Assembly (NCBI RefSeq): GCF_000631985.1
Contig: NZ_JFYN01000042.1
Location: 186,001-250,000, forward strand
Reading direction: 5' to 3'
DNA: 64,000 bases
Origin: Pseudomonas sp. RIT288
GTDB lineage: Bacteria > Pseudomonadota > Gammaproteobacteria > Pseudomonadales > Pseudomonadaceae
The first letter of the stretch is position 1; every line of letters begins with the position of its first letter. The notes under the pieces were generated by a model. That model was given only the letters and a program-made list of their open reading frames with translations. It ran no database searches and was not told where the DNA came from. A program made the translations under genes and the position numbers. This document shows positions 1-64,000 of the stretch, one piece after another.

Positions 1-981
1 GCCTGTCTGACGTTGTTCCTGAAAGTCTGGAAACCGGCGACCGTTCACACCTCGGCAGCGCTGTCCGGGCGGGTCGACAACTCTAAAGTCGACGAAGAGA
101 AAGTCACCGCCAGCGCAGCGTTCAGCGATCAGGCACGCCCGGCGGTGATGCGCGCATGGATGCCGTGGATCATCCTCACCGTGTTCGTGTTTGCCTGGGG
201 CACTCAGGGTTTTAAAAATATGTTCGACACCCGTCCGGCGATTGATCCGGTCACGCAATCGGCCAAGCTCGATCCGCAGGGCAAACCGCTGCGCGAGGCC
301 AACCCGATTTTCGCTCCGGCCGTCACCTTCACCAATCTGCACCTGCAAATCGAAAAAGTCCCGCCAGTGGTCGCGGCGCCCAAAGCTGAAGAAGCGGTCT
401 ACAAGTTCACCTGGCTCACCGCCACCGGCAGCGGCATCCTGCTGGCGGCGATTGTCGGCGGTTTGCTGATGGGCTATTCGATCCCGCAACTGATCAAGCA
501 ATACCTGCGCACGTTGTGGGTGGTGCGCTTTTCGCTGATCACCATTGCGGCGATGCTGGCGCTGGGGTTTCTCACGCGTTACTCCGGACTGGACGCCACC
601 ATGGGCCTGGCGTTCGCCGCGACCGGGGTGTTTTACCCGATGTTCGGCACCCTGCTCGGCTGGCTCGGCGTCGCGTTGACCGGTTCGGATACGGCCTCGA
701 ACGTGCTGTTCGGCGGACTGCAACGGGTGACCTCGGAACAGCTGGGCATCAGCCCGGTGCTGATGGCCGCGGCCAACAGTTCCGGCGGGGTGATGGGCAA
801 GATGGTCGATGCGCAATCGATCGTGGTCGCCTCCACCGCGACCCGCTGGTATGGGCATGAGGGCGAGATTCTGCGCTACGTGTTCTTCCACTCGATCGTG
901 CTGGCCATCCTGGTGGGCGGGCTGGTGACATTGCAGGCGTATGTGGCGCCGTTCACGCATATGGTGGTTGGCGGGCACTGA
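1..981 (+). CDS. lldP: L-lactate permease, C-terminal part (gene runs off the left edge)
   Basis: The frame is open from base 1 and ends at the TGA at 979-981, so about 326 C-terminal residues of a roughly 560-residue protein are present. LldP is an inner-membrane symporter that imports L-lactate (also D-lactate and glycolate). The visible part holds a soluble loop followed by hydrophobic segments, including the glycine-rich GILLAAIVGGLLMGY stretch, a FGTLLGWLGVALTGSDTASN segment and the NSSGGVMGKM motif, all typical of the LctP family. Recognition is by eye, but the family is distinctive. The usual partner genes (lldD, dld) are not downstream; they may lie upstream of the window. Confidence 0.9.
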   Translation, partial: ACLTLFLKVWKPATVHTSAALSGRVDNSKVDEEKVTASAAFSDQARPAVMRAWMPWIILTVFVFAWGTQGFKNMFDTRPAIDPVTQSAKLDPQGKPLREANPIFAPAVTFTNLHLQIEKVPPVVAAPKAEEAVYKFTWLTATGSGILLAAIVGGLLMGYSIPQLIKQYLRTLWVVRFSLITIAAMLALGFLTRYSGLDATMGLAFAATGVFYPMFGTLLGWLGVALTGSDTASNVLFGGLQRVTSEQLGISPVLMAAANSSGGVMGKMVDAQSIVVASTATRWYGHEGEILRYVFFHSIVLAILVGGLVTLQAYVAPFTHMVVGGH

Positions 982-998
982 TGTCGTTTGGGAGGGCC

Positions 999-1131
999 TC
1001 TTCGCGAGCAAGCCCGCTCCAACAGGGACACGCGTTCCCCTGTAGGAGCGAGCCTGCTCGCGATGGCGTTGTCTCAGGCACTTCTGTGGAGCTGATCCAC
1101 CGCAATCGCGAGCAGGCGAAGGCCTACAGGG
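999..1131. repeat. REP cluster, type B (GAGCSWGCTCGC core)
   Basis: Two inverted copies of a palindrome with core CGAGCAAGCCCGCTCC / GGAGCGAGCCTGCTCGCGA lie at about 1000-1064. A third related copy (GCGAGCAGGCGAAGGCCTAC) lies at 1107-1129. These resemble Pseudomonas extragenic palindromes. The remainder of 982-1301 is the leader of the oxidase operon; I see no further gene in it. Confidence 0.75.
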
Positions 1132-1301
1132 GGTAACTGACAGATTAATGAATCCTGCGCATAACTCTATAGCGCAAATCCGCAAAAACCTTTTCCCCTC
1201 CGCACAGGTCATTCCAAGAACGAGACCGGCAAGCATGCCGGCGCGCCCCTATGGGCCCTTCAATCCCTGCCGTCCTGATTAAGCCAGAGAGGAATCGAAG
1301 C

Positions 1302-1925
1302 ATGACGATTTCCCGACGAAGATTCCTGATCCTCGGCGCGGTGACCGCCACCGCGTTTGCAATGCCCCCTTTCATCAGCCTCAAGGCCTACGCGGCCAGT
1401 CTGGAGCAACCCGCCATGGCCAAACTGACGATCAACGTCAACGGTAAACCCCAAACCCTTGAGGTCGACAACCGCACGACCCTGCTCGACGCCCTGCGCG
1501 AACACCTGCACCTGACCGGCAGCAAGAAAGGCTGCGACCACGGCCAGTGCGGCGCCTGCACGGTGATCGCCGACGGCCGCCGAATCAATGCCTGCCTGAC
1601 CCTCGCCGTGATGCACGAAGGCAGCGAAATCACCACCATCGAAGGCCTCGGCATGCCCGACAATTTGCACCCGATGCAGGCCGCGTTCATCAAGCACGAT
1701 GGCTACCAGTGCGGCTATTGCACGCCGGGGCAGATCTGTTCGGCGGTGGCGGTGCTCAAGGAAATCCGCGAGGGCATTCCCAGCCACGTCAGCCCCAGCC
1801 TGACCGAGGCACCGCAACTGATCGCCAGCGAATTCCAGGAACGCATGAGCGGCAACATCTGCCGCTGCGGCGCCTACTCGAACATCATCGAAGCCATCAC
1901 TGAAGTCGCGGAGGTGCCGGCATGA
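1302..1925 (+). CDS. paoA: Aldehyde oxidoreductase [2Fe-2S] subunit with Tat signal (PaoA/YagT-like)
   Basis: The 207-residue iron-sulfur subunit of a xanthine-oxidase-family enzyme; it passes electrons between the molybdenum centre and FAD. The N-terminus carries a twin-arginine motif (SRRRFL, residues 4-9) and a hydrophobic stretch, so the complex is predicted to be exported folded to the periplasm. Cluster ligands are visible: C78, C83, C86, C98 for the plant-type cluster and C137, C140, C187, C189 for the second. The ATG at 1302 is chosen because it follows GAGAGGAA and starts the Tat signal; an in-frame ATG at 1251 lacks both. It is first of three genes, and its stop overlaps the next start (ATGA). 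Confidence 0.92.
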
Positions 1926-2878
1926 GAGCGTTCAATTACAGCCGCGCCGACTCCCCCGCCGCGGCCGCCGCACAAGCCGCGCAGGTCGAAGGTGCGAAGT
2001 TCATCGCCGGTGGCACCAACCTGCTGGACCTGATGAAGCTCGACATCGAAACCCCGCTGCACCTGATCGACGTCAACCACTTGGGCCTCGATCAGATCGA
2101 CGCCACGCCTGAAGGCGGATTGCGCATCGGCGCACTGGTGCGCAACACCGACCTGGCCGCCGACAGCCGCGTGCGCAAGGATTACGCATTGCTCTCCCGA
2201 GCCTTGCTCGCCGGGGCCTCGGGCCAGTTGCGCAACATGGCGAGCACCGCCGGCAACCTGCTGCAACGCACCCGTTGCCCATACTTTTATGACGTCAATC
2301 AGGCCTGCAACAAACGCCAACCCGGCAGTGGCTGCGCGGCGATTGGCGGGGTCAGTCGGCAATTGGGGCTGATCGGTGTCAGCGACGCCTGCATCGCCAC
2401 CCACCCCAGCGACATGGCGATTGCGATGCGTGCCCTCGATGCGCAGATTGAAACGGTGAAGCCCGACGGCAGCACCCGCAGCATCGCCATCGCCGATTTC
2501 CATCAACTGCCGGGCAATACGCCGAACATCGAAACCAGCCTCACGCCCGGCGAGTTCATCACTTCGGTAACCCTGCCGGCCCCGGTCGGCGGCACACACA
2601 TTTATCACAAGGTGCGCGATCGCTCGTCGTATGCCTTTGCGCTGGTGTCGGTCGGTCTGATCCTGCACAAGGACGGCAGCGGCCGTGTGGCGGTGGGTGG
2701 CATCGCGCCGAAACCGTGGCGGGTCGATGACGCCGACGCGCTGCTGCCCAAAGGTGCAAAAGCCGTCAGCGAGCGCCTGCTCGACGGTGCCACGCCAACC
2801 CACGACAACCAATTCAAACTGACGCTGGTCGAGCGCACGCTCGGCTCGGTGTTGGCGCAAGCGAGGGATGAAGCATGA
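1922..2878 (+). CDS. paoB: Aldehyde oxidoreductase FAD-binding subunit (PaoB/YagS-like)
   Basis: A 318-residue FAD subunit of the molybdenum hydroxylase. The flavin-binding motif [11 protein letters not shown] is near residues 28-38, and [16 protein letters not shown] lies near 110-125. A cysteine-rich insertion with CPYF, CNKR and PGSGC matches the extra [4Fe-4S] site described in E. coli PaoB, so this looks like the Pao rather than the plain xanthine dehydrogenase subtype. The gene overlaps its neighbours by 4 bp on both sides, implying translational coupling and 1:1:1 assembly. It has no signal of its own and would travel with the Tat-bearing subunit. Confidence 0.92.
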
Positions 2879-5070
2879 AGTTCGACACGCCCGCCACCAC
2901 CAACCCGATCGACCAACTGAGAGTCGTCGGCAAGCCCACCGACCGCATCGAAGGCCCGCTGAAAACCAGCGGCCAGGCGCCCTACGCTTACGAGCAGCAT
3001 CAGGCCGTGGCGAATCAGGCTTACGGTTTCATGGTCGGCTCGGCCATCGCCAAGGGCCGCATCAGCCACATCGATCTCGACGCCGCCGAAGCCGCGCCCG
3101 GCGTGCTCGCGATCGTTACCGCCGCCAATGCCGGCAAGCTTGGCAAAGGCCAATACAACGCGGCGCCGCTGCTGGCCGGGCCCGAGGTGCAGCACTATCA
3201 CCAGGCCGTGGCGCTGGTCGTCGCCGAGACCTTCGAACAGGCCCGCGCCGCTGCACAACTGGTCAAGGTTGATTACGTCGCCGCCAAAGGCGAGTTCGAG
3301 CTGGCCAACGTGCGCGACCAGGGCGTCGAAGACGACGAGTTGCCCGACGTCACCCACGGCGATTTTGACCAGGCCTTCGCCGCCGCGCCGGTGCAGTTCG
3401 ACCAGACCTACACCACTCCCGATCAGTCCCACGCAATGATGGAGCCGCACGCGACACTGGCCGCGTGGAAAGGTGACCATCTGACCTTGTGGACCTCCAA
3501 CCAGATGATCGCCTGGAGTGTCGGCGACGTCGCCACCACCCTTGGCCTGCCCAAGGAAAACGTACGCTTGATCTCGCCCTATATTGGCGGCGGCTTCGGC
3601 GGCAAACTGTTTATCCGCGCCGACGCGATCCTCGCCGCCCTTGGTGCACGCCTGGCCAATCGCCCGGTGAAGGTTGCCCTCGCCCGTCCGCAAATGGCCA
3701 ACAACACCACCCACCGCCCGGCCACGATCCAGCGCATTCGCCTGGGCGCCACGGCGGACGGCAAGCTCAGCGCCATCGCTCACGAAGGCTGGTCGGGCAA
3801 CCTCAAGGACGGCAAGGTCGAAGTCGCCGCGCAACCGAGTCAGTTGCTCTACGCCGGGGAACATCGCCGGGTGACCATGCGCCGAGCACCACTGGATCTG
3901 CCCGAGGGCAATTCCATGCGCGCGCCGGGTGAAGCGCCGGGGCTGATGGCGCTGGAAATCGCCATGGACGAAATGGCCGAGCAGCTCAAGCTCGATCCGG
4001 TGCAGTTCCGCATCCTCAATGACACGCAGGTCGATCCGGTGAAAACCGAGCGCCCGTTCTCCCAGCGACGCCTGATCGAATGCCTGCAGACCGGCGCCGA
4101 GAAATTCGGCTGGAACCAGCGCAATGCCACACCCGGCAGTCGGCGCGAAGGGCGCTGGCTGATCGGCATGGGCGTCGCCGCCGCGTTTCGCAATAACCTG
4201 CTGATGAAGTCCGGTGCCCGGGTGCGACTGGAGCGCGACGGCAAGGTCACGGTGGAAACCGACATGACCGATATCGGCACCGGCAGCTACACCATCATCG
4301 CCCAGACCGCGGCCGAGATGATGGGTGTGGACCTGGCGGATGTGACGGTGCATCTGGGCGATTCGACCTTCCCGGTGTCGTCCGGCTCCGGGGGCCAGTT
4401 CGGCGGCAATTGCTCGACTGCCGGGGTGTATGCCGCGTGCATGAAACTGCGTGAAGCCGTGGCCGGCAAACTGGGCTTGAGCGGTGGTAACGTCGAGTTT
4501 GCTGACCGTCAGGTGCGCGCTGGCGGCAAGACCCTGCCGCTGCGTGATGCGGCAAAAGATGGCGTGGTCGAGGCCGAGGACAGCATCGAATTCGGCGACC
4601 TCGCCAAGCAGTATCAACAGTCGACCTTCGGCGCGCATTTCGTTGAAGTCGCGGTGGACGCGGCGACCGGCGAAGTCCGCGTGCGGCGCATGCTCGCAGT
4701 CTGCGCAGCGGGACGGATTCTCAACCCGAAAGCCGCGCGCAGCCAGGTGATCGGCGCAATGACCATGGGCGTCGGTGCGGCGTTGATGGAAGAGCTGGCG
4801 GTGGACAAACGGCTGGGCTTTTTCGTCAATCACGATCTGGCCGGATACGAGGTACCGGTGCATGCCGACATCCCGCATCAGGAGGTGATTTTCCTCGACG
4901 AAACCGATCCGGTCTCATCGCCGATGAAAGCCAAGGGTGTGGGTGAACTGGGGATTTGCGGCGTGAGTGCGGCGGTGGCGAATGCGATCTACAACGCCAC
5001 CGGGGCGCGAGTGCGCGAGTATCCGATCACGCTGGACAAGATTCTCTCTTCCTTGCCAGAGATGACCTGA
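2875..5070 (+). CDS. paoC: Aldehyde oxidoreductase molybdenum cofactor-binding subunit (PaoC/YagR-like)
   Basis: A 731-residue catalytic subunit that oxidises aldehydes to acids at a molybdopterin cytosine dinucleotide centre. Visible signatures are IGGGFGGKL (cofactor and substrate pocket), RAPGEAPG, and the C-terminal GVGELGICG segment holding the catalytic glutamate. Length fits PaoC (about 730) rather than the larger eukaryotic-type enzymes. No dedicated MobA/XdhC-like maturation gene (paoD) follows in the window; the operon ends here at a REP hairpin, so maturation must come from elsewhere. The physiological aldehyde cannot be read from sequence. Confidence 0.92.
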
Positions 5071-5090
5071 CTCGTCCACCACTCCCCCTT

Positions 5091-5154
5091 GTAGGAGCTG
5101 CCGCAGGCTGCGATCTTTTGATCCTGGAAGATCGCAGCCCGCGGCAGCTCCTAC
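5091..5154. repeat. REP doublet, type A (GGAGCTGCCGCAGGCTGCGATC)
   Basis: Two inverted copies of the type A palindrome (GTAGGAGCTGCCGCAGG ... GCAGCTCCTAC) separated by a short loop containing CTTTTGAT, in the usual head-to-head REPIN arrangement. It lies between two convergent genes (paoC and the cupin gene). Confidence 0.85.
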
Positions 5155-5159
5155 ACAGA

Positions 5160-5591
5160 TCATTGCGGGTATTGCGCCGCACTCACCTGCTCCATCCACT
5201 CCACCACTTCACCCTCCAGCACCTCGGCAATCGCAATGTGCGTCATCGCCGTGGTCGGCGCGGCGCCATGCCAGTGCTTCACCTGCGGTGCGATCCATAC
5301 GGTATCGCCGGGGCGGATCTGCCGAACCGGTTGCCCCCACTCCTGCACAAAACCTGAACCGGCGGTGACGATCAGCGTCTGACCCAACGGATGGCTGTGC
5401 CACGCCGTACGTGCGCCGGGCTCGAAGGTCACCGTTGCGCCGCTGACACGCGCGGCATCGCTGCTCTTGAACGGCGCATCGACCCGCACGGTGCCGGTGA
5501 ACCAGTCTGCCGGACCTTTGGCTGAGGGTTGTGAACCGTTGGGGGTAACGATCACACGGGGAACATGCGCAGTAGCAATAACTGAGTTCAT
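5160..5591 (-). CDS. Small cupin-domain protein
   Basis: A 143-residue single-cupin protein. Motif 1 is visible as PGARTAWHSHPLGQTLIVTAGSG, with H-x-H metal ligands and a glutamine in the place of the usual glutamate. Motif 2 is PGDTVWIAPQVKHWHGA with a further histidine. This pattern is common to stand-alone cupins next to LysR regulators and often annotated as carboxymuconolactone-decarboxylase-associated or quercetinase-like; the substrate is unknown. The start at 5591 (MNSVIAT) is taken because further upstream the frame runs into a REP element. It is divergent from the LysR gene at 5790, which is therefore the likely regulator. Confidence 0.85.
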   Translation of the reverse strand: MNSVIATAHVPRVIVTPNGSQPSAKGPADWFTGTVRVDAPFKSSDAARVSGATVTFEPGARTAWHSHPLGQTLIVTAGSGFVQEWGQPVRQIRPGDTVWIAPQVKHWHGAAPTTAMTHIAIAEVLEGEVVEWMEQVSAAQYPQ

Positions 5592-5624
5592 CACAAAACT
5601 CCAAATCTGAAAGAGACCTCCCCT

Positions 5625-5707
5625 GTAGGAGCTGCCGCAGGCTGCGATCTTTTGATGTTGTTTTTTAGGATCAAGATCAGAAGATCGCAGCCTGCGGCCG
5701 CTCCTAC
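5625..5707. repeat. REP doublet, type A, in a divergent intergenic region
   Basis: An inverted pair of GTAGGAGCTGCCGCAGGCTG and CAGCCTGCGGCCGCTCCTAC with an intervening A/T-rich loop. It sits between the cupin and LysR genes, so it lies in the shared promoter region. Confidence 0.85.
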
Positions 5708-5789
5708 AGGGAACTTGCGTCACTTTAGCGAGCCGTACTCTTCAGATAATCGACTAAAATTCGAACAAACTTATGCAGGACACTCATCA

Positions 5790-6683
5790 ATGCTTCGAGA
5801 AAACGCCAGTGACCTGCTCGCCTTCCTCGCCGTGGCCCGCGAACGCAGCTTCACCAAAGCCGCGGCCAGACTCGGCGTCTCGCAATCGGCGCTCAGCCAT
5901 ACCATTCGCGCCCTTGAAGCGCGTCTGGGCCTGCGCCTGCTGACCCGCACCACGCGCAGCGTTTCGCCCACCGAAGCCGGCGAACATTTGCTGCAGACCA
6001 TCGGCCCGCGCTTCGAAGAGATCGAAGTGGAACTGGCCGCGCTGAGCAACCTGCGCGAAACCCCGGCCGGCAGGATCCGCATCAGCGCCACCGATCATTC
6101 GCTGGACTGGCTGCTACGTCCGGTGCTCAAGGAATTCCTGCCCCAGTATCCGGACATCGCTGTCGAGGTGATCTGCGATTACGGTTTCGTCGACATCGCC
6201 GGACAAGGCTTCGACGCCGGCATTCGGCTGGGCGAAGACGTAGCCCAAGGCATGATCGCCACCCGCATCGGCCCGGACATGCGCATGGCGGTGGTCGGCT
6301 CCCCGGCCTACTTCGCCAACCGCACACGCCCGGAAACGCCAAGAGATTTGACTGACCACGCCTGCAACAACCTGCGCTTGCCCACCAACGGCGGGCTCTA
6401 CACCTGGGAGTTCGAGAAGGGTGACGAAAGTCTCAAGGTGCGGGTGTCCGGGCAAGTCACTCTAAATGGCGTCTACCCGCTGCTCGACGCCGCACTGGAT
6501 GGTTTCGGCCTCAGCTACATTCCGGAAAATATCGTCGCGCCGCATCTGGCCGACGGGCGTCTGGTGCAAGTGCTGGCAGACTGGTGCCCGACGTTTGCCG
6601 GTTATCACCTGTATTACCCGAGCCGGCGGCAAGCGGCGCCGGCATTTGCGCTGTTGGTGGAAGCGTTGCGTTATCGCGGCTGA
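5790..6683 (+). CDS. LysR-family transcriptional regulator
   Basis: A 297-residue regulator with the LysR winged helix at the N-terminus (ARERSFTKAAARLGVSQSAL and LGLRLLTRTTRSV) and a substrate-binding co-inducer domain in the remainder. The subtype (DITATDHSLDWLLRPVL, GFDAGIRLGE) resembles the CrgA/DmlR-like group that controls divergently placed oxidoreductases. It faces away from the cupin gene and its stop is 5 bp from the stop of the convergent aldo-keto reductase. The start at ATG 5790 gives the canonical LysR N-terminus; the frame is open further upstream, but that stretch is REP sequence. Confidence 0.88.
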   Translation: MLRENASDLLAFLAVARERSFTKAAARLGVSQSALSHTIRALEARLGLRLLTRTTRSVSPTEAGEHLLQTIGPRFEEIEVELAALSNLRETPAGRIRISATDHSLDWLLRPVLKEFLPQYPDIAVEVICDYGFVDIAGQGFDAGIRLGEDVAQGMIATRIGPDMRMAVVGSPAYFANRTRPETPRDLTDHACNNLRLPTNGGLYTWEFEKGDESLKVRVSGQVTLNGVYPLLDAALDGFGLSYIPENIVAPHLADGRLVQVLADWCPTFAGYHLYYPSRRQAAPAFALLVEALRYRG

Positions 6684-6687
6684 CCGC

Positions 6688-7647
6688 CTACCCCAACAGC
6701 GCAATCAACTGATGCCGCTGCGCATCGGTGAGCATCGGCCCGAACCCGGCGCCCGCGTTGTCGGCCATGTAGCGCGGATTGCCGGTGCCGGGAATCACGC
6801 AGGTCACCGCCGGGTGCGACAGCAGGAACTTCAGCGCCAGTCGCGGCCAGCTGTTGACCTGCACGTCCGAGACCCAGGCCGGCAACGGCTTGCCCTTGAG
6901 TCGGGCGAGCAAGTCGCCGCCACCGAACGGCCGATTGCAGATCACCGCCACCCCGCGTTCGCGGCACAACGGCAGAATGCGTTTCTCCACGCCACGGTCA
7001 TCGAGGGCGTAGTTGATTTGCAAAAAATCCAGTTGTTCGGCCTTGAGCACTGCTTCGACTTCTTCATAGGCCGAAGGCGTGTAATGGGTGATGCCGATGT
7101 AGCGGATGCGTCCCTGTTCTTTCCATTCGCGCAGGGTCGGCAGATGGGTTTGCCAGTCCAGCAGGTTATGGATCTGCATCAGGTCGATGCGTTCGGTGCG
7201 CAGCAGACGGAAGGATTGCTCCATCTGCGCGATACCCTCCTCGCGCCCTCGCGTCCAGACCTTGGTCGCCAGAAACGCAGGTGAGCGCGGTTCGTGGATC
7301 GCCAGCAACTCGCCAGTGGTTTGCTCGGCGCGGCCATACATCGGCGAGCTGTCGATCAGCGTGCCGCCCTTCCTGAATAGCTCGTCGAGCACCGCTGGCA
7401 GTTGTTTATACGCGGTTTGATCGGGCGCAACGTCGAAACCGCGATAGGTGCCCAGGCCCACCATCGGCAGCGGCTCGGAGCTGGAAGGGATGGCGCGGGT
7501 CTGCATGGTCTGGTCTCCTGCCTGGCTCGGCGAAGTGGCAGTCGGCGTGATGGCAGTGGCCAACGCCCGGTCAAAGCTCAGGACCGCCGAAACCCCGGCA
7601 GCCAGCGTGAGCAATCGGCGACGGGAGCAACCCTCAGTGTGGCTCAT
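6688..7647 (-). CDS. Aldo/keto reductase with an N-terminal Tat-like signal
   Basis: A 319-residue protein. Residues 1-30 contain CSRRRLLTLAAGVSAVLS, a twin-arginine-type signal, followed by an AKR barrel. The AKR tetrad can be traced: D in GTLIDSSPMYG, Y in MYGRAE, K in FLATKVWTRG and H in LMQIHN. AKRs bind NADPH and reduce carbonyls in the cytoplasm as a rule, so an exported AKR is notable. The start at 7647 is used because it begins the signal; the frame is open to 7797, but that would overlap the divergent hydrolase. Confidence 0.85.
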   Translation of the reverse strand: MSHTEGCSRRRLLTLAAGVSAVLSFDRALATAITPTATSPSQAGDQTMQTRAIPSSSEPLPMVGLGTYRGFDVAPDQTAYKQLPAVLDELFRKGGTLIDSSPMYGRAEQTTGELLAIHEPRSPAFLATKVWTRGREEGIAQMEQSFRLLRTERIDLMQIHNLLDWQTHLPTLREWKEQGRIRYIGITHYTPSAYEEVEAVLKAEQLDFLQINYALDDRGVEKRILPLCRERGVAVICNRPFGGGDLLARLKGKPLPAWVSDVQVNSWPRLALKFLLSHPAVTCVIPGTGNPRYMADNAGAGFGPMLTDAQRHQLIALLG

Positions 7648-7759
7648 GCTGGTTCCCCTGCTGCGTGAATCTGTTGCACCTTGTGTGCGACGGCGGCCGG
7701 CCGGATTCGCTGGACTACACTGCGACTGCGAACACCCGCGCCCCGTTAAAGTTAGTCGA

Positions 7760-8533
7760 ATGTCCAGAAAACTGATGTCACTCGTCGCCTTGCTCATCGC
7801 CCTCTACCTGCTGCTGTGCGGGGCGCTGTTCATTTTTCAGCGTTCGCTGATCTATTTCCCCCAGCCTGACAACGCCGTGACTACGGAAGATTCGCGGCTG
7901 AAACTGGCGATGCCGGATGCCGATGTCTGGGTAACCACGCGCACGCACGCCGGGCCGAAAGCGCTGATCTACTTTGGCGGCAATGCCGAAGATGTGTCGC
8001 GCAATCTGCCGTCGTTCAGTGCAGCCTTTCCCGACTACGCGGTGTTTTTGCTGAACTACCGGGGTTTCGGCGGCAGCGGCGGCTCGCCATCGGAAGACGC
8101 CATTGCCGAAGATGCGTTGGCGCTGTTCGATCAGGTGTACGCCAGCCATCCACAGGTTGCCGTGATCGGCCGCAGCCTCGGTTCCGGGGTGGCGGCGCGG
8201 CTGGCGAGTCAGCGCCCGGCGACAGGATTGATTCTGGTGACGCCGTACAACAGCCTCGAAGAAATCGCCGTCCGACAATATCCGTGGATGCCAGTGAAGT
8301 GGCTGCTGAAGGATCGCTTCGAGTCGGGCCGCTATGCCGCGCACATTCACGTGCCGACGTTGCTGTTGGCGGCCAGCGATGACGAGGTGATTCCACGGGA
8401 CAGTACGCAGCGGTTGCTGCAGAGTTTCCCTAAAGGCGTCGCGACGCTCAGGATAGTGCCGGACTCGGCGCACAATTCGATTTCCGAGCGAGCGCAGTAC
8501 TTGCAGTGGATGCAGGAAGTGCTTGATCGCTGA
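7760..8533 (+). CDS. Membrane-anchored alpha/beta hydrolase (BEM46/YfhR-like)
   Basis: A 257-residue protein with an N-terminal transmembrane anchor (residues 5-28) and an alpha/beta hydrolase fold. The nucleophile elbow is GRSLGSGVA; oxyanion residues lie in YFGGNAEDV and LLNYRGFGGSGG; the late acid and histidine are in AASDDEVIP and DSAHNSI. The family is usually annotated as alpha/beta hydrolase or prolyl oligopeptidase-like, with no known substrate. It is divergent from the aldo-keto reductase gene. The start at ATG 7760 is selected since it begins the anchor. Confidence 0.85.
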   Translation: MSRKLMSLVALLIALYLLLCGALFIFQRSLIYFPQPDNAVTTEDSRLKLAMPDADVWVTTRTHAGPKALIYFGGNAEDVSRNLPSFSAAFPDYAVFLLNYRGFGGSGGSPSEDAIAEDALALFDQVYASHPQVAVIGRSLGSGVAARLASQRPATGLILVTPYNSLEEIAVRQYPWMPVKWLLKDRFESGRYAAHIHVPTLLLAASDDEVIPRDSTQRLLQSFPKGVATLRIVPDSAHNSISERAQYLQWMQEVLDR

Positions 8534-8560
8534 TAGGCGATTATTGCGTCGGCTGAACTG

Positions 8561-8668
8561 GCCCCTTCGCGAGCAGGCTCGCTCCTACAGGTTTCGGGTG
8601 CGCTCACAGGTCTTGTGTACGCCACGGACACTGTAGGAGTGAGCCTGCTCGCGATGAGGCCAGTCCTT
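8561..8668. repeat. REP doublet, type B
   Basis: Inverted copies of TCGCGAGCAGGCTCGCTCC and GGAGTGAGCCTGCTCGCGA separated by about 55 bp, between the hydrolase and the CAP-domain gene. Confidence 0.8.
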
Positions 8669-8820
8669 ACAATACAAAACCAGAGTGGATCTGCCCTTCT
8701 TCGTCCCACCAAAAAGCCAGGTGGCCAGCATGAACCAAGTGCAAAAAGCCCAGTCCTAGTGGCGCCGCATTCCGCGGTTGCCCACTTCTGCACTGTCTTT
8801 TTCCCTGAGTCTGCCGTCCC

Positions 8821-9687
8821 ATGCGCCATGTCGTTCGCTCATCACGCTTCGTTTCGCTGTGCCTGCTGATCCTTGCCCCACTGCTCACCGAGACCACCCA
8901 CGCCAGCGAAGAGCGGCAACTGGTGGCCGCGATCAACGACTACCGCGCGCACCCGCAAGGTTGCTACCGGCGCCCTGCCCAGCGCCTGGCGCCACTGTCA
9001 CTGAAATCGAATCTGGCGTTGCCGATCGGCTATGGCTACGGTGGTGGCTTGCGCGAGACGTTGAAGTCTTCGGGTTATTCGGCGGTGGCGGTGCGCAGTA
9101 TCCGCATCGTCGGTGCCGGGGATGCCGAAGAAGCCTTCGAACAGCTGCAAGACAGCCACTGCACCGCCCTGCTTGACGCCCAGTACGCCGACATCGGCGT
9201 CAGCCGCTCCCGTGGTGAATGGCAAGTGGTGCTGGCGCAACCGGTGCTCGACAGTCGTGTCGGCGACAACCGCAGCGTCGGCAAGGCCCTGCTCGCCGAG
9301 GTCAACGCCGCCCGGTCACGCCCGCGGATGTGCGGGCGCCAACGCTTTGCCGCCGCCCGCCCCCTGAGCTGGAACCCGGCGCTGGGAGCCGCCGCACAAG
9401 GCCACAGCAAAGCCATGGCCTACGGCAACTATTTCGCCCACCGCGACCCGGACGGCGACATGCCGGCGGATCGCGCCCGGGCGGCGGGTTATCGAGGTCG
9501 GCAGATCGGCGAAAATATCGCCGCCGGCCAGAGTTCACCGGGCAAGGCAATGGCCGGATGGCTGGCCAGCCCCGGCCATTGCGCCAACCTGATGAACCCG
9601 ATGTTCACCCAGGTCGGTGCCGGGTTTGCCAGTGAGGCGCGCAGTGATGAAGGCGTGTACTGGACAATGCTGTTCGGGGCGCCTTGA
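8821..9687 (+). CDS. Secreted CAP/SCP-domain protein
   Basis: A 288-residue exported protein. Residues 1-28 form a Sec signal ending ETTHAS. The C-terminal half is a CAP domain (cysteine-rich secretory / PR-1 / YkwD type): HSKAMAYGNYFAHRDPDG, IGENIAAGQ and GWLASPGHCANLMNP carry the conserved H, E, H set. The N-terminal half (residues 30-145) looks like a weak or degenerate second copy, with VAAINDYRAHPQGC resembling a CAP helix start. Function of bacterial CAP proteins is unsettled. The protein stands alone, flanked by type B REPs. Confidence 0.85.
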   Translation: MRHVVRSSRFVSLCLLILAPLLTETTHASEERQLVAAINDYRAHPQGCYRRPAQRLAPLSLKSNLALPIGYGYGGGLRETLKSSGYSAVAVRSIRIVGAGDAEEAFEQLQDSHCTALLDAQYADIGVSRSRGEWQVVLAQPVLDSRVGDNRSVGKALLAEVNAARSRPRMCGRQRFAAARPLSWNPALGAAAQGHSKAMAYGNYFAHRDPDGDMPADRARAAGYRGRQIGENIAAGQSSPGKAMAGWLASPGHCANLMNPMFTQVGAGFASEARSDEGVYWTMLFGAP

Positions 9688-9706
9688 TTTTGGGGGTTGA
9701 TGCGGC

Positions 9707-9795
9707 TGGCCCCTTCGCGAGCAGGCTCGCTCCCACATTGATTCAGCGTAAACCGGACAAAATGTGGGAGCGAGCCTGCTCGCGAAGGGGCCAGT
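9707..9795. repeat. REP doublet, type B
   Basis: A long imperfect palindrome, GGCCCCTTCGCGAGCAGGCT ... GCCTGCTCGCGAAGGGGCC, lies just after the CAP gene. It could also act as a transcript end. Confidence 0.85.
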
Positions 9796-9872
9796 ACAGA
9801 CACCATCAATCACTTGGGCGGCCGCACTGTTTGTAACTGGCAACAGTATGAAATCGAGACCTTCGCCGGATC

Positions 9873-10319
9873 TCACACGAGCAATCCGGCGCTCTTCAGC
9901 AGCTCATGCAGTCCATTTGGAACCAATGGCGCGTGCTCGCTGAAACTTGAGCTGTCATGCCAGCGGATGGTGAAGGCAGCCCCGTCGCTTTCATGGCCAT
10001 GGATTTGCGCAAGTTCATACGCGCCAGGATCGGCAAACGTCGCATCGTAGACTTGGACAATCTCATGCCCCGGTCTGCCGTTGTAGACGAACAGACTTTC
10101 AAGTGTGCCGAGCAGTCGTAAGTCGGTCATGGACAGACCCAGCTCCTCCTGTACTTCACGCACGATAGCCTCGGCACTGGTCTCGCCGAATTCGATACCA
10201 CCGCCGACAGGTCGAAAACAGATTTGCTGGGTGACCGGGTCACGAAATTCGTTAACCAGAATTTTGCCGTTATATTGAAAAACACAGATTGCGAGCGCGC
10301 GAATACGTCGTTCGTCCAT
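9873..10319 (-). CDS. Nudix hydrolase
   Basis: A 148-residue protein with a perfect Nudix box from G40 to L62 (Gx5Ex7REVxEELGL: E46, R54, E55, E58, E59), the Mg-binding and catalytic loop that hydrolyses nucleoside diphosphates linked to another moiety. The rest, with EIVQVYDATFADPGAY and a C-terminal LVPNGLHELL, resembles the MutT-like enzymes annotated as DNA mismatch repair protein or NUDIX domain protein. The substrate cannot be inferred. It is a single gene. Confidence 0.88.
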   Translation of the reverse strand: MDERRIRALAICVFQYNGKILVNEFRDPVTQQICFRPVGGGIEFGETSAEAIVREVQEELGLSMTDLRLLGTLESLFVYNGRPGHEIVQVYDATFADPGAYELAQIHGHESDGAAFTIRWHDSSSFSEHAPLVPNGLHELLKSAGLLV

Positions 10320-10407
10320 GGGATGAAGTCCATTTACAGATGTGAGGCGCAGAATTTAACCACGATTCGCGCTGCACACCTGTGGACGCCTATTGCAGCA
10401 GGTCACC

Positions 10408-10491
10408 TCAGACCGGAGAAATCGTCGCAAGCATTCCGATCAGAATGGTCAGTGTCAGAAATCCACCCAGGAAAATCGCCATCTTGTTCAT
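10408..10491 (-). CDS. Predicted 27-residue single-span membrane peptide
   Basis: ATG at 10491, stop TGA at 10408-10410, preceded by GAGGAGAGCAGC, a strong ribosome-binding site about 6 bases from the start. The translation begins MNKMAIFLGGFLTLTILIGM and ends with LATISPV. It is nearly all hydrophobic with one N-terminal lysine, as for single-span small membrane proteins (KdpF- or CydX-sized). I do not recognise the family. The combination of strong SD, ATG and coherent transmembrane composition supports coding; absence of homology evidence limits confidence. Confidence 0.5.
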   Translation of the reverse strand: MNKMAIFLGGFLTLTILIGMLATISPV

Positions 10492-10626
10492 GCTGCTCTC
10501 CTCAATACTGAGCTTGCGGTGCACCGGGCGCTTCGGGATGAAGGGCTGCCGCGGGTGACCGAACTGCCGGGCTATTCTGAGCGCCTGACTGAACCGGTTA
10601 CAGAGGCAGATCCAACAGAAAAATAC

Positions 10627-10674
10627 GGATCAGATGCCAATCTGATCCGCTCCGCCCATGGTCTGATATTCAGA
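10627..10674. promoter_or_regulatory. Paired palindromes upstream of the SnoaL-like gene
   Basis: A perfect 9-bp inverted repeat GGATCAGAT-GCCA-ATCTGATCC spans 10627-10648. Fourteen bases later is a second related dyad, TCTGA-TAT-TCAGA (10662-10674). Both contain the TCTGA/TCAGA half site, and neither is followed by a T-run. They look like operator sites, 87 bp or less upstream of the gene starting at 10761. No regulator gene is adjacent. Confidence 0.4.
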
Positions 10675-10760
10675 TCGGCACACAACGGTTCGTGATCCGC
10701 CGCTTTGAACTAGAGTGATTGCCGTCGCGCGAAGAACAACAACAATTTCAGGAGTGGTCA

Positions 10761-11192
10761 ATGTCCGAACTGAACCTGCACCCCAACGCTGCCGAATCCC
10801 TGAGGCGCTGGCACGAGATGATCCGCTCCGGCAACCTCAAGGCCTTGCCCGAACTGCTCGATGCCAATGCCGTGTTCCGCTCGCCCATGGCCCACTCGCC
10901 TTACCCCGGCGTGCCAGTGGTGACGATGATCCTCAACACCGTGTTCAACGTGTTCGAAAACTTCAAATACCACCGTGAACTGGCAACCGCCGATGGCTTG
11001 AATGTGGTGCTGGAGTTCAGCGCCAGGGTCGGGGCGAAAGAGCTGAAGGGGATCGACATGATTCGCTTTGATGAGAGCGGGAAGATTGTCGAGTTCGAAG
11101 TGATGGTGCGGCCGTTGAGCGGGTTGCAGGCCCTCGGCGAAGAAATGGGCCGTCGTCTCGGCGCCTATCTGGCAAACGCAAAACAAGTGTAG
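10761..11192 (+). CDS. SnoaL-like / NTF2-fold protein
   Basis: A 143-residue protein of the SnoaL/ketosteroid-isomerase-like fold: the N-terminal helix SLRRWHEMIRSGNLKALPELL is followed by DANAVFRSPMAHSPYPG and a beta-sheet ending FDESGKIVEFEVMVRPLSGL. Such proteins are cone-shaped dimers, either enzymes or binding proteins; the ligand is unknown. The start at 10761 follows CAGGAGTGGTCA, an excellent ribosome-binding site; an upstream in-frame ATG at 10719 has none. The TAG stop codon is formed by the first bases of the adjoining REP element. Confidence 0.8.
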   Translation: MSELNLHPNAAESLRRWHEMIRSGNLKALPELLDANAVFRSPMAHSPYPGVPVVTMILNTVFNVFENFKYHRELATADGLNVVLEFSARVGAKELKGIDMIRFDESGKIVEFEVMVRPLSGLQALGEEMGRRLGAYLANAKQV

Positions 11193-11272
11193 GAGCTGCC
11201 GCAGGCTGCGATCTTTTGATCTTGATCTGTTCAAAGCAAGATCAAAAGATCGCAGCCTGCGGCAGCTCCTAC
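11189..11272. repeat. REP doublet, type A, abutting a stop codon
   Basis: Inverted copies of GTAGGAGCTGCCGCAGGCTG around a loop with TTTTGATCTTGATCTG. Its first three bases overlap the TAG stop of the SnoaL-like gene. Confidence 0.85.
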
Positions 11273-11290
11273 AGCGGGTTTTTGGCACAA

Positions 11291-11327
11291 AAAAGCCCAC
11301 TGACCGTAACCGGTTCAGTGGGCTTTT
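11291..11327. terminator. Bidirectional intrinsic terminator
   Basis: The 13-bp arms AAAAGCCCACTGA (11291-11303) and TCAGTGGGCTTTT (11315-11327) are perfectly complementary, with A/T tracts on both sides. It sits between convergent genes (SnoaL-like and mqo) and can serve both. Confidence 0.85.
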
Positions 11328-11344
11328 GTGCGAATGGTGTCTAG

Positions 11345-12991
11345 TTACAGAGCCATGTCACGTGCAGCATTTTCCTTCGGCGCTTCAGCTTTTTCAGCTG
11401 CAGGTGCGGCCGGAGCAGCAGTCTGACCAATCACCGGAGGGGTTGGCAGTTCGAGGATCTTGGCGGTGTACGCCCACTCTTGTGCCACTTTGGCCGGATC
11501 GTTGTTCAGCTGGGTGCCGTAGCTTGGCACGATCTGGTGCAACTTGGCTTGCCACTCAGGGGTGGCAACTTTGTCTTTGAAGACTTTCTGCAGCACGCTC
11601 AGCATGATCGGTGCAGCGGTCGACGCGCCTGGCGATGCGCCCAGCAGGCCGGCGATGGAGCCGTCTTGCGCGGCAACGATTTCGGTGCCCAGTTTCAGCA
11701 CGCCGCCAGCGGCTTCATCACGCTTGATGATTTGCACGCGCTGGCCGGCTTGCCACAGGCGCCAGTCTTCGGCTTTGGCGTTCGGGAAGTATTCCTTCAG
11801 CGCGTTCAGACGGTCTTCATCCGACAGCATCAGTTGACCGGCCAGGTACTCGACCAGCGGGTATTCCTTGATGCCGACCTTGGTCATCGGCCAGATGTTG
11901 TGGGTGGTGGTGCTGGTCAGCAGGTCCAGGTACGAGCCTTCTTTGAGAAACTTGGTGCTGAAGGTCGCGAATGGGCCAAACAGGATGACGCGCTTGCCGT
12001 CCAGAACACGGGTGTCCAGGTGCGGAACCGACATCGGCGGTGCGCCAACCGAAGCTTTACCGTAGGCCTTGGCCAGATGCTGCTCGGCGATGGCCGGGTT
12101 ATCGGTCACCAGGAACGAACCGCCGACCGGGAAGCCAGCGTACTCCTTGGCTTCAGGAATGCCCGACTTCTGCAGCAGGTGCAGAGCGCCGCCACCGGCG
12201 CCGATGAACACGAACTTGGCGTCGGTTTCGGTCTTGGTGCCGTCTTTCAGGTTTTTGTAGCTGACGCGCCAGGTGCCGTCAGCGTTCTTGGTGATGTCTT
12301 CGACTTCACTCGACAGCTTCAGGTCGAAGTTAGGCTTGGTCTGCAGGTAACCGGCGAACTGGCGGGTGATTTCGCCGAAGTTCATGTCGGTACCCAGCGG
12401 GCTCCAGGTGGCCGCGATTTTCTGGTTCGGGTCACGCCCTTCCATCATCAGCGGGACCCACTTCTTGATCACAGCCGGGTCTTCGGAGTACTGCATGCCG
12501 GCGAACAGCGGGCTCGCTTGCAGGGCTTCGTAGCGCTTTTTCAGGAACTTGATGTTGTCATCGCCCCACACGAAGCTCATGTGCGGAGTGGTGTTGATGA
12601 ACGAGCGAGGGTTCTTCAGAACGCCTTGCTGAACCTGCCAGGCCCAGAACTGACGGGACACCTGGAACGCTTCGTTGATCTCGACAGCTTTCGGGATCGT
12701 CACGTTACCTTTGTCGTCTTCCGGGGTGTAGTTCAGCTCAGCCAGGGCCGAGTGACCGGTACCGGCGTTGTTCCAGCCGTTGGAGCTTTCCAGGGCGACG
12801 CCATCAAGGCGCTCGACCATTTCCATCGACCAGCTTGGCTCCAGCTCATTGATCCACACACCCAGGGTGGTGCTCATGATGCCGCCGCCGATCAGCAGAA
12901 CGTCGACTTTCTTTGCTTCTGCAGCATTGGCGGACGACATCCCCATCGCCAAAGCCAGCCCGAGCAAGGCTGTGTTCACTTTCTTAAACAT
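11345..12991 (-). CDS. mqo: Malate:quinone oxidoreductase
   Basis: A 548-residue FAD enzyme that oxidises malate to oxaloacetate and reduces quinone at the membrane. The dinucleotide-binding motif [10 protein letters not shown] starts near residue 35, and [18 protein letters not shown] is the Mqo signature. The N-terminus ([20 protein letters not shown], ending ANA) looks like a Sec signal peptide, and a C-terminal tail rich in Ala, Pro and Glu follows the enzyme core; canonical Mqo lacks both. ATG 12991 is preferred over GTG 13000 because AGGTG lies 6 bases upstream of it. It is terminated by the hairpin at 11291-11327. Confidence 0.93.
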
Positions 12992-13524
12992 CCGTTGCAC
13001 CTATGATAAAACGCCTTCCGCCCGCCGCTGTTATCTGTATGCGATCCGCTTTGATGACGCTCAGGCTCGCGTCGCAGATTCCGGCACACTTCAATTTTGA
13101 CGGGTGGGCACACAAGGCCGACGTACCGCATCGACCTCAGTTAATGTCCCTTCTGAACTGACTTCTTATCATTATTAGCTTCAGCTACTTGAGCGACAGG
13201 GATTCCGTCAGCCCGCCCCAAAGGCAGGCAAACCGAATAAGGTCAAACCAAGTTGGCGCGAAGAATATCACGTCAGGGCAAACTCGCGCGTCTGTTCCCG
13301 ACTTGAGAGTCTTTTTCCGCCGTGGACATTATCGGCCGGCCTCGGCTGAACATGACCTGCATGCGGCTGTGCCTGATGCCTGCAAACTTTTCCATGACCG
13401 CGCTATCAGCGGCTGACTGCCTGCGACCGTTGTTAGGTCAATCGAAAACCTGCTACGTTGTACGATGACTGACAAAGATAATTACTGTGATCAGTCAAAC
13501 TCATAACAACAAGGAAACAGTCCC
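12992..13524. other. 533-bp intergenic region between mqo and the 13525 gene
   Basis: The region holds the divergent promoters of the two flanking genes. I find no convincing gene: a 75-codon frame at 13189 lacks a ribosome-binding site and is rich in Pro and Arg like random frames. The right part is A/T-richer and contains the dyad annotated separately at 13466-13497. Confidence 0.5.
13466..13497. promoter_or_regulatory. Dyad TGACTGA-N18-TCAGTCA upstream of 13525
   Basis: A perfect 7-bp inverted repeat (13466-13472 and 13491-13497) whose spacer contains the A/T-rich AAAGATAATTACTG. It ends 27 bases before the ATG at 13525, in the position of a promoter/operator. The assignment rests on symmetry alone. 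Confidence 0.35.
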
Positions 13525-13956
13525 ATGACCAAGACCCGACTACTGATCGGATTTCTCTGCGCATTCAACGGTTACGCCATGGCAGCCCCTGCTCCGGCAG
13601 AAAATGATGTAGCCAAGGCAGTCGATCATCTGACCCAGGCGATGCTGCACAAAGATATCCCTGAATTGAACGCCCTGACGGCCGACAACCTGACCTACGG
13701 CCATTCAAGCGGCAAGATCCAGGACAAGAAATCGTTCATCGCCGATATCGAAACCGGCAAAAGTGCATTCAAGACACTCGAAATGCAGAACCAGACCATC
13801 ACCCTTTCCGGCGACACGGCACTGGTGCGCCATCACTTTTCGGCGCAGGCACTGAAAGGCACAGAGGTGGTGCCTACGGAGATCGAGAACCTCCAGATCT
13901 GGCAGAAGCAGCATGGCAAGTGGTTGTTGGTGGGGCGACAGGCATTCAAATTCTGA
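13525..13956 (+). CDS. Exported DUF4440 / NTF2-like protein
   Basis: A 143-residue protein with a Sec signal (residues 1-20, ending GYAMAA) and a nuclear-transport-factor-2-like domain: VDHLTQAMLHKDIPELNALTA, YGHSSGKIQDKKSFIADI and a final HGKWLLVGRQAFKF. This is typical of DUF4440 proteins exported to the periplasm, which are thought to bind or convert small molecules. No partner gene is adjacent; the next gene starts a different, A/T-rich islet. The ATG is preceded by AAGGAAACAG. Confidence 0.8.
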   Translation: MTKTRLLIGFLCAFNGYAMAAPAPAENDVAKAVDHLTQAMLHKDIPELNALTADNLTYGHSSGKIQDKKSFIADIETGKSAFKTLEMQNQTITLSGDTALVRHHFSAQALKGTEVVPTEIENLQIWQKQHGKWLLVGRQAFKF

Positions 13957-14119
13957 TTGATATGAACGCTCTGCTTTGAGAAGAAGGCAGAGCTATTCAC
14001 TAACCGTAAACTCAGACTTCGATTCTCCACATCCGGTTTCATTTGCGCCTCCTCTTGCCCTCGCTCCCTGATATGCTTCACAGCATTACCGTATGAACTC
14101 AATTTTTTTGGAGTGATCA

Positions 14120-15367
14120 ATGCCTCGCCTACGCGTCAAGCACTTTGGCCCTATCCAGAATGGAGTGACGAACGATGGGTGGATAGAGTTCAAGCGCGTG
14201 ACTGTATTCGTGGGTAATCAAGGCTCCGGAAAAAGCACATTAGCCAAGCTTTACTCGACCTTTTCATGGATCGAAAAAGCCTTGGAGCGTAGGGATTACG
14301 ACAAGAGCTGGTTCGAGGAAAAGGATCGCCTCACCAATACATTTCTGCCTTACCACCGGCTCGAAAACTATATTTCTTCCGATCAGAAAAACCAAACGGA
14401 AATCGATTATGAAGGTGATGCCTTCACGATCAAGTACGCTCATGGACGAATGCACATCACCAAGTCCGAGGCGAGGGAATATCACCTGCCTCAGATCATG
14501 TATGTGCCCGCCGAACGAAATTTCATCTCCTACCTCAGAAATCCAGAGATACTAAGACTCAACTCTCCATCGCTCACAGAATTCCTGACGGAGTTTAACT
14601 ACGCAAAGGAAAACATAGCGGGCTCTCTTGCTCTTCCTATCAACAACGCTAATCTCGAATATGATGTACTCAAAAACACTCTCAGCATAAGAGAGGCCAC
14701 CTACAGGCTGGAATTGGCGGACGCTTCCAGCGGCTTCCAATCTGCCGTCCCTCTTTACTTGGTGAGTCAGTATCTGGCCAAACAGGTGTTTAAGCCCATA
14801 GGGCTTCGGCAGGATACGATGAGTTCCAAAGAGCTGGAGCGCTTCCGAAAAGAAGCTTCCAAGCTTCTTGACGAGTCTCTGACTATTGAACAGCAGCGAG
14901 CAGTTATAACAACTATCTCCAAACAATTTAACAAGACGGCTTTTATTAACATTGTCGAGGAGCCCGAGCAAAATCTCTACCCCAACTCACAATGGCGCAT
15001 TTTGCAAAGCCTTCTTGAGATTAACAATCAAGGCGCTGACAACCACTTAGTAATGACAACTCACAGTCCCTACGTGGTGAATTACTTGACGATTGCAGTG
15101 CAAGGTAAACAGCTCCACGACAATATTCTGAAGAAAAAACGTGATGTCGATCTTATGCCTGAGCTCGCCAAGGTAATACCCTTGAAAAGCCTGCTGGACG
15201 CTGATGAACTGGCGATCTACCAAGCTGACGAGAAGACAGGGAGCATTGCAAGGCTGCCAATGGTTGAAGGGATCCCTTCTGATAGCAACTATCTCAACGC
15301 GTCGCTTCGTGAAAGTAGTGACATCTTTGATCGTCTCTTGGATATCGAGGAGGAACTGGAGGCGTGA
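14120..15367 (+). CDS. ABC-type AAA ATPase (AAA_15/AAA_21-like), first gene of a two-gene islet
   Basis: A 415-residue ATPase of the OLD/RecF/SMC-like class without coiled coil. Walker A is GNQGSGKST (residues 32-40). The ABC signature is SSGFQ (203-207), Walker B ends in FINIVEEPE (275-283), and the switch histidine is TTHSPY (H315). There is no TOPRIM domain after the ATPase core, so it is not an OLD nuclease or GajA. ATPases of this class act in phage defence (PtuA, AriA and relatives) with a separate effector; here the next gene overlaps by 4 bp. Codon use is markedly A/T-richer than the flanks, indicating horizontal transfer. The start follows TTGGAGTGATCA. Confidence 0.8.
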   Translation: MPRLRVKHFGPIQNGVTNDGWIEFKRVTVFVGNQGSGKSTLAKLYSTFSWIEKALERRDYDKSWFEEKDRLTNTFLPYHRLENYISSDQKNQTEIDYEGDAFTIKYAHGRMHITKSEAREYHLPQIMYVPAERNFISYLRNPEILRLNSPSLTEFLTEFNYAKENIAGSLALPINNANLEYDVLKNTLSIREATYRLELADASSGFQSAVPLYLVSQYLAKQVFKPIGLRQDTMSSKELERFRKEASKLLDESLTIEQQRAVITTISKQFNKTAFINIVEEPEQNLYPNSQWRILQSLLEINNQGADNHLVMTTHSPYVVNYLTIAVQGKQLHDNILKKKRDVDLMPELAKVIPLKSLLDADELAIYQADEKTGSIARLPMVEGIPSDSNYLNASLRESSDIFDRLLDIEEELEA

Positions 15368-15861
15368 ACTTTTTAGACAATCAATGCCAAACTGGCCCTT
15401 TCCGACATATTCAGTTCGGCCTTTGCGACAATCAGGACTCGAAAGCCGCCTATATCGACCTATTTGATAAAGAGCGCTGGCTTGCTACGGTTGAGAACCC
15501 CAACGGCAGAGATATCACTTTCACCGCAATTGACAAATGCGTAGTGAAGGACGATGAGGCCGAAAATCAAAAACGCTGTGATTGTATGCTCATAACTAAT
15601 CAGCAACTTTATTTGGTCGAATTGAAGGATTGGGGAAGGGGCGGATGGCAGAAACGCTCCATTCAGCAACTGGAGTCCACCATAGAACTTCTGAAAGCAG
15701 CGCACGGAGAGGAGTTCTTAAGCAATTACAAACCAAAAAAAGCCTATGTATGCAACATAAAAAAATCTCCCTTCTTCAAACCTGAATTGAACATCAAAAA
15801 CCACTTTTATAAAAATCACAAATTCAGGTTATACATACAAACAACAATCCAGATTCCTTGA
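15364..15861 (+). CDS. Putative PD-(D/E)XK-type nuclease-like partner of the ATPase
   Basis: A 165-residue protein of no family I can name. It starts at GTG 15364, overlapping the ATPase stop (GTGA) with GAGGAGGAACTGGAGG just upstream, so the two are translationally coupled. Residues 72-102 read CDCMLI, then YLVELKDW, then a helix with QKRSIQQLE: D73, E87, K89 and Q101/Q102 are spaced as in the PD-(D/E)XK nuclease core. The C-terminal part, from about residue 117, is very A/T-rich and Lys/Asn-rich. I infer a DNase effector controlled by the ATPase; this is a motif-level reading, not a proven homology. Confidence 0.6.
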   Translation: MNFLDNQCQTGPFRHIQFGLCDNQDSKAAYIDLFDKERWLATVENPNGRDITFTAIDKCVVKDDEAENQKRCDCMLITNQQLYLVELKDWGRGGWQKRSIQQLESTIELLKAAHGEEFLSNYKPKKAYVCNIKKSPFFKPELNIKNHFYKNHKFRLYIQTTIQIP

Positions 15862-15917
15862 AGTCGAAGTGTGATAGACGGGTAGACCGAATCGCATTTT
15901 TCCACTACGTTTAAATA

Positions 15918-17531
15918 TCACAACCGAAACCGATCCACCGACAACGCCAACGCCCCCGCCAGACTCGACAGCTCATCGGTAGTATTGGCCGTCTGCCCGA
16001 TCACTTTGCTGTTGCCCTCGGACATTCCGGCGATCATTTCGACCTGATGGGCGATTTCGTTGCTGGCATGACTCTGCTCGCCGATGGTGCGGGTGATGTC
16101 ATTGACCAGTTGCGTGGTGCTGAGGGTGGCGTCAAGGATTTCGCGAATCGCCCGCTCGACTTCAGCCGTGACCGCCATGCCCTTGTCGACCTGGGCCACG
16201 CCGGCCTCCATGCTGCTGACCGCTTCGCGGGTACTGTGCTGGATGCGTGCGACCATCGCGGCGATTTCCTGGGTTGAGGCGCTGGTGCGTGCCGCCAGGC
16301 TGCGCACTTCATCGGCAACCACGGCAAAACCCCGGCCCTGCTCGCCGGCCCGCGCCGCTTCGATGGCCGCGTTGAGCGCCAGCAGGTTGGTCTGATCGGC
16401 GATGCTCTTGATCACCTGAATGATGTTGAAGATGCCTTCGGATTCCTGATCCAGCGTACGGATGACCTGCGCCGACTGTTGTGCCGAGCGGGCGATGTCG
16501 TCCATGTCGCTGACCACCTGATGGATCACCTGCCCGCCGCTCTTGGCCAGCGACTCGGCCTGATTGGCCATGCCCAGCGCGCGTTCGGCATGACGAGTGA
16601 TTTCCTCGATACTGGCGGTCATCTGGCTCGCGGCGGCGGCCATGGTGCCGGCGGCGGCACTTTGCTGCTGACTGCTGTCGGCAACCTGATGGCAACCGTG
16701 GCTCAACTGCTCGCTCATGCCGCTGACCCCATGGGCATTGCGCCGCACGACGTCGATCATGTTGCGCAGGTCGCGCTGCATGGTCGCCAGACTGCGGATC
16801 AGCGTGCTGGCCTCGTCCTTGCCGGTCGGCTCGCTGATCGGCTCGCTGAGGTTGCCGTGGGCGATGCTCTGAGCGATCTGGTTGGCGGACTTCAGCGGCC
16901 CCATGACGCTGCGGGTCACCCAGCGCCCTTGCGCCAACAACAGCAACAGACTGGCGAACAGCACCACACCGAGCGCGATGTTAGCGTTGTGAATGGCGCT
17001 TTCGGTGGCCTGGCTGGTCTCACGGGTGTTGCTTTCGATCAGTTCGCTGAGGGCCGCCATCTGCTCTTCAAGCTGACTGAAGGCGCTGTTGAACGTGCCC
17101 AGCTCCCGTTGCGCGCTGTCCGGGTTGTCCAGTGCCAGGCCGACTATGCGCTCGGCCGCCTCGATGTAGGTGTCCAGGTTGGGTTTTATGTGCTCCAGCG
17201 CGGCCCTGATCGTGGGGTTGACCGGCAATTTGAGGTTTTCATCCAGCACTTGGCGAAAATGCGTCGCGTGTTCGTTGATCGAGTCCCGCACTTCAGCGGC
17301 CGTGCCGGTGCTTTTGCCCAGGCCGACCAGCATCGCCGAGTACACGTCGGCCCGCAGCGCATCGTGCATCATGTCCGCTTCCATGTGATTTCGCAGCGCG
17401 GTCATGCTCACCGCGTCGTCGCTCACCGCAGCGGACATCCGTGTATTACCGACATAGCTGACCAGACTCACGATCAGCGCCGTCAGCAGGCTGGTTGCAA
17501 TCAGCAGCAGCAAACGCAATTTGATCGACAC
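15918..17531 (-). CDS. Methyl-accepting chemotaxis protein
   Basis: A 537-residue inner-membrane chemoreceptor. TM1 is at residues 7-27 and TM2 near 183-203, enclosing a helical periplasmic ligand domain of the four-helix-bundle type. A HAMP domain ([20 protein letters not shown]) and the kinase-control module follow, with the invariant hairpin tip around [20 protein letters not shown]. No C-terminal CheR/CheB tether pentapeptide is seen; the protein ends SVDRFRL. The GTG start at 17531 is preceded by GAGGAATCC. The ligand is unknown. It is a single gene converging on the ATPase islet. Confidence 0.92.
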
Positions 17532-17721
17532 GGTGGATTCCTCCCCTGAGGCGCGCCGGAATGCGCCTTTCAGGATTTCAGTTAAGCTTATTTGTGCAGA
17601 TGTGCCGCTTCACAGCGTTTCAGCAAGTATCGGCGTGTTCGAACGGAACTCCGGCAAAGGTCGCACCTCTGAGATTATGTAGGCCTTCCTTTTTGCTTCA
17701 CGCTTGTGGAGGAACATCGTC

Positions 17722-18036
17722 ATGCGCAAGTTAGTGCTCCTTTCTTCTCTCCTGCTGTGCCTCCCTGTCGGCTCGGCTCTGGCCCGTGTCGACGCCGGCG
17801 ATGTCGCCACCTCGGCGGGCGTTTCCGCGTCGCTGTACTCGACTTTCAAGGATCACAAAATGGTGATCCCGGCGCGCGATGACCTGTCAGCTTTCGTCGC
17901 CAGTGGCGGGGCCATCCGTGGGGTTTATCTTGAGTCGGTACTGCAACAGGTCCGGCAAGACAACCCCGGCCTCAATGCCAACGATGAAGATCTCGCCAAC
18001 GCGATTCTGGTGCATTACGAAGGCCTGAATCAGTAG
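17722..18036 (+). CDS. Exported DUF2388 protein
   Basis: A 104-residue protein with a Sec signal (residues 1-22, ending GSALA) and the DUF2388 pattern: ATSAGVSASLYSTFKDHK, then DDLSAFVASGGAIRG, YLESVLQ, and a final LANAILVHY. This family is confined largely to Pseudomonas, often in several paralogous copies per genome, and its function is unknown. ATG 17722 is preceded by GTGGAGGAACAT, a good ribosome-binding site. It is a single gene. Confidence 0.85.
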   Translation: MRKLVLLSSLLLCLPVGSALARVDAGDVATSAGVSASLYSTFKDHKMVIPARDDLSAFVASGGAIRGVYLESVLQQVRQDNPGLNANDEDLANAILVHYEGLNQ

Positions 18037-18104
18037 TTGCCAGGGACGCAGCGGCCGATGGACGGCAGCTGAAGGCGCATAGGCAAAACTGTCCGACGGC
18101 CTCT

Positions 18105-18527
18105 ATGATGGAGGCCATGACGACTCTTGCGCCGCCTGCTCCCTTGCGCTCACCCTGCCCGCCCGGCGCCTGCGATTGCGGGCGCGACGCGTTGCTGGAA
18201 ACGCCCGGCACGGATCTGCGCATCCTGCGCCTGACCCGCGAACAGGAAAAAATCCTCCTGGCACGCCTGGAACAACTCAAAGACCTGGCGGACTTGCGGC
18301 ATCTGCAGCAGCGCATGCACGAGCAGTTGGGCCTGCGCGTGGAAGTCGCTCCGGGGTTTCATGAGGTGCGCAGCATGCTCGGCATCGAGATTCAGATCGA
18401 GGCACTGCCTGGACTGTGCCGCAAAACCCGCAAATCAATCCCGGCCGCCATTCGCCGGGGCCTGAACAACCACCCCGAAATCGCCTTCGAACTGCTCAAC
18501 GCCCACGACTTGCTGCGCGACACTTGA
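18105..18527 (+). CDS. Conserved hypothetical protein with N-terminal Cys motif
   Basis: A 140-residue protein. It begins with a Pro-rich stretch and a tight cysteine motif CPPGACDCGRD (three Cys within eight residues), suggesting a metal or redox site. A helical region follows (LTREQEKILLARLEQLKDL) and then an Arg-rich C-terminus. I do not recognise the family. Three in-frame ATGs (18105, 18108, 18117) compete for the start; GGAGG at 18110-18114 is too near the third. Its stop abuts the stop of ligD on the other strand (18527/18528). Confidence 0.65.
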   Translation: MMEAMTTLAPPAPLRSPCPPGACDCGRDALLETPGTDLRILRLTREQEKILLARLEQLKDLADLRHLQQRMHEQLGLRVEVAPGFHEVRSMLGIEIQIEALPGLCRKTRKSIPAAIRRGLNNHPEIAFELLNAHDLLRDT

Positions 18528-21128
18528 TCAGCGTTTCATCCCGACCCGCTTGCGCATCTCTGCGGTGATGCTTTGGCGGGTTTTCTTCAGGTCGGCCCAC
18601 GGCTCGTCACCGACCTCGTTCAGACGCTCATGGACATTGCTGATGTTCCACTGATTGCCGCCCTTGATCTCGGCCACCTCTTCGCGAAACAGCGGTACCG
18701 ACACCGGCAGTCCCTCTCGGGTACGCGCGGCGTAGGCACAAATGGTGGTGGCGCCCAGACCGTTGCGCAGGTAATCGATGAAGATCCGCCCGACACGATT
18801 TTTCGGCCCGGACACCGCAGAAAACCGTTCTGGCAACAGCTTGGCCATATGGCTGACGATCGCGTGGCTGAAGTCCTTGACCTCATCCCAGCCATGTTTG
18901 CGGGTCAACGGCACCACCAGGTGAATGCCCTTGCCGCCGCTGGTCTTGAGAAACGCCTTGAGCCCCAGTTCGTCCAGTACGGTCAGGGTCAGCGCCGTGG
19001 CTTCGACCATGCTTTTCCACGGCAGCGCAGGGTCAGGGTCGAGATCGAGGACGAAGCGATCAGGCTTGTCCAGATCGACGGTGGTGGCGTTCCAGGTGTG
19101 CAATTCAACCGTGCTCATCTGCACCGCACCGATCAAGGCTTCGGCATTGTTGATCAACATCACCGGCTGCCCGGTGACCTCCTTGTCCAGTGTGGTAATG
19201 CCGGGAATCGCCAGGTGCTCGGCGTTTTTCTGAAAGAACAGCTCGCCGGCAATGCCATCCGGCGCCCGCACCAGTGCGACCGGACGATCCTTGAGCTGCG
19301 GCAGAATCCACTCGGCGACGCTGGCGTAATACTCGGCCAATTGCATCTTGGTGGTGCCGCTGACCGCATCGATCACCCGATCCGGGTGGGTTATGCGCAC
19401 TTTGCCGCTGGCCAGGCCAAGCTGTGATGGCGCCGCTTCGGCTTTCTTCGACGCGGCAGTTTTCTTCGAAGGAGCAGCTTTTTTCGACGGGGTGGCTTTC
19501 GCTGAAGTCTTCACAGGTTTCGCGCGCTCCTCGGTAATCGACTTGGCCGGCTTGTCATTGCGCAGACCATGGAACACAGCGTGGCGTACCGAGCCGTCCT
19601 TGGTCATTTCGGCGAACGCCACTTCCGCCAACAGACTGGGTTTGAGCCAGTGCACGCCTTTGGCGTCGAAGCCGCTTGGCGGGTTGACCACGGCAGCCTT
19701 TTTCACCTGCAACGGCTTTAGCTGGGCGAGGATGCTTTTCAACGTGGTCTCGTTGAACCCGGTGCCGACCTTGCCGGCATAGCGCAACTCGCCGCTGTCG
19801 CGATCATGCAGGCCCAGCAGCAAAGCACCGAAGGCACTGCGTGCGCCTTTCGGATCGGTATAGCCGACGACCACGAACTCCTGACGATGCTTGCACTTGA
19901 GCTTGATCCAGTCGCTGCTGCGCCGCGACACATACGGCGAGCCGAGACGTTTGCCGATCAGCCCTTCCATCTGCATCTGACAGGCGCTGTTGAGCAGTGC
20001 GTCCGCAGTTTCGTCGAAAGCTTCGGAGAAGCGCAGCAACGGCTGCTCATGCCCACCGAGCACCGTGGACAGCGCGGCGCGGCGCTCCTCGACCGGCACC
20101 TCGCGCAGGTCGACGCCGTTGAGATAGGGCATGTCGAACAGGTAGTACATGATGCTGGCGCTGCGCCCGGCTTCGAAGGCGTTTTGCAGCGCCTGAAAGT
20201 CCGGCACACCGTGTTCGTTGGTGACCACCACTTCGCCGTCCAGCCATGCCGATTCCAGCCCCAACTCGGCCAGTGCTTGCGCCTGTTGCGGCAGTTTATG
20301 CGTCCAGTCGTGGCCATTGCGGGTGAACAGTTGCACCTGATCGTGATCGATTCGCGCCATGATCCGGTAACCGTCGAACTTGATCTCGTAACTCCACTGT
20401 CCTTCGGGTGCGCTGTCGACCAGGGTCGCCAGTTCCGGCTTGAGTTGCGCCGGCAGTTTGGCCTTGCGCGCCCCAGTGAGCGTCCCGGACGCCGCTTTGC
20501 GCGGTTTGGCCGGGGCCTTTTTCACCGGCTTGGCTTGCTCGGCGGCGAGCTTGGGTTTACTGATCAGGGTGCGTTCGCTGAGCACGCTGTCCGGCTCCGC
20601 ACTGAGCACATCGTAATCGTCTTGCGGCCGCGCAGCGCTGTCCTGATGTTTGATCAGAAACCAGTTTTCCTTCTTGCCCGGCATGTGCGTGCGCACCAGA
20701 TTCCAGATCCCCGACAGCTTCTCTCCCTGCAGTTCGAACTTGAGCTTGCCCTTGGTGTAAGCCTTGGCCGGATCCTCCAGCGGGATCCACACGCCACGGT
20801 CCCAGACGATCACATCGCCCGCGCCGTAATGCCCTTCTGGAATGCTGCCCTCGAACGTCGCGTAATCCAGCGGATGGTCTTCGACGTGCACCGCCAGACG
20901 CTTGACCTTGGGGTCGAGGGACGGCCCCTTGGGCACCGCCCAGCTCTTCAGCGCCCCCTCGAGTTCGAGGCGAAAGTCATAATGCAGGTGCGAAGCGTCG
21001 TGCTTCTGGATGCAAAACTGCAGCGCATGTTCAGTGGCCTTGCTGCGGCCACGGCGCTTGACGGCGGCGGGCTCCGAGGTCGCCGAGAAATCGCGCATGC
21101 GGTTGTAGTCGTCGAGGTTCCTGTTCAT
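18528..21128 (-). CDS. ligD: ATP-dependent DNA ligase D (PE-LIG-POL)
   Basis: An 866-residue multifunctional enzyme of bacterial non-homologous end joining. The N-terminal phosphoesterase domain has HYDFRLELEG and HPLDYATFEG. The ligase domain has the nucleotidyl-lysine motif YEIKFDGYRIMARI near residue 250. The C-terminal polymerase/primase has FVLDLDPDP and the catalytic aspartates. Domain order matches P. aeruginosa LigD. A Lys/Ala/Ser-rich linker of about 35 residues joins LIG to POL. NHEJ also needs Ku, which is not in this window. The next gene on the same strand (methyltransferase) lies 17 bp upstream and may be co-transcribed. Confidence 0.95.
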   Translation of the reverse strand: MNRNLDDYNRMRDFSATSEPAAVKRRGRSKATEHALQFCIQKHDASHLHYDFRLELEGALKSWAVPKGPSLDPKVKRLAVHVEDHPLDYATFEGSIPEGHYGAGDVIVWDRGVWIPLEDPAKAYTKGKLKFELQGEKLSGIWNLVRTHMPGKKENWFLIKHQDSAARPQDDYDVLSAEPDSVLSERTLISKPKLAAEQAKPVKKAPAKPRKAASGTLTGARKAKLPAQLKPELATLVDSAPEGQWSYEIKFDGYRIMARIDHDQVQLFTRNGHDWTHKLPQQAQALAELGLESAWLDGEVVVTNEHGVPDFQALQNAFEAGRSASIMYYLFDMPYLNGVDLREVPVEERRAALSTVLGGHEQPLLRFSEAFDETADALLNSACQMQMEGLIGKRLGSPYVSRRSSDWIKLKCKHRQEFVVVGYTDPKGARSAFGALLLGLHDRDSGELRYAGKVGTGFNETTLKSILAQLKPLQVKKAAVVNPPSGFDAKGVHWLKPSLLAEVAFAEMTKDGSVRHAVFHGLRNDKPAKSITEERAKPVKTSAKATPSKKAAPSKKTAASKKAEAAPSQLGLASGKVRITHPDRVIDAVSGTTKMQLAEYYASVAEWILPQLKDRPVALVRAPDGIAGELFFQKNAEHLAIPGITTLDKEVTGQPVMLINNAEALIGAVQMSTVELHTWNATTVDLDKPDRFVLDLDPDPALPWKSMVEATALTLTVLDELGLKAFLKTSGGKGIHLVVPLTRKHGWDEVKDFSHAIVSHMAKLLPERFSAVSGPKNRVGRIFIDYLRNGLGATTICAYAARTREGLPVSVPLFREEVAEIKGGNQWNISNVHERLNEVGDEPWADLKKTRQSITAEMRKRVGMKR

Positions 21129-21145
21129 GGCGCACCTGCCTTGTG

Positions 21146-22099
21146 TCAGCCAATGCGGGTCACGGTCAGCGCGACCACGGCGATCCGGTCCACGCGCTGG
21201 TAACCGGGGTTCAACAATTCTTCACCGAACACGTCGGGATCGAGTTCGCGATAGGTCCAGCCGAATCGCGTCGAATCCAGGCGTGGCACCACGGTGTCGA
21301 AAAACGGATCGCGGCCATCGACCATGGCCACGCCGGTGTACAGCAGCAACGAGCCACCGGGAGCCAGCCGATTGAGCGCCTGCTCGACGATGCGCAGCGA
21401 CAATCCGGCGCCGAGCGAGCCACCGCCATGCCGATAGGCGCGACCGGCTGGATCGGCCATGTACGGCGGGTTGGCGACAATCAGGTCGAAGTTGCCTTCG
21501 GTGCCCTGCAGTACATCACTGGTCTGCACCTCGACATTGGCGACTTCGGCCAATGCCGCATTGATCGCGGTCAGGCGCAGCGCGGCGGGATTGATGTCCA
21601 CCGCCAGCACCTCGGCTTCCCGGCGTGCGCGGGCAATCAGGATTGCGCCGACGCCAGCGCCGCAGCCGATGTCCACCGCACGCTGAATCGGCGCGAAGCT
21701 CTGTTGCAGATGCGCGTGAATCAGCTGCGCGAAACGGTAAGTGTCCGGGCCGAAAAACACCGAGTCGGCGGCATCGGTGGGAAAGCCTGAATGCACGAAC
21801 AACAAGTCATCCAGGCTCGACCAGCGCACCCGGCTTTTCAAGCGGCCGTCGTAAACATCTATCACTTGAGCCTCCTGCAATTGCCGCTGTTCGTCAGCGG
21901 ACAACAGCCCCGGTTCGAACGGGCGCGACCAGCCGAAGACGTCGCGCAGGGTATCGGCGACCTGCCCTTCGTCACGCTGGTTGACCCGCTGATGGGTCAA
22001 GGGCGTCGGCGTGATGAAACGGTAACCGTCGGCCTGCAAGCGCCGGCCGAGTTGCAGCAGCGTGAGGTCGTTGGCGGACAGTTGTTCTTCCTGATTCAT
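21146..22099 (-). CDS. Class I SAM methyltransferase (small/HemK-like, NPPY motif)
   Basis: A 317-residue methyltransferase. Motif I is AVDIGCGAGVGAILIA (near residues 141-156), the acidic loop is VLAVDINPAA, and the catalytic-type NPPY is in LIVANPPYMAD (near 206-216). NPPY points to N-methylation of an amide or exocyclic amine, as in PrmB/PrmC/RlmG relatives. The N-terminal 110 residues form a separate helical and beta domain. The gene is 9 bp downstream of the iron-enzyme gene and 17 bp upstream of ligD, so the three probably form one transcript. The substrate is unknown. Confidence 0.85.
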   Translation of the reverse strand: MNQEEQLSANDLTLLQLGRRLQADGYRFITPTPLTHQRVNQRDEGQVADTLRDVFGWSRPFEPGLLSADEQRQLQEAQVIDVYDGRLKSRVRWSSLDDLLFVHSGFPTDAADSVFFGPDTYRFAQLIHAHLQQSFAPIQRAVDIGCGAGVGAILIARARREAEVLAVDINPAALRLTAINAALAEVANVEVQTSDVLQGTEGNFDLIVANPPYMADPAGRAYRHGGGSLGAGLSLRIVEQALNRLAPGGSLLLYTGVAMVDGRDPFFDTVVPRLDSTRFGWTYRELDPDVFGEELLNPGYQRVDRIAVVALTVTRIG

Positions 22100-22108
22100 G
22101 GGATTTCC

Positions 22109-23488
22109 TTAGCGCAGACTGGATTTGAGTTCGATGAAGCGACGTGTCGCCAGCAACCCCGCCGGGTGGGCATGCCGGGCCGGTGACAACCAAGGGATCA
22201 GCGTGGCCATTTGCGCATGTCCGTCCTGACCTTGCAGCGCAGACATAAGGCGCTGCACATCGGGGTCGTGTTCGGGCACGGCGGCTTCCGGGGTGGCGAC
22301 CTGACGGCTGCGTCTTGGCGCCGGATTTTTCTCCGACGGCGTCCAGTCGCCAGCAATCCAGTCGTGCAGCAGCTGCTTTTCATACGGACTGAACACGCCG
22401 AACATCGCCGCACCGTCGCCGTCGATCAACTGCCAGAAACGGCTGGCCTGTGGGTCTTCGTTGCGTTTGATCCAGCCCTTGTCCTGCATTGCCTGGAGGA
22501 AACCGGGCAGTTGCTCGGGGCTGGCCAGCCACTGATTGACGGTTTTGCCTTCGAAGCGGCAGTAGTCGGAATGCATGTGCTGACCGAACGGGCGTTTGCG
22601 CTCAAGCATCGCCAGCACTTCGTGCTCCAGATCGAAACCCTCGATGATCGCGCGGCTGCCCTGCCCCAGGTCGTTGAGTCGATAACCCAGCGACACCCGG
22701 CGCAGAAATTCGTCACGATCGGCTTCCAGCGGCAGCAGGTCGAGCACCGACTGCACGGCTTTTTGCGCATGGCCGGTGCTGGCGTTATCGATGGTCACAT
22801 GCAGGGTGAAGTAGTACGGATCGATGCCCAGCTCACTGAGTTCATAGGCACTGATCAGCAAGTGCAGCGGCAGTTGTTCGTAGCCAAGGTTGTAGCCGAT
22901 CACCTCCGGCAGCAAGCTTTCGCCACAGGCGCCGAGTGCCAGTTGCAGCGCGCCTTGCAGGTAGCGTTCATCGGCCATCGCGCTGGCGTCCTGCAAACCG
23001 TGCTCAGCAAGCAGTTTGCGGTAGATCACCACATGGTTTTGCGCCGGATTGCCGTCGCCGAGTTCTTCCAGATAGGTACACAACAACCCGTCGAAACGCG
23101 GGTCGCGCCACTGCGGCAACAAACCGTACAACCACGCGCCATCGACCAGTTTGGTCGGTGCCACGGCCTGCAAAAAATACAGCGCATGGGCTTTGTTGCT
23201 GAAGAACTGGCGCGGCCCGCCAGCCTTGCGCTGTTGCAGGTAGTCGGCGTATTGCCGGGCAACGTCGGTGCAATGTCGGGCGACCCAGTCCTGCCAGGCA
23301 GACGGATCCTGCGGCAGCTCCTCGGATAGCAGCGCGGCGCGCTGCAACTGCTCGGCGAGAAAATCCTGGGCGAGATTTTCAGGCGCATCCTCGAGCAGCA
23401 GTGCCTCATAAATACGCCGCAGATCGCCGCCGGCAGTGATGGGCTGTTGCTGCGCGCTCGGCGCATGCAGAGGGGTCAGGGCAGTCAT
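22109..23488 (-). CDS. Haem-oxygenase-fold iron-containing redox enzyme (HDO family)
   Basis: A 459-residue protein. Residues about 90-330 carry the haem-oxygenase-like diiron/iron pattern: EELGDGNPAQNH (E141 or E142, H152) and FTLHVTIDNASTGH (H230, D234, H240). This is the ligand layout of the iron-containing redox enzyme family that includes UndA, SznF and BesC, enzymes that desaturate, N-oxygenate or cleave small molecules with O2. The C-terminal 120 residues (from about 340) form an additional domain not part of that fold. It leads a probable operon with a methyltransferase and ligD. The substrate is unknown. Confidence 0.8.
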   Translation of the reverse strand: MTALTPLHAPSAQQQPITAGGDLRRIYEALLLEDAPENLAQDFLAEQLQRAALLSEELPQDPSAWQDWVARHCTDVARQYADYLQQRKAGGPRQFFSNKAHALYFLQAVAPTKLVDGAWLYGLLPQWRDPRFDGLLCTYLEELGDGNPAQNHVVIYRKLLAEHGLQDASAMADERYLQGALQLALGACGESLLPEVIGYNLGYEQLPLHLLISAYELSELGIDPYYFTLHVTIDNASTGHAQKAVQSVLDLLPLEADRDEFLRRVSLGYRLNDLGQGSRAIIEGFDLEHEVLAMLERKRPFGQHMHSDYCRFEGKTVNQWLASPEQLPGFLQAMQDKGWIKRNEDPQASRFWQLIDGDGAAMFGVFSPYEKQLLHDWIAGDWTPSEKNPAPRRSRQVATPEAAVPEHDPDVQRLMSALQGQDGHAQMATLIPWLSPARHAHPAGLLATRRFIELKSSLR

Positions 23489-23639
23489 GTCAGTGTTCTC
23501 GCTCGGTTGGCCGGTCAGGGCGTTGTTTCACGCCTCTACATCAGCAGAGCAACCGCTATGGAGAAAAATTCAATCGACATCAAAATCGCCCTGACGGACG
23601 GCCTGATCAGTGCCAATTCTCTTTCACTTGATCACTTGC

Positions 23640-23726
23640 CCACTTGATCACTTGATTGATCACTTGGTCATTTGGTCATTTGGTCATTTGGTCATTTGGT
23701 CATTTGGTCATTTGGTCATTTGGTCA
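23640..23726. repeat. Octamer tandem repeat (TTTGGTCA)n
   Basis: Seven perfect head-to-tail copies of TTTGGTCA span 23671-23726, preceded from about 23640 by decayed copies (CTTGGTCA, CTTGATCA). It abuts a type A REP at 23729. The period of 8 shifts all frames and no ribosome-binding site is evident, so it is not coding. The rest of the 395-bp gap 23489-23883 shows no other gene. Confidence 0.9.
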
Positions 23727-23728
23727 CT

Positions 23729-23800
23729 GTAGGAGCTGCCGAAGGCTGCGATCTTTTGATCTTCAAAAATCAAAAGATCGCAGCCTTCGGCAGCTCCTAC
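23729..23800. repeat. REP doublet, type A variant, left flank of the RAYT gene
   Basis: Inverted copies GTAGGAGCTGCCGAAGGCTG and CAGCCTTCGGCAGCTCCTAC. They carry GAAGG/CCTTC in place of the usual GCAGG/CCTGC on both arms, a compensated change that keeps the stem perfect. Confidence 0.88.
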
Positions 23801-23883
23801 ATTTACATCGTGTAATGGCTTGGCCGAGCGGATTGTGTTGGGAGCGCTAGTGTTCAAGGACGATGGTTACGGGGGGCAATGGA

Positions 23884-24324
23884 ATGCCTGAAGCTGCAAA
23901 AGCCTGCGGTTTACGCAAGGGACGCTATTCGGAGGTTGGGCGGGTTTATTTGCTGACGGCGGTGGTTAAGGAGCGTCGGCCGGTTTTTACCGACTGGAGA
24001 ATCGGACGACTGTTGGTTGAACAGATGCGCGCGACAGATGACGCAGGATTGGTCGCGTCTTCGGCTTGGGTGGTCATGCCGGATCACCTGCATTGGTTGG
24101 TAGACCTGAAACGAGGCTCCTTGGCGCAGCTGATGTGCCGCGTCAAATCGCGTAGTTGTCGGTCGGTAAATCTGATGTCTGGCAGCCAGGGAGGCCTGTG
24201 GCAACGCGGCTATTACGACCGCGCCTTGCGTCGCGATGAAGATCTTAAAGCCGCTGCCCGCTACATTGTCATGAATCCATTGCGGGCAGGTCTTGTGCAG
24301 CGCTTGGGTGATTACCCGTTGTAG
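23884..24324 (+). CDS. REP-associated tyrosine transposase (RAYT)
   Basis: A 146-residue single-strand transposase of the IS200/IS605-related RAYT class. The metal-binding HxH is in MPDHLHWL, and the catalytic tyrosine is in ARYIVMNPLRAGL. LWQRGYYDRALRRDED is the conserved block before it. RAYTs recognise and are thought to disperse REP/REPIN sequences; this one is flanked on both sides by type A REPs. ATG 23884 starts the usual MPEAAKACGLRKGRYSE N-terminus; an ATG at 23863 is also in frame. The protein ends GDYPL at a TAG, but the same frame continues D-A-V-W-L-stop (24325-24342), the usual RAYT tail, so the last codons seem lost by a Trp-to-amber change. Confidence 0.88.
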   Translation: MPEAAKACGLRKGRYSEVGRVYLLTAVVKERRPVFTDWRIGRLLVEQMRATDDAGLVASSAWVVMPDHLHWLVDLKRGSLAQLMCRVKSRSCRSVNLMSGSQGGLWQRGYYDRALRRDEDLKAAARYIVMNPLRAGLVQRLGDYPL

Positions 24325-24342
24325 GATGCTGTGTGGCTCTGA

Positions 24343-24425
24343 AGATCAAAAGATCGCAGCCTGCGGCAGCTCCTACAGAGAAACGAATTCCAATGTAGGA
24401 GCTGCCGCAGGCTGCGATCTTTTGA
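24343..24425. repeat. REP pair, type A, right flank of the RAYT gene
   Basis: Two copies in outward orientation, CGCAGCCTGCGGCAGCTCCT and then AGGAGCTGCCGCAGGCTGCG, with about 20 bp between. This is the reverse arrangement of the usual inward doublet. Confidence 0.88.
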
Positions 24426-24432
24426 CTTTGTG

Positions 24433-25197
24433 TTAAGCCGTACTCTTGGCCTGCTGCTCCAGATGCACCTGCAACTGCGGGTCGATCTGCAGCGCGGCAG
24501 CCAGTTCATCCAGGTAGTTGCGTTCGGCGTTCTGTTGGTCGTCAACCAGGATCACGCTGACCAGGTACATTTCGGCGGCCATGGCCGGGTCGTCGTTGGC
24601 AGCCGTGGCGACTTCGTTGGCGTCCAGCGGTTTGGCGACTTCGCTTTCAAACCACTGCTGCAATTGCGGATCGTCGGTGTGCTTGCTGATTTCACCCTTG
24701 ATTATCTGTTGTTCCCGGGCATCGATCTCACCGTCAGCCTTGGCCGCCGCGATCAGCGCCCGCAGTACGGCATGACTGTGTTCCTCGACTTCGGGCCCGG
24801 CCAGCAGATTCGCCGTTTGCGGGATCTGTTGTGGCGCCGCCGAGGCCTGACTGCGTTGCCAGGCCTGATACGCCTGGAACGCCATCATCCCCAGCGAGGC
24901 CAGCGCCGCATAATTGGTGCCGCCGGAACGGTTTTGCGTACCGCCACCGAGTGCTCCGCCAAGTGCGCCGCCCAGGCCACCACCGCTACCGCCGCCGAGC
25001 AGGCCACCGAGCAAACCGCCCAAACCGCCCAGCCCTCCGGACTGCGCCGCACTACCGCCGGGGCCTGCACCGCCACCCAACAAACCGCCGAGCAAGCCGC
25101 CCAATCCGCCCAGCCCACCGCCGGCCGAGGCGCCACTTTGTTGTCCCGCCGAGGCTTGGCCCCGTAGCAGTTGTTCAAGCAAATCACTGGTGTTCAT
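24433..25197 (-). CDS. DUF533 (YebE/TerB-like) protein with a Gly-rich domain
   Basis: A 254-residue protein. Residues about 25-95 are a low-complexity Gly/Leu/Ala domain built from GGLGGLGGLLGGLL-type repeats. The C-terminal half is the DUF533 helical domain related to TerB: AVLRALIAAAKADGEIDAREQQIIKGEI and YLVSVILVDDQQNAERNYLDELAAAL. E. coli YebE is an inner-membrane protein of unknown role. The ATG at 25197 is used; upstream in-frame extension is not conserved in character. It is a single gene, divergent from pcs. Confidence 0.85.
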   Translation of the reverse strand: MNTSDLLEQLLRGQASAGQQSGASAGGGLGGLGGLLGGLLGGGAGPGGSAAQSGGLGGLGGLLGGLLGGGSGGGLGGALGGALGGGTQNRSGGTNYAALASLGMMAFQAYQAWQRSQASAAPQQIPQTANLLAGPEVEEHSHAVLRALIAAAKADGEIDAREQQIIKGEISKHTDDPQLQQWFESEVAKPLDANEVATAANDDPAMAAEMYLVSVILVDDQQNAERNYLDELAAALQIDPQLQVHLEQQAKSTA

Positions 25198-25447
25198 GAT
25201 CTCGTCCTCAGGCGTTGGCAATAAATGCGTCAGGCAACAATAGACCGCCGGCGCCGGCGCGCCAGCACCGTTTGGCTGACGCTGGCAGATTTCGCCGAGG
25301 TATTTTTTGTGCGGGCAGCTAAGATTCAAAGGTGGTGAACCTTATCCCGGCCAAACCGGTCGATAGCTGCAACCCCGACCCGGTTTGCCGGCGCCCTTTA
25401 CCCGAGGGTGATACCCGGCATGCTTCATATATCTGGAGAACGCCCCT

Positions 25448-26170
25448 GTGATATCGACCGTACACATCGCCAGGCTCAAAGCATGGGGCGCCCATGGTTT
25501 CACCGCGACCGGCGTGGTCACCGCCTTTCTGGCGACCCTCGCCCTGCTGGAGAACCAGCCGACCCATTGCCTGATGTGGCTGGGCGTGGCATTGATCGTT
25601 GACGGTCTCGACGGAGCGCTCGCGCGAAAGGTCAATGTGCAGTCGGTACTGCCAAGTTTCGACGGCTCGATCCTCGATCTGGTGATCGATTACCTGACCT
25701 ACGTGTTCATTCCGGCCCTGTTCATCTATCGCTACATTCCCCTGCCCGACTACACCTTGCTGCTGAGCGTGTCGCTGATTCTGGTGTCATCGCTGTTCTG
25801 CTTCTGCAACGTCAACATGAAGAGCAAGGACAACTATTTCGTCGGCTTCCCCGCCGCGTGGAACGTGGTTGCCCTGTGCCTGTACATCATCAATCCGGGG
25901 CCGTGGATCACCTTTCTGACCGTCATCGGTCTGGCGCTGCTGACCGTGACCCGCATGAAATTCCTGCACCCGTTCCGCGTACGCCGGTTCATGCCGATCA
26001 ACATCGCGGTGACGGCAATCTGGCTGCTGTGCAGCCTGTCGCTGGTGCTCAATCACCCGGTGATCAATCCGCTGGTGATGGGTTTGTGGCTGCTGGCGTC
26101 GGCGTACTTCCTGGGGATCTGCATCTGGCGCACGGCGCTGGAGTGGTTTGAGCGGCCGCCTCTGAAGTAA
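25448..26170 (+). CDS. pcs: Phosphatidylcholine synthase
   Basis: A 240-residue integral membrane enzyme of the CDP-alcohol phosphotransferase superfamily that condenses choline with CDP-diacylglycerol to give phosphatidylcholine. The motif is visible as DGLDGALARKVN followed by FDGSILDLVID, the Pcs-type spacing of the DGxxAR...GxxxDxxxD active site. About eight transmembrane segments are seen. The length fits Pcs (about 240). The GTG start at 25448 is preceded by TGGAGAA. It is a single gene. Confidence 0.9.
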   Translation: MISTVHIARLKAWGAHGFTATGVVTAFLATLALLENQPTHCLMWLGVALIVDGLDGALARKVNVQSVLPSFDGSILDLVIDYLTYVFIPALFIYRYIPLPDYTLLLSVSLILVSSLFCFCNVNMKSKDNYFVGFPAAWNVVALCLYIINPGPWITFLTVIGLALLTVTRMKFLHPFRVRRFMPINIAVTAIWLLCSLSLVLNHPVINPLVMGLWLLASAYFLGICIWRTALEWFERPPLK

Positions 26171-26186
26171 ATCCACCCTATACCCT

Positions 26187-26259
26187 GTAGGAGCTGCCGC
26201 AGGCTGCGATCTTGTTGTTAAACCAAAATCAAAAGATCGCAGCCTGCGGCAGCTCCTAC
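26187..26259. repeat. REP doublet, type A
   Basis: Inverted copies of GTAGGAGCTGCCGCAGGCTG between the convergent pcs and methyltransferase genes. Confidence 0.88.
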
Positions 26260-26278
26260 AGGGGTTTTAATTGATCTT

Positions 26279-27091
26279 TCAGCGCTTGGTGATGACCACC
26301 TCCAGATACTCGCTCGGCACCACCAGCGACTTCTCTCCCACCCGGTTCGAGCGGGTCAGCAGATCCGCCAGATCACTCTCCAGCGCCTGCCCGCCTTCCG
26401 GTGGCAATGCCGCAAAGGCCTTGTGCACCGGCCCGTACCAGTGGCGAAAAATGTCGATGAAATGCGCCGGCGAGCGATAGCGGAATTTGAACGTGCGGCG
26501 GGTCACCTGCAGCAGAAATTCGCGCTCATCGAAATGGCTGTGCAACCACGCTTCCGTGCCCCAATTGGACGGCGGCTGGGCCACGGCGGGGGGTGGGACG
26601 TGGCGACCGAGAACCTTGAACATCTGGCCGACGAAACCTTCCGGCGTCCAGTTCGCCAGACCGATGCGCCCGCCCCTTCGGCAGACCCGCGCCAGTTCCG
26701 CCGCCGCAGTCGCCTGATCCGGGGCAAACATCACGCCGAAGGTCGACAGCACCGCGTCATAACTCTCGTCGGGAAATGGCAACGCTTCGGCATCGGCGAC
26801 CTGAAAAATCACATCCAGATGCTCGGCCCGTGCCCGATCCTGTCCCCGCTCCAGCAGCGCCGCCACATAGTCGGTCGAGGTCACCTGACAACCACGTCGC
26901 GCTGCCGCCAGAGTGGCGTTGCCATTGCCGGCGGCGACATCCAGTACCTCTTCATCGCAGTGCAGGTCGCAGGCCTCGGCGAGGTTTTCGCCGACGATCT
27001 GCAAGGTGGTACCGATCACCGCGTAATCGCCGCTGGCCCAGGCGACTTTCTGGCGCTCTTTCAGACCCGTCAGATCAATGGGAGTACTCAT
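26279..27091 (-). CDS. Class I SAM methyltransferase (UbiE/Methyltransf_11-like)
   Basis: A 270-residue methyltransferase. Motif I is EEVLDVAAGNGNATLAAARRG (near residues 47-67), then VTSTDY, LPFPDESYDAVLSTFGVMFAPD (motif II) and CRRGGRIGLANWTPEG. The C-terminal 100 residues (HVPPPAVAQPPSNWG onward) form the substrate cap typical of uncharacterised small-molecule methyltransferases. The start ATG at 27091 is used; an in-frame TTG precedes it. It lies 30 bp downstream of the DUF4242 gene on the same strand and is likely co-transcribed. Confidence 0.82.
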   Translation of the reverse strand: MSTPIDLTGLKERQKVAWASGDYAVIGTTLQIVGENLAEACDLHCDEEVLDVAAGNGNATLAAARRGCQVTSTDYVAALLERGQDRARAEHLDVIFQVADAEALPFPDESYDAVLSTFGVMFAPDQATAAAELARVCRRGGRIGLANWTPEGFVGQMFKVLGRHVPPPAVAQPPSNWGTEAWLHSHFDEREFLLQVTRRTFKFRYRSPAHFIDIFRHWYGPVHKAFAALPPEGGQALESDLADLLTRSNRVGEKSLVVPSEYLEVVITKR

Positions 27092-27121
27092 CAATCGCGC
27101 TCCGCAGCAGGTTGAAGGACT

Positions 27122-27394
27122 TCATTCAGCCGTGGTCGGGTCGATGACCGTCATCACCCGCGCCACGCTGTTGGCCGGGAATCCGCCCAGCCTGGCGTGC
27201 TCGCGCACCTGTTCTTCGTCAGGGGCGATGTAGACGCAATAGATTTTGTCGGCCGTGACGTAACTCTGCAGCCACTGCACCTGCGGTCCGAGTTCACGCA
27301 ACACTTGGCAGGAGGTTTGCGACACGGTTTTGAGTTCTTGCTCCGACAGCTTTCCGGCCCCTGGAATCTCGCGTTCAATCACGAATTTCGGCAT
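27122..27394 (-). CDS. DUF4242 protein (SCO4226-like)
   Basis: A 90-residue protein beginning MPKFVIEREIPGAG, with WLQSYVTADKIYCVYIAPDEEQVREHARLGGFPAN, the DUF4242 pattern of a ferredoxin-like dimer. A Streptomyces relative was described as nickel-binding; whether this copy binds metal is unknown. It is first of a two-gene unit with the methyltransferase at 26279. The 249-bp region upstream (27395-27643) shows no gene. Confidence 0.82.
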   Translation of the reverse strand: MPKFVIEREIPGAGKLSEQELKTVSQTSCQVLRELGPQVQWLQSYVTADKIYCVYIAPDEEQVREHARLGGFPANSVARVMTVIDPTTAE

Positions 27395-27643
27395 GGCAAC
27401 CTCGCATTCTTTTTATCAGCGACAGGGTCGGCAGTGGCCCTGCTTCTGCACTATCGCGCCGAGGGTCGATGGCGTCCCTGCCAATCGTCCGAAGAGCCGT
27501 AAAAACAGCGGCCGGGCCGATGAGTGGCGGTTTTTTGTAAAGGCCTCGAAACACTCTCGGGATCGCCATGGCACGGGGCAATCGGATCTAACCAACAATG
27601 GCTCCTGATTCGCGACCTGTGAGCCATTGACGAGTTTTGACAC

Positions 27644-28855
27644 TTACGCGGCCGGTGCCTTGGCCTCCTCCAGCAACTGGCGGATCATCTGCTCCTGCGT
27701 CTGGTAGCCGCCCTCGCCGAAATGGCTGTAGCGCACCTGCCCTTTGGCATCGATCAGGTAATGCGCCGGCCAGTACTGATTGTCGAAATTGCGCCAGATC
27801 GCATAGTTGTTGTCGATCGCCACCGGGTAAGTGATGCCGAGCTTCTGCACCTGCTCCCTGACGTTTTCGATGATCCGTTCGTAGCCATATTCCGGGGTGT
27901 GCACGCCGATCACCAGCAAACCGTCTTTGGCGTATTTTTTCTCCCACTCTTTGACGTACGGCAGGGTGTGCTGGCAGTTGATGCAGTCGTAAGTCCAGAA
28001 ATCCACCAGCACCACTTTGCCGCGCAGATCCTCAGCGCTCAACGCGGGAGAATTGAGCCACTGCACCGCTCCGGACAGTGACGGCATGCGGCCCTGGCCT
28101 GTATCAATCGGCGAATCCGCGCGGACTTTGCTGACCAGGTAATCGAGCACCTTCGGTACGTTCTGCAGCACGCTGGTCTCGACGCCAGCAAGGCCTTCGG
28201 ACGAGGTGCCGGCCAACAGGGTTTTGTCGGTGCCGGTCGCAATCAGCGCCGCTGCACCGAGCACCGCTACTCCGGCGCCACGGCGCAGCCAACCGGTGAA
28301 TGGAATCGACGGCTTCAGCCGATTGACCAGTCCGCGTCCGGCAAAAATCAACGTCCCCAGCGACAATGCACTGCCGGCGCCATAAGCCAGCAACAGCAGG
28401 CTGGTCTGCGCGCTGGCACCTTGCAGCATGGCGCCGGTAAGGATCACCCCGAGGATCGGACCCGCACACGGCGCCCACAACAAACCTGTAGCCACGCCGA
28501 GCATGATCGAGCTGAGCGGCCCGGACTTTTTGCGCGTGTCTGGGTCGAGACGATTGCCGAGCCATACAAACGGTCGCGCCAGCCAGTCGCCGACCCGCGC
28601 CGAGATCAGCGACAGGCCGAACAACGCCATCACCCCCAACGCGACGTGGCGCCCGGTATTACTGGCCTGAATCACCCATTCGCTGCTGACCACCGCCAGG
28701 CTGGAAACCAGCGCAAAAGTCAGCGCCATGCCAACCAGGATCAGCAGGATCGACGAGCGTTGGCGCTGGGTACCGGCAAACAGGAACGGCACCACCGGCA
28801 GGATGCACGGGCTGAGGACGGTCAGCAGACCGCCGACAAATGCGATCAAGTACAT
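27644..28855 (-). CDS. CcdA-TlpA fusion thiol-disulfide protein (DipZ-like)
   Basis: A 403-residue fusion. Residues 1-200 form a CcdA/DsbD-type membrane domain with two membrane cysteines (LSPCILPVVP and WAPCAGPILGV) that carry reductant across the inner membrane. Residues from about 250 are a periplasmic TlpA-like thioredoxin domain with the CxxC motif DFWTYDCINCQHTLPYV. Together they would deliver reducing power to periplasmic thiol targets. The start at ATG 28855 (MYLIAFVGG) follows GGAGTGAAG. It lies 26 bp downstream of the DUF2790 gene on the same strand. Confidence 0.9.
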   Translation of the reverse strand: MYLIAFVGGLLTVLSPCILPVVPFLFAGTQRQRSSILLILVGMALTFALVSSLAVVSSEWVIQASNTGRHVALGVMALFGLSLISARVGDWLARPFVWLGNRLDPDTRKKSGPLSSIMLGVATGLLWAPCAGPILGVILTGAMLQGASAQTSLLLLAYGAGSALSLGTLIFAGRGLVNRLKPSIPFTGWLRRGAGVAVLGAAALIATGTDKTLLAGTSSEGLAGVETSVLQNVPKVLDYLVSKVRADSPIDTGQGRMPSLSGAVQWLNSPALSAEDLRGKVVLVDFWTYDCINCQHTLPYVKEWEKKYAKDGLLVIGVHTPEYGYERIIENVREQVQKLGITYPVAIDNNYAIWRNFDNQYWPAHYLIDAKGQVRYSHFGEGGYQTQEQMIRQLLEEAKAPAA

Positions 28856-28881
28856 AAGCTTCACTCCGAAAAAAGGATCAC

Positions 28882-29145
28882 TCAATTCTCGTTGTTGCAG
28901 CCATCGGCGAATTTGCGGTAATCCAGCACCTGGGTTTTTCCGGCCGAATCCAGGTACGTCATGCGCGCATCGATAATGCCGCAGGTCACCGAGTTGTCCT
29001 CGGTCATCGACAGCACTTTCTGGATGTCCAGGTGCGTGCCATAGGTGTAGGTGTGCGGGCTGCCATCGGCTTCGGCCCGGGCCGACAGGGTGCAGATGTT
29101 CAGGGCGGCGAACAGGCAGGCGGCGACAAAGGTTTTGTGCGTCAT
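28882..29145 (-). CDS. Exported DUF2790 protein
   Basis: An 87-residue protein with a Sec signal (residues 1-24, ending SARAEA) and the DUF2790 pattern: TYTYGTHLDIQKVLSM, CGIIDARMTYLDSAG, and DYRKFADGC. Members are small periplasmic Pseudomonas proteins of unknown role, often near two-component systems or metal-resistance genes. GAGGAAACTACC precedes the ATG. It is divergent from the response regulator gene, with an operator-like repeat between, and upstream of the CcdA-TlpA gene. Confidence 0.85.
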   Translation of the reverse strand: MTHKTFVAACLFAALNICTLSARAEADGSPHTYTYGTHLDIQKVLSMTEDNSVTCGIIDARMTYLDSAGKTQVLDYRKFADGCNNEN

Positions 29146-29261
29146 GGTAGTTTCCTCAAGGCTTGTAGGGGTTGAGCCGAGGCAAGCTGTGCAGGCCTCG
29201 ATGGAGCCTATTTGAAGCGCGTGAGGTATCGCGTCTGTGTCAGGAAACGGCCGCAATCAAT

Positions 29262-29359
29262 CGCTGTGTATCCCTGCCGCCCGGAGATACACAGCGATAC
29301 AAAACCCTGAAAAAATCGCGCTTTTGCGTGTGTATGTATCCGTCACGGCGCCAGATACA
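29262..29359. promoter_or_regulatory. Duplicated operator-like dyad TGTATC-N13-GATACA
   Basis: Copy 1: TGTATC at 29267-29272 and GATACA at 29286-29291, within a perfect 11-bp inverted repeat CGCTGTGTATC / GATACACAGCG (29262-29296). Copy 2: TGTATC at 29335-29340 and GATACA at 29354-29359. Both have a 13-bp spacer, and the copies are 68 bp apart. Each is followed by ATACAAA. They lie between the divergent DUF2790 and response-regulator genes, so they are good candidates for the regulator's binding sites. Confidence 0.6.
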
Positions 29360-29441
29360 CTGCAATACAAACCCGGGCAGGCAAGCCGGCGCAGGCTCGA
29401 TAGACTGCATCGCATTGCCCTTTGATAGAGGTTCTGCACCG

Positions 29442-30182
29442 ATGGAACATGTCGATCACATTCTGATCGTCGACGACGACCGCGAGATCCGCGAGCTGGT
29501 CGGCAATTACCTGAAGAAGAACGGCCTGCGCACCACAGTGGTCGCCGATGGCCGGCAGATGCGCAGCTTTCTCGAAGCCAACACCGTCGATCTGATCGTG
29601 CTCGACATCATGATGCCCGGCGATGATGGCCTGCAGTTGTGCCGCGAATTGCGCGTGGGCAAACACAAGGCCACGCCGGTGCTGATGCTCACGGCGCGCA
29701 ACGATGAAACCGACCGCATCATCGGCCTGGAAATGGGCGCCGACGATTACCTGACCAAGCCGTTCGCCGCCCGTGAGTTGCTGGCGCGGATCAACGCGGT
29801 GCTGCGGCGCACGCGGATGCTGCCGCCGAATCTGGTGGTCACCGAAAGCGGCCGGCTGCTGGCCTTCGGCCGTTGGCAACTGGACACCTCGGCCCGGCAT
29901 CTGCTGGACAAGGACGGCACGCTGGTGGCCCTCAGTGGTGCCGAATACCGTTTGCTGCGGGTGTTTCTCGATCATCCGCAGCGGGTGCTCAGCCGTGATC
30001 AATTGCTCAACCTGACGCAGGGCCGCGAGGCCGATCTGTTCGACCGTTCGATTGATCTGCTGGTCAGCCGTTTGCGCCAGCGCCTGCTCGATGATGCACG
30101 TGAGCCGGCCTACATCAAGACCGTGCGCAGCGAGGGTTATGTGTTTTCGCTGCCGGTGGAAATCCTCGGGGCCTCGGCATGA
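29442..30182 (+). CDS. OmpR-family response regulator
   Basis: A 246-residue regulator. The receiver domain shows the acidic triad D11-D13, the phospho-acceptor D55 (LIVLDIMMPG) and K106 (LTKPF). A C-terminal OmpR/PhoB winged helix follows: LSGAEYRLLRVFLDHPQRVLSRDQLL and the recognition helix FDRSIDLLVSRLRQRL. The sensor kinase gene overlaps by 4 bp (ATGA). The duplicated TGTATC-N13-GATACA element sits 80-180 bp upstream, suggesting control of itself and of the divergent DUF2790/CcdA-TlpA pair. The signal is not known. Confidence 0.9.
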   Translation: MEHVDHILIVDDDREIRELVGNYLKKNGLRTTVVADGRQMRSFLEANTVDLIVLDIMMPGDDGLQLCRELRVGKHKATPVLMLTARNDETDRIIGLEMGADDYLTKPFAARELLARINAVLRRTRMLPPNLVVTESGRLLAFGRWQLDTSARHLLDKDGTLVALSGAEYRLLRVFLDHPQRVLSRDQLLNLTQGREADLFDRSIDLLVSRLRQRLLDDAREPAYIKTVRSEGYVFSLPVEILGASA

Positions 30183-31480
30183 GTCTCAAGCTGCATTGGC
30201 CGCGCACCCTGGCTTCGCGGTTGTCGCTGATCTTTCTGGTCGGGCTGATCCTGGCCCAGGCCCTGTCGTTTGGCGCGCAGTACTACGAGCGCTACCAAAG
30301 CGCCAGAAGCACCATGCTCAACAACCTGCAAAACGACGTCTCGACGTCGATTGCGATCCTTGACCGCTTGCCCGCAGAGGAACGTCCCGCCTGGCTCACC
30401 CGGCTGGCTCGGGCCAATTACAATTATCTGCTGAGCGACGGTGAACCCGGCGCACCGCTGGATGCGGGCGAGGTGCCAGTGGCCGTAACTTCGATCAGCA
30501 CCGCGATCGGTGACGCCTACCCGCTGAACTTCACCCGGTTCCACGAGGAGAAAAAACATTTTCAGGGGCATTTGCGCCTCAGCGACGGCAGCCCGGTGAC
30601 CATCGATGTGCGTCCGGCCATGCCCCCCCTGTCGCCGTGGCTGCCGGGGGTATTGCTCGGGCAACTGACGCTGCTGATCGCCTGCACCTGGCTGGCGGTG
30701 CGCATCGCGATCCGCCCACTCGCCCGGCTCGCCAACGCCGTGGAAACCCTCGACCCCAACGCGCACCCGGTAATGCTCGACGAGCAAGGCCCGACCGAAG
30801 TGGCCTACGCCGCACGGGCCTTCAACGCGATGCAGGCGCGCATCGCGGCCTACCTGAAGGAGCGCATGCAACTGCTGGCGGCGATTTCCCATGACCTGCA
30901 AACCCCGATCACCCGCATGAAGCTGCGCGCAGAGTTCATGGACGATTCGGTCGAGAAGGACAAACTGTGCAACGACCTCGGCGAGATGGAGCATCTGGTG
31001 CGCGAGGGCGTGGCGTATGCCCGCAGCATTCACGGCTCGACCGAGGAAAGCCGGCGCACCGACGTCGATTCTTTCCTCGACAGCCTGGTGTTCGACTACC
31101 AGGACATGGGCAAGGACGTGCAGCTGAGCGGCAAGAGCGCCGCGGTGATCGATACCCGCCCCCAGGCCCTGCGCCGGGTGCTGGTCAACCTGACCGACAA
31201 CGCGCTGAAATTCGCCGGTGCCGCGCAGTTGCAGGTCGACACCGATGACGGTCTTTGCATCAAAATCCTCGATCGCGGGCCAGGCATTGCCGAGGCGGAA
31301 TTGCAGCAGGTCATACAGCCGTTCTACCGGGTGGAAAACTCGCGCAACCGCAGCACCGGCGGCACCGGCCTGGGCCTGGCGATCGCCCAGCAACTGGCCA
31401 TGGCCCTCGGTGGCTCGCTGACCCTGAGCAACCGCGAGGGCGGAGGCCTGTGTGCGGAGCTGAAATTGCCACTGCGCTGA
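30179..31480 (+). CDS. Sensor histidine kinase
   Basis: A 433-residue EnvZ-like membrane kinase paired with the preceding regulator. TM1 is at residues 13-33, followed by a periplasmic domain of about 120 residues and TM2 near 157-178. HAMP follows, then the H-box AAISHDLQTPITRMK with H238. The N-box is LTDNALKF; G1 and G2 are DRGPGIAE and GGTGLGLAIA. The periplasmic domain carries HFQGHLRLSDG but no metal-binding signature I would trust. It is second in the operon. Confidence 0.92.
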   Translation: MSLKLHWPRTLASRLSLIFLVGLILAQALSFGAQYYERYQSARSTMLNNLQNDVSTSIAILDRLPAEERPAWLTRLARANYNYLLSDGEPGAPLDAGEVPVAVTSISTAIGDAYPLNFTRFHEEKKHFQGHLRLSDGSPVTIDVRPAMPPLSPWLPGVLLGQLTLLIACTWLAVRIAIRPLARLANAVETLDPNAHPVMLDEQGPTEVAYAARAFNAMQARIAAYLKERMQLLAAISHDLQTPITRMKLRAEFMDDSVEKDKLCNDLGEMEHLVREGVAYARSIHGSTEESRRTDVDSFLDSLVFDYQDMGKDVQLSGKSAAVIDTRPQALRRVLVNLTDNALKFAGAAQLQVDTDDGLCIKILDRGPGIAEAELQQVIQPFYRVENSRNRSTGGTGLGLAIAQQLAMALGGSLTLSNREGGGLCAELKLPLR

Positions 31481-31677
31481 TCCCCACACTGGAATTTGCA
31501 TGCAGCACAAACGCTGCATCTTGCCCCAGCCCGACTAGACTGATTCATTACCCGGTCGAGGGGGAATGCAGGACGACGTCAGCTGTGCCCTGCCCACTTT
31601 TGTGACCACCGCCCTGCGGCCCAAGCCTCGACAACCTTTTGCCACCGGACGGTGATCCTGTATCGGGAGCACTCACG

Positions 31678-32724
31678 ATGGACGAAACACGACTCAACGC
31701 ATTCATGGGCAAACTGGTCAACGACATGGGCGGCGCCGCGATGCTGGCGAACGTCATCGTTGGCGAAGAACTCGGGCTTTACCGGGCGATGGCCGACAGT
31801 CAGCCGATCACCCCGCTAGCCCTCGCCGAAAAAACCACCTGCAACCCGCGTCTGGTGCGCGAATGGCTCAGCGCCCACGTCGCATCCGGCTATATGGAGC
31901 ATCAGGATGGCCTGTTCCGCCTGCCGGAAGAGCAGGCACTGGCACTGGCCGTGGAAGACTCACCGGTGTATGTCGCCGGCGGACTCGGTGTGGTGGCCTC
32001 GTTTTTCCACGACAAGGACAAACTGGTCAAGGCCATGCGCGGCAACGGCGCCCTGCCCTGGGGTGATCACCATCCGTGCATGTTCAGCGGTACCGAGCGT
32101 TTCTTTCGCCCAGGCTACAAAGGTCACTTGATCGCTGAATGGCTGCCGGCGCTGGACGGCGTGGTCGCCAAACTCGAAAAAGGCGCCAAAGTCGCCGACA
32201 TCGGCTGCGGCCACGGCGCCTCGACGGTGATCATGGCCCAGGCGTTTCCCAAATCGCGCTTCGTCGGTTTCGATTATCACGCGCCGTCGATCACCGTCGC
32301 CACCCAGCGCGCCGAAGAAGGCGGCGTCAGCAGCCGGGCGGAATTCTTCCAGAACAACGCCAAAAGCTACCCCGGTGACGACTATGACCTGATCTGCTAC
32401 TTCGACTGCCTGCACGACATGGGCGACCCGGTCGGCGCCGCACGGCACGCGTTCAAATCATTGAAGGACGACGGCACGGTGCTGCTGGTCGAGCCATTTG
32501 CCAACGACGCGCTGGACGACAACATCAACCCGGTCGGACGTTTGTTCTACGCGGCCTCGACCTTTATCTGCACGCCGAATTCGCTGTCCCAGGAAGTTGG
32601 CCTGGGGCTGGGTGCGCAGGCCGGTGAAGTGCGCTTGCGCAAGGTGTTTACCGAGGCCGGGTTCAAGCATTTTCGCCGGGCGACGCAGACGCCGTTCAAT
32701 CTGATTCTGGAGGCGCGCAAATAG
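31678..32724 (+). CDS. Class I SAM methyltransferase with N-terminal winged-helix-like domain
   Basis: A 348-residue protein. Residues 1-100 form a helical dimerisation/winged-helix domain (PLALAEKTTCNPRLVREWLSAHV), as in plant-type O-methyltransferases and the Rv2258c-like family. The Rossmann domain has VADIGCGHGASTVIMAQAFP, FVGFDYHAPS and YDLICYFDCLHDMGDP. The late GVVASFFHDKDK and PWGDHHPCMFSGTERFFRPGY segments belong to the family whose members are annotated simply as methyltransferase. The start at ATG 31678 follows GGGAGCACTC. It is a single gene; the substrate is unknown. Confidence 0.83.
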   Translation: MDETRLNAFMGKLVNDMGGAAMLANVIVGEELGLYRAMADSQPITPLALAEKTTCNPRLVREWLSAHVASGYMEHQDGLFRLPEEQALALAVEDSPVYVAGGLGVVASFFHDKDKLVKAMRGNGALPWGDHHPCMFSGTERFFRPGYKGHLIAEWLPALDGVVAKLEKGAKVADIGCGHGASTVIMAQAFPKSRFVGFDYHAPSITVATQRAEEGGVSSRAEFFQNNAKSYPGDDYDLICYFDCLHDMGDPVGAARHAFKSLKDDGTVLLVEPFANDALDDNINPVGRLFYAASTFICTPNSLSQEVGLGLGAQAGEVRLRKVFTEAGFKHFRRATQTPFNLILEARK

Positions 32725-32740
32725 ATCACCGCTATCACCA

Positions 32741-32834
32741 GTGGCAAGGGAGCATGCTCCCGTCGGATTGCCCGGCGCCGCAAAAATCAGGCCTGCTGCG
32801 CAGTCCAGCGGGAGCAAGCTCCCTCGCCACACGG
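32741..32834. repeat. REP doublet, type C (GGGAGCAAGCTCCC)
   Basis: Inverted copies of GGCAAGGGAGCATGCTCCCG and GCGGGAGCAAGCTCCCTCGC with CAGGCCTGCTGCGCAGTCC between. The same composite appears at 63362-63492. Confidence 0.75.
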
Positions 32835-32877
32835 TTAATGCTAACCTGCGGGCATCGTCCTCCCCGGAGTGCTGAGC

Positions 32878-33720
32878 ATGCTCGACAACCCGACCCGCGA
32901 ACACCTCGATACTTTGCACCAGGCCATGGCCGATGGCGATTTCCTGGTGCTGACCGGCGCGGGCATCAGTACGCCGTCGGGCATCCCGGATTACCGCGAC
33001 AGCGAGGGCGTACGGCGGGGCCGGCAGCCAATGATGTATCAGGAATTTCTCGCCGCCCCGGAATCCCGTCGCCGTTACTGGGCACGGGCCATGCTCGGCT
33101 GGCCACGGGTGCGCCAGGCGCGGCCGAATGCGGCGCATCAGGCGCTGGCCGAGTTGCAGCGCCGGGGACTGATCAACGCCTTGATCACGCAGAACGTCGA
33201 CACCCTGCACGATCAGGCCGGCAGCCGGGACGTGATCGAATTGCACGGCAGCCTGCACCGGGTGCTGTGCCTGGATTGCGGCCAGCGCTGTGCGCGTGAC
33301 GACATTCAGCAGCGGATGGTCGAGCAGAATCCGTATCTGGCCGGGGTCGATGCGGTGCAGGCGCCGGACGGTGATACCCTGCTCGATCCGGCCTTCGAAG
33401 CGCGCTTTCAGACTCCGCAATGTCCGTATTGCGATGGTAAACGGATGAAGCCGGACGTGGTGTTCTTCGGTGAAAACGTGGCCCAGCCGACAGCAGCGCG
33501 GGCCATGGCGGCGGCAGAAAATGCCGGGGGATTGCTGGTGGTGGGCTCGTCGCTGATGGCGTATTCGGCGTTTCGTCTGTGCCGGGTGATTGCCGATCGG
33601 GGCAAGCCGTTGCTGGCGATCAATCTGGGCAAGACCCGCGCCGATGATCTGCTGAATCTGAAGATCGAGGCGTCATGTGAACAACTGCTGCCGTTGCTGG
33701 TGCAACGTCTGACCACCTGA
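32878..33720 (+). CDS. NAD-dependent protein deacetylase, SIR2 family
   Basis: A 280-residue sirtuin that removes acyl groups from lysines using NAD. The NAD-binding GAGISTPSGIPDYR (residues 27-40), TQNVDTLH (104-111), catalytic H123 in ELHGS, and a zinc site C131, C134, C182, C185 (CLDC, CPYC) are all present. DVVFFGE and VGSSLMAYSAFRL follow as in class II/SIRT4-like bacterial sirtuins. The ATG at 32878 follows GGAGTGCTGAGC. It is a single gene. Confidence 0.93.
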   Translation: MLDNPTREHLDTLHQAMADGDFLVLTGAGISTPSGIPDYRDSEGVRRGRQPMMYQEFLAAPESRRRYWARAMLGWPRVRQARPNAAHQALAELQRRGLINALITQNVDTLHDQAGSRDVIELHGSLHRVLCLDCGQRCARDDIQQRMVEQNPYLAGVDAVQAPDGDTLLDPAFEARFQTPQCPYCDGKRMKPDVVFFGENVAQPTAARAMAAAENAGGLLVVGSSLMAYSAFRLCRVIADRGKPLLAINLGKTRADDLLNLKIEASCEQLLPLLVQRLTT

Positions 33721-33735
33721 GCCCGCACTCTCCCT

Positions 33736-33814
33736 GTAGGAGCTGCCGCAGGCTGCGATCTTTTGACTTTTTTAGAAGCAAGATCAGAAGATCGCAGCCT
33801 GCGGCAGCTCCTAC
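33736..33814. repeat. REP doublet, type A
   Basis: Inverted copies of GTAGGAGCTGCCGCAGGCTG between the convergent sirtuin and LysR genes. Confidence 0.88.
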
Positions 33815-33835
33815 AATGGGGGTGGGGTTTCAAGT

Positions 33836-34711
33836 TCAATGTTCGGCCTTGAGGATGTCGAACAATGCCTGCGCCGCCGCCGACAGCTCATTACCCGGCT
33901 CGGTCAGCACGCCAATCGCCCGCTCCACCGAATCATTCAAGGTCAGGCAATGCGCGCCCAGCTCCTGCATCTGCTCGGCACACAACGCCGGCACCGCGCT
34001 GACCCCGAGCCCGCTGGCGACCATGCGCCCAACGGTTGCCAGTTGATGACTTTCGAATTCCACCGGCAGTTTCATGCCCCGGGCCTGCAAGTGTTCTTCG
34101 AGCATCACCCGCACCGTCGACGGCCGTTGCAGGGTGATGAACGGTTCCTGCAGCAAGGTCTGCCAGTCGATCTGCGTGCGCCCGGCCAACGTGGAATCCT
34201 GCGGCACCACCGCGACGAAGCGATCGATGTACAGCGGGGTGAACGTCAGTGAGGTGTTCTGCATCGGTTCGAACGCCACACCCAGTTCCACTTGGCGGTC
34301 GCGAACCATTTCCAGCACTTGCTCGTTGATCACGTCGTTGACCGTCACGTTGACGTTCGGATAACGCGCGCGAAAGGTCTTGAGGATCGGCGGCAGCAGG
34401 TTGCCGGCAAACGACGGCATGGCCGCCAGCGTCACCCGCCCGCGTTGCAGGCTGAAGCGCTGACGCATTTCGTCTTCGGCGTTGTCCCAGTCGGCGATCA
34501 GGCGCCGAGCCAGTGGCAGCAGCGATTCGCCCTCGGCGGTGAGCGCCACATTGCGCGTGTTGCGGCTGAACAGCCGCCCGCCCAGGCCCTCTTCCAGCGC
34601 CTTGATGGTCAGGCTCAGCGCCGATTGCGACAGGTGCAGGCGCTCGCAGGCCACGGCGAAGCTCAGGCTCTGGGCCACGGCGAGGAAGGCGCGGATCTGT
34701 TTGATGGTCAT
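33836..34711 (-). CDS. LysR-family regulator divergent from the ketone-body operon
   Basis: A 291-residue regulator with the LysR helix-turn-helix (SFAVACERLHLSQSALSLTIKALE) and an effector domain (GRVTLAAMPSFAGNLLPPIL, VELGVAFEP). It is divergent from scoA with 257 bp between, so it probably activates scoAB-atoB in response to acetoacetate or a related acid. The helix begins at residue 18 as usual for the family, supporting the start. Confidence 0.88.
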   Translation of the reverse strand: MTIKQIRAFLAVAQSLSFAVACERLHLSQSALSLTIKALEEGLGGRLFSRNTRNVALTAEGESLLPLARRLIADWDNAEDEMRQRFSLQRGRVTLAAMPSFAGNLLPPILKTFRARYPNVNVTVNDVINEQVLEMVRDRQVELGVAFEPMQNTSLTFTPLYIDRFVAVVPQDSTLAGRTQIDWQTLLQEPFITLQRPSTVRVMLEEHLQARGMKLPVEFESHQLATVGRMVASGLGVSAVPALCAEQMQELGAHCLTLNDSVERAIGVLTEPGNELSAAAQALFDILKAEH

Positions 34712-34746
34712 ACTGGATACCTTACTGTTTCAACGTCGTACCCACT

Positions 34747-34835
34747 GTAGGAGCTGCCGAAGGCTGCGATCTTTTGATCTTGATCTTGATCTTTAAAAAC
34801 AACATCAAAAGATCGCAGCCTGCGGCAGCTCCTAC
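34747..34835. repeat. REP doublet, type A, in the LysR/scoA intergenic region
   Basis: Inverted copies GTAGGAGCTGCCGAAGGCTG and CAGCCTGCGGCAGCTCCTAC; the left arm is the GAAGG variant and the right arm is standard, so the stem has mismatches. The remaining leader (34836-34968) is strongly A/T-rich and holds the scoA promoter, which I cannot place exactly. Confidence 0.85.
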
Positions 34836-34968
34836 AGGGTAACAATCACAACTATTGAGTTTTATCTATCAATCAACCTTAAAAATCAACTTAACAAATA
34901 TATCCTTCAGCGAGACACTCCAGTCATTCGGCTAGCCAGCCGCCCGACAAACAATAAAAGAGGTGCAT

Positions 34969-35667
34969 ATGGCAGGTTTCGACAAGCGCGTGAGTTCCTA
35001 CGAGGAAGCTCTGGCGGGTCTTGAAGACGGCATGACCGTGATCGCCGGCGGCTTCGGCCTGTGTGGCATCCCGGAAAACCTGATCGCCGAGATCAAGCGC
35101 AAGGGCACCCGCGACCTCACCGTGGTTTCCAACAACTGCGGCGTCGACGGTTTCGGCCTCGGTGTCCTGCTGACCGACCGCCAGATCAGCAAGGTGATTG
35201 CCTCCTACGTCGGCGAAAACAAACTGTTCGAAGAGCAACTGCTCAAGGGCGACATCGAAGTCATCCTGACCCCGCAAGGCACCCTCGCCGAAAAAATGCG
35301 CGCAGGCGGCGCCGGCATCCCGGCCTTCTTCACCGCCACCGGCGTCGGCACCCCGGTCGCCGAAGGCAAGGAAGTGCGCGAATTCAAAGGGCGCAAGTAC
35401 CTGATGGAAGAGTCCATCACCGGCGACTTCGCCATCGTCAAAGGCTGGAAAGCCGACCATTTCGGCAACGTCGTCTACCGTCACACCGCGCAGAACTTCA
35501 ACCCGCTGGCGGCCACCGCCGGCAAGATCACCGTGGTCGAAGTCGAAGAAATCGTCGAGCCCGGCGAGCTGGATCCGTCGCAGATCCACACCCCCGGCAT
35601 CTACGTCGACCGGGTCATTTGCGGCACGTTCGAAAAGCGCATCGAACAGCGCACCATCCGCAAATAA
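34969..35667 (+). CDS. scoA: 3-oxoacid CoA-transferase subunit A
   Basis: A 232-residue alpha subunit of succinyl-CoA:acetoacetate (or acetyl-CoA:acetoacetate) CoA-transferase. Signatures include [19 protein letters not shown], the oxyanion-loop region of family I transferases, and later [18 protein letters not shown]. Together with subunit B it moves CoA onto acetoacetate. The ATG at 34969 follows AAAAGAGGTGCAT. It is first of three genes with short spacers. It could equally be called atoD; donor preference is not readable. Confidence 0.92.
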
Positions 35668-35691
35668 TTCAGGCTGACGGAGAATAAAAAC

Positions 35692-36357
35692 ATGGCACTT
35701 ACCCGCGAACAAATGGCTCAGCGCGTCGCTCGCGAAATGCAGGACGGCTACTACGTGAACCTCGGCATCGGCATTCCGACCCTGGTCGCCAACTACATTC
35801 CCGAAGGCATGGAAGTCATGCTGCAATCGGAAAACGGCCTGCTCGGCATGGGCCCGTTTCCGACTGAAGACACCATCGATGCCGACATGATCAACGCCGG
35901 CAAACAGACCGTCACCGCGCGCATCGGCGCGTCGATCTTCAACTCCGCCGAATCCTTCGCGATGATCCGCGGCGGGCATGTCGACCTGACCGTACTCGGC
36001 GCGTTCGAAGTGGACGTCGAAGGCAACATCGCCTCGTGGATGATTCCCGGCAAACTGGTCAAGGGCATGGGCGGCGCGATGGATCTGGTGGCCGGTGCCG
36101 ACAATATCATCGTGATCATGACCCACGCCTCCAAGGACGGTGAGTCCAAACTGTTGGCCAAGTGCAGCCTGCCGCTGACCGGCGCCGGGTGCATCAAGCG
36201 CGTGCTGACCGACCTCGCCTACCTGGAAATCGAAAATGGCGCTTTTGTCCTCAAGGAACGCGCACCTGGCGTCAGCGTCGAGGAAATCGTCGCCAAAACC
36301 GCTGGTAAACTGATCGTCCCGGATCACGTACCGGAAATGCAGTTCGCTGCCCAGTGA
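35692..36357 (+). CDS. scoB: 3-oxoacid CoA-transferase subunit B
   Basis: A 221-residue beta subunit carrying the catalytic glutamate: [13 protein letters not shown] with E47, which forms the CoA thioester. [15 protein letters not shown] and [17 protein letters not shown] are family blocks. It lies 24 bp after subunit A, with a ribosome-binding site GACGGAGAA, and 11 bp before the thiolase, so the three are one operon for acetoacetate use. Confidence 0.93.
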
Positions 36358-36368
36358 GGAATTCGAAA

Positions 36369-37550
36369 ATGCAAGACGTCGTAATTGTTGCCGCCACCCG
36401 CACCGCGATCGGCAGTTTCCAGGGTTCGCTGGCCAGCGTGTCCGCGGTGGATCTGGGCGCTGCGGTGATCCGCCAGTTGCTGGAACAGACCGGTCTGGAC
36501 GGTGCGCAGGTCGATGAAGTGATCATGGGCCAGGTGCTGACGGCCGGCGCCGGACAGAACCCGGCGCGTCAGGCGGCGATCAAGGCCGGCCTGCCACATG
36601 CCGTGCCGGCCATGACCCTGAACAAGGTCTGCGGCTCGGGCCTGAAAGCCCTGCACCTGGGCGCGCAGGCGATCCGTTGCGGCGATGCCGAGGTGATCAT
36701 CGCCGGCGGTCAGGAGAACATGAGCCTGTCCAACTACGTGATGCCGGGCGCACGCACCGGTCTGCGCATGGGTCACGCGCAAATCGTCGACACCATGATC
36801 AGCGATGGCCTGTGGGATGCGTTCAACGATTACCACATGGGCATCACTGCCGAGAATCTGGTCGATAAATATGAGATCAGCCGCGAGCAGCAGGACGCCT
36901 TCGCCGCCGCCTCGCAGCGCAAAGCCGCTGCGGCCATTGAAGCCGGACGCTTTGTCGATGAGATCACCCCGATCCTGATCCCGCAGCGCAAAGGTGACCC
37001 GGTCGCGTTCAAGGTTGATGAGCAACCGCGCGGCGATACCACCGCCGAATCGCTGGCGAAACTGCGTCCGGCGTTCAAGAAGGACGGCAGCGTCACCGCC
37101 GGTAATGCTTCGTCGCTGAACGACGGCGCCGCCGCAGTCATCCTGATGAGCGCGGAGAAAGCCAAGGCCCTGGGCCTGCCCGTGCTGGCAAAAATCGCCG
37201 CGTACGCCAACGCCGGTGTTGACCCGGCGATCATGGGCATCGGCCCGGTCTCGGCCACTCGCCGCTGCCTGGACAAGGCTGGCTGGAACATCGGCCAACT
37301 TGACCTGATCGAAGCCAACGAAGCTTTCGCCGCGCAATCGCTGGCAGTGGCCAAGGATCTGCAATGGGATCTGGACAAGGTCAACGTCAACGGCGGCGCC
37401 ATCGCCCTCGGTCACCCGATCGGTGCGTCGGGCTGCCGCGTGCTGGTGACGCTGCTGCACGAAATGATCAAGCGTGATGCGAAGAAAGGCCTGGCAACCC
37501 TGTGCATCGGCGGCGGTCAGGGTGTGGCGCTGGCGCTGGAACGCGGTTAA
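36369..37550 (+). CDS. atoB: Acetyl-CoA acetyltransferase (thiolase II)
   Basis: A 393-residue thiolase that splits acetoacetyl-CoA into two acetyl-CoA. The nucleophile is C88 in [12 protein letters not shown]; the other active-site blocks are [21 protein letters not shown] (His) and [13 protein letters not shown] (second Cys). It completes the ketone-body pathway started by ScoAB. The start at 36369 (MQDVVIV) follows GAGGAATTCGAAA. No hydroxybutyrate dehydrogenase gene follows in this window. Confidence 0.94.
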
Positions 37551-37616
37551 CCCAAAGGAGCAATACAGGCGGCGGACGGATCCACGACATCCGCTCGCTG
37601 CCTGGTTTCACCGCTT

Positions 37617-37734
37617 TTGTGGTGAGGGGATTTATCCCGGATGGGATGCGCAGCAGCCCCAGAATTTTTCGCCTCGACACACATCTTTACCAGCGCTTCG
37701 CACTGGATCGGGGATAAATCCCCTCGCCACAGGG
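37617..37734. repeat. REP doublet, type D (GGGATTTATCCC / GGGATAAATCCC)
   Basis: Inverted copies of GTGAGGGGATTTATCCCGG and GGGGATAAATCCCCTCGCCAC about 75 bp apart, between the convergent atoB and mntH genes. The arms differ from types A-C, and the outer CTCGCCAC is shared with type C. Confidence 0.75.
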
Positions 37735-37745
37735 TGCTTTGAAAG

Positions 37746-39065
37746 TCACACCACCATCTGCAGAATCAACCACGCGTTCGCCCCGCTGATCACCGCAAAC
37801 AAGCCCCACGCCAGCACCCGGGTCGGCAGCCGGTTCACAAACGGCCCCATCAATTGCTTGTCGCTGGTCATGCGGATCAGCGGGTACAGCGCAAATGGCA
37901 GTTGCAGACTCAACACCACCTGACTCAACACCAGCAACTTGCCCACCGCGTTATCGCCCATCAGCCATACGCCGATGAACGCCGGGATCAGCGCCAGCCC
38001 ACGGGTGATCAAACGCCGCTGCCAGCAGGGAATCCGCAGGTTCAGATACCCCTCCATGATCACCTGCCCGGCGATGGTCCCGGTGAACGTCGAACTCTGC
38101 CCCGAGGCCAGCAACGCCACGCCGAACAGCACACTGGCCAGCGCGCCGCCGACCAGCGGGTCGAGCAGGTGGTAGGCGTCCTGAATATCGACCACGTCGG
38201 TATGCCCGGACTGGTGAAACGCAGCCGCCGCCAGAATCAGAATCGCCGCGTTGACCAGCAGCGCCAGGGCCAGCGAACCGATGGTGTCGATGCGCGCCAG
38301 GTTCACCGCGTCCTGCTTGCTGGCCAGATCCTTGCCGATCATCCGCGTCTGTACGATCGAAGTGTGCAGGTAGAGGTTATGCGGCATTACCGTGGCGCCG
38401 AGGATGCCGATTGCCAGGTACAACGGCGCGGCATCGCTGATCGCCGAGAGCGACGGTTTGAACCCGGCGAACACGTCTGGCCAGTACGGTTTGATCAGCA
38501 CCAGTTCGACGAAGAAACACACGCCGATGGTCGCCACCAGCACCAGCATGATCGCCTCCAGCCGACGGAAGCCACGGTTCTGCAGCGCCAGCACCAGCAG
38601 CGTGTCGAAGGCGGTCAGGGCAATGCCGAAGGTCAGCGAACACCCAAGCAACAAATGAAACGCCAGCGCGCAACCAAGTACTTCAGCCAGATCGGTGGCG
38701 ATGATCGAGATTTCCGCCAGCACCCATTGCAGGCGCGCGGTTGGGGTGCTGTAGCGCTCGCGGGACAATTGCGCCAGATCGCGGCCGGTAGCGATGCCCA
38801 GCCGCGAGCACAGGCATTGCACGACCATCCCCGCCAGACTTGCGAGCAACACCACAAACAGCAGGCTGTAACCAAAACGCGAACCGGCCTCGATCGCGGT
38901 CGCCCAGTTGCCCGGGTCCATGTAGCCGATCGACACCAGCAAGCCTGGACCGGCAAAACGCAGCACGCGTTTGAAGAACGAAGCGTTCGGATCCACCGCG
39001 ACACTGCCGGCCACTTCCGGCGGGCAGAACGGCGCGGTGGCGATTTTGGGTAAGCTGAATTTCAC
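37746..39065 (-). CDS. mntH: NRAMP-family Mn2+/Fe2+ transporter
   Basis: A 439-residue proton-coupled divalent metal importer with about eleven transmembrane segments. The metal-binding motif GYMDPGNWAT (TM1) and MPHNLYLHTS (TM6) are both intact. The GTG start at 39065 is preferred because it begins KFSLPKIATAPFCPPEVAG, the usual Pseudomonas N-terminus; the frame is open further upstream with no ribosome-binding site. It is a single gene; I see no clear Fur or MntR box. Confidence 0.9.
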   Translation of the reverse strand: MKFSLPKIATAPFCPPEVAGSVAVDPNASFFKRVLRFAGPGLLVSIGYMDPGNWATAIEAGSRFGYSLLFVVLLASLAGMVVQCLCSRLGIATGRDLAQLSRERYSTPTARLQWVLAEISIIATDLAEVLGCALAFHLLLGCSLTFGIALTAFDTLLVLALQNRGFRRLEAIMLVLVATIGVCFFVELVLIKPYWPDVFAGFKPSLSAISDAAPLYLAIGILGATVMPHNLYLHTSIVQTRMIGKDLASKQDAVNLARIDTIGSLALALLVNAAILILAAAAFHQSGHTDVVDIQDAYHLLDPLVGGALASVLFGVALLASGQSSTFTGTIAGQVIMEGYLNLRIPCWQRRLITRGLALIPAFIGVWLMGDNAVGKLLVLSQVVLSLQLPFALYPLIRMTSDKQLMGPFVNRLPTRVLAWGLFAVISGANAWLILQMVV

Positions 39066-39130
39066 GCACACATCCAGAAACAAGTCGGAAAGACGCAGCT
39101 TAGACGTTTCAGCTTCAGGCTTGAAGAGCA

Positions 39131-39206
39131 AAAGATCGCAGCCTTCGGCAGCTCCTGCATTGGAATGCGTAGCGTGTAGGAGCTGCCGCAGGCTGCGATC
39201 TTTTGA
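39131..39206. repeat. REP pair, type A, outward arrangement
   Basis: GATCGCAGCCTTCGGCAGCT is followed after about 20 bp by GTAGGAGCTGCCGCAGGCTG; tails point outward, as at 24343-24425. Confidence 0.85.
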
Positions 39207-39208
39207 GC

Positions 39209-39745
39209 TTAACGACTCACACCCAGTAACTGCTGACGCAGTTCGGGGTTACGGGTACGCGGATCCAGCCAGATATCGAAAAACGCCCGGGCAAACTGCG
39301 GATCATCAATTTCATGCTGCAACTGCTGACCGACAAAAAACCGCGCCCCCTGCCCCGGCAGATACACGCCCGTAATCCGCGTGCCGGCCTGCACATCGAC
39401 GAACGATTGCTGCATTTGTTCTTGCCACCTGGCCAGTTGCGCGGGACTGACGCCCGAGCCTGCCAGCCGTTTGATTTCATCGACACTGGCCTGCACCAGA
39501 TCATCGCGGGAGATCTTGCGCCGATAGATCAGCTCCAGGGCAAAGGGCTGTTCGGTGGACAACGGACGTGCCGCGCTCCACAACCGGGCGTTGTAGACGT
39601 CGAAGCCGAACACACTGAAATCGCCGGTGCCGATGATTCGCGCGCCGGGCACGGCGTCCTGCCAATTGGCCCAGGTCGGCGTCAGCAACAGCGCCCACAA
39701 GCCGATGCCACAGCACCCACGCAGCAATTTCGATGGTTTGCTCAT
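39209..39745 (-). CDS. Exported chalcone-isomerase-like protein
   Basis: A 178-residue protein with a Sec signal (residues 1-26, ending TPTWA) and a chalcone-isomerase-like domain: GARIIGTGDFSVFGFDVYNARLW, FALELIYRRKISRDDLVQASVDEIKRL and FFDIWLDPRTRNPELRQQLLG. The bacterial family (Chalcone_3) is of unknown function and lacks evidence of flavonoid activity. It ends next to a type A REP and stands alone. Confidence 0.83.
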   Translation of the reverse strand: MSKPSKLLRGCCGIGLWALLLTPTWANWQDAVPGARIIGTGDFSVFGFDVYNARLWSAARPLSTEQPFALELIYRRKISRDDLVQASVDEIKRLAGSGVSPAQLARWQEQMQQSFVDVQAGTRITGVYLPGQGARFFVGQQLQHEIDDPQFARAFFDIWLDPRTRNPELRQQLLGVSR

Positions 39746-39876
39746 CGCGGCAGCAACTCCGGTAAACCCTGATCTTCAGAGCATAGCGGATATCACTCGC
39801 ACACTTTGTATACAAAAATTGTCGATCAAGGCAACAATCGGTTACCTTGGCCATTCCATCCCCGGAGGCCTTCCGC

Positions 39877-40671
39877 GTGCTGATCCTCAAACTGCTGCTG
39901 ATTCCCGGTTTTCTGCTGCTGATTTCCCTCGCCGGCAAGCGCTGGGGGCCGAGCGTGGCCGGTTGGCTGTCGGGGCTGCCAGTGGTGGTCGGGCCGATTC
40001 TGTTTTTCCTCGCCATCGAACAGGGGCCGCAGTTTGCTGCGCAATCGGCGGTTGCAGCGCTGTCGGCGATGGTCGCCATGATCGCCTTCTGCATTACCTA
40101 CGCGCAGGTGGCGCAGCGAGCGAACTGGCCGCTGGCGCTGACGATCTCCCTGACGGTGTGGGCGATGCTGGCGCTGGTGTTGTCGCTGGTTCCGTCGTCA
40201 CTGACCTTCTCGGTCGCGGCGGCCGCCGCTGCCCTGCTCGCCGCGCCGTACCTGTTCCCCGACGTGCAACCGGTGCTGAACGGCACGGCACCGAAGTCGG
40301 AAAAACTGCTCTGGCGGATGGTTGCCGGAGCAGCGCTGACGCTGTTGGTGACGATGCTCGCGAGTACCGTGGGCGAGCGCTGGAGTGGCTTGCTCGCGGT
40401 GTTCCCGGTGCTCGGCGGTGTGATGGCAGTATTTTCCCAGCAGACCCTCGGCCCGGCGTTTACCGCGGCATTGCTGCGGGCGACGGCAACTGGCATGTAC
40501 TCGTTTTCGGCGTTTTGCCTGGTGTCGGCGCTGACCCTGCCAACCCTGGGCCTCAGCGGATTCATCGCTGGTGTCGCGGTGTCGGTGGCCATGCTCGGGG
40601 TCACCCGTAAATTGCTGGCCCGACCGGTCCCGGCAAAGGCCGACCTTCCCAAGGCTGACGCAAACACCTGA
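39877..40671 (+). CDS. Integral membrane protein, about eight to nine spans
   Basis: A 264-residue protein made of regularly spaced hydrophobic segments; conserved-looking loops are GPSVAGWLSGLPVVVGPILF and GERWSGLLAVFPVLGGVMAVF, which resemble each other and suggest two inverted or repeated halves. I do not recognise a named family or substrate. GTG 39877 is chosen as start because CCCGGAGG lies 8 bases upstream; a TTG at 39847 is in frame but before that site. A helix-only transporter or permease-like role is inferred from topology. Confidence 0.75.
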   Translation: MLILKLLLIPGFLLLISLAGKRWGPSVAGWLSGLPVVVGPILFFLAIEQGPQFAAQSAVAALSAMVAMIAFCITYAQVAQRANWPLALTISLTVWAMLALVLSLVPSSLTFSVAAAAAALLAAPYLFPDVQPVLNGTAPKSEKLLWRMVAGAALTLLVTMLASTVGERWSGLLAVFPVLGGVMAVFSQQTLGPAFTAALLRATATGMYSFSAFCLVSALTLPTLGLSGFIAGVAVSVAMLGVTRKLLARPVPAKADLPKADANT

Positions 40672-40746
40672 CATACCGCGCTGGAATGCCAGGCATGCTC
40701 CGTGGGATCATCGCCGCCCTGGCGCGACCATCCCTCGGAGATTCAC

Positions 40747-41313
40747 ATGTCATTGCTCAGCAAGAAAGCCGTCGTCCTGTTGCTGGCGGCGGTCGCCGGT
40801 CTCGGCGCCCTCAACGCCCAGGCAGCCAAGCCCAAGGAAAAGGCCTCGACCAACAACGTGTCGATGCTCGACGGCAAGTTCACCTTCGTCCTGCCCAAGG
40901 GGTTCACCGCCGACCCGCTGCCGGCCGGACCAACCGGTGCCAAGGGCACGATGTACACCAATCAGGCGACCAGGACCGTGGTCATCGCCGCGGAAAACCA
41001 GATCGCTGGAGGCACCAGCGTCAAGGACAACGACAACGAATTTCTCGATGGCAGCCTGGCGAGTTTCATCGATGACCAGCGCAAGGCCCTGCCGGACTTC
41101 AACAAGCTCAGCGAAAAAAGCCTGACCCAGAAAAGCAGCGGCCTCGGTGTGCGTCAGGTCGACAGCACCGCCACCCAGGGCGGCGGCCAGACCCTCAATA
41201 CCACCCTGCTCGCCGCGTCCGGCAAGCGCATGGCGCTGGTCCAGGTGATTTCCCGGGCCAGCGACAAGAGCGGTCACGATGCGCTGGTGAAAACCATCCT
41301 CAAGGACAAGTGA
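40747..41313 (+). CDS. Exported protein of unknown function (DcrB-like appearance)
   Basis: A 188-residue protein with a Sec signal (residues 1-27, ending LNAQAA) and a single alpha/beta domain: LDGKFTFVLPKGFTADPLP, GTMYTNQATRTVVIAA, DDQRKALPDFNKLSEKSL and MALVQVISRASDKSGHDALVKTIL. The layout resembles DcrB/PsbP-like periplasmic proteins, but I make no firm assignment. ATG 40747 follows TCGGAGATTCAC. It lies 75 bp after the membrane protein gene and could be in the same transcript. Confidence 0.7.
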   Translation: MSLLSKKAVVLLLAAVAGLGALNAQAAKPKEKASTNNVSMLDGKFTFVLPKGFTADPLPAGPTGAKGTMYTNQATRTVVIAAENQIAGGTSVKDNDNEFLDGSLASFIDDQRKALPDFNKLSEKSLTQKSSGLGVRQVDSTATQGGGQTLNTTLLAASGKRMALVQVISRASDKSGHDALVKTILKDK

Positions 41314-41316
41314 TCC

Positions 41317-42033
41317 TTACGGATTGAGTTGCTGCAGCCAAGCGTTCAAGTCCCGCAGTTCGGCCGCACTGATGCTGTGGCCGACGCCGGGATAGGCGTG
41401 AAACTCGGGGCTGTAGGCGAGTTTCTGCAGCAGCGCATTGGCTTCGGTGCCGTCGCGGTACGGCACCCGATCATCGGCGGTACCGTGGCCAATGAAGATC
41501 TTCAGCGGCAACGGTTGCTGCCCGGCCTTGAGTTCGGCCTTCAACACCGGCAGCAGGCGTCCGCTCAACGCCGCGATCCCACCGACCGCCACCGGCGGAC
41601 GCAGGCCCACTTCATAGGTCATCATCGCGCCCTGGCTGAAGCCGATCAGGTACACCTTGTCCGGGCTGGCGTGATATTTCTTCGCTGCCTGCGCGACAAA
41701 CTCCCGCAACTTCCGGCCGCTGGCGTGCAGATCATCGGTCTCACCGTTGTAGGCCCCTTCGCCTTTCTTGCGAAACCACTGGAAACGCCCTTCGCCCAAC
41801 GCCAGCGGCGCCTGCACCGAGAGGTAGTTGTACTGCGCCGGCAGCTGAAATTTCATACCGATCAGATCGGCTTCGTTACTGCCATAGCCGTGCAGAAAGA
41901 TCACCAGTGGCCGGGTGTTCGCGTCCGGGTGAACCTGTTCGATGTATTTCAGTGGCAAGTCGCTTTGCAGCGTGGTTTGCGCGTGGACGGCGCTGGACGC
42001 CAGGAGGATTAACAGGGCAAACGCCTTCAACAT
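41317..42033 (-). CDS. Exported carboxylesterase/phospholipase-type alpha/beta hydrolase
   Basis: A 238-residue serine hydrolase with a Sec signal (residues 1-19, ending SAVHA). The nucleophile elbow is GFSQGAMM, the oxyanion region LVIFLHGYGSNEADLIG, the acid GHGTADDRVPY and the histidine GVGHSIS. These are the marks of the YpfH/Est-type phospholipase/carboxylesterase family (Abhydrolase_2). The start at 42033 follows GAAGGAAGGC. It converges with the preceding gene, 3 bp between stops. Confidence 0.87.
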   Translation of the reverse strand: MLKAFALLILLASSAVHAQTTLQSDLPLKYIEQVHPDANTRPLVIFLHGYGSNEADLIGMKFQLPAQYNYLSVQAPLALGEGRFQWFRKKGEGAYNGETDDLHASGRKLREFVAQAAKKYHASPDKVYLIGFSQGAMMTYEVGLRPPVAVGGIAALSGRLLPVLKAELKAGQQPLPLKIFIGHGTADDRVPYRDGTEANALLQKLAYSPEFHAYPGVGHSISAAELRDLNAWLQQLNP

Positions 42034-42108
42034 AAAGCCTTCCTTCACAGAGTGTCGGGTTCGTCGATGAGCCTAACACTGTCTGAAGATTGTGGTGCTG
42101 GCGAGACC

Positions 42109-42182
42109 GCTATCGCGAGCAGGCTCACTCCTACAGGGGCACCGCATTCCAAATGCAGGAGTGAGCCTGCTCGCGATGAGGC
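42109..42182. repeat. REP doublet, type B
   Basis: Inverted copies of TATCGCGAGCAGGCTCACTC and GAGTGAGCCTGCTCGCGATG. Confidence 0.8.
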
Positions 42183-42204
42183 CGGAAGACTCAAAGGAAA
42201 TCTG

Positions 42205-43317
42205 TCAGTCGTTGATCAGCTTGCCCACCCGAATCGGCTCATGCCCCGCCACCTTGGCCTGCCAGATCCCCGGCTGGGTGTAACGCCCACGATCAATCGC
42301 AAACAGCACGCCGCTGGTGCCGGTGTGCACGGTAGTCAGCCGGTCATTCAACGGATCCACCACCTCGAACAGCGCATCGCCCTGCTCGACCCACTCCCCG
42401 GCATTGCGCAGGAAACTGACCACGCCATGGTGCGGCGCGAACAGATATTCGGTGCCTTCGAACGGCATGCCTTCGCAGCATTCCTGCGGTGCCGCCGGCC
42501 ATTCGCCGCTGATGAAACCCTGTTCGGCGAGAAAGCCGAGAATCGCTTCGCAATTGGCCTGCGCCTGATCGACCCGGGTGTCGCCCATGCTGCCCAGTTC
42601 CAGGGTGGTGGCGAGGTTGGCCGGGGGGATCGCCGCGTTTGGAAACGCTCGCGCCAGACGCAGCCACGGCGATGAGCACGATTCATCGAACGAACTGCCA
42701 CCGGAGTCCTCGCACAACAGCGCAACGCCAGCCTTCAGTCGCGCCGCCAGCGATTGCCAGCGCGGCCAGTGTTGCGGCAGTGCGTAGAGGTGAATCGCCG
42801 CGTCGAAATCGCAATGCAGGTCGAGGGTGATGTCGGCGTCGCAGGCATGGCGCAGCAGCAAGCGGTGCAGTGCTTCCAGTTGCGAGGCCGGGGCTGGCAA
42901 CTCATCGAGCGCCTCGCCCATGGTCTGGCGGATCAAGGCGATGTTGGCCTCGGCGTCGCTGCCCAGTTGCGAGCCGATGCGCGCCGCCACCGGCGCACTG
43001 AGTTCAACAAACGAGCGGTTGAAATTCTTGCCGCTGCCCAGCTCGAAGCGGCCCATGTGACTGCCTTGCAGATGTTGGTCGAGGCCAATCGGGTTGGCCA
43101 CCGGCACCAGCTCGATCACGCCTTGCAGACGGCCCTGCTGTTCCAGCGCGTTGAGACGTTGCTTGAGTTCCCACGCGGTGCGCATGCCCGGCAGTTCATC
43201 GGCGTGCAGACTGGCCTGGATATAGACTTTGCGGCTGCCGGTGCCGTAACGAAACACGCTGAGGGAACGTTCGCTGCCCAAGTGGCTCCAGGGCAGGACA
43301 TGGTCGATGCGTTGCAT
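42205..43317 (-). CDS. Succinylglutamate desuccinylase/aspartoacylase-family (M14-like) protein
   Basis: A 370-residue zinc hydrolase. Ligands can be traced in VYIQASLHADELPGM (H and E) and ADITLDLHCDFD (H); the core resembles AstE/aspartoacylase. The C-terminal 100 residues (APHHGVVSFLRNAGEWVEQGDALFEVVDP) form the beta-barrel-like lid common to the larger AspA-like members. Members cleave N-acyl amino acids, but the acyl group here is unknown. ATG 43317 follows CAGGAG. A paired AruF/AruG-type N-succinyltransferase is found at 53 kb, but the genes are not adjacent. Confidence 0.82.
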   Translation of the reverse strand: MQRIDHVLPWSHLGSERSLSVFRYGTGSRKVYIQASLHADELPGMRTAWELKQRLNALEQQGRLQGVIELVPVANPIGLDQHLQGSHMGRFELGSGKNFNRSFVELSAPVAARIGSQLGSDAEANIALIRQTMGEALDELPAPASQLEALHRLLLRHACDADITLDLHCDFDAAIHLYALPQHWPRWQSLAARLKAGVALLCEDSGGSSFDESCSSPWLRLARAFPNAAIPPANLATTLELGSMGDTRVDQAQANCEAILGFLAEQGFISGEWPAAPQECCEGMPFEGTEYLFAPHHGVVSFLRNAGEWVEQGDALFEVVDPLNDRLTTVHTGTSGVLFAIDRGRYTQPGIWQAKVAGHEPIRVGKLIND

Positions 43318-43352
43318 GAGAAAACTCCTGAATGGCTGGATCACGCAGATCC

Positions 43353-43446
43353 CCTGTAGGGGTGAGCCTGCTCGCGATAGCGGTGTATCAGGCACTAAAG
43401 CGGCTGAATGTTAAACCGCTATCGCGAGCAGGCTCACTCCTGCAGG
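43353..43446. repeat. REP doublet, type B
   Basis: Inverted copies of GGTGAGCCTGCTCGCGATAG and TATCGCGAGCAGGCTCACTC about 50 bp apart. Confidence 0.8.
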
Positions 43447-43469
43447 GCTCTCCTATGAGTCAGAGCACA

Positions 43470-43506
43470 AAAAAAGTGGCCACCGTCTGCACGGGGCCAC
43501 TTTTTT
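43470..43506. terminator. Bidirectional intrinsic terminator
   Basis: Arms AAAAAAGTGGCC (43470-43481) and GGCCACTTTTTT (43495-43506) form a perfect 12-bp stem with A and T tracts on either side. It directly follows the stop of the binding-protein gene on the minus strand. Confidence 0.88.
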
Positions 43507-43516
43507 CTACAGCGTA

Positions 43517-44296
43517 TTAATGACCATACACATCAAAGTCGAAGTACTTGTCCTGGACTTTCTTGTACTCGCCATTGGCGCGGATTTCGGTGATGGCCTT
43601 GTTGAATTTCTCGGCCAGCTCGGTATCGCCTTTGCGCACGGCAATCCCGGCACCGCCGCCGAAGTACTTGGCGTCTTCATAGGTCGGGCCGACGAATTCG
43701 AAGCCTTTGCCGGCATCGGTCTTCAGGAAACCGTCGCTGAGGTTGACCGAGTCGGCGAGCATCGCGTCGAGACGACCGGACTTCATGTCGAGGTTGGCTT
43801 CCTGCTGCGAGCCGTAGCGCACTACTTCAAACCCGGCGTCCTTGGCCATGTCGGTGGCGTAGCGGTCGTGGGTACTGGCGCGCAGCACGCCGACTTTCTT
43901 GCCCTTGAGCTCGGTCAGCGGGTCTTTGACACCGGAGCCTTCCTTCATCACGAAGCGCGCCGGGGTGTGGTAGTACTTGATGGTGAAATCGACGTTTTTC
44001 TTGCGGTCGTCGGTGATGGTCATCGAGGACAGGATCGCGTCGATCTTCTTCACTTTGAGTGCCGGGATCAGGCCGTCGAATTCCTGCTCGACCCACACGC
44101 ATTTGACGTCCATCTGTTTGCACAGGGCATCGCCGATATCGACGTCGAACCCGGTGAGTTTGCCATCAGCGGTTTTCATCGAGAATGGCGGGTAAGCGGC
44201 TTCGATCCCCAGACGAATCGGTTTGGCGTCTTCGGCCACAGCGGTCAGGGACAACATCGACAGTGCCAGGGCACCGAACATCACTAGCTTCTTCAT
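43517..44296 (-). CDS. Amino-acid ABC transporter substrate-binding protein
   Basis: A 259-residue periplasmic protein of SBP family 3. The signal peptide (residues 1-21) ends [28 protein letters not shown] is the domain 1 signature, followed by [20 protein letters not shown] and a late [12 protein letters not shown]. The set resembles lysine/arginine/ornithine-binding proteins (ArgT/AotJ-like). No permease or ATPase gene is adjacent; a terminator lies right behind, so it is an orphan binding protein that must pair with a permease elsewhere. Confidence 0.88.
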
Positions 44297-44533
44297 TTAT
44301 TACTCCTGTGTGCGGAGGCTTTTATTGGCAGCTTTCGATTGGCGTTCGGTCATGGCCATTGAGCAGCAAAAACCGAAGTGGACGGCAGTCTATGGCGGCG
44401 CGCACAGGGCAAATTGTGTTTAGGCGACAAATACTTACAGAAAATCGGCGCACGCATTGACCGGAATCAACGGTGCGCCGACATGGTGCAAAGGCTGTAG
44501 GACAAATCCTCGAAAATGACCAAAATCACCCGT

Positions 44534-44619
44534 GTAGGAGCTGCCGCAGGCTGCGATCTTTTGCTCTTTAAAAGTCAAAAGATCGTCCGAACGCGGCCCG
44601 AGCCTGCGGCAGCTCCTAC
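44534..44619. repeat. REP doublet, type A, with a broken right arm
   Basis: The left copy is intact (GTAGGAGCTGCCGCAGGCTG), but the right copy has an insertion: AAGATCG is separated from AGCCTGCGGCAGCTCCTAC by TCCGAACGCGGCCCG. This is the only disrupted type A copy I noticed. Confidence 0.8.
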
Positions 44620-44627
44620 AAAAACTT

Positions 44628-45056
44628 TCAGCATTCGCAGGCGATGGGGGTTTTGGCAGGCTGTTCGACGCTCAGCGAAAAACCCTCATCCAGCCAGCCG
44701 GTCACACCGCCGATCATCTCCTTGACCGGGTAGCCCAACGCCGCCAGTTTCACCGCAGCCTTGTTGGCGCCGTTGCAGTGTGGGCCGGCGCAATAGACCA
44801 CGAACAGCGTGCCCTTCGAGTAATCCGCCAGGCCATCGGCGCTGAGCAAGCGGGTCGGAATGTTGATCGCGCCCGGTACGTGACCGCGCTTGAACGCCAA
44901 AGAACCGCGCACATCGACCAGAACAAAATCAACTTCACCGGCCTCCTGGCTGCTGTACACGTCAGAACAATCGGTTTCAAAAGTCAGACGGTTGCTGAAA
45001 TGCATCAGGGCAATGGCCGACGGTGCGGCAGGAATGTCGCGAACCAGGCTGGTCAT
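44628..45056 (-). CDS. Rhodanese-like sulfurtransferase
   Basis: A 142-residue single-domain rhodanese. The domain runs from VDFVLVDVRGSLAFKRGHVPGAINIP (CH2A-type motif) to the active-site loop VVYCAGPHCNGANKA with the catalytic cysteine, then GYPVKEMIGGVTGWLDEG. The C-terminus ends IACEC, with two further cysteines. It is divergent from the FtrA-like regulator at 45157, a pairing often seen in proteobacteria, so it is probably a target of that regulator. Confidence 0.88.
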   Translation of the reverse strand: MTSLVRDIPAAPSAIALMHFSNRLTFETDCSDVYSSQEAGEVDFVLVDVRGSLAFKRGHVPGAINIPTRLLSADGLADYSKGTLFVVYCAGPHCNGANKAAVKLAALGYPVKEMIGGVTGWLDEGFSLSVEQPAKTPIACEC

Positions 45057-45156
45057 GCTGTGTAGCTCCTACGTCAGTTGGGGTGAGCAGACTTTAACGG
45101 GCCGGCACTTGGCGCTACAGTGGCGCGCAAGACACTCACCGGGAATTTTCCGCCAA

Positions 45157-46131
45157 ATGCCTGACTCACCTGGATTGGTTGCGATTCTGGCCTACGATGG
45201 CCTCTGTACCTTCGAGTTCGGCATTGCCGTGGAGATTTTCGGCCTGCCCCGACCGGAGTTCGATTTCCCGTGGTACGAGCACCGCATCGTCGCCGTCGAT
45301 CAAGGGCCGATGCGCGCCATGGGCGGGATTCACGTACTGGCCGACGGCGGCCTGGAGCTGCTGGCGCAGGCGCGCACCATCATCATTCCCGGCTGGCGTG
45401 ATCGCGCTGCCCCGGTGCCGCCGGCACTGATCGACGCCTTGCGACAGGCCCACGCCCAGGGTGCGCGGCTGCTGTCGATCTGCTCCGGGGTATTTGTGCT
45501 GGCCGCCAGTGGCTTGCTCGACGGTCACGGCGCAACCACCCACTGGCGCTACACCGATGAACTGGCGCGGCGCTTCCCGGCGATTGCGGTGGATCCGGAT
45601 GTGCTTTACGTCGACTCCGGCCAGTTGATCACCTCGGCGGGCAGTGCCGCCGGGATCGATGCCTGCCTGCATCTGCTGGCGCGGGACTTTGGCACCCAGA
45701 TCGCCAATTCAGTGGCCCGGCGCCTGGTGATGTCGCCGCAACGCACTGGCGGTCAGGCGCAGTTCATCCCCACACCGGTCAGCGCGACACCCCGCAACGA
45801 CTTGTCGCGGGTGATGCAGTGGGCCCGCGAGCGCCTGCACCAACCGCTGGAAGTGCGCGATCTGGCCAGCGAAGCGGCGATGAGCGAGCGCACCTTTCTG
45901 CGACGTTTCACCGAGGCCAGCGGGCAATCGCCCAAGGCGTGGCTGCAACACGAGCGACTGGCACGGGCGCGGGAGTTGCTGGAGAGCAGCGTGCACAACA
46001 CCGAGCAGATCGCCCAGCGCTGCGGTTATCGCTCGGTGGAAAGTTTTCGTGTGGCGTTTCGCAGCGTGGTCGGGGTACCGCCGTCGGTGTATCGGGAGCG
46101 GTTTGGGCGTGGAGTCAAAGCGATTTCCTGA
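45157..46131 (+). CDS. ftrA: GlxA/FtrA-type AraC-family regulator with DJ-1/PfpI domain
   Basis: A 324-residue regulator. Residues 1-175 form a DJ-1/PfpI-like sensor domain (VAILAYDGLCTFEFGIAVEIF, LSICSGVFVLAASGLLDG with the nucleophile-elbow cysteine). The C-terminal 110 residues are an AraC DNA-binding domain (EVRDLASEAAMSERTFLRRFTEASGQSPKAWL and a second helix-turn-helix ENTEQIAQRCGY-like). The N-terminus matches proteins called FtrA. It is divergent from the rhodanese gene. The start at ATG 45157 is chosen because it begins the sensor domain; the frame is open well upstream over the divergent gene. Confidence 0.85.
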   Translation: MPDSPGLVAILAYDGLCTFEFGIAVEIFGLPRPEFDFPWYEHRIVAVDQGPMRAMGGIHVLADGGLELLAQARTIIIPGWRDRAAPVPPALIDALRQAHAQGARLLSICSGVFVLAASGLLDGHGATTHWRYTDELARRFPAIAVDPDVLYVDSGQLITSAGSAAGIDACLHLLARDFGTQIANSVARRLVMSPQRTGGQAQFIPTPVSATPRNDLSRVMQWARERLHQPLEVRDLASEAAMSERTFLRRFTEASGQSPKAWLQHERLARARELLESSVHNTEQIAQRCGYRSVESFRVAFRSVVGVPPSVYRERFGRGVKAIS

Positions 46132-46144
46132 GTTGGCTGTGACA

Positions 46145-46262
46145 CTCCTTCGCGAGCAGGCTCGCTCCCACACTTGAAATGCGTTCCCTGCTCGCGAAGG
46201 GGCCGCTCCCACATTTGAAATGCGTTCCCTGTGGGAGCGAGCCTGCTCGCGAAGAGGCCAGC
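46145..46262. repeat. REP triplet, type B
   Basis: Three copies: CTTCGCGAGCAGGCTCGCTC, CCCTGCTCGCGAAGGGGCCG and GGGAGCGAGCCTGCTCGCGA. The spacers ACATTTGAAATGCGTTCCCT / ACACTTGAAATGCGTTCCCT are near-identical, showing recent local duplication. Confidence 0.85.
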
Positions 46263-46277
46263 CCTGACAGACACAAT

Positions 46278-47033
46278 CTAGGGCTTGCGCAACAGATAGG
46301 TATCCATGATCCACCCATGCTCGGCCCGCGCCGCTTTGCGCGTGCGCTCGATCTCAGCCGCGACATCCTTGAGCTTGCCACTGATCAGGATCTCATCCGG
46401 CGTGCCCAGGTAGGCGCCCCAGTAAATCTCTGTCTGCTGATCCGCCACATGGCGATAGGAATCTTCAGCGTCGAGCATCACCACCAGGCTGTCCGTGTCA
46501 CTCACCTGCCCCGCCGCGAGACGCCGGCCAGTGGTGATTTCAATTGACCGGCCAATGCTGTTCAGCGGCACCTTATGCTGCGCGGCCAGTGCCTGAACGC
46601 TGGTGATCCCGGGGATCACTTCAAACTCGAAAGCACAGCGGCCTGACGCCAGAATTGCCTGCAGAATACGAATAGTGCTGTCGTACAGCGCCGGGTCGCC
46701 CCACACGAGGAAACCGCCACATTCGTTGTCAGCCAATTCTTCATTGATCAGCCGCTCGAAGGTTTCTTGCTTGGCGCGGTTCAGATCATCGACCGCGCGG
46801 GTGTAGTCCACTTCGCCGCGCTCGCGCTCCGGGCTGTAGGCTTCGGCGAAGCGATACGCAGGATCGGTGATGTAGCGCGCACAGATGTCGCGCCGCAGAT
46901 CGATCAGTTTGTCCTTGCTCTGGCCTTTATCCATCAGAAAGAACACGTCGACCTGATTCAGCGCCTTTACCGCCTGCAGCGTGATGTAGTCGGGATTTCC
47001 GGCGCCGATGCCGATGACCAGCAGTTGTTTCAT
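46278..47033 (-). CDS. cobF: Precorrin-6A synthase (deacetylating)
   Basis: A 251-residue SAM-dependent methyltransferase of the aerobic cobalamin pathway that methylates C-1 of precorrin-5 and releases acetate. The N-terminal GIGAGNPDYITLQAVKAL (tetrapyrrole methylase signature), GGFLVWGDPALYDSTIRIL and FEVIPGITSVQALAAQH (second signature) are clear; SPERERGEVDYTRAV and EIYWGAYLGTPDEILI are specific to CobF. The start is ATG 47033, overlapping the stop of the phosphatase gene (TGATG). No other cob gene is in the window. Confidence 0.9.
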   Translation of the reverse strand: MKQLLVIGIGAGNPDYITLQAVKALNQVDVFFLMDKGQSKDKLIDLRRDICARYITDPAYRFAEAYSPERERGEVDYTRAVDDLNRAKQETFERLINEELADNECGGFLVWGDPALYDSTIRILQAILASGRCAFEFEVIPGITSVQALAAQHKVPLNSIGRSIEITTGRRLAAGQVSDTDSLVVMLDAEDSYRHVADQQTEIYWGAYLGTPDEILISGKLKDVAAEIERTRKAARAEHGWIMDTYLLRKP

Positions 47034-47602
47034 CACAGTGCTCCCGCAAGATCGATACCCGACAAGCGTAGCCGCCAGATACCGTTGAACCGCAGTTCAA
47101 CGACTGACAGCGGCTCAACATCAATCGCGTTGAACGCTGCGCCCTGCACTACCTGCAGCAATGCTGCTCGCACCACGAACGGATGGGTGATGGCGACGAT
47201 ATGCCCCGGCGCACCTTGCAGGCTGGCCAGCCACGCCGCCACACGCTCGCCCAATTGCATCACCGACTCGCCACCATGAGGTGCCGCCTGCGGATCACTG
47301 ATCCACGCCTGCAAAGCGTCGGCCTCGCGCAGTTGCAGATCCTTGATCGCTTGCCCGTGCCAGCGCCCCAAATCGCAATCGCGCAGCGCTTCGTCCACTT
47401 GCGGCGCCGCACCGAACCACTCGGCAGTCTGGCGGGTGCGCAATTCCGGCCCGCACAACACACGGTTGGCGCTGGCGAATTGTGTGGCCAACGCACCGGG
47501 CGCCAATGGCGGATTTTCAACAGGCTCGTTCGTAGGAAAACACGACAATTTCTGTGCGACGGTTCGAGCGTGGCAAATCAAAGTCAAACGGGTGGATTGC
47601 AC
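47033..47602 (-). CDS. Histidine phosphatase-family protein coupled to cobF
   Basis: A 189-residue phosphoglycerate-mutase-like protein. The first catalytic motif is altered: LTLICHARTVAQK, where the family has RHGxT, so the arginine before the catalytic histidine is Cys and the glycine is Ala. The second histidine is intact in ITHPFVVRAALL, and PELRTRQTAEWFG gives the second arginine region. The stop overlaps the cobF start, so the two are coupled; it could act in cobalamin metabolism (as alpha-ribazole phosphatase does), which is an inference. GTG 47602 is the best start available, with a weak ribosome-binding site. Confidence 0.75.
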   Translation of the reverse strand: MQSTRLTLICHARTVAQKLSCFPTNEPVENPPLAPGALATQFASANRVLCGPELRTRQTAEWFGAAPQVDEALRDCDLGRWHGQAIKDLQLREADALQAWISDPQAAPHGGESVMQLGERVAAWLASLQGAPGHIVAITHPFVVRAALLQVVQGAAFNAIDVEPLSVVELRFNGIWRLRLSGIDLAGAL

Positions 47603-47793
47603 TGTATTGCACTCGATGGAGATCCGGTAAATCGGCGGCAAACGGCCGGTCTTGCGGCAATTGTGCCGTAAACCGGGCGCTGCAGGGGATCCCGGGATTT
47701 TCTGGCCTGACATACTGAAGGCGAAAAAACGGCAATGTCTGACACACCGATGGGCAATGGACTACAAGGACCGGCGACATCTGTGTAGGCCTT

Positions 47794-47872
47794 GTTACAC
47801 AGGGCTCTAACGTTACTTAAACGCTGAATCGCTACCGCTAAAAATTCACTAGACATGTAACCTGAGTTACAT
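47794..47872. promoter_or_regulatory. GTTAC/GTAAC repeats and dyad ATGTAAC-CTGA-GTTACAT
   Basis: A perfect 7-bp inverted repeat with a 4-bp spacer is at 47855-47872. A palindromic TAACGTTA is at 47808-47815, and another GTTAC at 47794-47798. The direct GTTAC copies start at 47794, 47812 and 47866, i.e. 18 and 54 bp apart, an 18-bp periodicity. They lie between the cobF/phosphatase unit and the RpiR gene and are operator candidates, perhaps for the adjacent RpiR-type regulator. Confidence 0.45.
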
Positions 47873-47934
47873 AAATACTGTTTTAACGGATTATGAAACG
47901 AATTCAACACCCCCTTCATCCAGCAGGAGCCCGG

Positions 47935-48789
47935 ATGCCGCCTCTCAGAGACTTGATCACCGATCCCGGCCTGGAGCTGACGCCTTCTGAGCGCAAAGTG
48001 ATTCGCGCCCTGCTCGACCAGTATCCGCGCAACGGCCTGGGTCCGATGGCGCGTCTGGCCGAACACGCTGGCGTCAGCGATCCGACCATCGTGCGGCTGG
48101 TGAAGAAGCTCGGATTCGGCGGTTATGCCGAGTTTCAGGACGCCCTGCTCAGCGACATGGATCACCGCCTGCGTTCGCCGCGCACCCTGTTGCAGCCCCG
48201 TTCGCACCTGAACAAGGATGATGCCTGGGGCCATTATCTGGCTGACAGCCAACGCCTGCTGGTGGAAACCCAGGTCCTGACGCAACCTGAAGACGTGCGC
48301 ATTCTGCTCGACTGGCTGCTCGATACCCGGCACCAGATCTACTGCTTCGGCGGGCGCTTCAGTAGCCTGATGGCCAACTACCTGCTCAATCACTTGCGCC
48401 TGCTGCGACCCGGCTGCTTTGCCCTGGAAGACAATGCGCAACTGCCCGATCGCCTGTTCGATCTGCAACGTCAGGACGTAGTGCTGCTGTTTGACTATCG
48501 GCGCTACCAGTCCCAGGCCCTGCGGGTTGCCTCGGCAGCGAAGAACAACAACGCGCGGGTGGTGTTGTTCACCGACATCTATGCCTCGCCGCTGCGCGAA
48601 CTGGCTGACCTGATCATCAGTGCTCCGGTGGAATCGGCCTCGCCGTTCGACACCATGGTGCCGGCGCTGGCCCAGGTCGAGGCGCTCATTGCCTGCCTGA
48701 CCCTGCGCAGCCCCGATCTGGCCGATCGCCTGGAAGGCATCGACGCCCTGCGCAACGACTTCAACACCCATCTGCTGGAGGATAAATAA
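47935..48789 (+). CDS. RpiR/MurR-family transcriptional regulator
   Basis: A 284-residue regulator. The N-terminal RpiR helix-turn-helix reads LTPSERKVIRALLDQYPRNGLGPMARLAEHAGVSDPTIVRLVKKLGFGGYAEFQ; a C-terminal SIS sugar-isomerase-like domain follows (IYCFGGRFSSLMANYLLNHL, VVLLFDYRRYQSQALRVASAAKNN). SIS domains usually sense phosphosugars, but in Pseudomonas such regulators also control amine catabolism. It heads a co-oriented cluster to 56225, only 2 bp from the next gene. ATG 47935 is chosen for its GCAGGAG site; 47893 is in frame but lacks one. Confidence 0.87.
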   Translation: MPPLRDLITDPGLELTPSERKVIRALLDQYPRNGLGPMARLAEHAGVSDPTIVRLVKKLGFGGYAEFQDALLSDMDHRLRSPRTLLQPRSHLNKDDAWGHYLADSQRLLVETQVLTQPEDVRILLDWLLDTRHQIYCFGGRFSSLMANYLLNHLRLLRPGCFALEDNAQLPDRLFDLQRQDVVLLFDYRRYQSQALRVASAAKNNNARVVLFTDIYASPLRELADLIISAPVESASPFDTMVPALAQVEALIACLTLRSPDLADRLEGIDALRNDFNTHLLEDK

Positions 48790-48791
48790 GG

Positions 48792-49436
48792 ATGTTCAGT
48801 CTTCCCCACCGCTCGCCACGGGATTTGCCGTTTGTCACCGGTCACACCGCGTTGCTGCTGGTGGACATGCAGCGTGCCTGGCTCGAACCGCAGTTCGATC
48901 CGCACCTGAACGGGCCTGATGCCGAGTACTTCCTGACCCGCGCGCACATGCAGGTGGTGCCCAACCAGCGCCGTTTGCTGAGTGCCTTTCGCGAAACACG
49001 GCAGAACGTGCTGCACACGATTATCGAAAGCCTGACCGCCGACGGTCGCGACCGCTCGCTGGATCACAAACTGTCGGACATGCACCTGCCCAAGGGCAGT
49101 CAACAGGCGCGGATCATCGACGACCTGACCCCGGTGGAAAACGAAATCGTGTTGCCGAAAACCTCGTCCGGGGTGTTCAACTCGACCAACATCGATTACG
49201 TGCTGCGCAATCTCGAAACCCGCCACCTGATCATCGCCGGCATCGTCACCGACCAGTGCGTCGACATGGCCGTGCGGGATGCCGCCGACCGCGGTTATCT
49301 GGTGACACTGGTCGAAGACGCCTGCGCCACTTACACCCCGGCGCGGCATGACGCCTGCCTCAACGCGATCAAGGGCTACTGCTGGATCAGCGACACGCAA
49401 ACCGTGCTCGGCCGCTTGCAGGAGATGCGTCCATGA
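48792..49436 (+). CDS. Isochorismatase-like cysteine hydrolase
   Basis: A 214-residue hydrolase with the D25-K123-C156 triad (LLLVDMQRAW, LPKTSSGVFN, TDQCVDMA). The family includes nicotinamidases, ureido- and carbamoyl-amide hydrolases and biuret hydrolase, all cleaving C-N bonds of small amides. The position between the regulator and a gamma-glutamyl ligase-like enzyme suggests it removes an amide or ureido group from the pathway substrate. The next gene overlaps by 4 bp (ATGA). Confidence 0.87.
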   Translation: MFSLPHRSPRDLPFVTGHTALLLVDMQRAWLEPQFDPHLNGPDAEYFLTRAHMQVVPNQRRLLSAFRETRQNVLHTIIESLTADGRDRSLDHKLSDMHLPKGSQQARIIDDLTPVENEIVLPKTSSGVFNSTNIDYVLRNLETRHLIIAGIVTDQCVDMAVRDAADRGYLVTLVEDACATYTPARHDACLNAIKGYCWISDTQTVLGRLQEMRP

Positions 49437-50764
49437 GCGAGCGCCTGACGCCGTTGCCGATGACCACCATCGTCACCACTGACCTGATCGGTATCACCCG
49501 TGGCCGTTCGTTTCCCACCGATCAGCTGGAGCACTATCAAGCTGCCGGTTGCGGCTGGGTGCCGGCCAACAGCGCGTTGACCCCGCAGGACATCATCGCC
49601 CAGACCAACCCGTGGGGTGCTTATGGCGATTTGCGGCTGATCCCTGATCTGGCCAGTCGCGTCACCGTCGGTAATGGCCCGGATGCCGCAGCACCGGCGC
49701 TGGACTTCATCCATGGTGACATCCGCGAGACCGATGGCCGCCCATGGAGCACCTGCCCACGCACCTTGTTGCGCGATGAAATCGAGCGCTATCGCGACGA
49801 CCTCGGTTTGCAGGTCAACGCGGCGTTCGAACACGAATTCAACCTGCATGCCGGTTTTGCCGAGCATCTGGCGTTTTCCCTCGAAGCCCAGCGTCAGGCG
49901 GCCGAGTTCGGCGGCTGGCTGCTCAGCGCGCTGCGCGCGGGGGGTGTCGAGCCGGAAATGTTCCTGCCCGAATACGGCAAGCACCAATACGAAATCACCT
50001 GCCGGCCGACCCTCGGCGTGGCGGCGGCGGATCGCGCGGTCAACGTGCGCGAGATCACCCGCGAAATCGCCCGGCAAATGGGCGTCGACGTCAGCTTCGC
50101 GCCGAAAACCAAGGCCGACGCGGTGTGCAATGGTGTGCACCTGCACGTCAGCCTGCTCGACCTGCAAGGTCTGCCGCTGCTGTACGACGCCGGCACCAGC
50201 AACGGTCTGTCGACCCTCGGCCAGCATTGGGCCGCAGGGATCCTGCATTACCTGCCGGCGCTGTGCGCGTTCACCGCGCCGACGCCGGTGTCGTACGAGC
50301 GTTTGCAGCCGCACCACTGGAGCGCGTCCTACGCGTGTCTGGGGCAGCAGAACCGTGAAGCGGCGCTGCGCATCTGTCCGACCGTGAGCCTGGGCGGCAA
50401 ATCCGTGGCGGCGCAGTACAACCTCGAATTCCGCGCCATGGACGCCACCGCCTCGCCGCATCTGGCGATGGCCGCACTGCTGATCGCCGGACGGCTGGGT
50501 ATCGAGCAGCGTCTGGCGCTGAACGCGATCACCGATGAAATTCCCGATTCACTCAACGACGAGCAACGCAAGGCCCGGGGCATTGTGGCCCTGCCCGCCT
50601 CGCTGGCCCAGGCGCTGGATTGCCTGCGTGACAGTGCAGCCTTCAATCAATGGCTGCCCAAGCCGTTGCTCGACACTTACCACGCCCTTAAAACCGAGGA
50701 ACTGGCGCTGACGGAACAGCTCTCGCCCGCTGACCTGTGTGAGCACTATGCACGCCTGTACTGA
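49433..50764 (+). CDS. Glutamine-synthetase-family ligase (gamma-glutamylpolyamine/amine synthetase-like)
   Basis: A 443-residue protein of the glutamine synthetase fold. Visible blocks are EHEFNLHAGF, the metal-binding EYGKHQYEITCRPTLG, a CNGVHLHVSLLD loop with the metal histidine, and AAQYNLEFRAMDATASPHLAMAAL near the C-terminus. Several differ from canonical GlnA (for example the adenylylation region), as in PuuA- and GlnA3-type ligases that glutamylate amines. I infer ATP-dependent gamma-glutamylation of an amine. Start and stop overlap both neighbours. Confidence 0.85.
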   Translation: MSERLTPLPMTTIVTTDLIGITRGRSFPTDQLEHYQAAGCGWVPANSALTPQDIIAQTNPWGAYGDLRLIPDLASRVTVGNGPDAAAPALDFIHGDIRETDGRPWSTCPRTLLRDEIERYRDDLGLQVNAAFEHEFNLHAGFAEHLAFSLEAQRQAAEFGGWLLSALRAGGVEPEMFLPEYGKHQYEITCRPTLGVAAADRAVNVREITREIARQMGVDVSFAPKTKADAVCNGVHLHVSLLDLQGLPLLYDAGTSNGLSTLGQHWAAGILHYLPALCAFTAPTPVSYERLQPHHWSASYACLGQQNREAALRICPTVSLGGKSVAAQYNLEFRAMDATASPHLAMAALLIAGRLGIEQRLALNAITDEIPDSLNDEQRKARGIVALPASLAQALDCLRDSAAFNQWLPKPLLDTYHALKTEELALTEQLSPADLCEHYARLY

Positions 50765-51500
50765 ATCCGCCGAGCTGGGGTTGTACACCCGCCCGGTCTA
50801 CAACCTGAGCCGCGAAGATTCATCGCATCCGTTGATCCTGGTGTGCGAGCACGCCAGCCGCTACATTCCCGAGGCCCTGAACAATCTGGGCCTGGACGAT
50901 GCAGCCGCGAGCGAGCACATCGCCTGGGACATCGGCGCACTGCAACTGGCTGAAAAGCTCTCGGAGAAACTCGGCGCGACACTGTTGAGCGCCAACTATT
51001 CACGGTTGCTGATCGACCTCAATCGGCCCCGGCATGCCCCCGACAGCATTCCGGCGCAGAGCGAGATTTATCAGGTGCCGGGTAACCGCGAACTGGACGA
51101 AGCCACTCGCGAGTACCGGCGCCAGACCCTGTTCAAACCGTTTCACGCACGGCTGCAGACCCTGATCGACCAGCGCGTTGCACAAGGCCAGGCAGTACGA
51201 GTGGTCGGGATTCACAGTTTTACCCCGGTCTATTACGGCCAGCCGCGCCCACTGGAAGTCGGCGTGCTGTTTGGTCAGGCCAAAACGTACGCGCAGCGGG
51301 TGATCGACGGCCTCGGCCAGCACCCGCTGAAAGTCGCCGGCAACCAGCCGTACCGGGTTGATCCGCTGGGCGACATGACGGTGCCGGTGCATGGCGATGC
51401 CCGAGGACTGGAATCGGTGTTGATCGAGGTGCGCAACGATCTGCTTTACAGCCCCGAAGCGGTATCAATGTGGGCCGAGCGCCTGGCGCCACTGCTGTAA
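50748..51500 (+). CDS. N-formylglutamate amidohydrolase-family protein
   Basis: A 250-residue zinc amidohydrolase. The motif LILVCEHASRYIPEAL, then SRLLIDLNRPRHAPDSIP and VVGIHSFTPVY, and a C-terminal LESVLIEVRNDLLYS are those of the HutG-like family, which cleaves N-acylated amino acids. This copy lies within a glutamyl-ligase cluster, away from hut genes, and may act on a different N-acyl or gamma-glutamyl product. ATG 50748 overlaps the GS-like gene; a GTG at 50739 is the alternative. Confidence 0.86.
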   Translation: MHACTESAELGLYTRPVYNLSREDSSHPLILVCEHASRYIPEALNNLGLDDAAASEHIAWDIGALQLAEKLSEKLGATLLSANYSRLLIDLNRPRHAPDSIPAQSEIYQVPGNRELDEATREYRRQTLFKPFHARLQTLIDQRVAQGQAVRVVGIHSFTPVYYGQPRPLEVGVLFGQAKTYAQRVIDGLGQHPLKVAGNQPYRVDPLGDMTVPVHGDARGLESVLIEVRNDLLYSPEAVSMWAERLAPLL

Positions 51501-51588
51501 CCCATGCGGCAGAGACTGCTGACGCTGTAAACGATGGACCGATATAACAACTAAAAACGCTGGATAGGCTGACAAGGAGTTGCGCTTC

Positions 51589-52938
51589 ATGGAAATAGAA
51601 GAGTTCGGCTACAAACAAGAGTTGAAACGTAGCCTGACACTGACCGACCTGGTGGTGTACGGGATGATCTTCATGATCCCCATCGCCCCGTTTGGCGTGT
51701 ATGGCTACGTGAATGCCGAGGCGCCCGGGATGGTGCCGCTGGCCTATATCATCGGCATGGTGGCGATGCTGTTCACCGCGCTGAGCTACGGCAGCATGGC
51801 CAAGGCGTTTCCGATCGCAGGCTCGGTGTATTCCTACGCGCAACGCGGCCTCAATCAACACGTCGGCTTCATCGCCGGCTGGCTGATGCTGCTCGACTAC
51901 CTGCTGATTCCACCGCTGCTGTACGTCTACGCGGCGATGGCTCTGAACCATTTGTACCCGGACATTCCGAAGGTCGGCTTCATTCTGGCGTTCCTGGTCA
52001 GCGCAACGTTCGTCAACCTGCGCGGGATCACCTTCACCGCACGGATGAACATCGTTTTCCTCTTGGCACAGCTGGTGGTACTGGGCATCTTCCTGTTCTA
52101 CGCCTGGAACGCCCTGCACAACGGCGGCGGCAACGGCGAGCTGACGCTGGCGCCGCTGTATCACCCGGAAACGTTCAACTTCGTCCTGCTGATGCAAGCC
52201 GTGTCGATTGCCGTGCTGTCGTTCCTTGGCTTCGATGCGATCTCGACCCTCGCCGAAGAAATCAAAGGCGATCCGGGCCGCAGCGTTGGCCGCGCAGCGC
52301 TGATCACTCTGGTGGTGATGGGCGTGATTTTCGTCGTGCAGACCTGGATCGCTACCGATCTGGCCGCCGGCATGGGCTTCAAGTCCGCCGACACCGCGTT
52401 CTATGAAATCGCCGAAATCGCCGCTGGCAGCTGGCTGGCCACACTGACCGGTGTCGCCACGGCGCTGGCCTGGGGCGTCGCGGTAGCGATCACCTCGCAA
52501 GCCGCGGTGTCGCGTCTGCTGTTCGGCATGGCCCGCGATGGCAAGTTGCCGAAAGTGCTGGCCAAGGTGCACCCGAAGCACAACACGCCGTACCTGAGCA
52601 TTTATCTGGTGGCGGTGCTGTCGCTGGTGATCTGCTACCTGTTCATCAATTCGGTCGACACCCTGACCTCGCTGGTCAACTTCGGTGCCCTCAGCGGTTT
52701 CATGCTGCTGCACCTGACAGTGATCAACTATTACTGGCGCCGGCAGAAGTCAGGTCAGGTGGTGCGCCATCTGATCTGTCCGGTGATCGGCTTCATCATC
52801 GTCGCCGCCATCATGTACAACATGGGCGTCGATGCGCAGAAACTCGGCCTGATCTGGATCGCGCTGGGTCTGGTGTACCTGTTCTTCCTGAACAAGCTCG
52901 GCGCCAGCACCGCGCTGCCTGATCCGAGCAATGGCTGA
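51589..52938 (+). CDS. APC-family amino acid/amine permease
   Basis: A 449-residue transporter with twelve predicted transmembrane segments. LTLTDLVVYGMIFMIPIAPFGVYG (TM1) and SFLGFDAISTLAEEI (TM6 region) match the APC superfamily; the PuuP-like amine importers have comparable blocks. It would supply the cluster's substrate. The ATG at 51589 follows AAGGAG. A hairpin follows the stop, which may separate the distal genes. Confidence 0.86.
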   Translation: MEIEEFGYKQELKRSLTLTDLVVYGMIFMIPIAPFGVYGYVNAEAPGMVPLAYIIGMVAMLFTALSYGSMAKAFPIAGSVYSYAQRGLNQHVGFIAGWLMLLDYLLIPPLLYVYAAMALNHLYPDIPKVGFILAFLVSATFVNLRGITFTARMNIVFLLAQLVVLGIFLFYAWNALHNGGGNGELTLAPLYHPETFNFVLLMQAVSIAVLSFLGFDAISTLAEEIKGDPGRSVGRAALITLVVMGVIFVVQTWIATDLAAGMGFKSADTAFYEIAEIAAGSWLATLTGVATALAWGVAVAITSQAAVSRLLFGMARDGKLPKVLAKVHPKHNTPYLSIYLVAVLSLVICYLFINSVDTLTSLVNFGALSGFMLLHLTVINYYWRRQKSGQVVRHLICPVIGFIIVAAIMYNMGVDAQKLGLIWIALGLVYLFFLNKLGASTALPDPSNG

Positions 52939-52948
52939 CAAGAAAAAG

Positions 52949-52986
52949 AGCGGCGTCTGACAAAAAATCAGGCGACCGCCGCTTTA
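52949..52986. terminator. Possible terminator after the permease gene
   Basis: AGCGGCG (52949-52955) pairs with CGCCGCT (52977-52983), with a nested CTGA/TCAG stem inside. It is followed by only TT, so it is weak or an attenuator. Confidence 0.45.
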
Positions 52987-53057
52987 AAGCGTGGCAACCG
53001 ACAGTGATAGTCAGGTTCGGTGAGGATCACCGGACCCTTTGATACAGGAGTGCATCC

Positions 53058-54074
53058 ATGCTGGTCTTACGCCCAGTCGAGCCAACCGACCTGCCGCAAT
53101 TGCAGCAACTGGCCCGCGACAGTCTGGTCGGCGTTACGTCGCTGCCGGACGACAGCGATCGCCTGCGCGAAAAAATTGCCGGCTCCTGCGCCTCGTTCGC
53201 CAGCGACATTCAGGCGCAAGGCCCGGAGAACTATTTCTTCGTGCTGGAAGACCTCGACACTCAGCGGCTGGTCGGCTGTTCGGAAATCCTTGCCACTGCC
53301 GGTTTCAACGAACCGTTCTACAGCCTGCGCAACCGCCACTTCACCAGTGCCTCGCGGGAATTGAACATCGAACACGGGGTGCCGGCGCTGTCGCTGTGTC
53401 ACGACCTCAACGACCACACCCTGCTGCGCGGTTTTCACATCGACAACGCGCTGGTGCGCAGCGCCTTTTCCGAATTGCTGTCACGGGCGCGACTGCTGTT
53501 CATCGCCGCTCACGCACAACGCTTTGCCGATGCGGTGATCACCGAAATCGTCGGTTACAGCGACGAGAACGGTCACTCGCCGTTTTGGGATGCGCTGGGC
53601 AAACATTTCTTCGACCTGCCCTACGTCGAGGCTGAGCGCCTGTGCGGCCTGCAGAGCCGCACGTTCCTCGCCGAACTGATGCCGCAATACCCGATTTACG
53701 TACCGATGCTGCCTCCGGCGGCGCAGGCATGCATCGGCCGGATTCACCCGGACGGCCAGGAAGCGTTCGACATCCTCGAACGCGAAGGCTTTGAAACCAA
53801 CAGCTACATCGACCTGTTCGACGCCGGTCCGACCCTGTATGCGCGCACCGCGAACATCCGTTCGATCGCCCGCAGCCAGACCGCCAGCGTGCGCGAGCAG
53901 GCACAGATCGACGCCCGCGGCCATTACCTGCTGAGCAACGACGCCCTGCACGGCTTCCGGGCCATCGTCGCCCAACTGGATTACCAGCCAGATCAACCGC
54001 TGTCGCTGACGCCGGCCCTGTGCGCGGCGCTGAAGGTTTCCGATGGCAGCACGGTCAGGCTGACAGCCCTGTGA
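53058..54074 (+). CDS. Arginine N-succinyltransferase-like protein, AruF type
   Basis: A 338-residue GNAT-like subunit of the AstA family: MLVLRPVEPTDLPQLQQLA, PENYFFVLEDLDTQRLVG, NGHSPFWDALGKHFFDLPY, FLAELMPQYPIYVPMLPPAAQ and FETNSYIDLFDAGPTL. In the AST pathway AruF and AruG form a heteromer that succinylates arginine/ornithine. Here only the AruF/AruG pair occurs, with no aruC, aruD, aruB or aruE beside it. It stands in a cluster for amide and glutamyl chemistry. The gene starts 120 bp after the permease. Its genuine substrate may differ from arginine. Confidence 0.85.
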   Translation: MLVLRPVEPTDLPQLQQLARDSLVGVTSLPDDSDRLREKIAGSCASFASDIQAQGPENYFFVLEDLDTQRLVGCSEILATAGFNEPFYSLRNRHFTSASRELNIEHGVPALSLCHDLNDHTLLRGFHIDNALVRSAFSELLSRARLLFIAAHAQRFADAVITEIVGYSDENGHSPFWDALGKHFFDLPYVEAERLCGLQSRTFLAELMPQYPIYVPMLPPAAQACIGRIHPDGQEAFDILEREGFETNSYIDLFDAGPTLYARTANIRSIARSQTASVREQAQIDARGHYLLSNDALHGFRAIVAQLDYQPDQPLSLTPALCAALKVSDGSTVRLTAL

Positions 54075-54135
54075 ACCGCGCCCGGTTGCATACCCAACGA
54101 CAGTGCCCGAACAGGCGCGTACAAGGAGTTACCGC

Positions 54136-55170
54136 ATGATCGTCCGTCCGGTCAAAGTCAGCGACCTGCCAGCGCTGATGACCCTGGTGCAACAGGCCGG
54201 CCCGGGGTTCACCACCCTGCCGGCCAATGAGGATCGCCTCGCCCACCGGGTGCGCTGGGCTCAGCGCGCGTTCGCCGAACAGGTGGAACGGGCCGACGCC
54301 GATTATCTGTTCGTGCTCGAAGACGACGACCTGCGGGTGGTCGGCGTCAGTGCCCTGACCGGCGCGGTGGGCCTGCGCGAGCCGTGGTACAACTATCGGG
54401 TCGGTCTGACCGTGAGTTCGTCGCCGGATCTGGGCATTTCGCGGCAGATCCCCACACTGTTTCTCAACAATGAACTGACCGGCCAGTCGGAACTGTGTTC
54501 GCTGTTCCTGCATCCGCAACACCGCCAAGGCAGCAATGGTCGGCTCCTGTCGCTAGGGCGCCTGCTGTTCGTGGCCGAATTTCCGCAGCTGTTTGGCGAA
54601 AAGATGATCGCCGAACTGCGTGGCAGTGCCGATGAACTCGGCTGCTCGCCGTTCTGGGACAGCCTGGGCCGACACTTTTTCAAGATGGACTTCAGCCACG
54701 CCGACCACTTGTCGGGTCTGGGCAACAAGTCGTTCATCGCCGAACTGATGCCGCGCCAGCCGTTATATACCTGCATGCTCACCGAGCAGGCGCAGGCCGT
54801 CATCGGCCAGCCGCATCCCAACACCGAACCGGCGCTGAAGATTCTGCGCGAAGAAGGCTTCACGCATAAGGGCTACATCGACATCTTCGACGGCGGCCCG
54901 GTGATCGAAGCACCGATCGGCAACATTCGTACCGTGCGCGACAGCCTCGCGTTGACCCTGAGCCTCGGCACACCGGACGATCAGGCCCCGTTATGGCTGA
55001 TCCACAACCGTCGCCTGGAGAACTGCCGCATCACCGTCGCCCCCGGTCGTCTGGTCGGCAATAGCCTGGTGGTCGATCGCCTCACCGCCAAGCGCTTGCA
55101 GTTGCAACCAGGCAATTCGGTACGCGCGGTGCTGCTGCCCAGGCAACAGCAACAGGCGGTAGCCGCCTGA
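54136..55170 (+). CDS. Arginine N-succinyltransferase-like protein, AruG type
   Basis: A 344-residue partner of the preceding protein, homologous to it along the length (MIVRPVKVSDLPALMTLV; YLFVLEDDDLRVVGVSAL; LGCSPFWDSLGRHFFKMDF; SFIAELMPRQPLY; THKGYIDIFDGGPVIEA). The SELCSLFLHPQHRQGSNGRLLSLGRLLFVAEF block is the acyl-CoA-binding region. The two proteins should form a heteromer as AruFG. The ATG at 54136 follows ACAAGGAGTTACC. After it the sequence leads 185 bp to an independent decarboxylase-type gene. Confidence 0.86.
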   Translation: MIVRPVKVSDLPALMTLVQQAGPGFTTLPANEDRLAHRVRWAQRAFAEQVERADADYLFVLEDDDLRVVGVSALTGAVGLREPWYNYRVGLTVSSSPDLGISRQIPTLFLNNELTGQSELCSLFLHPQHRQGSNGRLLSLGRLLFVAEFPQLFGEKMIAELRGSADELGCSPFWDSLGRHFFKMDFSHADHLSGLGNKSFIAELMPRQPLYTCMLTEQAQAVIGQPHPNTEPALKILREEGFTHKGYIDIFDGGPVIEAPIGNIRTVRDSLALTLSLGTPDDQAPLWLIHNRRLENCRITVAPGRLVGNSLVVDRLTAKRLQLQPGNSVRAVLLPRQQQQAVAA

Positions 55171-55355
55171 TCTGCGGTTTTGCCACTGAAAATCCGCTGA
55201 CTGCAGATGAAACCTTTCAGCCGCTGGATCCGTCATCAACGCCCCGCTCGCAAATTCGTCATGAACCTTGACCCATTCGCGTGATAGCCTTTTCATTCTT
55301 CGGCGTTGACACCTTTGCTCAAGCCGTTCCATTCCTTTGTATTGGTGGAACTCGT

Positions 55356-56225
55356 ATGACCAGGCTTTCCCATCAAGATTTGCGCCGTAACTTCCGTCAA
55401 TTGCTGGCTTCCGACACCTGCTACCACACCGCCTCGGTGTTCGACCCAATGTCCGCACGCATTGCCGCAGACCTGGGTTTTGAAGTGGGGATCCTCGGCG
55501 GCTCCGTGGCCTCGTTGCAGGTGCTGGGCGCTCCCGACTTTGCCCTGATCACCCTCAGCGAGTTCGCCGAACAGGCCACCCGCATTGGCCGCGTCGCCCA
55601 ATTGCCAGTGATCGCCGACGCCGACCACGGCTACGGCAACGCCCTCAACGTGATGCGCACCATCGTCGAACTGGAACGCGCCGGCGTTGCCGCCCTGACC
55701 ATTGAAGACACCCTGCTGCCAGCGCAGTTCGGCCGTAAATCCACCGACCTGATCTCGGTCGCCGAAGGCGTCGGCAAGATCCGCGCGGCGCTGGAAGCCC
55801 GAGTCGATTCGGAAATGGCAATCATCGCCCGCACCAACGCCGGGATCCTGCCGATTCAGGAAATCATCAGCCGCACCAAGCAATACCAGGCCGCCGGTGC
55901 CGACGGCATCTGTATGGTCGGGGTGCAGGACTTCGATCAGCTTGAGCAAATTGCCGAGCATCTGAGCGTGCCGCTGATGCTGGTCACCTATGGCAATCCG
56001 GCGCTGCGCGACGACAAACGCCTGGCCGAACTCGGCGTGCGCGTGACCATCGACGGCCACGGTGCGTACTTCGCGGCGATCAAGGCCACCTACGACAGCC
56101 TGCGCGAACAACGCCAGATCTTCACCCAGGCCTCGGACCTGAGCGCCACCGAGCTGACGCACACCTATACCCAACCTGAGGATTACATTCTCTGGGCGAA
56201 GGAATACATGAGCGTAAAGGAGTGA
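55356..56225 (+). CDS. Oxaloacetate decarboxylase-like (isocitrate lyase/PEP mutase superfamily)
   Basis: A 289-residue barrel enzyme of the isocitrate-lyase/PEP-mutase superfamily: [83 protein letters not shown]. The pattern matches PA4872-type oxaloacetate decarboxylases, with the metal-binding ADADHGYG. It removes CO2 from oxaloacetate or a related 2-oxo acid. The start at 55356 follows GGTGGAA. It follows the succinyltransferase pair, possibly the end of the same cluster. Confidence 0.87.
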
Positions 56226-56263
56226 CTGCTCACTGATACGAAGGTCTCGGGCAACTCTAAAGA

Positions 56264-56291
56264 TGGCCGGTAGGCGCAATGTCACCGGCCA
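56264..56291. terminator. Possible rho-independent-like hairpin without T-run
   Basis: TGGCCGGT (56264-56271) pairs with ACCGGCCA (56284-56291), 8 bp perfect. The downstream sequence AGTTGCG has no T-run, so termination is uncertain. Confidence 0.35.
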
Positions 56292-56382
56292 AGTTGCGAG
56301 TAAAGGCGAATTAATCGTAACCCGCTTTTACCAGCGATACATACCCACAAACAAACACCAACATTTAACAACAACTACTGCA

Positions 56383-56410
56383 TTGATATTAAATATCGCT
56401 TCTCTATAAT
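56383..56410 (+). promoter_or_regulatory. Near-consensus sigma-70 promoter of the 56.5-58.2 kb cassette
   Basis: TTGATA (56383-56388), a 16-bp spacer, and TATAAT (56405-56410). The -10 box is perfect and the -35 box has one mismatch pair. The 328-bp gap 56226-56553 is otherwise A/T-rich with no gene I can support. Confidence 0.6.
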
Positions 56411-56553
56411 CGCAAACCGTTAAACAGCAAAAAACATTCAACCCGTCAAGCGCGGAGATCTGTTTAACAAAACAAAAGAACAAACCTGATCATTACGCCT
56501 GATCAAATATTCCAAAAAACATATTTGACGGGACAAAGACAAAGCGACTTCCC

Positions 56554-56637
56554 ATGATAAAAAACCTGCTCAACCCAGACTTGAAGCCTGACCAGCTTAT
56601 ACCTGCATCAAGACAACAAACATGGGGAACGAAGTAA
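56554..56637 (+). CDS. 27-codon reading frame, probably the displaced 5' end of the next gene
   Basis: ATG 56554 to TAA 56635-56637, encoding a peptide that begins MIKNLLNPDLKPDQL and ends SRQQTWGTK. It overlaps the next frame by 16 bp. Adding one G to the run GGGG at 56624-56627 would fuse the frames into ...SRQQTWGNEVKNLVDQL..., a smooth sequence. I therefore suspect a frameshift rather than a separate peptide, but a genuine small gene is possible; the ribosome-binding site is weak. Confidence 0.45.
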   Translation: MIKNLLNPDLKPDQLIPASRQQTWGTK

Positions 56638-57326
56638 AGAATCTGGTCGACCAGTTATCCGAACCTAAAGCAGATACCGAGAATGTGTCCCGTCACGCCG
56701 CGATCATGCAAGCGACGAACATCCACACCGGAACGCTGACGTTATATTGCAACAAAGATGGAAACATCAGCCTCAAGACACCTGATAACGCACCCGCGCC
56801 TGAGCAGCTATATTCCGTTCCCGGAAACAGCGTTTTGTTCGCCATCAACGGGCAAGCGTATTCCATTCAGCTTTATCGACTCGACGGTGAATATCTGACG
56901 CGCGCAGAGCAGGTGATCGTGGATGCCGAAAATCCGTTGTTCATCGACGGCAGCAAAACCCTGTACGACAGCAATCCCGAGGGCAACGGGCACCCGGCGT
57001 TTATTGGCAGCATCAATCTGCCCGACAGAACTGCCGACATCAGTGTGTTCGCCCCCCACTCGTTGCGCAAAATCGGCTGGTTCCCTCATGACGACAGCGC
57101 CGCGCGCTGTCTGGTGAGTCTTGAACTGCTCGACGCAGCACAGGACCCCGGAGCCTGCAAAGTGGCGCAGGAATTGATTTATCACTATCACCCCGCTGTC
57201 GCCTGGCGGGCCTTTCAGATGATCAACAGAACGGATCGTCAGGCCGCACTAAGTTGCGTCCCGCTGTTGAGAAACTTGCAAGACAGTCGCCTGAACTACT
57301 TACTCGACCAGTGTGAAGCGGCATGA
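56622..57326 (+). CDS. Unrecognised protein, first gene of a peptide-associated cassette (5' end possibly frameshifted)
   Basis: A 234-residue protein from ATG 56622, which has no ribosome-binding site. I do not recognise it. The middle is beta-rich (GTLTLYCNKDGNISLKTP, SVLFAINGQAYSIQLYRLDG, DISVFAPHSLRKIGWFPHDDSAARCLVSLELL), with cupin-like spacing. The C-terminal 60 residues are helical (CKVAQELIYHYHPAVAWRAFQMINR, then LLRNLQDSRLNYLLDQCEAA), like a HEAT-type helical cap. The next gene overlaps by 4 bp. G+C content is lower than the surroundings. If the upstream 27 codons belong to it, the full protein is about 257 residues. Confidence 0.65.
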   Translation: MGNEVKNLVDQLSEPKADTENVSRHAAIMQATNIHTGTLTLYCNKDGNISLKTPDNAPAPEQLYSVPGNSVLFAINGQAYSIQLYRLDGEYLTRAEQVIVDAENPLFIDGSKTLYDSNPEGNGHPAFIGSINLPDRTADISVFAPHSLRKIGWFPHDDSAARCLVSLELLDAAQDPGACKVAQELIYHYHPAVAWRAFQMINRTDRQAALSCVPLLRNLQDSRLNYLLDQCEAA

Positions 57327-57982
57327 AATTACAGACATTTATCGAGCGCATGACGACTTACGATCTGCAACTGGACAGTTCAAGGATCGTGGAAGATCTG
57401 CGTCAACTCGCGACTAACCGCACGTTGTTGAGCGAGTACCTCTACACCACGATTCAACAGGACGGTTTCAGTACCAAAAACAGGCTTTACGGGGCCTACG
57501 CATTTGTCCTGCACTCCAACGATCTGTTTACCGTTCGCCTGGGTTTCTGGTCGCCGGTCACGTCACGGGATGAAAGGGAAACCTTTATCTATGACCTCAA
57601 CCACAGTCATGACTTCGAACTCTATTGCGTGGGTTACAGCGGTGATGGTTACACCACTGTTTCACGGGAGATTCTGGATCAAGCACCGCTACAGGCTGGC
57701 AGAAGGCCCGAGTTCGGCGAAGAACGAGTCCTTAAACTTATTCCGGGTGAGGTGCTGCACATGCTTCCACTAAAGGAAGTACACAAACAGCTACCACCTG
57801 AAACAATGTCCGCCTCGCTGAGTTTGCTTATTCATCCTCCGCAGGCAGCCAAAACCGAAGAAGCCTGGTGCTTCGACGACAATCTCGTGCCGACTTATCC
57901 CGGCATCGCCCGCCAGGAGACAGCGCTCTATGACAGCCTGCTGTCCCGGCTACAACGTGAGCAGACTTCACTGCTCACTTAA
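57323..57982 (+). CDS. Unrecognised protein with a His-rich cupin-like core
   Basis: A 219-residue protein; start overlaps the preceding stop (ATGA). Residues 93-110 read NHSHDFELYCVGYSGDGY; further histidines H146, H154 and H171 follow in LHMLPLKEVHKQLPP and IHPP. An HxH pair plus downstream histidines at this spacing resembles a cupin or 2-oxoglutarate-oxygenase-like metal site, but I cannot name a family. The N-terminal 50 residues are helical. It lies 17 bp before the 58-residue peptide gene and is probably functionally tied to it. Confidence 0.65.
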   Translation: MKLQTFIERMTTYDLQLDSSRIVEDLRQLATNRTLLSEYLYTTIQQDGFSTKNRLYGAYAFVLHSNDLFTVRLGFWSPVTSRDERETFIYDLNHSHDFELYCVGYSGDGYTTVSREILDQAPLQAGRRPEFGEERVLKLIPGEVLHMLPLKEVHKQLPPETMSASLSLLIHPPQAAKTEEAWCFDDNLVPTYPGIARQETALYDSLLSRLQREQTSLLT

Positions 57983-57999
57983 TCAGAAAGGAAATCTGC

Positions 58000-58176
58000 A
58001 TGAACAAGCAACTCGATAACTGGAACCAGACTCCACTGCTGCACGCCGGCGCCAACGTCATCAATACGCCGGTGGCGACAGCTGCTGCATCGCCGTGCTC
58101 CGGCTTCATACCGCGTTATAACGTGGGCAACATTCACGAAATCAAACAATTCTGGAACACCCCGCAACAAGCCTGA
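58000..58176 (+). CDS. 58-residue peptide, candidate RiPP-like or signal-peptide precursor
   Basis: ATG 58000 to TGA 58174-58176, preceded by AGAAAGGAAATCTGC, the best ribosome-binding site of the cassette. The peptide begins MNKQLDNWNQTPLLH, has a small-residue centre (INTPVATAAASPCSG), one cysteine (C33), and a polar, aromatic C-terminus (PRYNVGNIHEIKQFW then NTPQQA). There is no signal peptide or transmembrane segment. Composition differs from chance frames in this G+C-rich genome, and it follows two unrecognised co-transcribed genes. Its nature as precursor or effector is an inference. Confidence 0.6.
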   Translation: MNKQLDNWNQTPLLHAGANVINTPVATAAASPCSGFIPRYNVGNIHEIKQFWNTPQQA

Positions 58177-58237
58177 TTTCAGGATTCAACGCATGAAGGT
58201 GGCAGGCATTGAAGGCTGCCGCCTTCACGCGTGGCAA

Positions 58238-59473
58238 CTATTTGCCCGCCAACTCCATGATCATCCGCGACAACAGATAAATACGCGGCGCCACGCTCGC
58301 CACTTCAGCGTATTCCTCCGGCGTATGAATATTGCCGCCGACAATCCCGAAACCATCCAGCGTCGGCGTGCCCACGCCGGCTGACAGGCTGGCATCCGCC
58401 GCACCACCGCTGCCCTCTTCGGTCAGCTTGCGGCCGATCTCGCCGTAAATCCCTTGCGCCATGGCCATCAAGCGATCCGACTCCGCCGTTTGCGGCATCG
58501 GTGGCAGCCCGCGTTTGAGGCTGGTGGTGACTTCTGTTTCGGCGATCAGCTTGTCCTGCGACACTCGCGCCAGGTCTTTCTCGATCCGGTCGAACTCTTC
58601 CGGCACCGCCGCACGCACGTCAGCCTTGGCGGTGGCGTGATCCGGGATCACGTTGGTGCGATCACCGGCCTGGAGCACGGTGAAGTTGATCGTGGTTTTC
58701 TTCGCTTCGTCGCCGAGTTTGCCCAGTTGCAGAATCTGGTGCGCCGCCTCCATCGCCGCGTTCCGCCCCAGCTCCGGCGCGACCCCGGCATGCGCCGCCT
58801 TGCCTTTGACCTCGACCAGCGCCGTCGCGCTGCCTTTGCGCCACACCACCAGTCCATCGGCCGGCCGCCCTGGTTCGAGGTTGAGGGTCACGTCGTGAGC
58901 TTTGGCGGTTTTCTTGATCAGGTCGGTGGCGACGTCGGAGCCGGTTTCTTCGCTGGCATCAAGCAGGAAGGTGATTTGCGCGTAATCCTTGAAGTCGAGG
59001 TTCTTCAGAATCTTCAGCGCGAAGATCCCGGCGACGATGCCGCCCTTGTCGTCCATCACCCCCGGCCCGTAAGCGCGACCGTCCTTGATATGGAACGGAC
59101 GCTCGGCGGCGGAACCCTCTTTGAACACCGTGTCCATGTGGGCCATCAAGAGGATTTTTGCCTTGCCGGTGCCTTTGAAGGTCGCCAGCACGTGGTTGGA
59201 TTTTTCCGGAGTGTTGGGCACCAGTTCGATGGACGCGCCAAGCTTTTTCAGCTCATCGATGGCGATCTCACTGACTTGCTTGAGACCCGGTTCATAACCG
59301 GAACCGGAGTCGATATTGACCAGCCGTTCCAGCAGTTTCAGGGCTTCGGGCTGATACTGCTCGGCATCCGCCAGCACTTGCTTGTGCGGCTCGGCGAAGG
59401 CGCTGGCGGAGCTGAGGACGAGGGACAGGCCGAGACTCGCGGCCAGCAGCGAGCGGGAAAATGAGAACGTCAT
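58238..59473 (-). CDS. Periplasmic M20-family glutamate carboxypeptidase (carboxypeptidase G2-like)
   Basis: A 411-residue zinc exopeptidase with a Sec signal (residues 1-27, ending SASAFAE). Zinc ligands: H in LLMAHMDTV, bridging D in GVMDDKGG, catalytic and ligand glutamates in LDASEETGSD, and the final H in GGNIHTPEEYAE. Family members remove C-terminal glutamate from folates and peptides. The dimerisation domain (GKAAHAGVAPELG) is present. The start at 59473 follows AAGGATCG. It is a single gene ending near the peptide cassette on the other strand. Confidence 0.9.
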   Translation of the reverse strand: MTFSFSRSLLAASLGLSLVLSSASAFAEPHKQVLADAEQYQPEALKLLERLVNIDSGSGYEPGLKQVSEIAIDELKKLGASIELVPNTPEKSNHVLATFKGTGKAKILLMAHMDTVFKEGSAAERPFHIKDGRAYGPGVMDDKGGIVAGIFALKILKNLDFKDYAQITFLLDASEETGSDVATDLIKKTAKAHDVTLNLEPGRPADGLVVWRKGSATALVEVKGKAAHAGVAPELGRNAAMEAAHQILQLGKLGDEAKKTTINFTVLQAGDRTNVIPDHATAKADVRAAVPEEFDRIEKDLARVSQDKLIAETEVTTSLKRGLPPMPQTAESDRLMAMAQGIYGEIGRKLTEEGSGGAADASLSAGVGTPTLDGFGIVGGNIHTPEEYAEVASVAPRIYLLSRMIMELAGK

Positions 59474-59569
59474 GAATCGATCCTTGTTTCGCGTCAGGGG
59501 ATTCAGACCGTACCTGACATCGACGCCAGGCTCTATACCGGATGCGACATCTCTGCGGCGGACACCGAA

Positions 59570-59664
59570 CACCTGTAGGCCTTCGCCTGCTCGCGCCAGC
59601 AATCCATCAGTAACCCGGATGTTGACCGATATGACGCTGTCGCGCGCAGGCGAAGGCCTACAAA
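59570..59664. repeat. REP doublet, type B variant (AGGCGAAGGCCTAC)
   Basis: Inverted copies GTAGGCCTTCGCCTGCTCGCG and CGCGCAGGCGAAGGCCTAC, about 50 bp apart. The same variant arm occurs once at 1107-1129. Confidence 0.78.
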
Positions 59665-59682
59665 GGGAATGGTGCTGGGCAG

Positions 59683-60756
59683 TCAGACCGAATCGAGCAG
59701 TTCCTGCTTCGGCAGATCATCACTGTTGCAGATCACCCGATTGCGCCCGGTCGCCTTGGCCTCGTACAGCGCCTGATCCGCATCATTAAGCCAACGGGTC
59801 GCATCGCCGTGCGCCGGCTCATAGGCCGCCAGACCAATACTCAGACTGACCTTGAGCGCCGGGTTCTGCTCGTAACCCAGGGTGGCGAAACGTTCGCGCA
59901 AGGCCTCCATCGCCTGCGCGGCATTGAACAGCGGCAAGTCGGGCAGGATCACGCAGAACTCGTCGCCGCCATAGCGCCCGGCGACGTCCGCAGCACGCAG
60001 GTTCTGCTTGAGCATTTTGCTCAACTGGCGCAGCACGATGTCACCCGCCACATGCCCGTAGGTATCGTTGATCGCCTTGAAGTGGTCGATGTCGATCAAC
60101 GCGATCGCTGCACCCTGCTTCTGCCGGCGGCAACGTTGAAAGGCGATTTCGAGTTGATCCTTCCACGCGCCGTGATTGAGCAGCCCGGTGAGGCTGTCGG
60201 TACGGCTCAGCGCCAGCAGCTCACGCTTGTGCAGACCCAGCGTGTAGGCCTGGCGAAAGCAGATCCAGCCCAGCGCCAGCGGGTACAGCATCAGCAACGG
60301 CAGACAGGCATACAGCTGCAGAGGCGAAGTTTGCGGGATGAACGCCGGGGCGAAAACCACCAGGCCGACGCCGATACCGAGGATCTGCGCCGCCAGGCCT
60401 GCGGCGAAAAAACGCAAACCGCCGATGGCGACGTTATTCATCGCCATCATCGAAACGGTGGTGGCACTGGGCAGTGGATTGAAGTGCATGGCGGCGACCC
60501 AGAAGCCGCCCATAAAGGCGTCAACCAACAGATTGCGGTGTTCCGCATGGTAAGGAACGCTGGCGCGACGGGCCCATTGAAACGCCAGGTGCGGCCAGAG
60601 CAGGCCGTTGAACAGCATCAGCGCCCAGACCCACAGCGGCGGGTCGAGCGGGTACATCGCCGCGCTCACGCACAACAGCCCCAGCACCAGCCCGAGGGTT
60701 CGCGATGTATAAAGCCTCCTGGCCAATGAAAGTCCCTTTCCCCCCTTGTTTCGCAT
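59683..60756 (-). CDS. MASE2-GGDEF diguanylate cyclase
   Basis: A 357-residue membrane protein that makes c-di-GMP. Residues about 1-180 form the MASE2 sensor with several transmembrane segments (AMYPLDPPLWVWALMLFNGLLWPHLAFQ; VDAFMGGFWVAAMHFNPLPS), as in AdrA/DgcC. The GGDEF domain has the active loop RYGGDEF and an inhibitory I-site RxxD (RAAD) five residues before it, so it should be active and product-inhibited. The ATG at 60756 follows GAGG; a GTG at 60771 is also in frame. Single gene. Confidence 0.92.
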   Translation of the reverse strand: MRNKGGKGLSLARRLYTSRTLGLVLGLLCVSAAMYPLDPPLWVWALMLFNGLLWPHLAFQWARRASVPYHAEHRNLLVDAFMGGFWVAAMHFNPLPSATTVSMMAMNNVAIGGLRFFAAGLAAQILGIGVGLVVFAPAFIPQTSPLQLYACLPLLMLYPLALGWICFRQAYTLGLHKRELLALSRTDSLTGLLNHGAWKDQLEIAFQRCRRQKQGAAIALIDIDHFKAINDTYGHVAGDIVLRQLSKMLKQNLRAADVAGRYGGDEFCVILPDLPLFNAAQAMEALRERFATLGYEQNPALKVSLSIGLAAYEPAHGDATRWLNDADQALYEAKATGRNRVICNSDDLPKQELLDSV

Positions 60757-60946
60757 AAGGGCCTCGACCACTCAACGGAACCTGCGAACACCGTCAGACG
60801 GATGTGCAGGAAGTCTAACAGGCAGCCGTTAAATAGCCATCACCGGCCAGCCGCTGAATACCGAGCCATCGCCGTCGCGCACAGTGCAAATTTTTAGCTA
60901 TACCTGAAAGGACGAAAACGGAAAAACGACTATAAGAAGGAGGCCC

Positions 60947-62398
60947 ATGCAGACCTACCGAGTGTTGATCATCGGCAGCGGATTTGGCGGCCAATGCGCG
61001 GCGGTCAACTTGCTCAAGGCCGGCATCAACGATTTTCGCCTGCTGGAACGCAGGGACTTCTTCGGCGGCACCTGGTGCCAGAACACCTACCCCGGCGCTG
61101 CGGTGGATGTGCCGTCGCCGCTGTACTCGTTGTCGTTTGCGCCATTTCCCTGGACACAGATGTTCGCCGCCCAGGCCGAATTGCATCGCTACACCGAATA
61201 CGTCATCGAGCGCTTCGGCCTGCGCGAGCGCGTGGAGCTGCAAACCAACGTCGAACGCATCGAATGGGAGGACGCCGAAAAGCGCTGGGCGGTACACACC
61301 AGCAACGGGATTTTCTACGCACAGTTCGTGATCAACGCCTCCGGGCCGTTGAGCCAACCGGTGATCCCACCCTTCCCCGGCCAGGATCGTTTTGAAGGCA
61401 AAACTTTTCATACAAACAATTGGGATCACAGCTACGACTACCGCGGTAAACGCGTGGCCATCGTCGGCAGCGGCGCCAGTGCCGCGCAGGTGATACCGGC
61501 GATTGCTCCAGAAGTCGAGCAATTGCACGTGTTCCAGCGCACGCCACATTGGGTGCTGCCGCGCGCCGATCGCAGGTTTGGGTCTTTCCAGCGCTGGCTG
61601 CTGGGGGTGAAACCGGCCTACAAGCTGCTGCGCTGGCTGCTCTACTGGCAATTCGAAACCCGGGTCATCGCCTTCAAATATTCGAAACCGGCGATTCACC
61701 TGGTCCAGCGCCAGGCCCTGCGCTTTCTCAAGCAACAGGTGCCGGACCCGCAGTTGCGCGCACAACTCACCCCGGACTTCACCATCGGCTGCAAGCGCAT
61801 CCTGCTGTCCAGCACCTATTACCCGGCGCTGACCCGACCCAACGTCACGCTGCACAGCCGCGAACAAGGCATCGTCGCGCTCGACGAAACCGGGATCGTC
61901 ACCCAGGACGGCCAGCACATCGAGGTCGACCTGATTGTCTGGTCGACCGGCTACGACGCCACCGACGGCGTGGTCTCCTATCCGGTAACCGGCAAGCACG
62001 GCGTGCAACTCAAGGACGTCTGGGCGCAGTACCCGCGCGCCTATCTGGGCACCAGCCTGCCGGACTTCCCTAACCTGTTTATCGTCACCGGGCCCAACAC
62101 TGGCATCGGGCATACCTCGGCGCTGTTCATCATCGAAGCGCAGATGAACTACATCCTCGATTGTATTCACACCTTGCAGTCAAAAGGACTGCGCAGCATC
62201 GAAGTGCGCCCCGAAGCGGAACGTACCTACACTGCAATGATCCACCGTGAGATGGAACGCACGGTATGGAAGTCCGGTGGCTGTCACAGTTGGTATCAGA
62301 GCAAGAGCGGTCATGTGATCGCAATATTTCCGGGGTTCAGTTTCAGCTACTACCGGTTGACCCGGGCGCTGAAACCGGCTGACCACATTCTGTCCTGA
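60947..62398 (+). CDS. Baeyer-Villiger-type flavin monooxygenase
   Basis: A 483-residue FAD/NADPH enzyme. The FAD motif GSGFGG (residues 10-15), the NADPH motif VAIVGSGASAAQ, and the BVMO fingerprint FEGKTFHTNNW (FxGxxxHxxxW) are all present. It would insert oxygen next to a ketone carbonyl to give an ester or lactone. The next gene, an esterase-type hydrolase 21 bp downstream, could open that ester. The ribosome-binding site AGAAGGAGGCCC supports the ATG at 60947. Confidence 0.9.
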   Translation: MQTYRVLIIGSGFGGQCAAVNLLKAGINDFRLLERRDFFGGTWCQNTYPGAAVDVPSPLYSLSFAPFPWTQMFAAQAELHRYTEYVIERFGLRERVELQTNVERIEWEDAEKRWAVHTSNGIFYAQFVINASGPLSQPVIPPFPGQDRFEGKTFHTNNWDHSYDYRGKRVAIVGSGASAAQVIPAIAPEVEQLHVFQRTPHWVLPRADRRFGSFQRWLLGVKPAYKLLRWLLYWQFETRVIAFKYSKPAIHLVQRQALRFLKQQVPDPQLRAQLTPDFTIGCKRILLSSTYYPALTRPNVTLHSREQGIVALDETGIVTQDGQHIEVDLIVWSTGYDATDGVVSYPVTGKHGVQLKDVWAQYPRAYLGTSLPDFPNLFIVTGPNTGIGHTSALFIIEAQMNYILDCIHTLQSKGLRSIEVRPEAERTYTAMIHREMERTVWKSGGCHSWYQSKSGHVIAIFPGFSFSYYRLTRALKPADHILS

Positions 62399-62419
62399 AC
62401 ACGTAAAAGGAAGACGTCG

Positions 62420-63346
62420 ATGCTTGTGCTGTTTGTCGCTCTCGCGGTTTTCGTGGCCTGGAGCTGGTTGAGTTACCCGGTGGTCGGGCATTGGCTGTAT
62501 GACCTGAGCACGGCGCTCGAGGCCAGGTTGTACAAGTTGCACAAAATCGAGGTGCCGATTGCCGAAATGACGGTCTCGACCTGGCAAGGTGGCCCCTATG
62601 AAGCAGCCAGCGCGATCCTGATGCTGCACGGCTACAGCGCCGAGAAAAATCTGTGGCTGCGCTTCGCCAAGCACTTTGTCCGCCAGTACCGGGTGATCAT
62701 TCCGGACATCGCCGGCCATGGTGAAACCGGGTTCAAGGCCGGCGGCGGCTACGACATTGCGCTGCAGGCCAAGCGCATGATCCAGTTGCTGGACGTCTGC
62801 GGCGTGGAGAAGGTGCATGTGATCGGCAACTCGATGGGTGGCTACATCGCGGCATGGCTGGCAGCGACTTATCCGGAACGGATTGCCTCGGTGGCGCTGA
62901 TCGACCCGGCCGGCGTCACCGCGCCGCAGGCCAGCGACATGGAGCGCCATCTGGCCCGCGGGCATAACCCGTTCCTGATCAATTCCCGGGAAGAATTCCG
63001 CCAGTTTTATGCGATGACCATGGCCTCGCCACCGTGGGTGCCCGGACTGGTGCTGGACGCCATCGCCCAGCGCTACGAACGCCAGCGCGACGAACTGGAA
63101 GAGATCTTCCGCGACTTCCGCGCCAGCCCGCCGATGGAGCCGAAACTGACAGACATCAAGTGCCCGGCGCTGCTGTTGTGGGGGCGCAAGGATCGCTTGA
63201 TCGACGTCAGCAGCGTGCCAATCTGGAGCAAGGGCATCGCCAATCTTCGGGTCGAAGTGTGGGACGGTGTCGGACACATGCCGATGGTCGAACAACCGGG
63301 GAACACCGCACGGTTGTATCGGGAGTTTCTGGGCAATCAGCGTTGA
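62420..63346 (+). CDS. Membrane-anchored alpha/beta hydrolase downstream of the monooxygenase
   Basis: A 308-residue hydrolase with an N-terminal hydrophobic anchor (residues 1-25). The nucleophile elbow is IGNSMGGYIA, the oxyanion region LMLHGYSAEKNLWLRFAKHF, the acid LLWGRKDRLIDVSS, and the histidine VGHMPMVEQPG. It belongs to the BioH/lipase-like group. Ribosome-binding site AAAAGGAAGACG. Operon with the monooxygenase implies ester or lactone cleavage of its product. Confidence 0.88.
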   Translation: MLVLFVALAVFVAWSWLSYPVVGHWLYDLSTALEARLYKLHKIEVPIAEMTVSTWQGGPYEAASAILMLHGYSAEKNLWLRFAKHFVRQYRVIIPDIAGHGETGFKAGGGYDIALQAKRMIQLLDVCGVEKVHVIGNSMGGYIAAWLAATYPERIASVALIDPAGVTAPQASDMERHLARGHNPFLINSREEFRQFYAMTMASPPWVPGLVLDAIAQRYERQRDELEEIFRDFRASPPMEPKLTDIKCPALLLWGRKDRLIDVSSVPIWSKGIANLRVEVWDGVGHMPMVEQPGNTARLYREFLGNQR

Positions 63347-63361
63347 ATTCCACCGCTGGCA

Positions 63362-63492
63362 CCGTGGCGAGGGAGCTTGCTCCCGCTGGGGCGCGAAGCG
63401 GCCCTGATCCAGCCAATGCGACTAGCCCGCCTCGCCACGGTATCGATCTCAGGTCTGCTGCGCAGCCCAGCGGGAGCAAGCTCCCTCGCCAC
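63362..63492. repeat. REP doublet, type C
   Basis: GGCGAGGGAGCTTGCTCCCG at the left and GCGGGAGCAAGCTCCCTCGCC at the right, the same composite as at 32741-32834, with a CAGGTCTGCTGCGCAGCC block just before the right arm. Confidence 0.78.
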
Positions 63493-63530
63493 AAAAAGCC
63501 CTCTTGGCGACATAGATTCGGAAGGTCGAA

Positions 63531-64000
63531 ATGAACATTCTCTACGACGAACGCCTCGACGGCCCGCTACCGGAGGTGAACAAGGCCGAACTGCTGAAAA
63601 CCCTGCAGCGCGCCCTCCCGGATCTCGACCTGCTCTGGCGTGAAGATGAACTCAAGCCCTACGAATGCGACGGCCTCTCGGCCTATCGCACCACGCCGAT
63701 GCTGGTAGCCCTGCCCCGACGACTCGATCAGGTGCAAACCCTGCTCAAGCTCTGCCATCAACACAACGTGCCGGTGGTTGCCCGTGGCGCCGGCACCGGG
63801 TTGTCGGGCGGCGCGCTGCCGCTGGAAAAAGGCTTGCTGCTGGTGATGGCGCGCTTCAACAACATCCTGCACATCGACCCGGCTGCCCGTACCGCACGGG
63901 TTCAACCCGGGGTGCGCAATCTGGCGATCTCCCAGGCGGCCGCGCCGTTCGGCCTGTATTACGCGCCGGATCCGTCGTCGCAGATTGCCTGCTCGATCGG
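63531..64000 (+). CDS. glcD: Glycolate oxidase subunit GlcD, N-terminal part (runs off the right edge)
   Basis: The frame from ATG 63531 stays open to base 64000 (156 codons shown of about 500). It starts MNILYDERLDGPLPEV and has DGLSAYRTTPMLVALPRRLDQVQTLLKLC, VPVVARGAGTGLSGGALPL (FAD-binding loop of the VAO/PCMH family) and YYAPDPSSQIACSIG. GlcD is the FAD catalytic subunit that oxidises glycolate to glyoxylate. The remaining glcE/glcF genes would lie beyond the edge. GGAAGGTCGAA precedes the ATG. Confidence 0.92.
   Translation, partial: MNILYDERLDGPLPEVNKAELLKTLQRALPDLDLLWREDELKPYECDGLSAYRTTPMLVALPRRLDQVQTLLKLCHQHNVPVVARGAGTGLSGGALPLEKGLLLVMARFNNILHIDPAARTARVQPGVRNLAISQAAAPFGLYYAPDPSSQIACSI

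Follow-up and report, generated by a model that had tools for sequence, protein, structure and literature searches.

An RpiR-led locus of Pseudomonas sp. RIT288 combines a gamma-glutamyl ligase module, a duplicated AruFG pair with a structured RNA leader, and a separable lyase

Do eight genes lying on one strand behind a single regulator encode one catabolic route, or more than one enzyme unit? The question is raised by a cluster in the window, i.e. the whole stretch of 64,000 nucleotides that was analysed, for which an earlier note had proposed a single uncharted route of import, acylation and deacylation. Its description of an RpiR-led, same-strand locus with an amine-type ligase and a non-canonical AruFG pair stands, and family matches confirm eight genes of the named families, all on the forward strand. 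The single route was not borne out: the module occurs without AruFG in other genera, AruFG occurs without the module, and the lyase is missing from the DNA compared downstream of G2 in three relatives. Rather than one linear pathway, the locus comprises an RpiR/γ-glutamyl-ligase module of five genes, an AruFG pair that arose by duplication, and a separable lyase. The host is a soil Pseudomonas, and the composite locus is ascribed to the Pseudomonas fluorescens complex. The features are as follows.

47850..47879, + strand: sigma-70-like promoter, TAGACA-18 bp-AATACT, upstream of the RpiR gene, kept in 80/80 loci
47855..47872, no strand assigned: candidate RpiR operator ATGTAAC-N4-GTTACAT within the promoter spacer, sole match to the pattern in the window
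47935..48789, + strand: RpiR-family regulator (HTH_6 and SIS), by family match; a longer open reading frame starts at 47893
48792..49436, + strand: cysteine hydrolase (CysH) of the isochorismatase family, by family match
49433..50764, + strand: glutamine synthetase (GS)-like gamma-glutamyl organic-amide ligase (GoaS), homologue of PA5508/PauA7 (PDB 4hpp), 638 bits over the full length
50748..51500, + strand: FGase-family amidohydrolase (PF05013; PDB match 2odf)
51589..52938, + strand: APC-family permease, by family match
52955..52990 (approximate bounds), + strand: another inverted repeat, situated before the leader and retained whether or not the module is present
52988..53066, + strand: structured RNA leader of F2, 79 nt, with outer stem, P1, covarying hairpin P2 and the SD inside
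53058..54074, + strand: F2, AruF-like (alpha) subunit, AstA family, duplicated and diverged
54136..55170, + strand: G2, AruG-like (beta) subunit, AstA family, duplicated and diverged
55356..56225, + strand: PA4872-type oxaloacetate decarboxylase-like lyase (PEP-mutase/ICL-type; 3b8i, 469 bits)

The RpiR gene likely starts at 47935, an ATG preceded by AGGAG and kept in relatives. The tight packing reported for the first four genes is confirmed by a gap of 2 bp between RpiR and CysH, an overlap of 4 bp between CysH and the ligase, and one of 17 bp between the ligase and the FGase-family gene, whose ATG lies at 50748. The gaps that follow measure 88 bp (FGase-APC), 119 bp (APC-F2), 61 bp (F2-G2) and 185 bp (G2-lyase).

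The ligase matches both the GS catalytic and the N-terminal domain (PF00120 and PF16952) and has PA5508 (4hpp) as its best PDB match, which supports its prediction in the earlier note as a PuuA-type gamma-glutamyl ligase of the amine class. It resembles amine ligases more than GlnA (162 bits, cut-off 429), its best NCBIfam model being gamma-glutamylputrescine synthetase, of which it nonetheless stays below the equivalog cut-off (NF045547, 256.6 bits versus 650). Likewise, the FGase-family enzyme matches only the broad family and falls short of HutG (TIGR02017, 41.6 bits versus 278.75). CysH features what we take to be candidate D, K and C motifs. Through its ligase, homologous over the full length to PA5508/PauA7, the module resembles PA5506-PA5510 of P. 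aeruginosa, whose gene order is presumably the same. In the literature, PA5506-PA5509 are described as overexpressed together in plasmid carriers (PMC6246594), PA5510 is listed as an amino acid/polyamine permease (PMC9397018) or APC transporter (PMC2542419), and PA5508 is reported to prefer bulky amines, e.g. catecholamines (PMC6478659, citing Ladner 2012). The ethanolamine route of Streptomyces GlnA4, as outlined in PMC6529630, also joins a GS-like ligase to an FGase-family hydrolase, proposed there to split glutamate off the gamma-glutamylated compound; genes for two dehydrogenases accompany them, whereas the module described here contains no oxidase or dehydrogenase gene.

The association of the module with F2-G2 is far beyond chance. 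Among the 80 F2 loci compared (the best 80 of 189 relatives, for which set the shares hold), the module is present in 59 and absent from 20, and one has RpiR only. Outside the genus, 11 of 15 ligase loci were retrieved: these 11 loci come from two other genera of Pseudomonadaceae; 10 of them have the five genes in unchanged order, and none has the aruFG pair that distinguishes the locus from a PA5506-PA5510-type module. No ligase was detected elsewhere in the 21 genomes with incomplete F2 loci at E 1e-120. Recent insertion of the module beside F2 can be rejected as the cause of these incomplete loci, because the gap still contains sequence derived from RpiR at all 21 (against 0 in shuffled controls), namely the 5' part of the gene in 20 (the whole gene at L050) and only an internal stretch of 42 bp at L051. 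A 3' remnant of the APC gene suggested by alignment at some module-less loci was not relied upon, the best match at each locus being RpiR. F2-G2 thus evidently outlives the module. The lyase aligns with 3b8i over residues 2-290, in keeping with PA4872-type similarity, and has no match within the 5-8 kb that follow G2 in three diverged relatives (L145, L239 and L247); judged from these comparisons it is a separable neighbour only.

A single pathway for all eight genes is rejected as the main reading, because module, pair and lyase are not always found together. As a rival, the one integrated pathway put forward in the earlier note, taken to run in sequence through import, glutamylation, deacylation and then succinylation of the product by F2-G2, draws on the tight gene packing, on the one promoter and on the co-occurrence of the ligase with the RNA leader of F2 in 44 of the 47 ligase-bearing genomes of the genus; in 43 of these 44 both sit on one contig, separated by 2.3-3.6 kb. 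Such co-occurrence may point to metabolism more tightly linked than the explanation preferred below assumes. Against the sequential scheme stand the modules without F2-G2 in other genera, the 20 F2-G2 loci without module, the 14 genomes, among 199 of the genus, that have the leader but no ligase, and the three with ligase but no leader, although the stricter filters of that search can lose weak leaders. Purifying selection on F2-G2 is moreover seen across a group of genomes of which one (G002) has no module. We regard this sequential scheme as improbable.

Common transcription of module and pair is a separate matter. The promoter scan alone proves nothing, since it returned three such sites over 9.3 kb, where shuffles gave 2.4. 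Using a relaxed pattern, however, the promoter upstream of RpiR was found in all of the best 80 F2 loci, with and without the module (a strict pattern matched 43 of the 59 module-bearing loci and missed 16), and this retention backs a common transcript, on which module and F2-G2 would both lie. The operator pattern, itself written from this site and its relatives, has a chance expectation of 0.02 matches in the window. In the same 80 loci, 5-7 of the 7 positions of its arms are complementary where RpiR is present, compared to a mean of 3.3 where RpiR is absent; the inverted repeat appears to decay once RpiR is gone, and so looks to be an operator tied to this regulator. A common transcript would be called into question if a hairpin between APC and F2 acted as a transcription terminator, as it might, or by a second promoter, which is possible. 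The inverted repeat at 52955..52990 comprises 9 pairs, 4 of them changed on both sides, with a covariation term of only -0.09 kcal/mol.

In a quick tree of 100 of 271 distinct rows, F2 groups as sister to Pseudomonas AruF and G2 as sister to Pseudomonas AruG; the two share family and pair architecture with the succinyltransferase of the AST operon aruCFGDBE. The absence of the linked aruC, D, B and E, noted earlier, holds at this locus but not genome-wide: a complete aruCFGDBE operon is present on another contig (C12), so the label “orphan” is wrong at the genome level. It might then be argued that F2-G2 is an ordinary second succinyltransferase for arginine/ornithine, a paralogue of unchanged specificity that sits under another promoter and serves dosage or regulation. 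The downstream enzymes are indeed available in trans, family-conserved positions are retained (35 of 35 columns in F2, and 34 of 35 nearly always in G2), and G2 passes the AstA/AruG equivalog cut-off (TIGR03244, 444.2 versus 391; 521.8 for the genome's own G1). F2, however, remains below that of the alpha subunit (TIGR03245, 425.2 versus 458.8; 552.8 for its own F1), and 13 of the 33 fixed differences between F1 and F2 lie within residues 97-128. With dN/dS values of 0.06-0.21 in five genomes, G002 included, several times those of F1/G1, the pair is by these estimates under purifying selection and faster-evolving than AruFG. In addition, a pattern that we take to be ArgR-like has no match in the cluster and two before aruC. 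An unaltered paralogue therefore seems rather unlikely.

The only relevant report found on a second AruFG copy, PMC9007349, describes a CtlX-AruG citrulline locus, likewise a duplicated AstA-family protein at a separate Pseudomonas locus. Our loci L161-L163 are of that kind, and the CtlX equivalog was confirmed in L161. There a lone AruG accompanies CtlX, in L161 and L163 together with a small, presumably Lrp-like regulator; the window locus has neither arrangement. A CtlX-type citrulline locus was rejected here: the sole PF02274 gene of the genome lies on contig C12, and PF19420 is unmatched.

The genes of the locus are of known kinds; its novel part is the leader RNA. Within the cluster it belongs to F2 alone, and it was not found in an aru operon stretch (L090). 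The covariance model, run with Infernal's stricter filters, detected one copy each in 58 of 199 genus genomes and only the F2 copy in the genome of strain RIT288. The leader lies directly before F2 in all 47 genomes checked; in a search of 59 chosen sources, the six without a match were the negative controls. Of the 22 genomes that have 4 or more AstA copies, 21 carry the leader; G006, with five copies, does not. A 19-base search of the strain's own genome allowing up to 3 mismatches gave four further matches (one with 1 mismatch, three with 3); the 1-mismatch match, on contig C9, lies antisense within what was recognised by eye as rpsA-like sequence. No Rfam family matched anywhere in the window at gathering score, and two sub-threshold matches in 52800-53200 are at chance level. 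No literature on a leader of an F2-type gene was found among sources listed mostly by title, nor in the portion of PMC3933690 concerned.

The outer stem (P0, GCGUGGA/UCCAUGC) holds the AUG, with which the upstream GCGUGGA can pair around the hairpin, and P1 consists of GAC/GUC. Alignments of 56 chosen leaders, and of 71 of 72 distinct leaders from 84 (L145 left out), feature a nearly invariant GCGTGG...GACAGTGAT block. P0 and P1 hardly vary, so that only P2 covaries and the outer stem is without covariation support; in a few leaders that have diverged (L242, L244 and L249) this stem is weakened or broken. In P2, 7 of 9 pairs are changed on both sides, in 57 cells compared to 16.4 in shuffles (pair number reached by 19 of 500 shuffles, cell number by none). 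Folding of single sequences gives weak z-scores (-1.9 to +0.3). In each of 75 comparisons, covering 75 of the 80 loci (five having been dropped for unequal length of the F2 match), conservation is higher in the leader than at the fourfold sites of F2. The mean conservation of the leader is 0.86 compared to 0.82 in the preceding 114 nt, which in most of these loci include the end of APC.

Such near-invariance would equally be expected of a protein site, and together with P0 and P1 lacking covariation it leaves room for a protein operator followed by an ordinary hairpin, serving as weak terminator or stabiliser rather than as regulatory RNA. We consider this doubtful: both arms of P2 change yet stay paired while its loop length varies, conservation extends through the SD and AUG, and the element is kept where the upstream operon is deleted. 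As for a terminator, most leaders have just 3-4 T after the stem, which the terminator scan did not list. The leader, by our reading of its conserved pairing, could hide the AUG and so gate F2 translation separately.

The explanation that we prefer, with chances put slightly above even, is an RpiR-repressed amine operon to which a translationally gated succinyltransferase of shifted specificity has been added, feeding the standard AST enzymes. The promoter at 47850-47879 would drive transcription, and RpiR would repress it by binding ATGTAAC-N4-GTTACAT. The APC permease would import a bulky amine or amino acid, which GoaS, by analogy with PA5508, may gamma-glutamylate at the cost of ATP; the FGase-family enzyme and CysH might hydrolyse amide or carbamoyl bonds of later intermediates, with oxidation steps presumably supplied in trans. 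F2-G2, a duplicated AruFG succinyltransferase probably on the same transcript, would be gated at translation by the folded leader, in which conservation and one hairpin are observed, and would succinylate an arginine- or ornithine-like amino acid with shifted preference, the product passing to AruB/C/D/E from the aru operon elsewhere. The net result would be two enzyme units behind one promoter, with a private RNA gate on the second and the lyase merely adjoining.

It is tempting to speculate that the leader is a new class of translational riboswitch, releasing the AUG upon binding the amino acid or amine (arginine-, ornithine- or guanidino-like) of AruF2G2, a suggestion that we put forward only tentatively. 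The leader offers a direct handle on the substrate of F2-G2, because its signal can be screened in vitro. The locus shows how a core catabolic pair has been duplicated, placed behind an RpiR promoter and given its own RNA leader, and its annotation is corrected as to both the single pathway and the “orphan” label. If the riboswitch reading is true, the substrate of a succinyltransferase with new specificity would be revealed by the RNA, and such an amino-acid-sensing translational switch would add a new class of RNA to a genus that has been well studied.

Profile matches place all eight genes of the cluster on the + strand, in the families that the earlier note had named: a five-gene module (47935–52938) encoding an RpiR regulator, a cysteine hydrolase (CysH), a GS-like ligase, an FGase-family hydrolase and an APC permease, followed by an AruF-/AruG-like pair (F2-G2) and a lyase. 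The RpiR start most likely lies at 47935, with an AGGAG in front that is kept in relatives. The ligase matches PA5508 along its entire length (4hpp, 638 bits), the FGase-family hydrolase matches Atu2144 (2odf), F2 AruF (1yle, 428 bits) and the lyase PA4872 (3b8i, 469 bits); the best F2 contexts are those of P. parakoreensis and P. koreensis (F2 identity 96%), so that this Pseudomonas genome is probably close to P. koreensis. The description of the AruFG pair as an orphan does not hold for the genome, which carries four AstA-family genes, the second pair being located on contig C12 within a complete aruC-F-G-D-B-E operon whose every gene exceeds the NCBIfam cut-off for its role. Two copies of an ArgR-like pattern precede aruC of this operon, and none was found when the eight-gene cluster range was scanned.

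A quick tree places F2 as sister to Pseudomonas AruF and G2 as sister to Pseudomonas AruG, and because this applies to both, they were probably duplicated jointly. With family-conserved columns defined as those conserved in at least 95% of other family members (35 columns), F2 keeps 35 of 35 and G2 keeps 34 in at least 98% of rows, the last one (S107) being kept in 54%. Across ten genome pairs, dN/dS was 0.08–0.21 for F2 and 0.06–0.18 for G2; the copies in the canonical operon gave 0.005–0.03 (F1) and 0.02–0.04 (G1). These ratios indicate that F2 and G2 are working genes under weaker constraint. Fixed differences between F1 and F2 occupy 33 positions, 13 of them within residues 97–128, and F2 scores 425 against the alpha-subunit equivalog (cut-off 459), for which F1 of the same genome scores 553. 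We infer that F2-G2 would have kept succinyl transfer with a shifted acceptor preference.

Another AstA duplicate, at a separate locus, has been described: AruG beside a putative citrullinase, CtlX (PMC9007349). This arrangement, with a lone AruG-like gene immediately 3′ of a CtlX-like gene, is evident in three Pseudomonas loci (L161–L163; CtlX equivalog confirmed in L161), in contrast to the window locus, from which it is absent. The small regulator preceding CtlX-AruG in L161 and L163 is presumably Lrp-like. Two genomes of another family of the order (G024, G268) carry a second AstA pair, one member very diverged, on a contig different from that of the first; duplication of the AstA pair may thus have happened independently many times.

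PA5508 glutamylates amines and reportedly favours bulky ones such as catecholamines over linear polyamines (PMC6478659, PMC11335346), and glutamate release in a Streptomyces ethanolamine route has been proposed for an FGase-family protein (PMC6529630). The five-gene module contains no oxidase gene, so that any oxidation would have to come from elsewhere. PA5508 and PA5510 are tabulated in a paper mapping the P. aeruginosa Crc regulon (PMC6235884), in keeping with a catabolic role.

Module, F2-G2 and lyase are separable. Among the best 80 of 189 F2 loci found, F2 and G2 occur together in all 80 and the lyase in 79, the remaining stretch (L057) stopping about 1.3 kb beyond F2; the module is complete in 59, absent from 20 and represented by RpiR alone in one (L050). 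A search of the 5–8 kb downstream of G2 in three diverged relatives (L145, L239, L247) gave no lyase match. All 21 loci without the full module retain RpiR-derived DNA between cobC and F2, which argues that they are deletions; this remnant is the 5′ part of the gene in 20 of them, including L050 with the whole gene, and L051 has a 42-bp internal stretch. Shuffled cobC-F2 gaps gave no matches. In L050, RpiR and the first CysH codons are fused into the RNA leader of F2. No ligase was found at E 1e-120 in any of the 21 genomes lacking the full module, with a query that matches in 5 of 29 genomes of another search. At L245 (G371), the FGase gene (7638) is the only module gene left in front of F2, which marks a further step in the loss of the module. 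In L066, a MAG contig, the F2-G2 matches (5639–9429) are separated by 428 bp versus the usual ~60, so that G2 may be truncated or broken there.

Among 148 sampled family genomes the ligase occurs in 20, 5 of the same genus and 15 from two other genera, and F2 matches are confined to those 5. Of the module loci fetched from 11 of the 15, 10 have all five genes with their order unchanged and one lacks an APC match; F2-G2 was found in none of the 11. Two adjacent uncharacterised genes are also present in the window (56622–57982, +; 234 and 219 aa; GC 53.6% vs 62% for the cluster, preceding gap 42%), for which Pfam gave nothing above cut-off, NCBIfam nothing at 0.001 and PADLOC nothing at 0.1. Of the best 80 loci of 189, 5 have homologues of these genes between G2 and the lyase and 2 have them beyond the lyase; several diverged relatives carry them too.

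One candidate promoter precedes the module:
47850–47879, + strand, promoter TAGACA-18-AATACT (promoter scan, chance level on its own)

It was found in all of the best 80 of 189 loci, a stricter pattern in 43 of the 59 module-bearing loci only. Its spacer contains ATGTAAC-N4-GTTACAT, the sole match in the window (chance expectation 0.02, for a pattern derived from the site itself and relatives). The seven-base arms are complementary at 5–7 positions (mean 6.07) in the 59 module-bearing loci, at 2–6 (mean 3.3) in the 20 module-less ones, and at 6 in L050, which still has RpiR. Most simply, RpiR would bind the repeat and F2-G2 transcription would start at this promoter, which would have been retained for F2-G2 after loss of the module and RpiR.

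A stretch of 79 nt (52988–53066) running up to F2 and over its start codon is conserved, in the order GCGUGG, GACAGUGAU, hairpin (P2), Shine-Dalgarno and UCCAUGC. G[CT]GTGG occurs in 84/84 leaders of the first set (72 distinct); L242, L244 and L249, diverged and added later, deviate from it or its first base. In each of 75 loci compared with the window, leader similarity exceeds that of F2 fourfold-degenerate sites (mean 0.86 vs 0.66). The 114 nt upstream average 0.82, so conservation extends further upstream, where another inverted repeat is located. In a 53-sequence alignment fitted to the structure, 7 of 9 P2 pairs show both-side changes; the 57 such cells compare with 16.4 after shuffling (0/500 as high), and the number of such pairs was equalled in 19/500. 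An unfitted MAFFT alignment (56 leaders) gave 5 of 9. Paired cells amount to 97.6% in the outer stem holding the AUG and 100% in P1, with no covariation in either in the 53-sequence alignment; sliding the partner lowers the paired share across the complete structure from 95.5% to 28–41%. Folding of single sequences gives unremarkable energies (z −1.9 to +0.3), and the case for RNA structure therefore rests on conservation and covariation.

A covariance model found exactly one site per genome in 58 of 199 genus genomes, directly before F2 in all 47 checked (30 + 14 genomes, plus G002, G010 and the window). Four or more AstA copies occur in 22 of 59 genus genomes, 21 of which have the leader. 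The exception, G006, has five AstA-family genes, including a canonical pair and a CtlX-linked copy, and neither leader nor ligase was matched there. No leader was found in an aru operon stretch (L090), CtlX-AruG loci (L161, L163) or module-only loci (L150–L152), and Rfam gave no match for it in the window. Ligase and leader co-occur in 44 of the 199 genomes (ligase alone 3, leader alone 14, neither 138), 2.3–3.6 kb apart in 43 and on different contigs in G388; the association is strong, yet confounded by descent. In G225, G280, G294 and G388 the ligase is more diverged (70–76% identity) and the leader unmatched or on another contig. The parts of the cluster are known and the variant itself is new; what stands out as most interesting is the F2 RNA leader.
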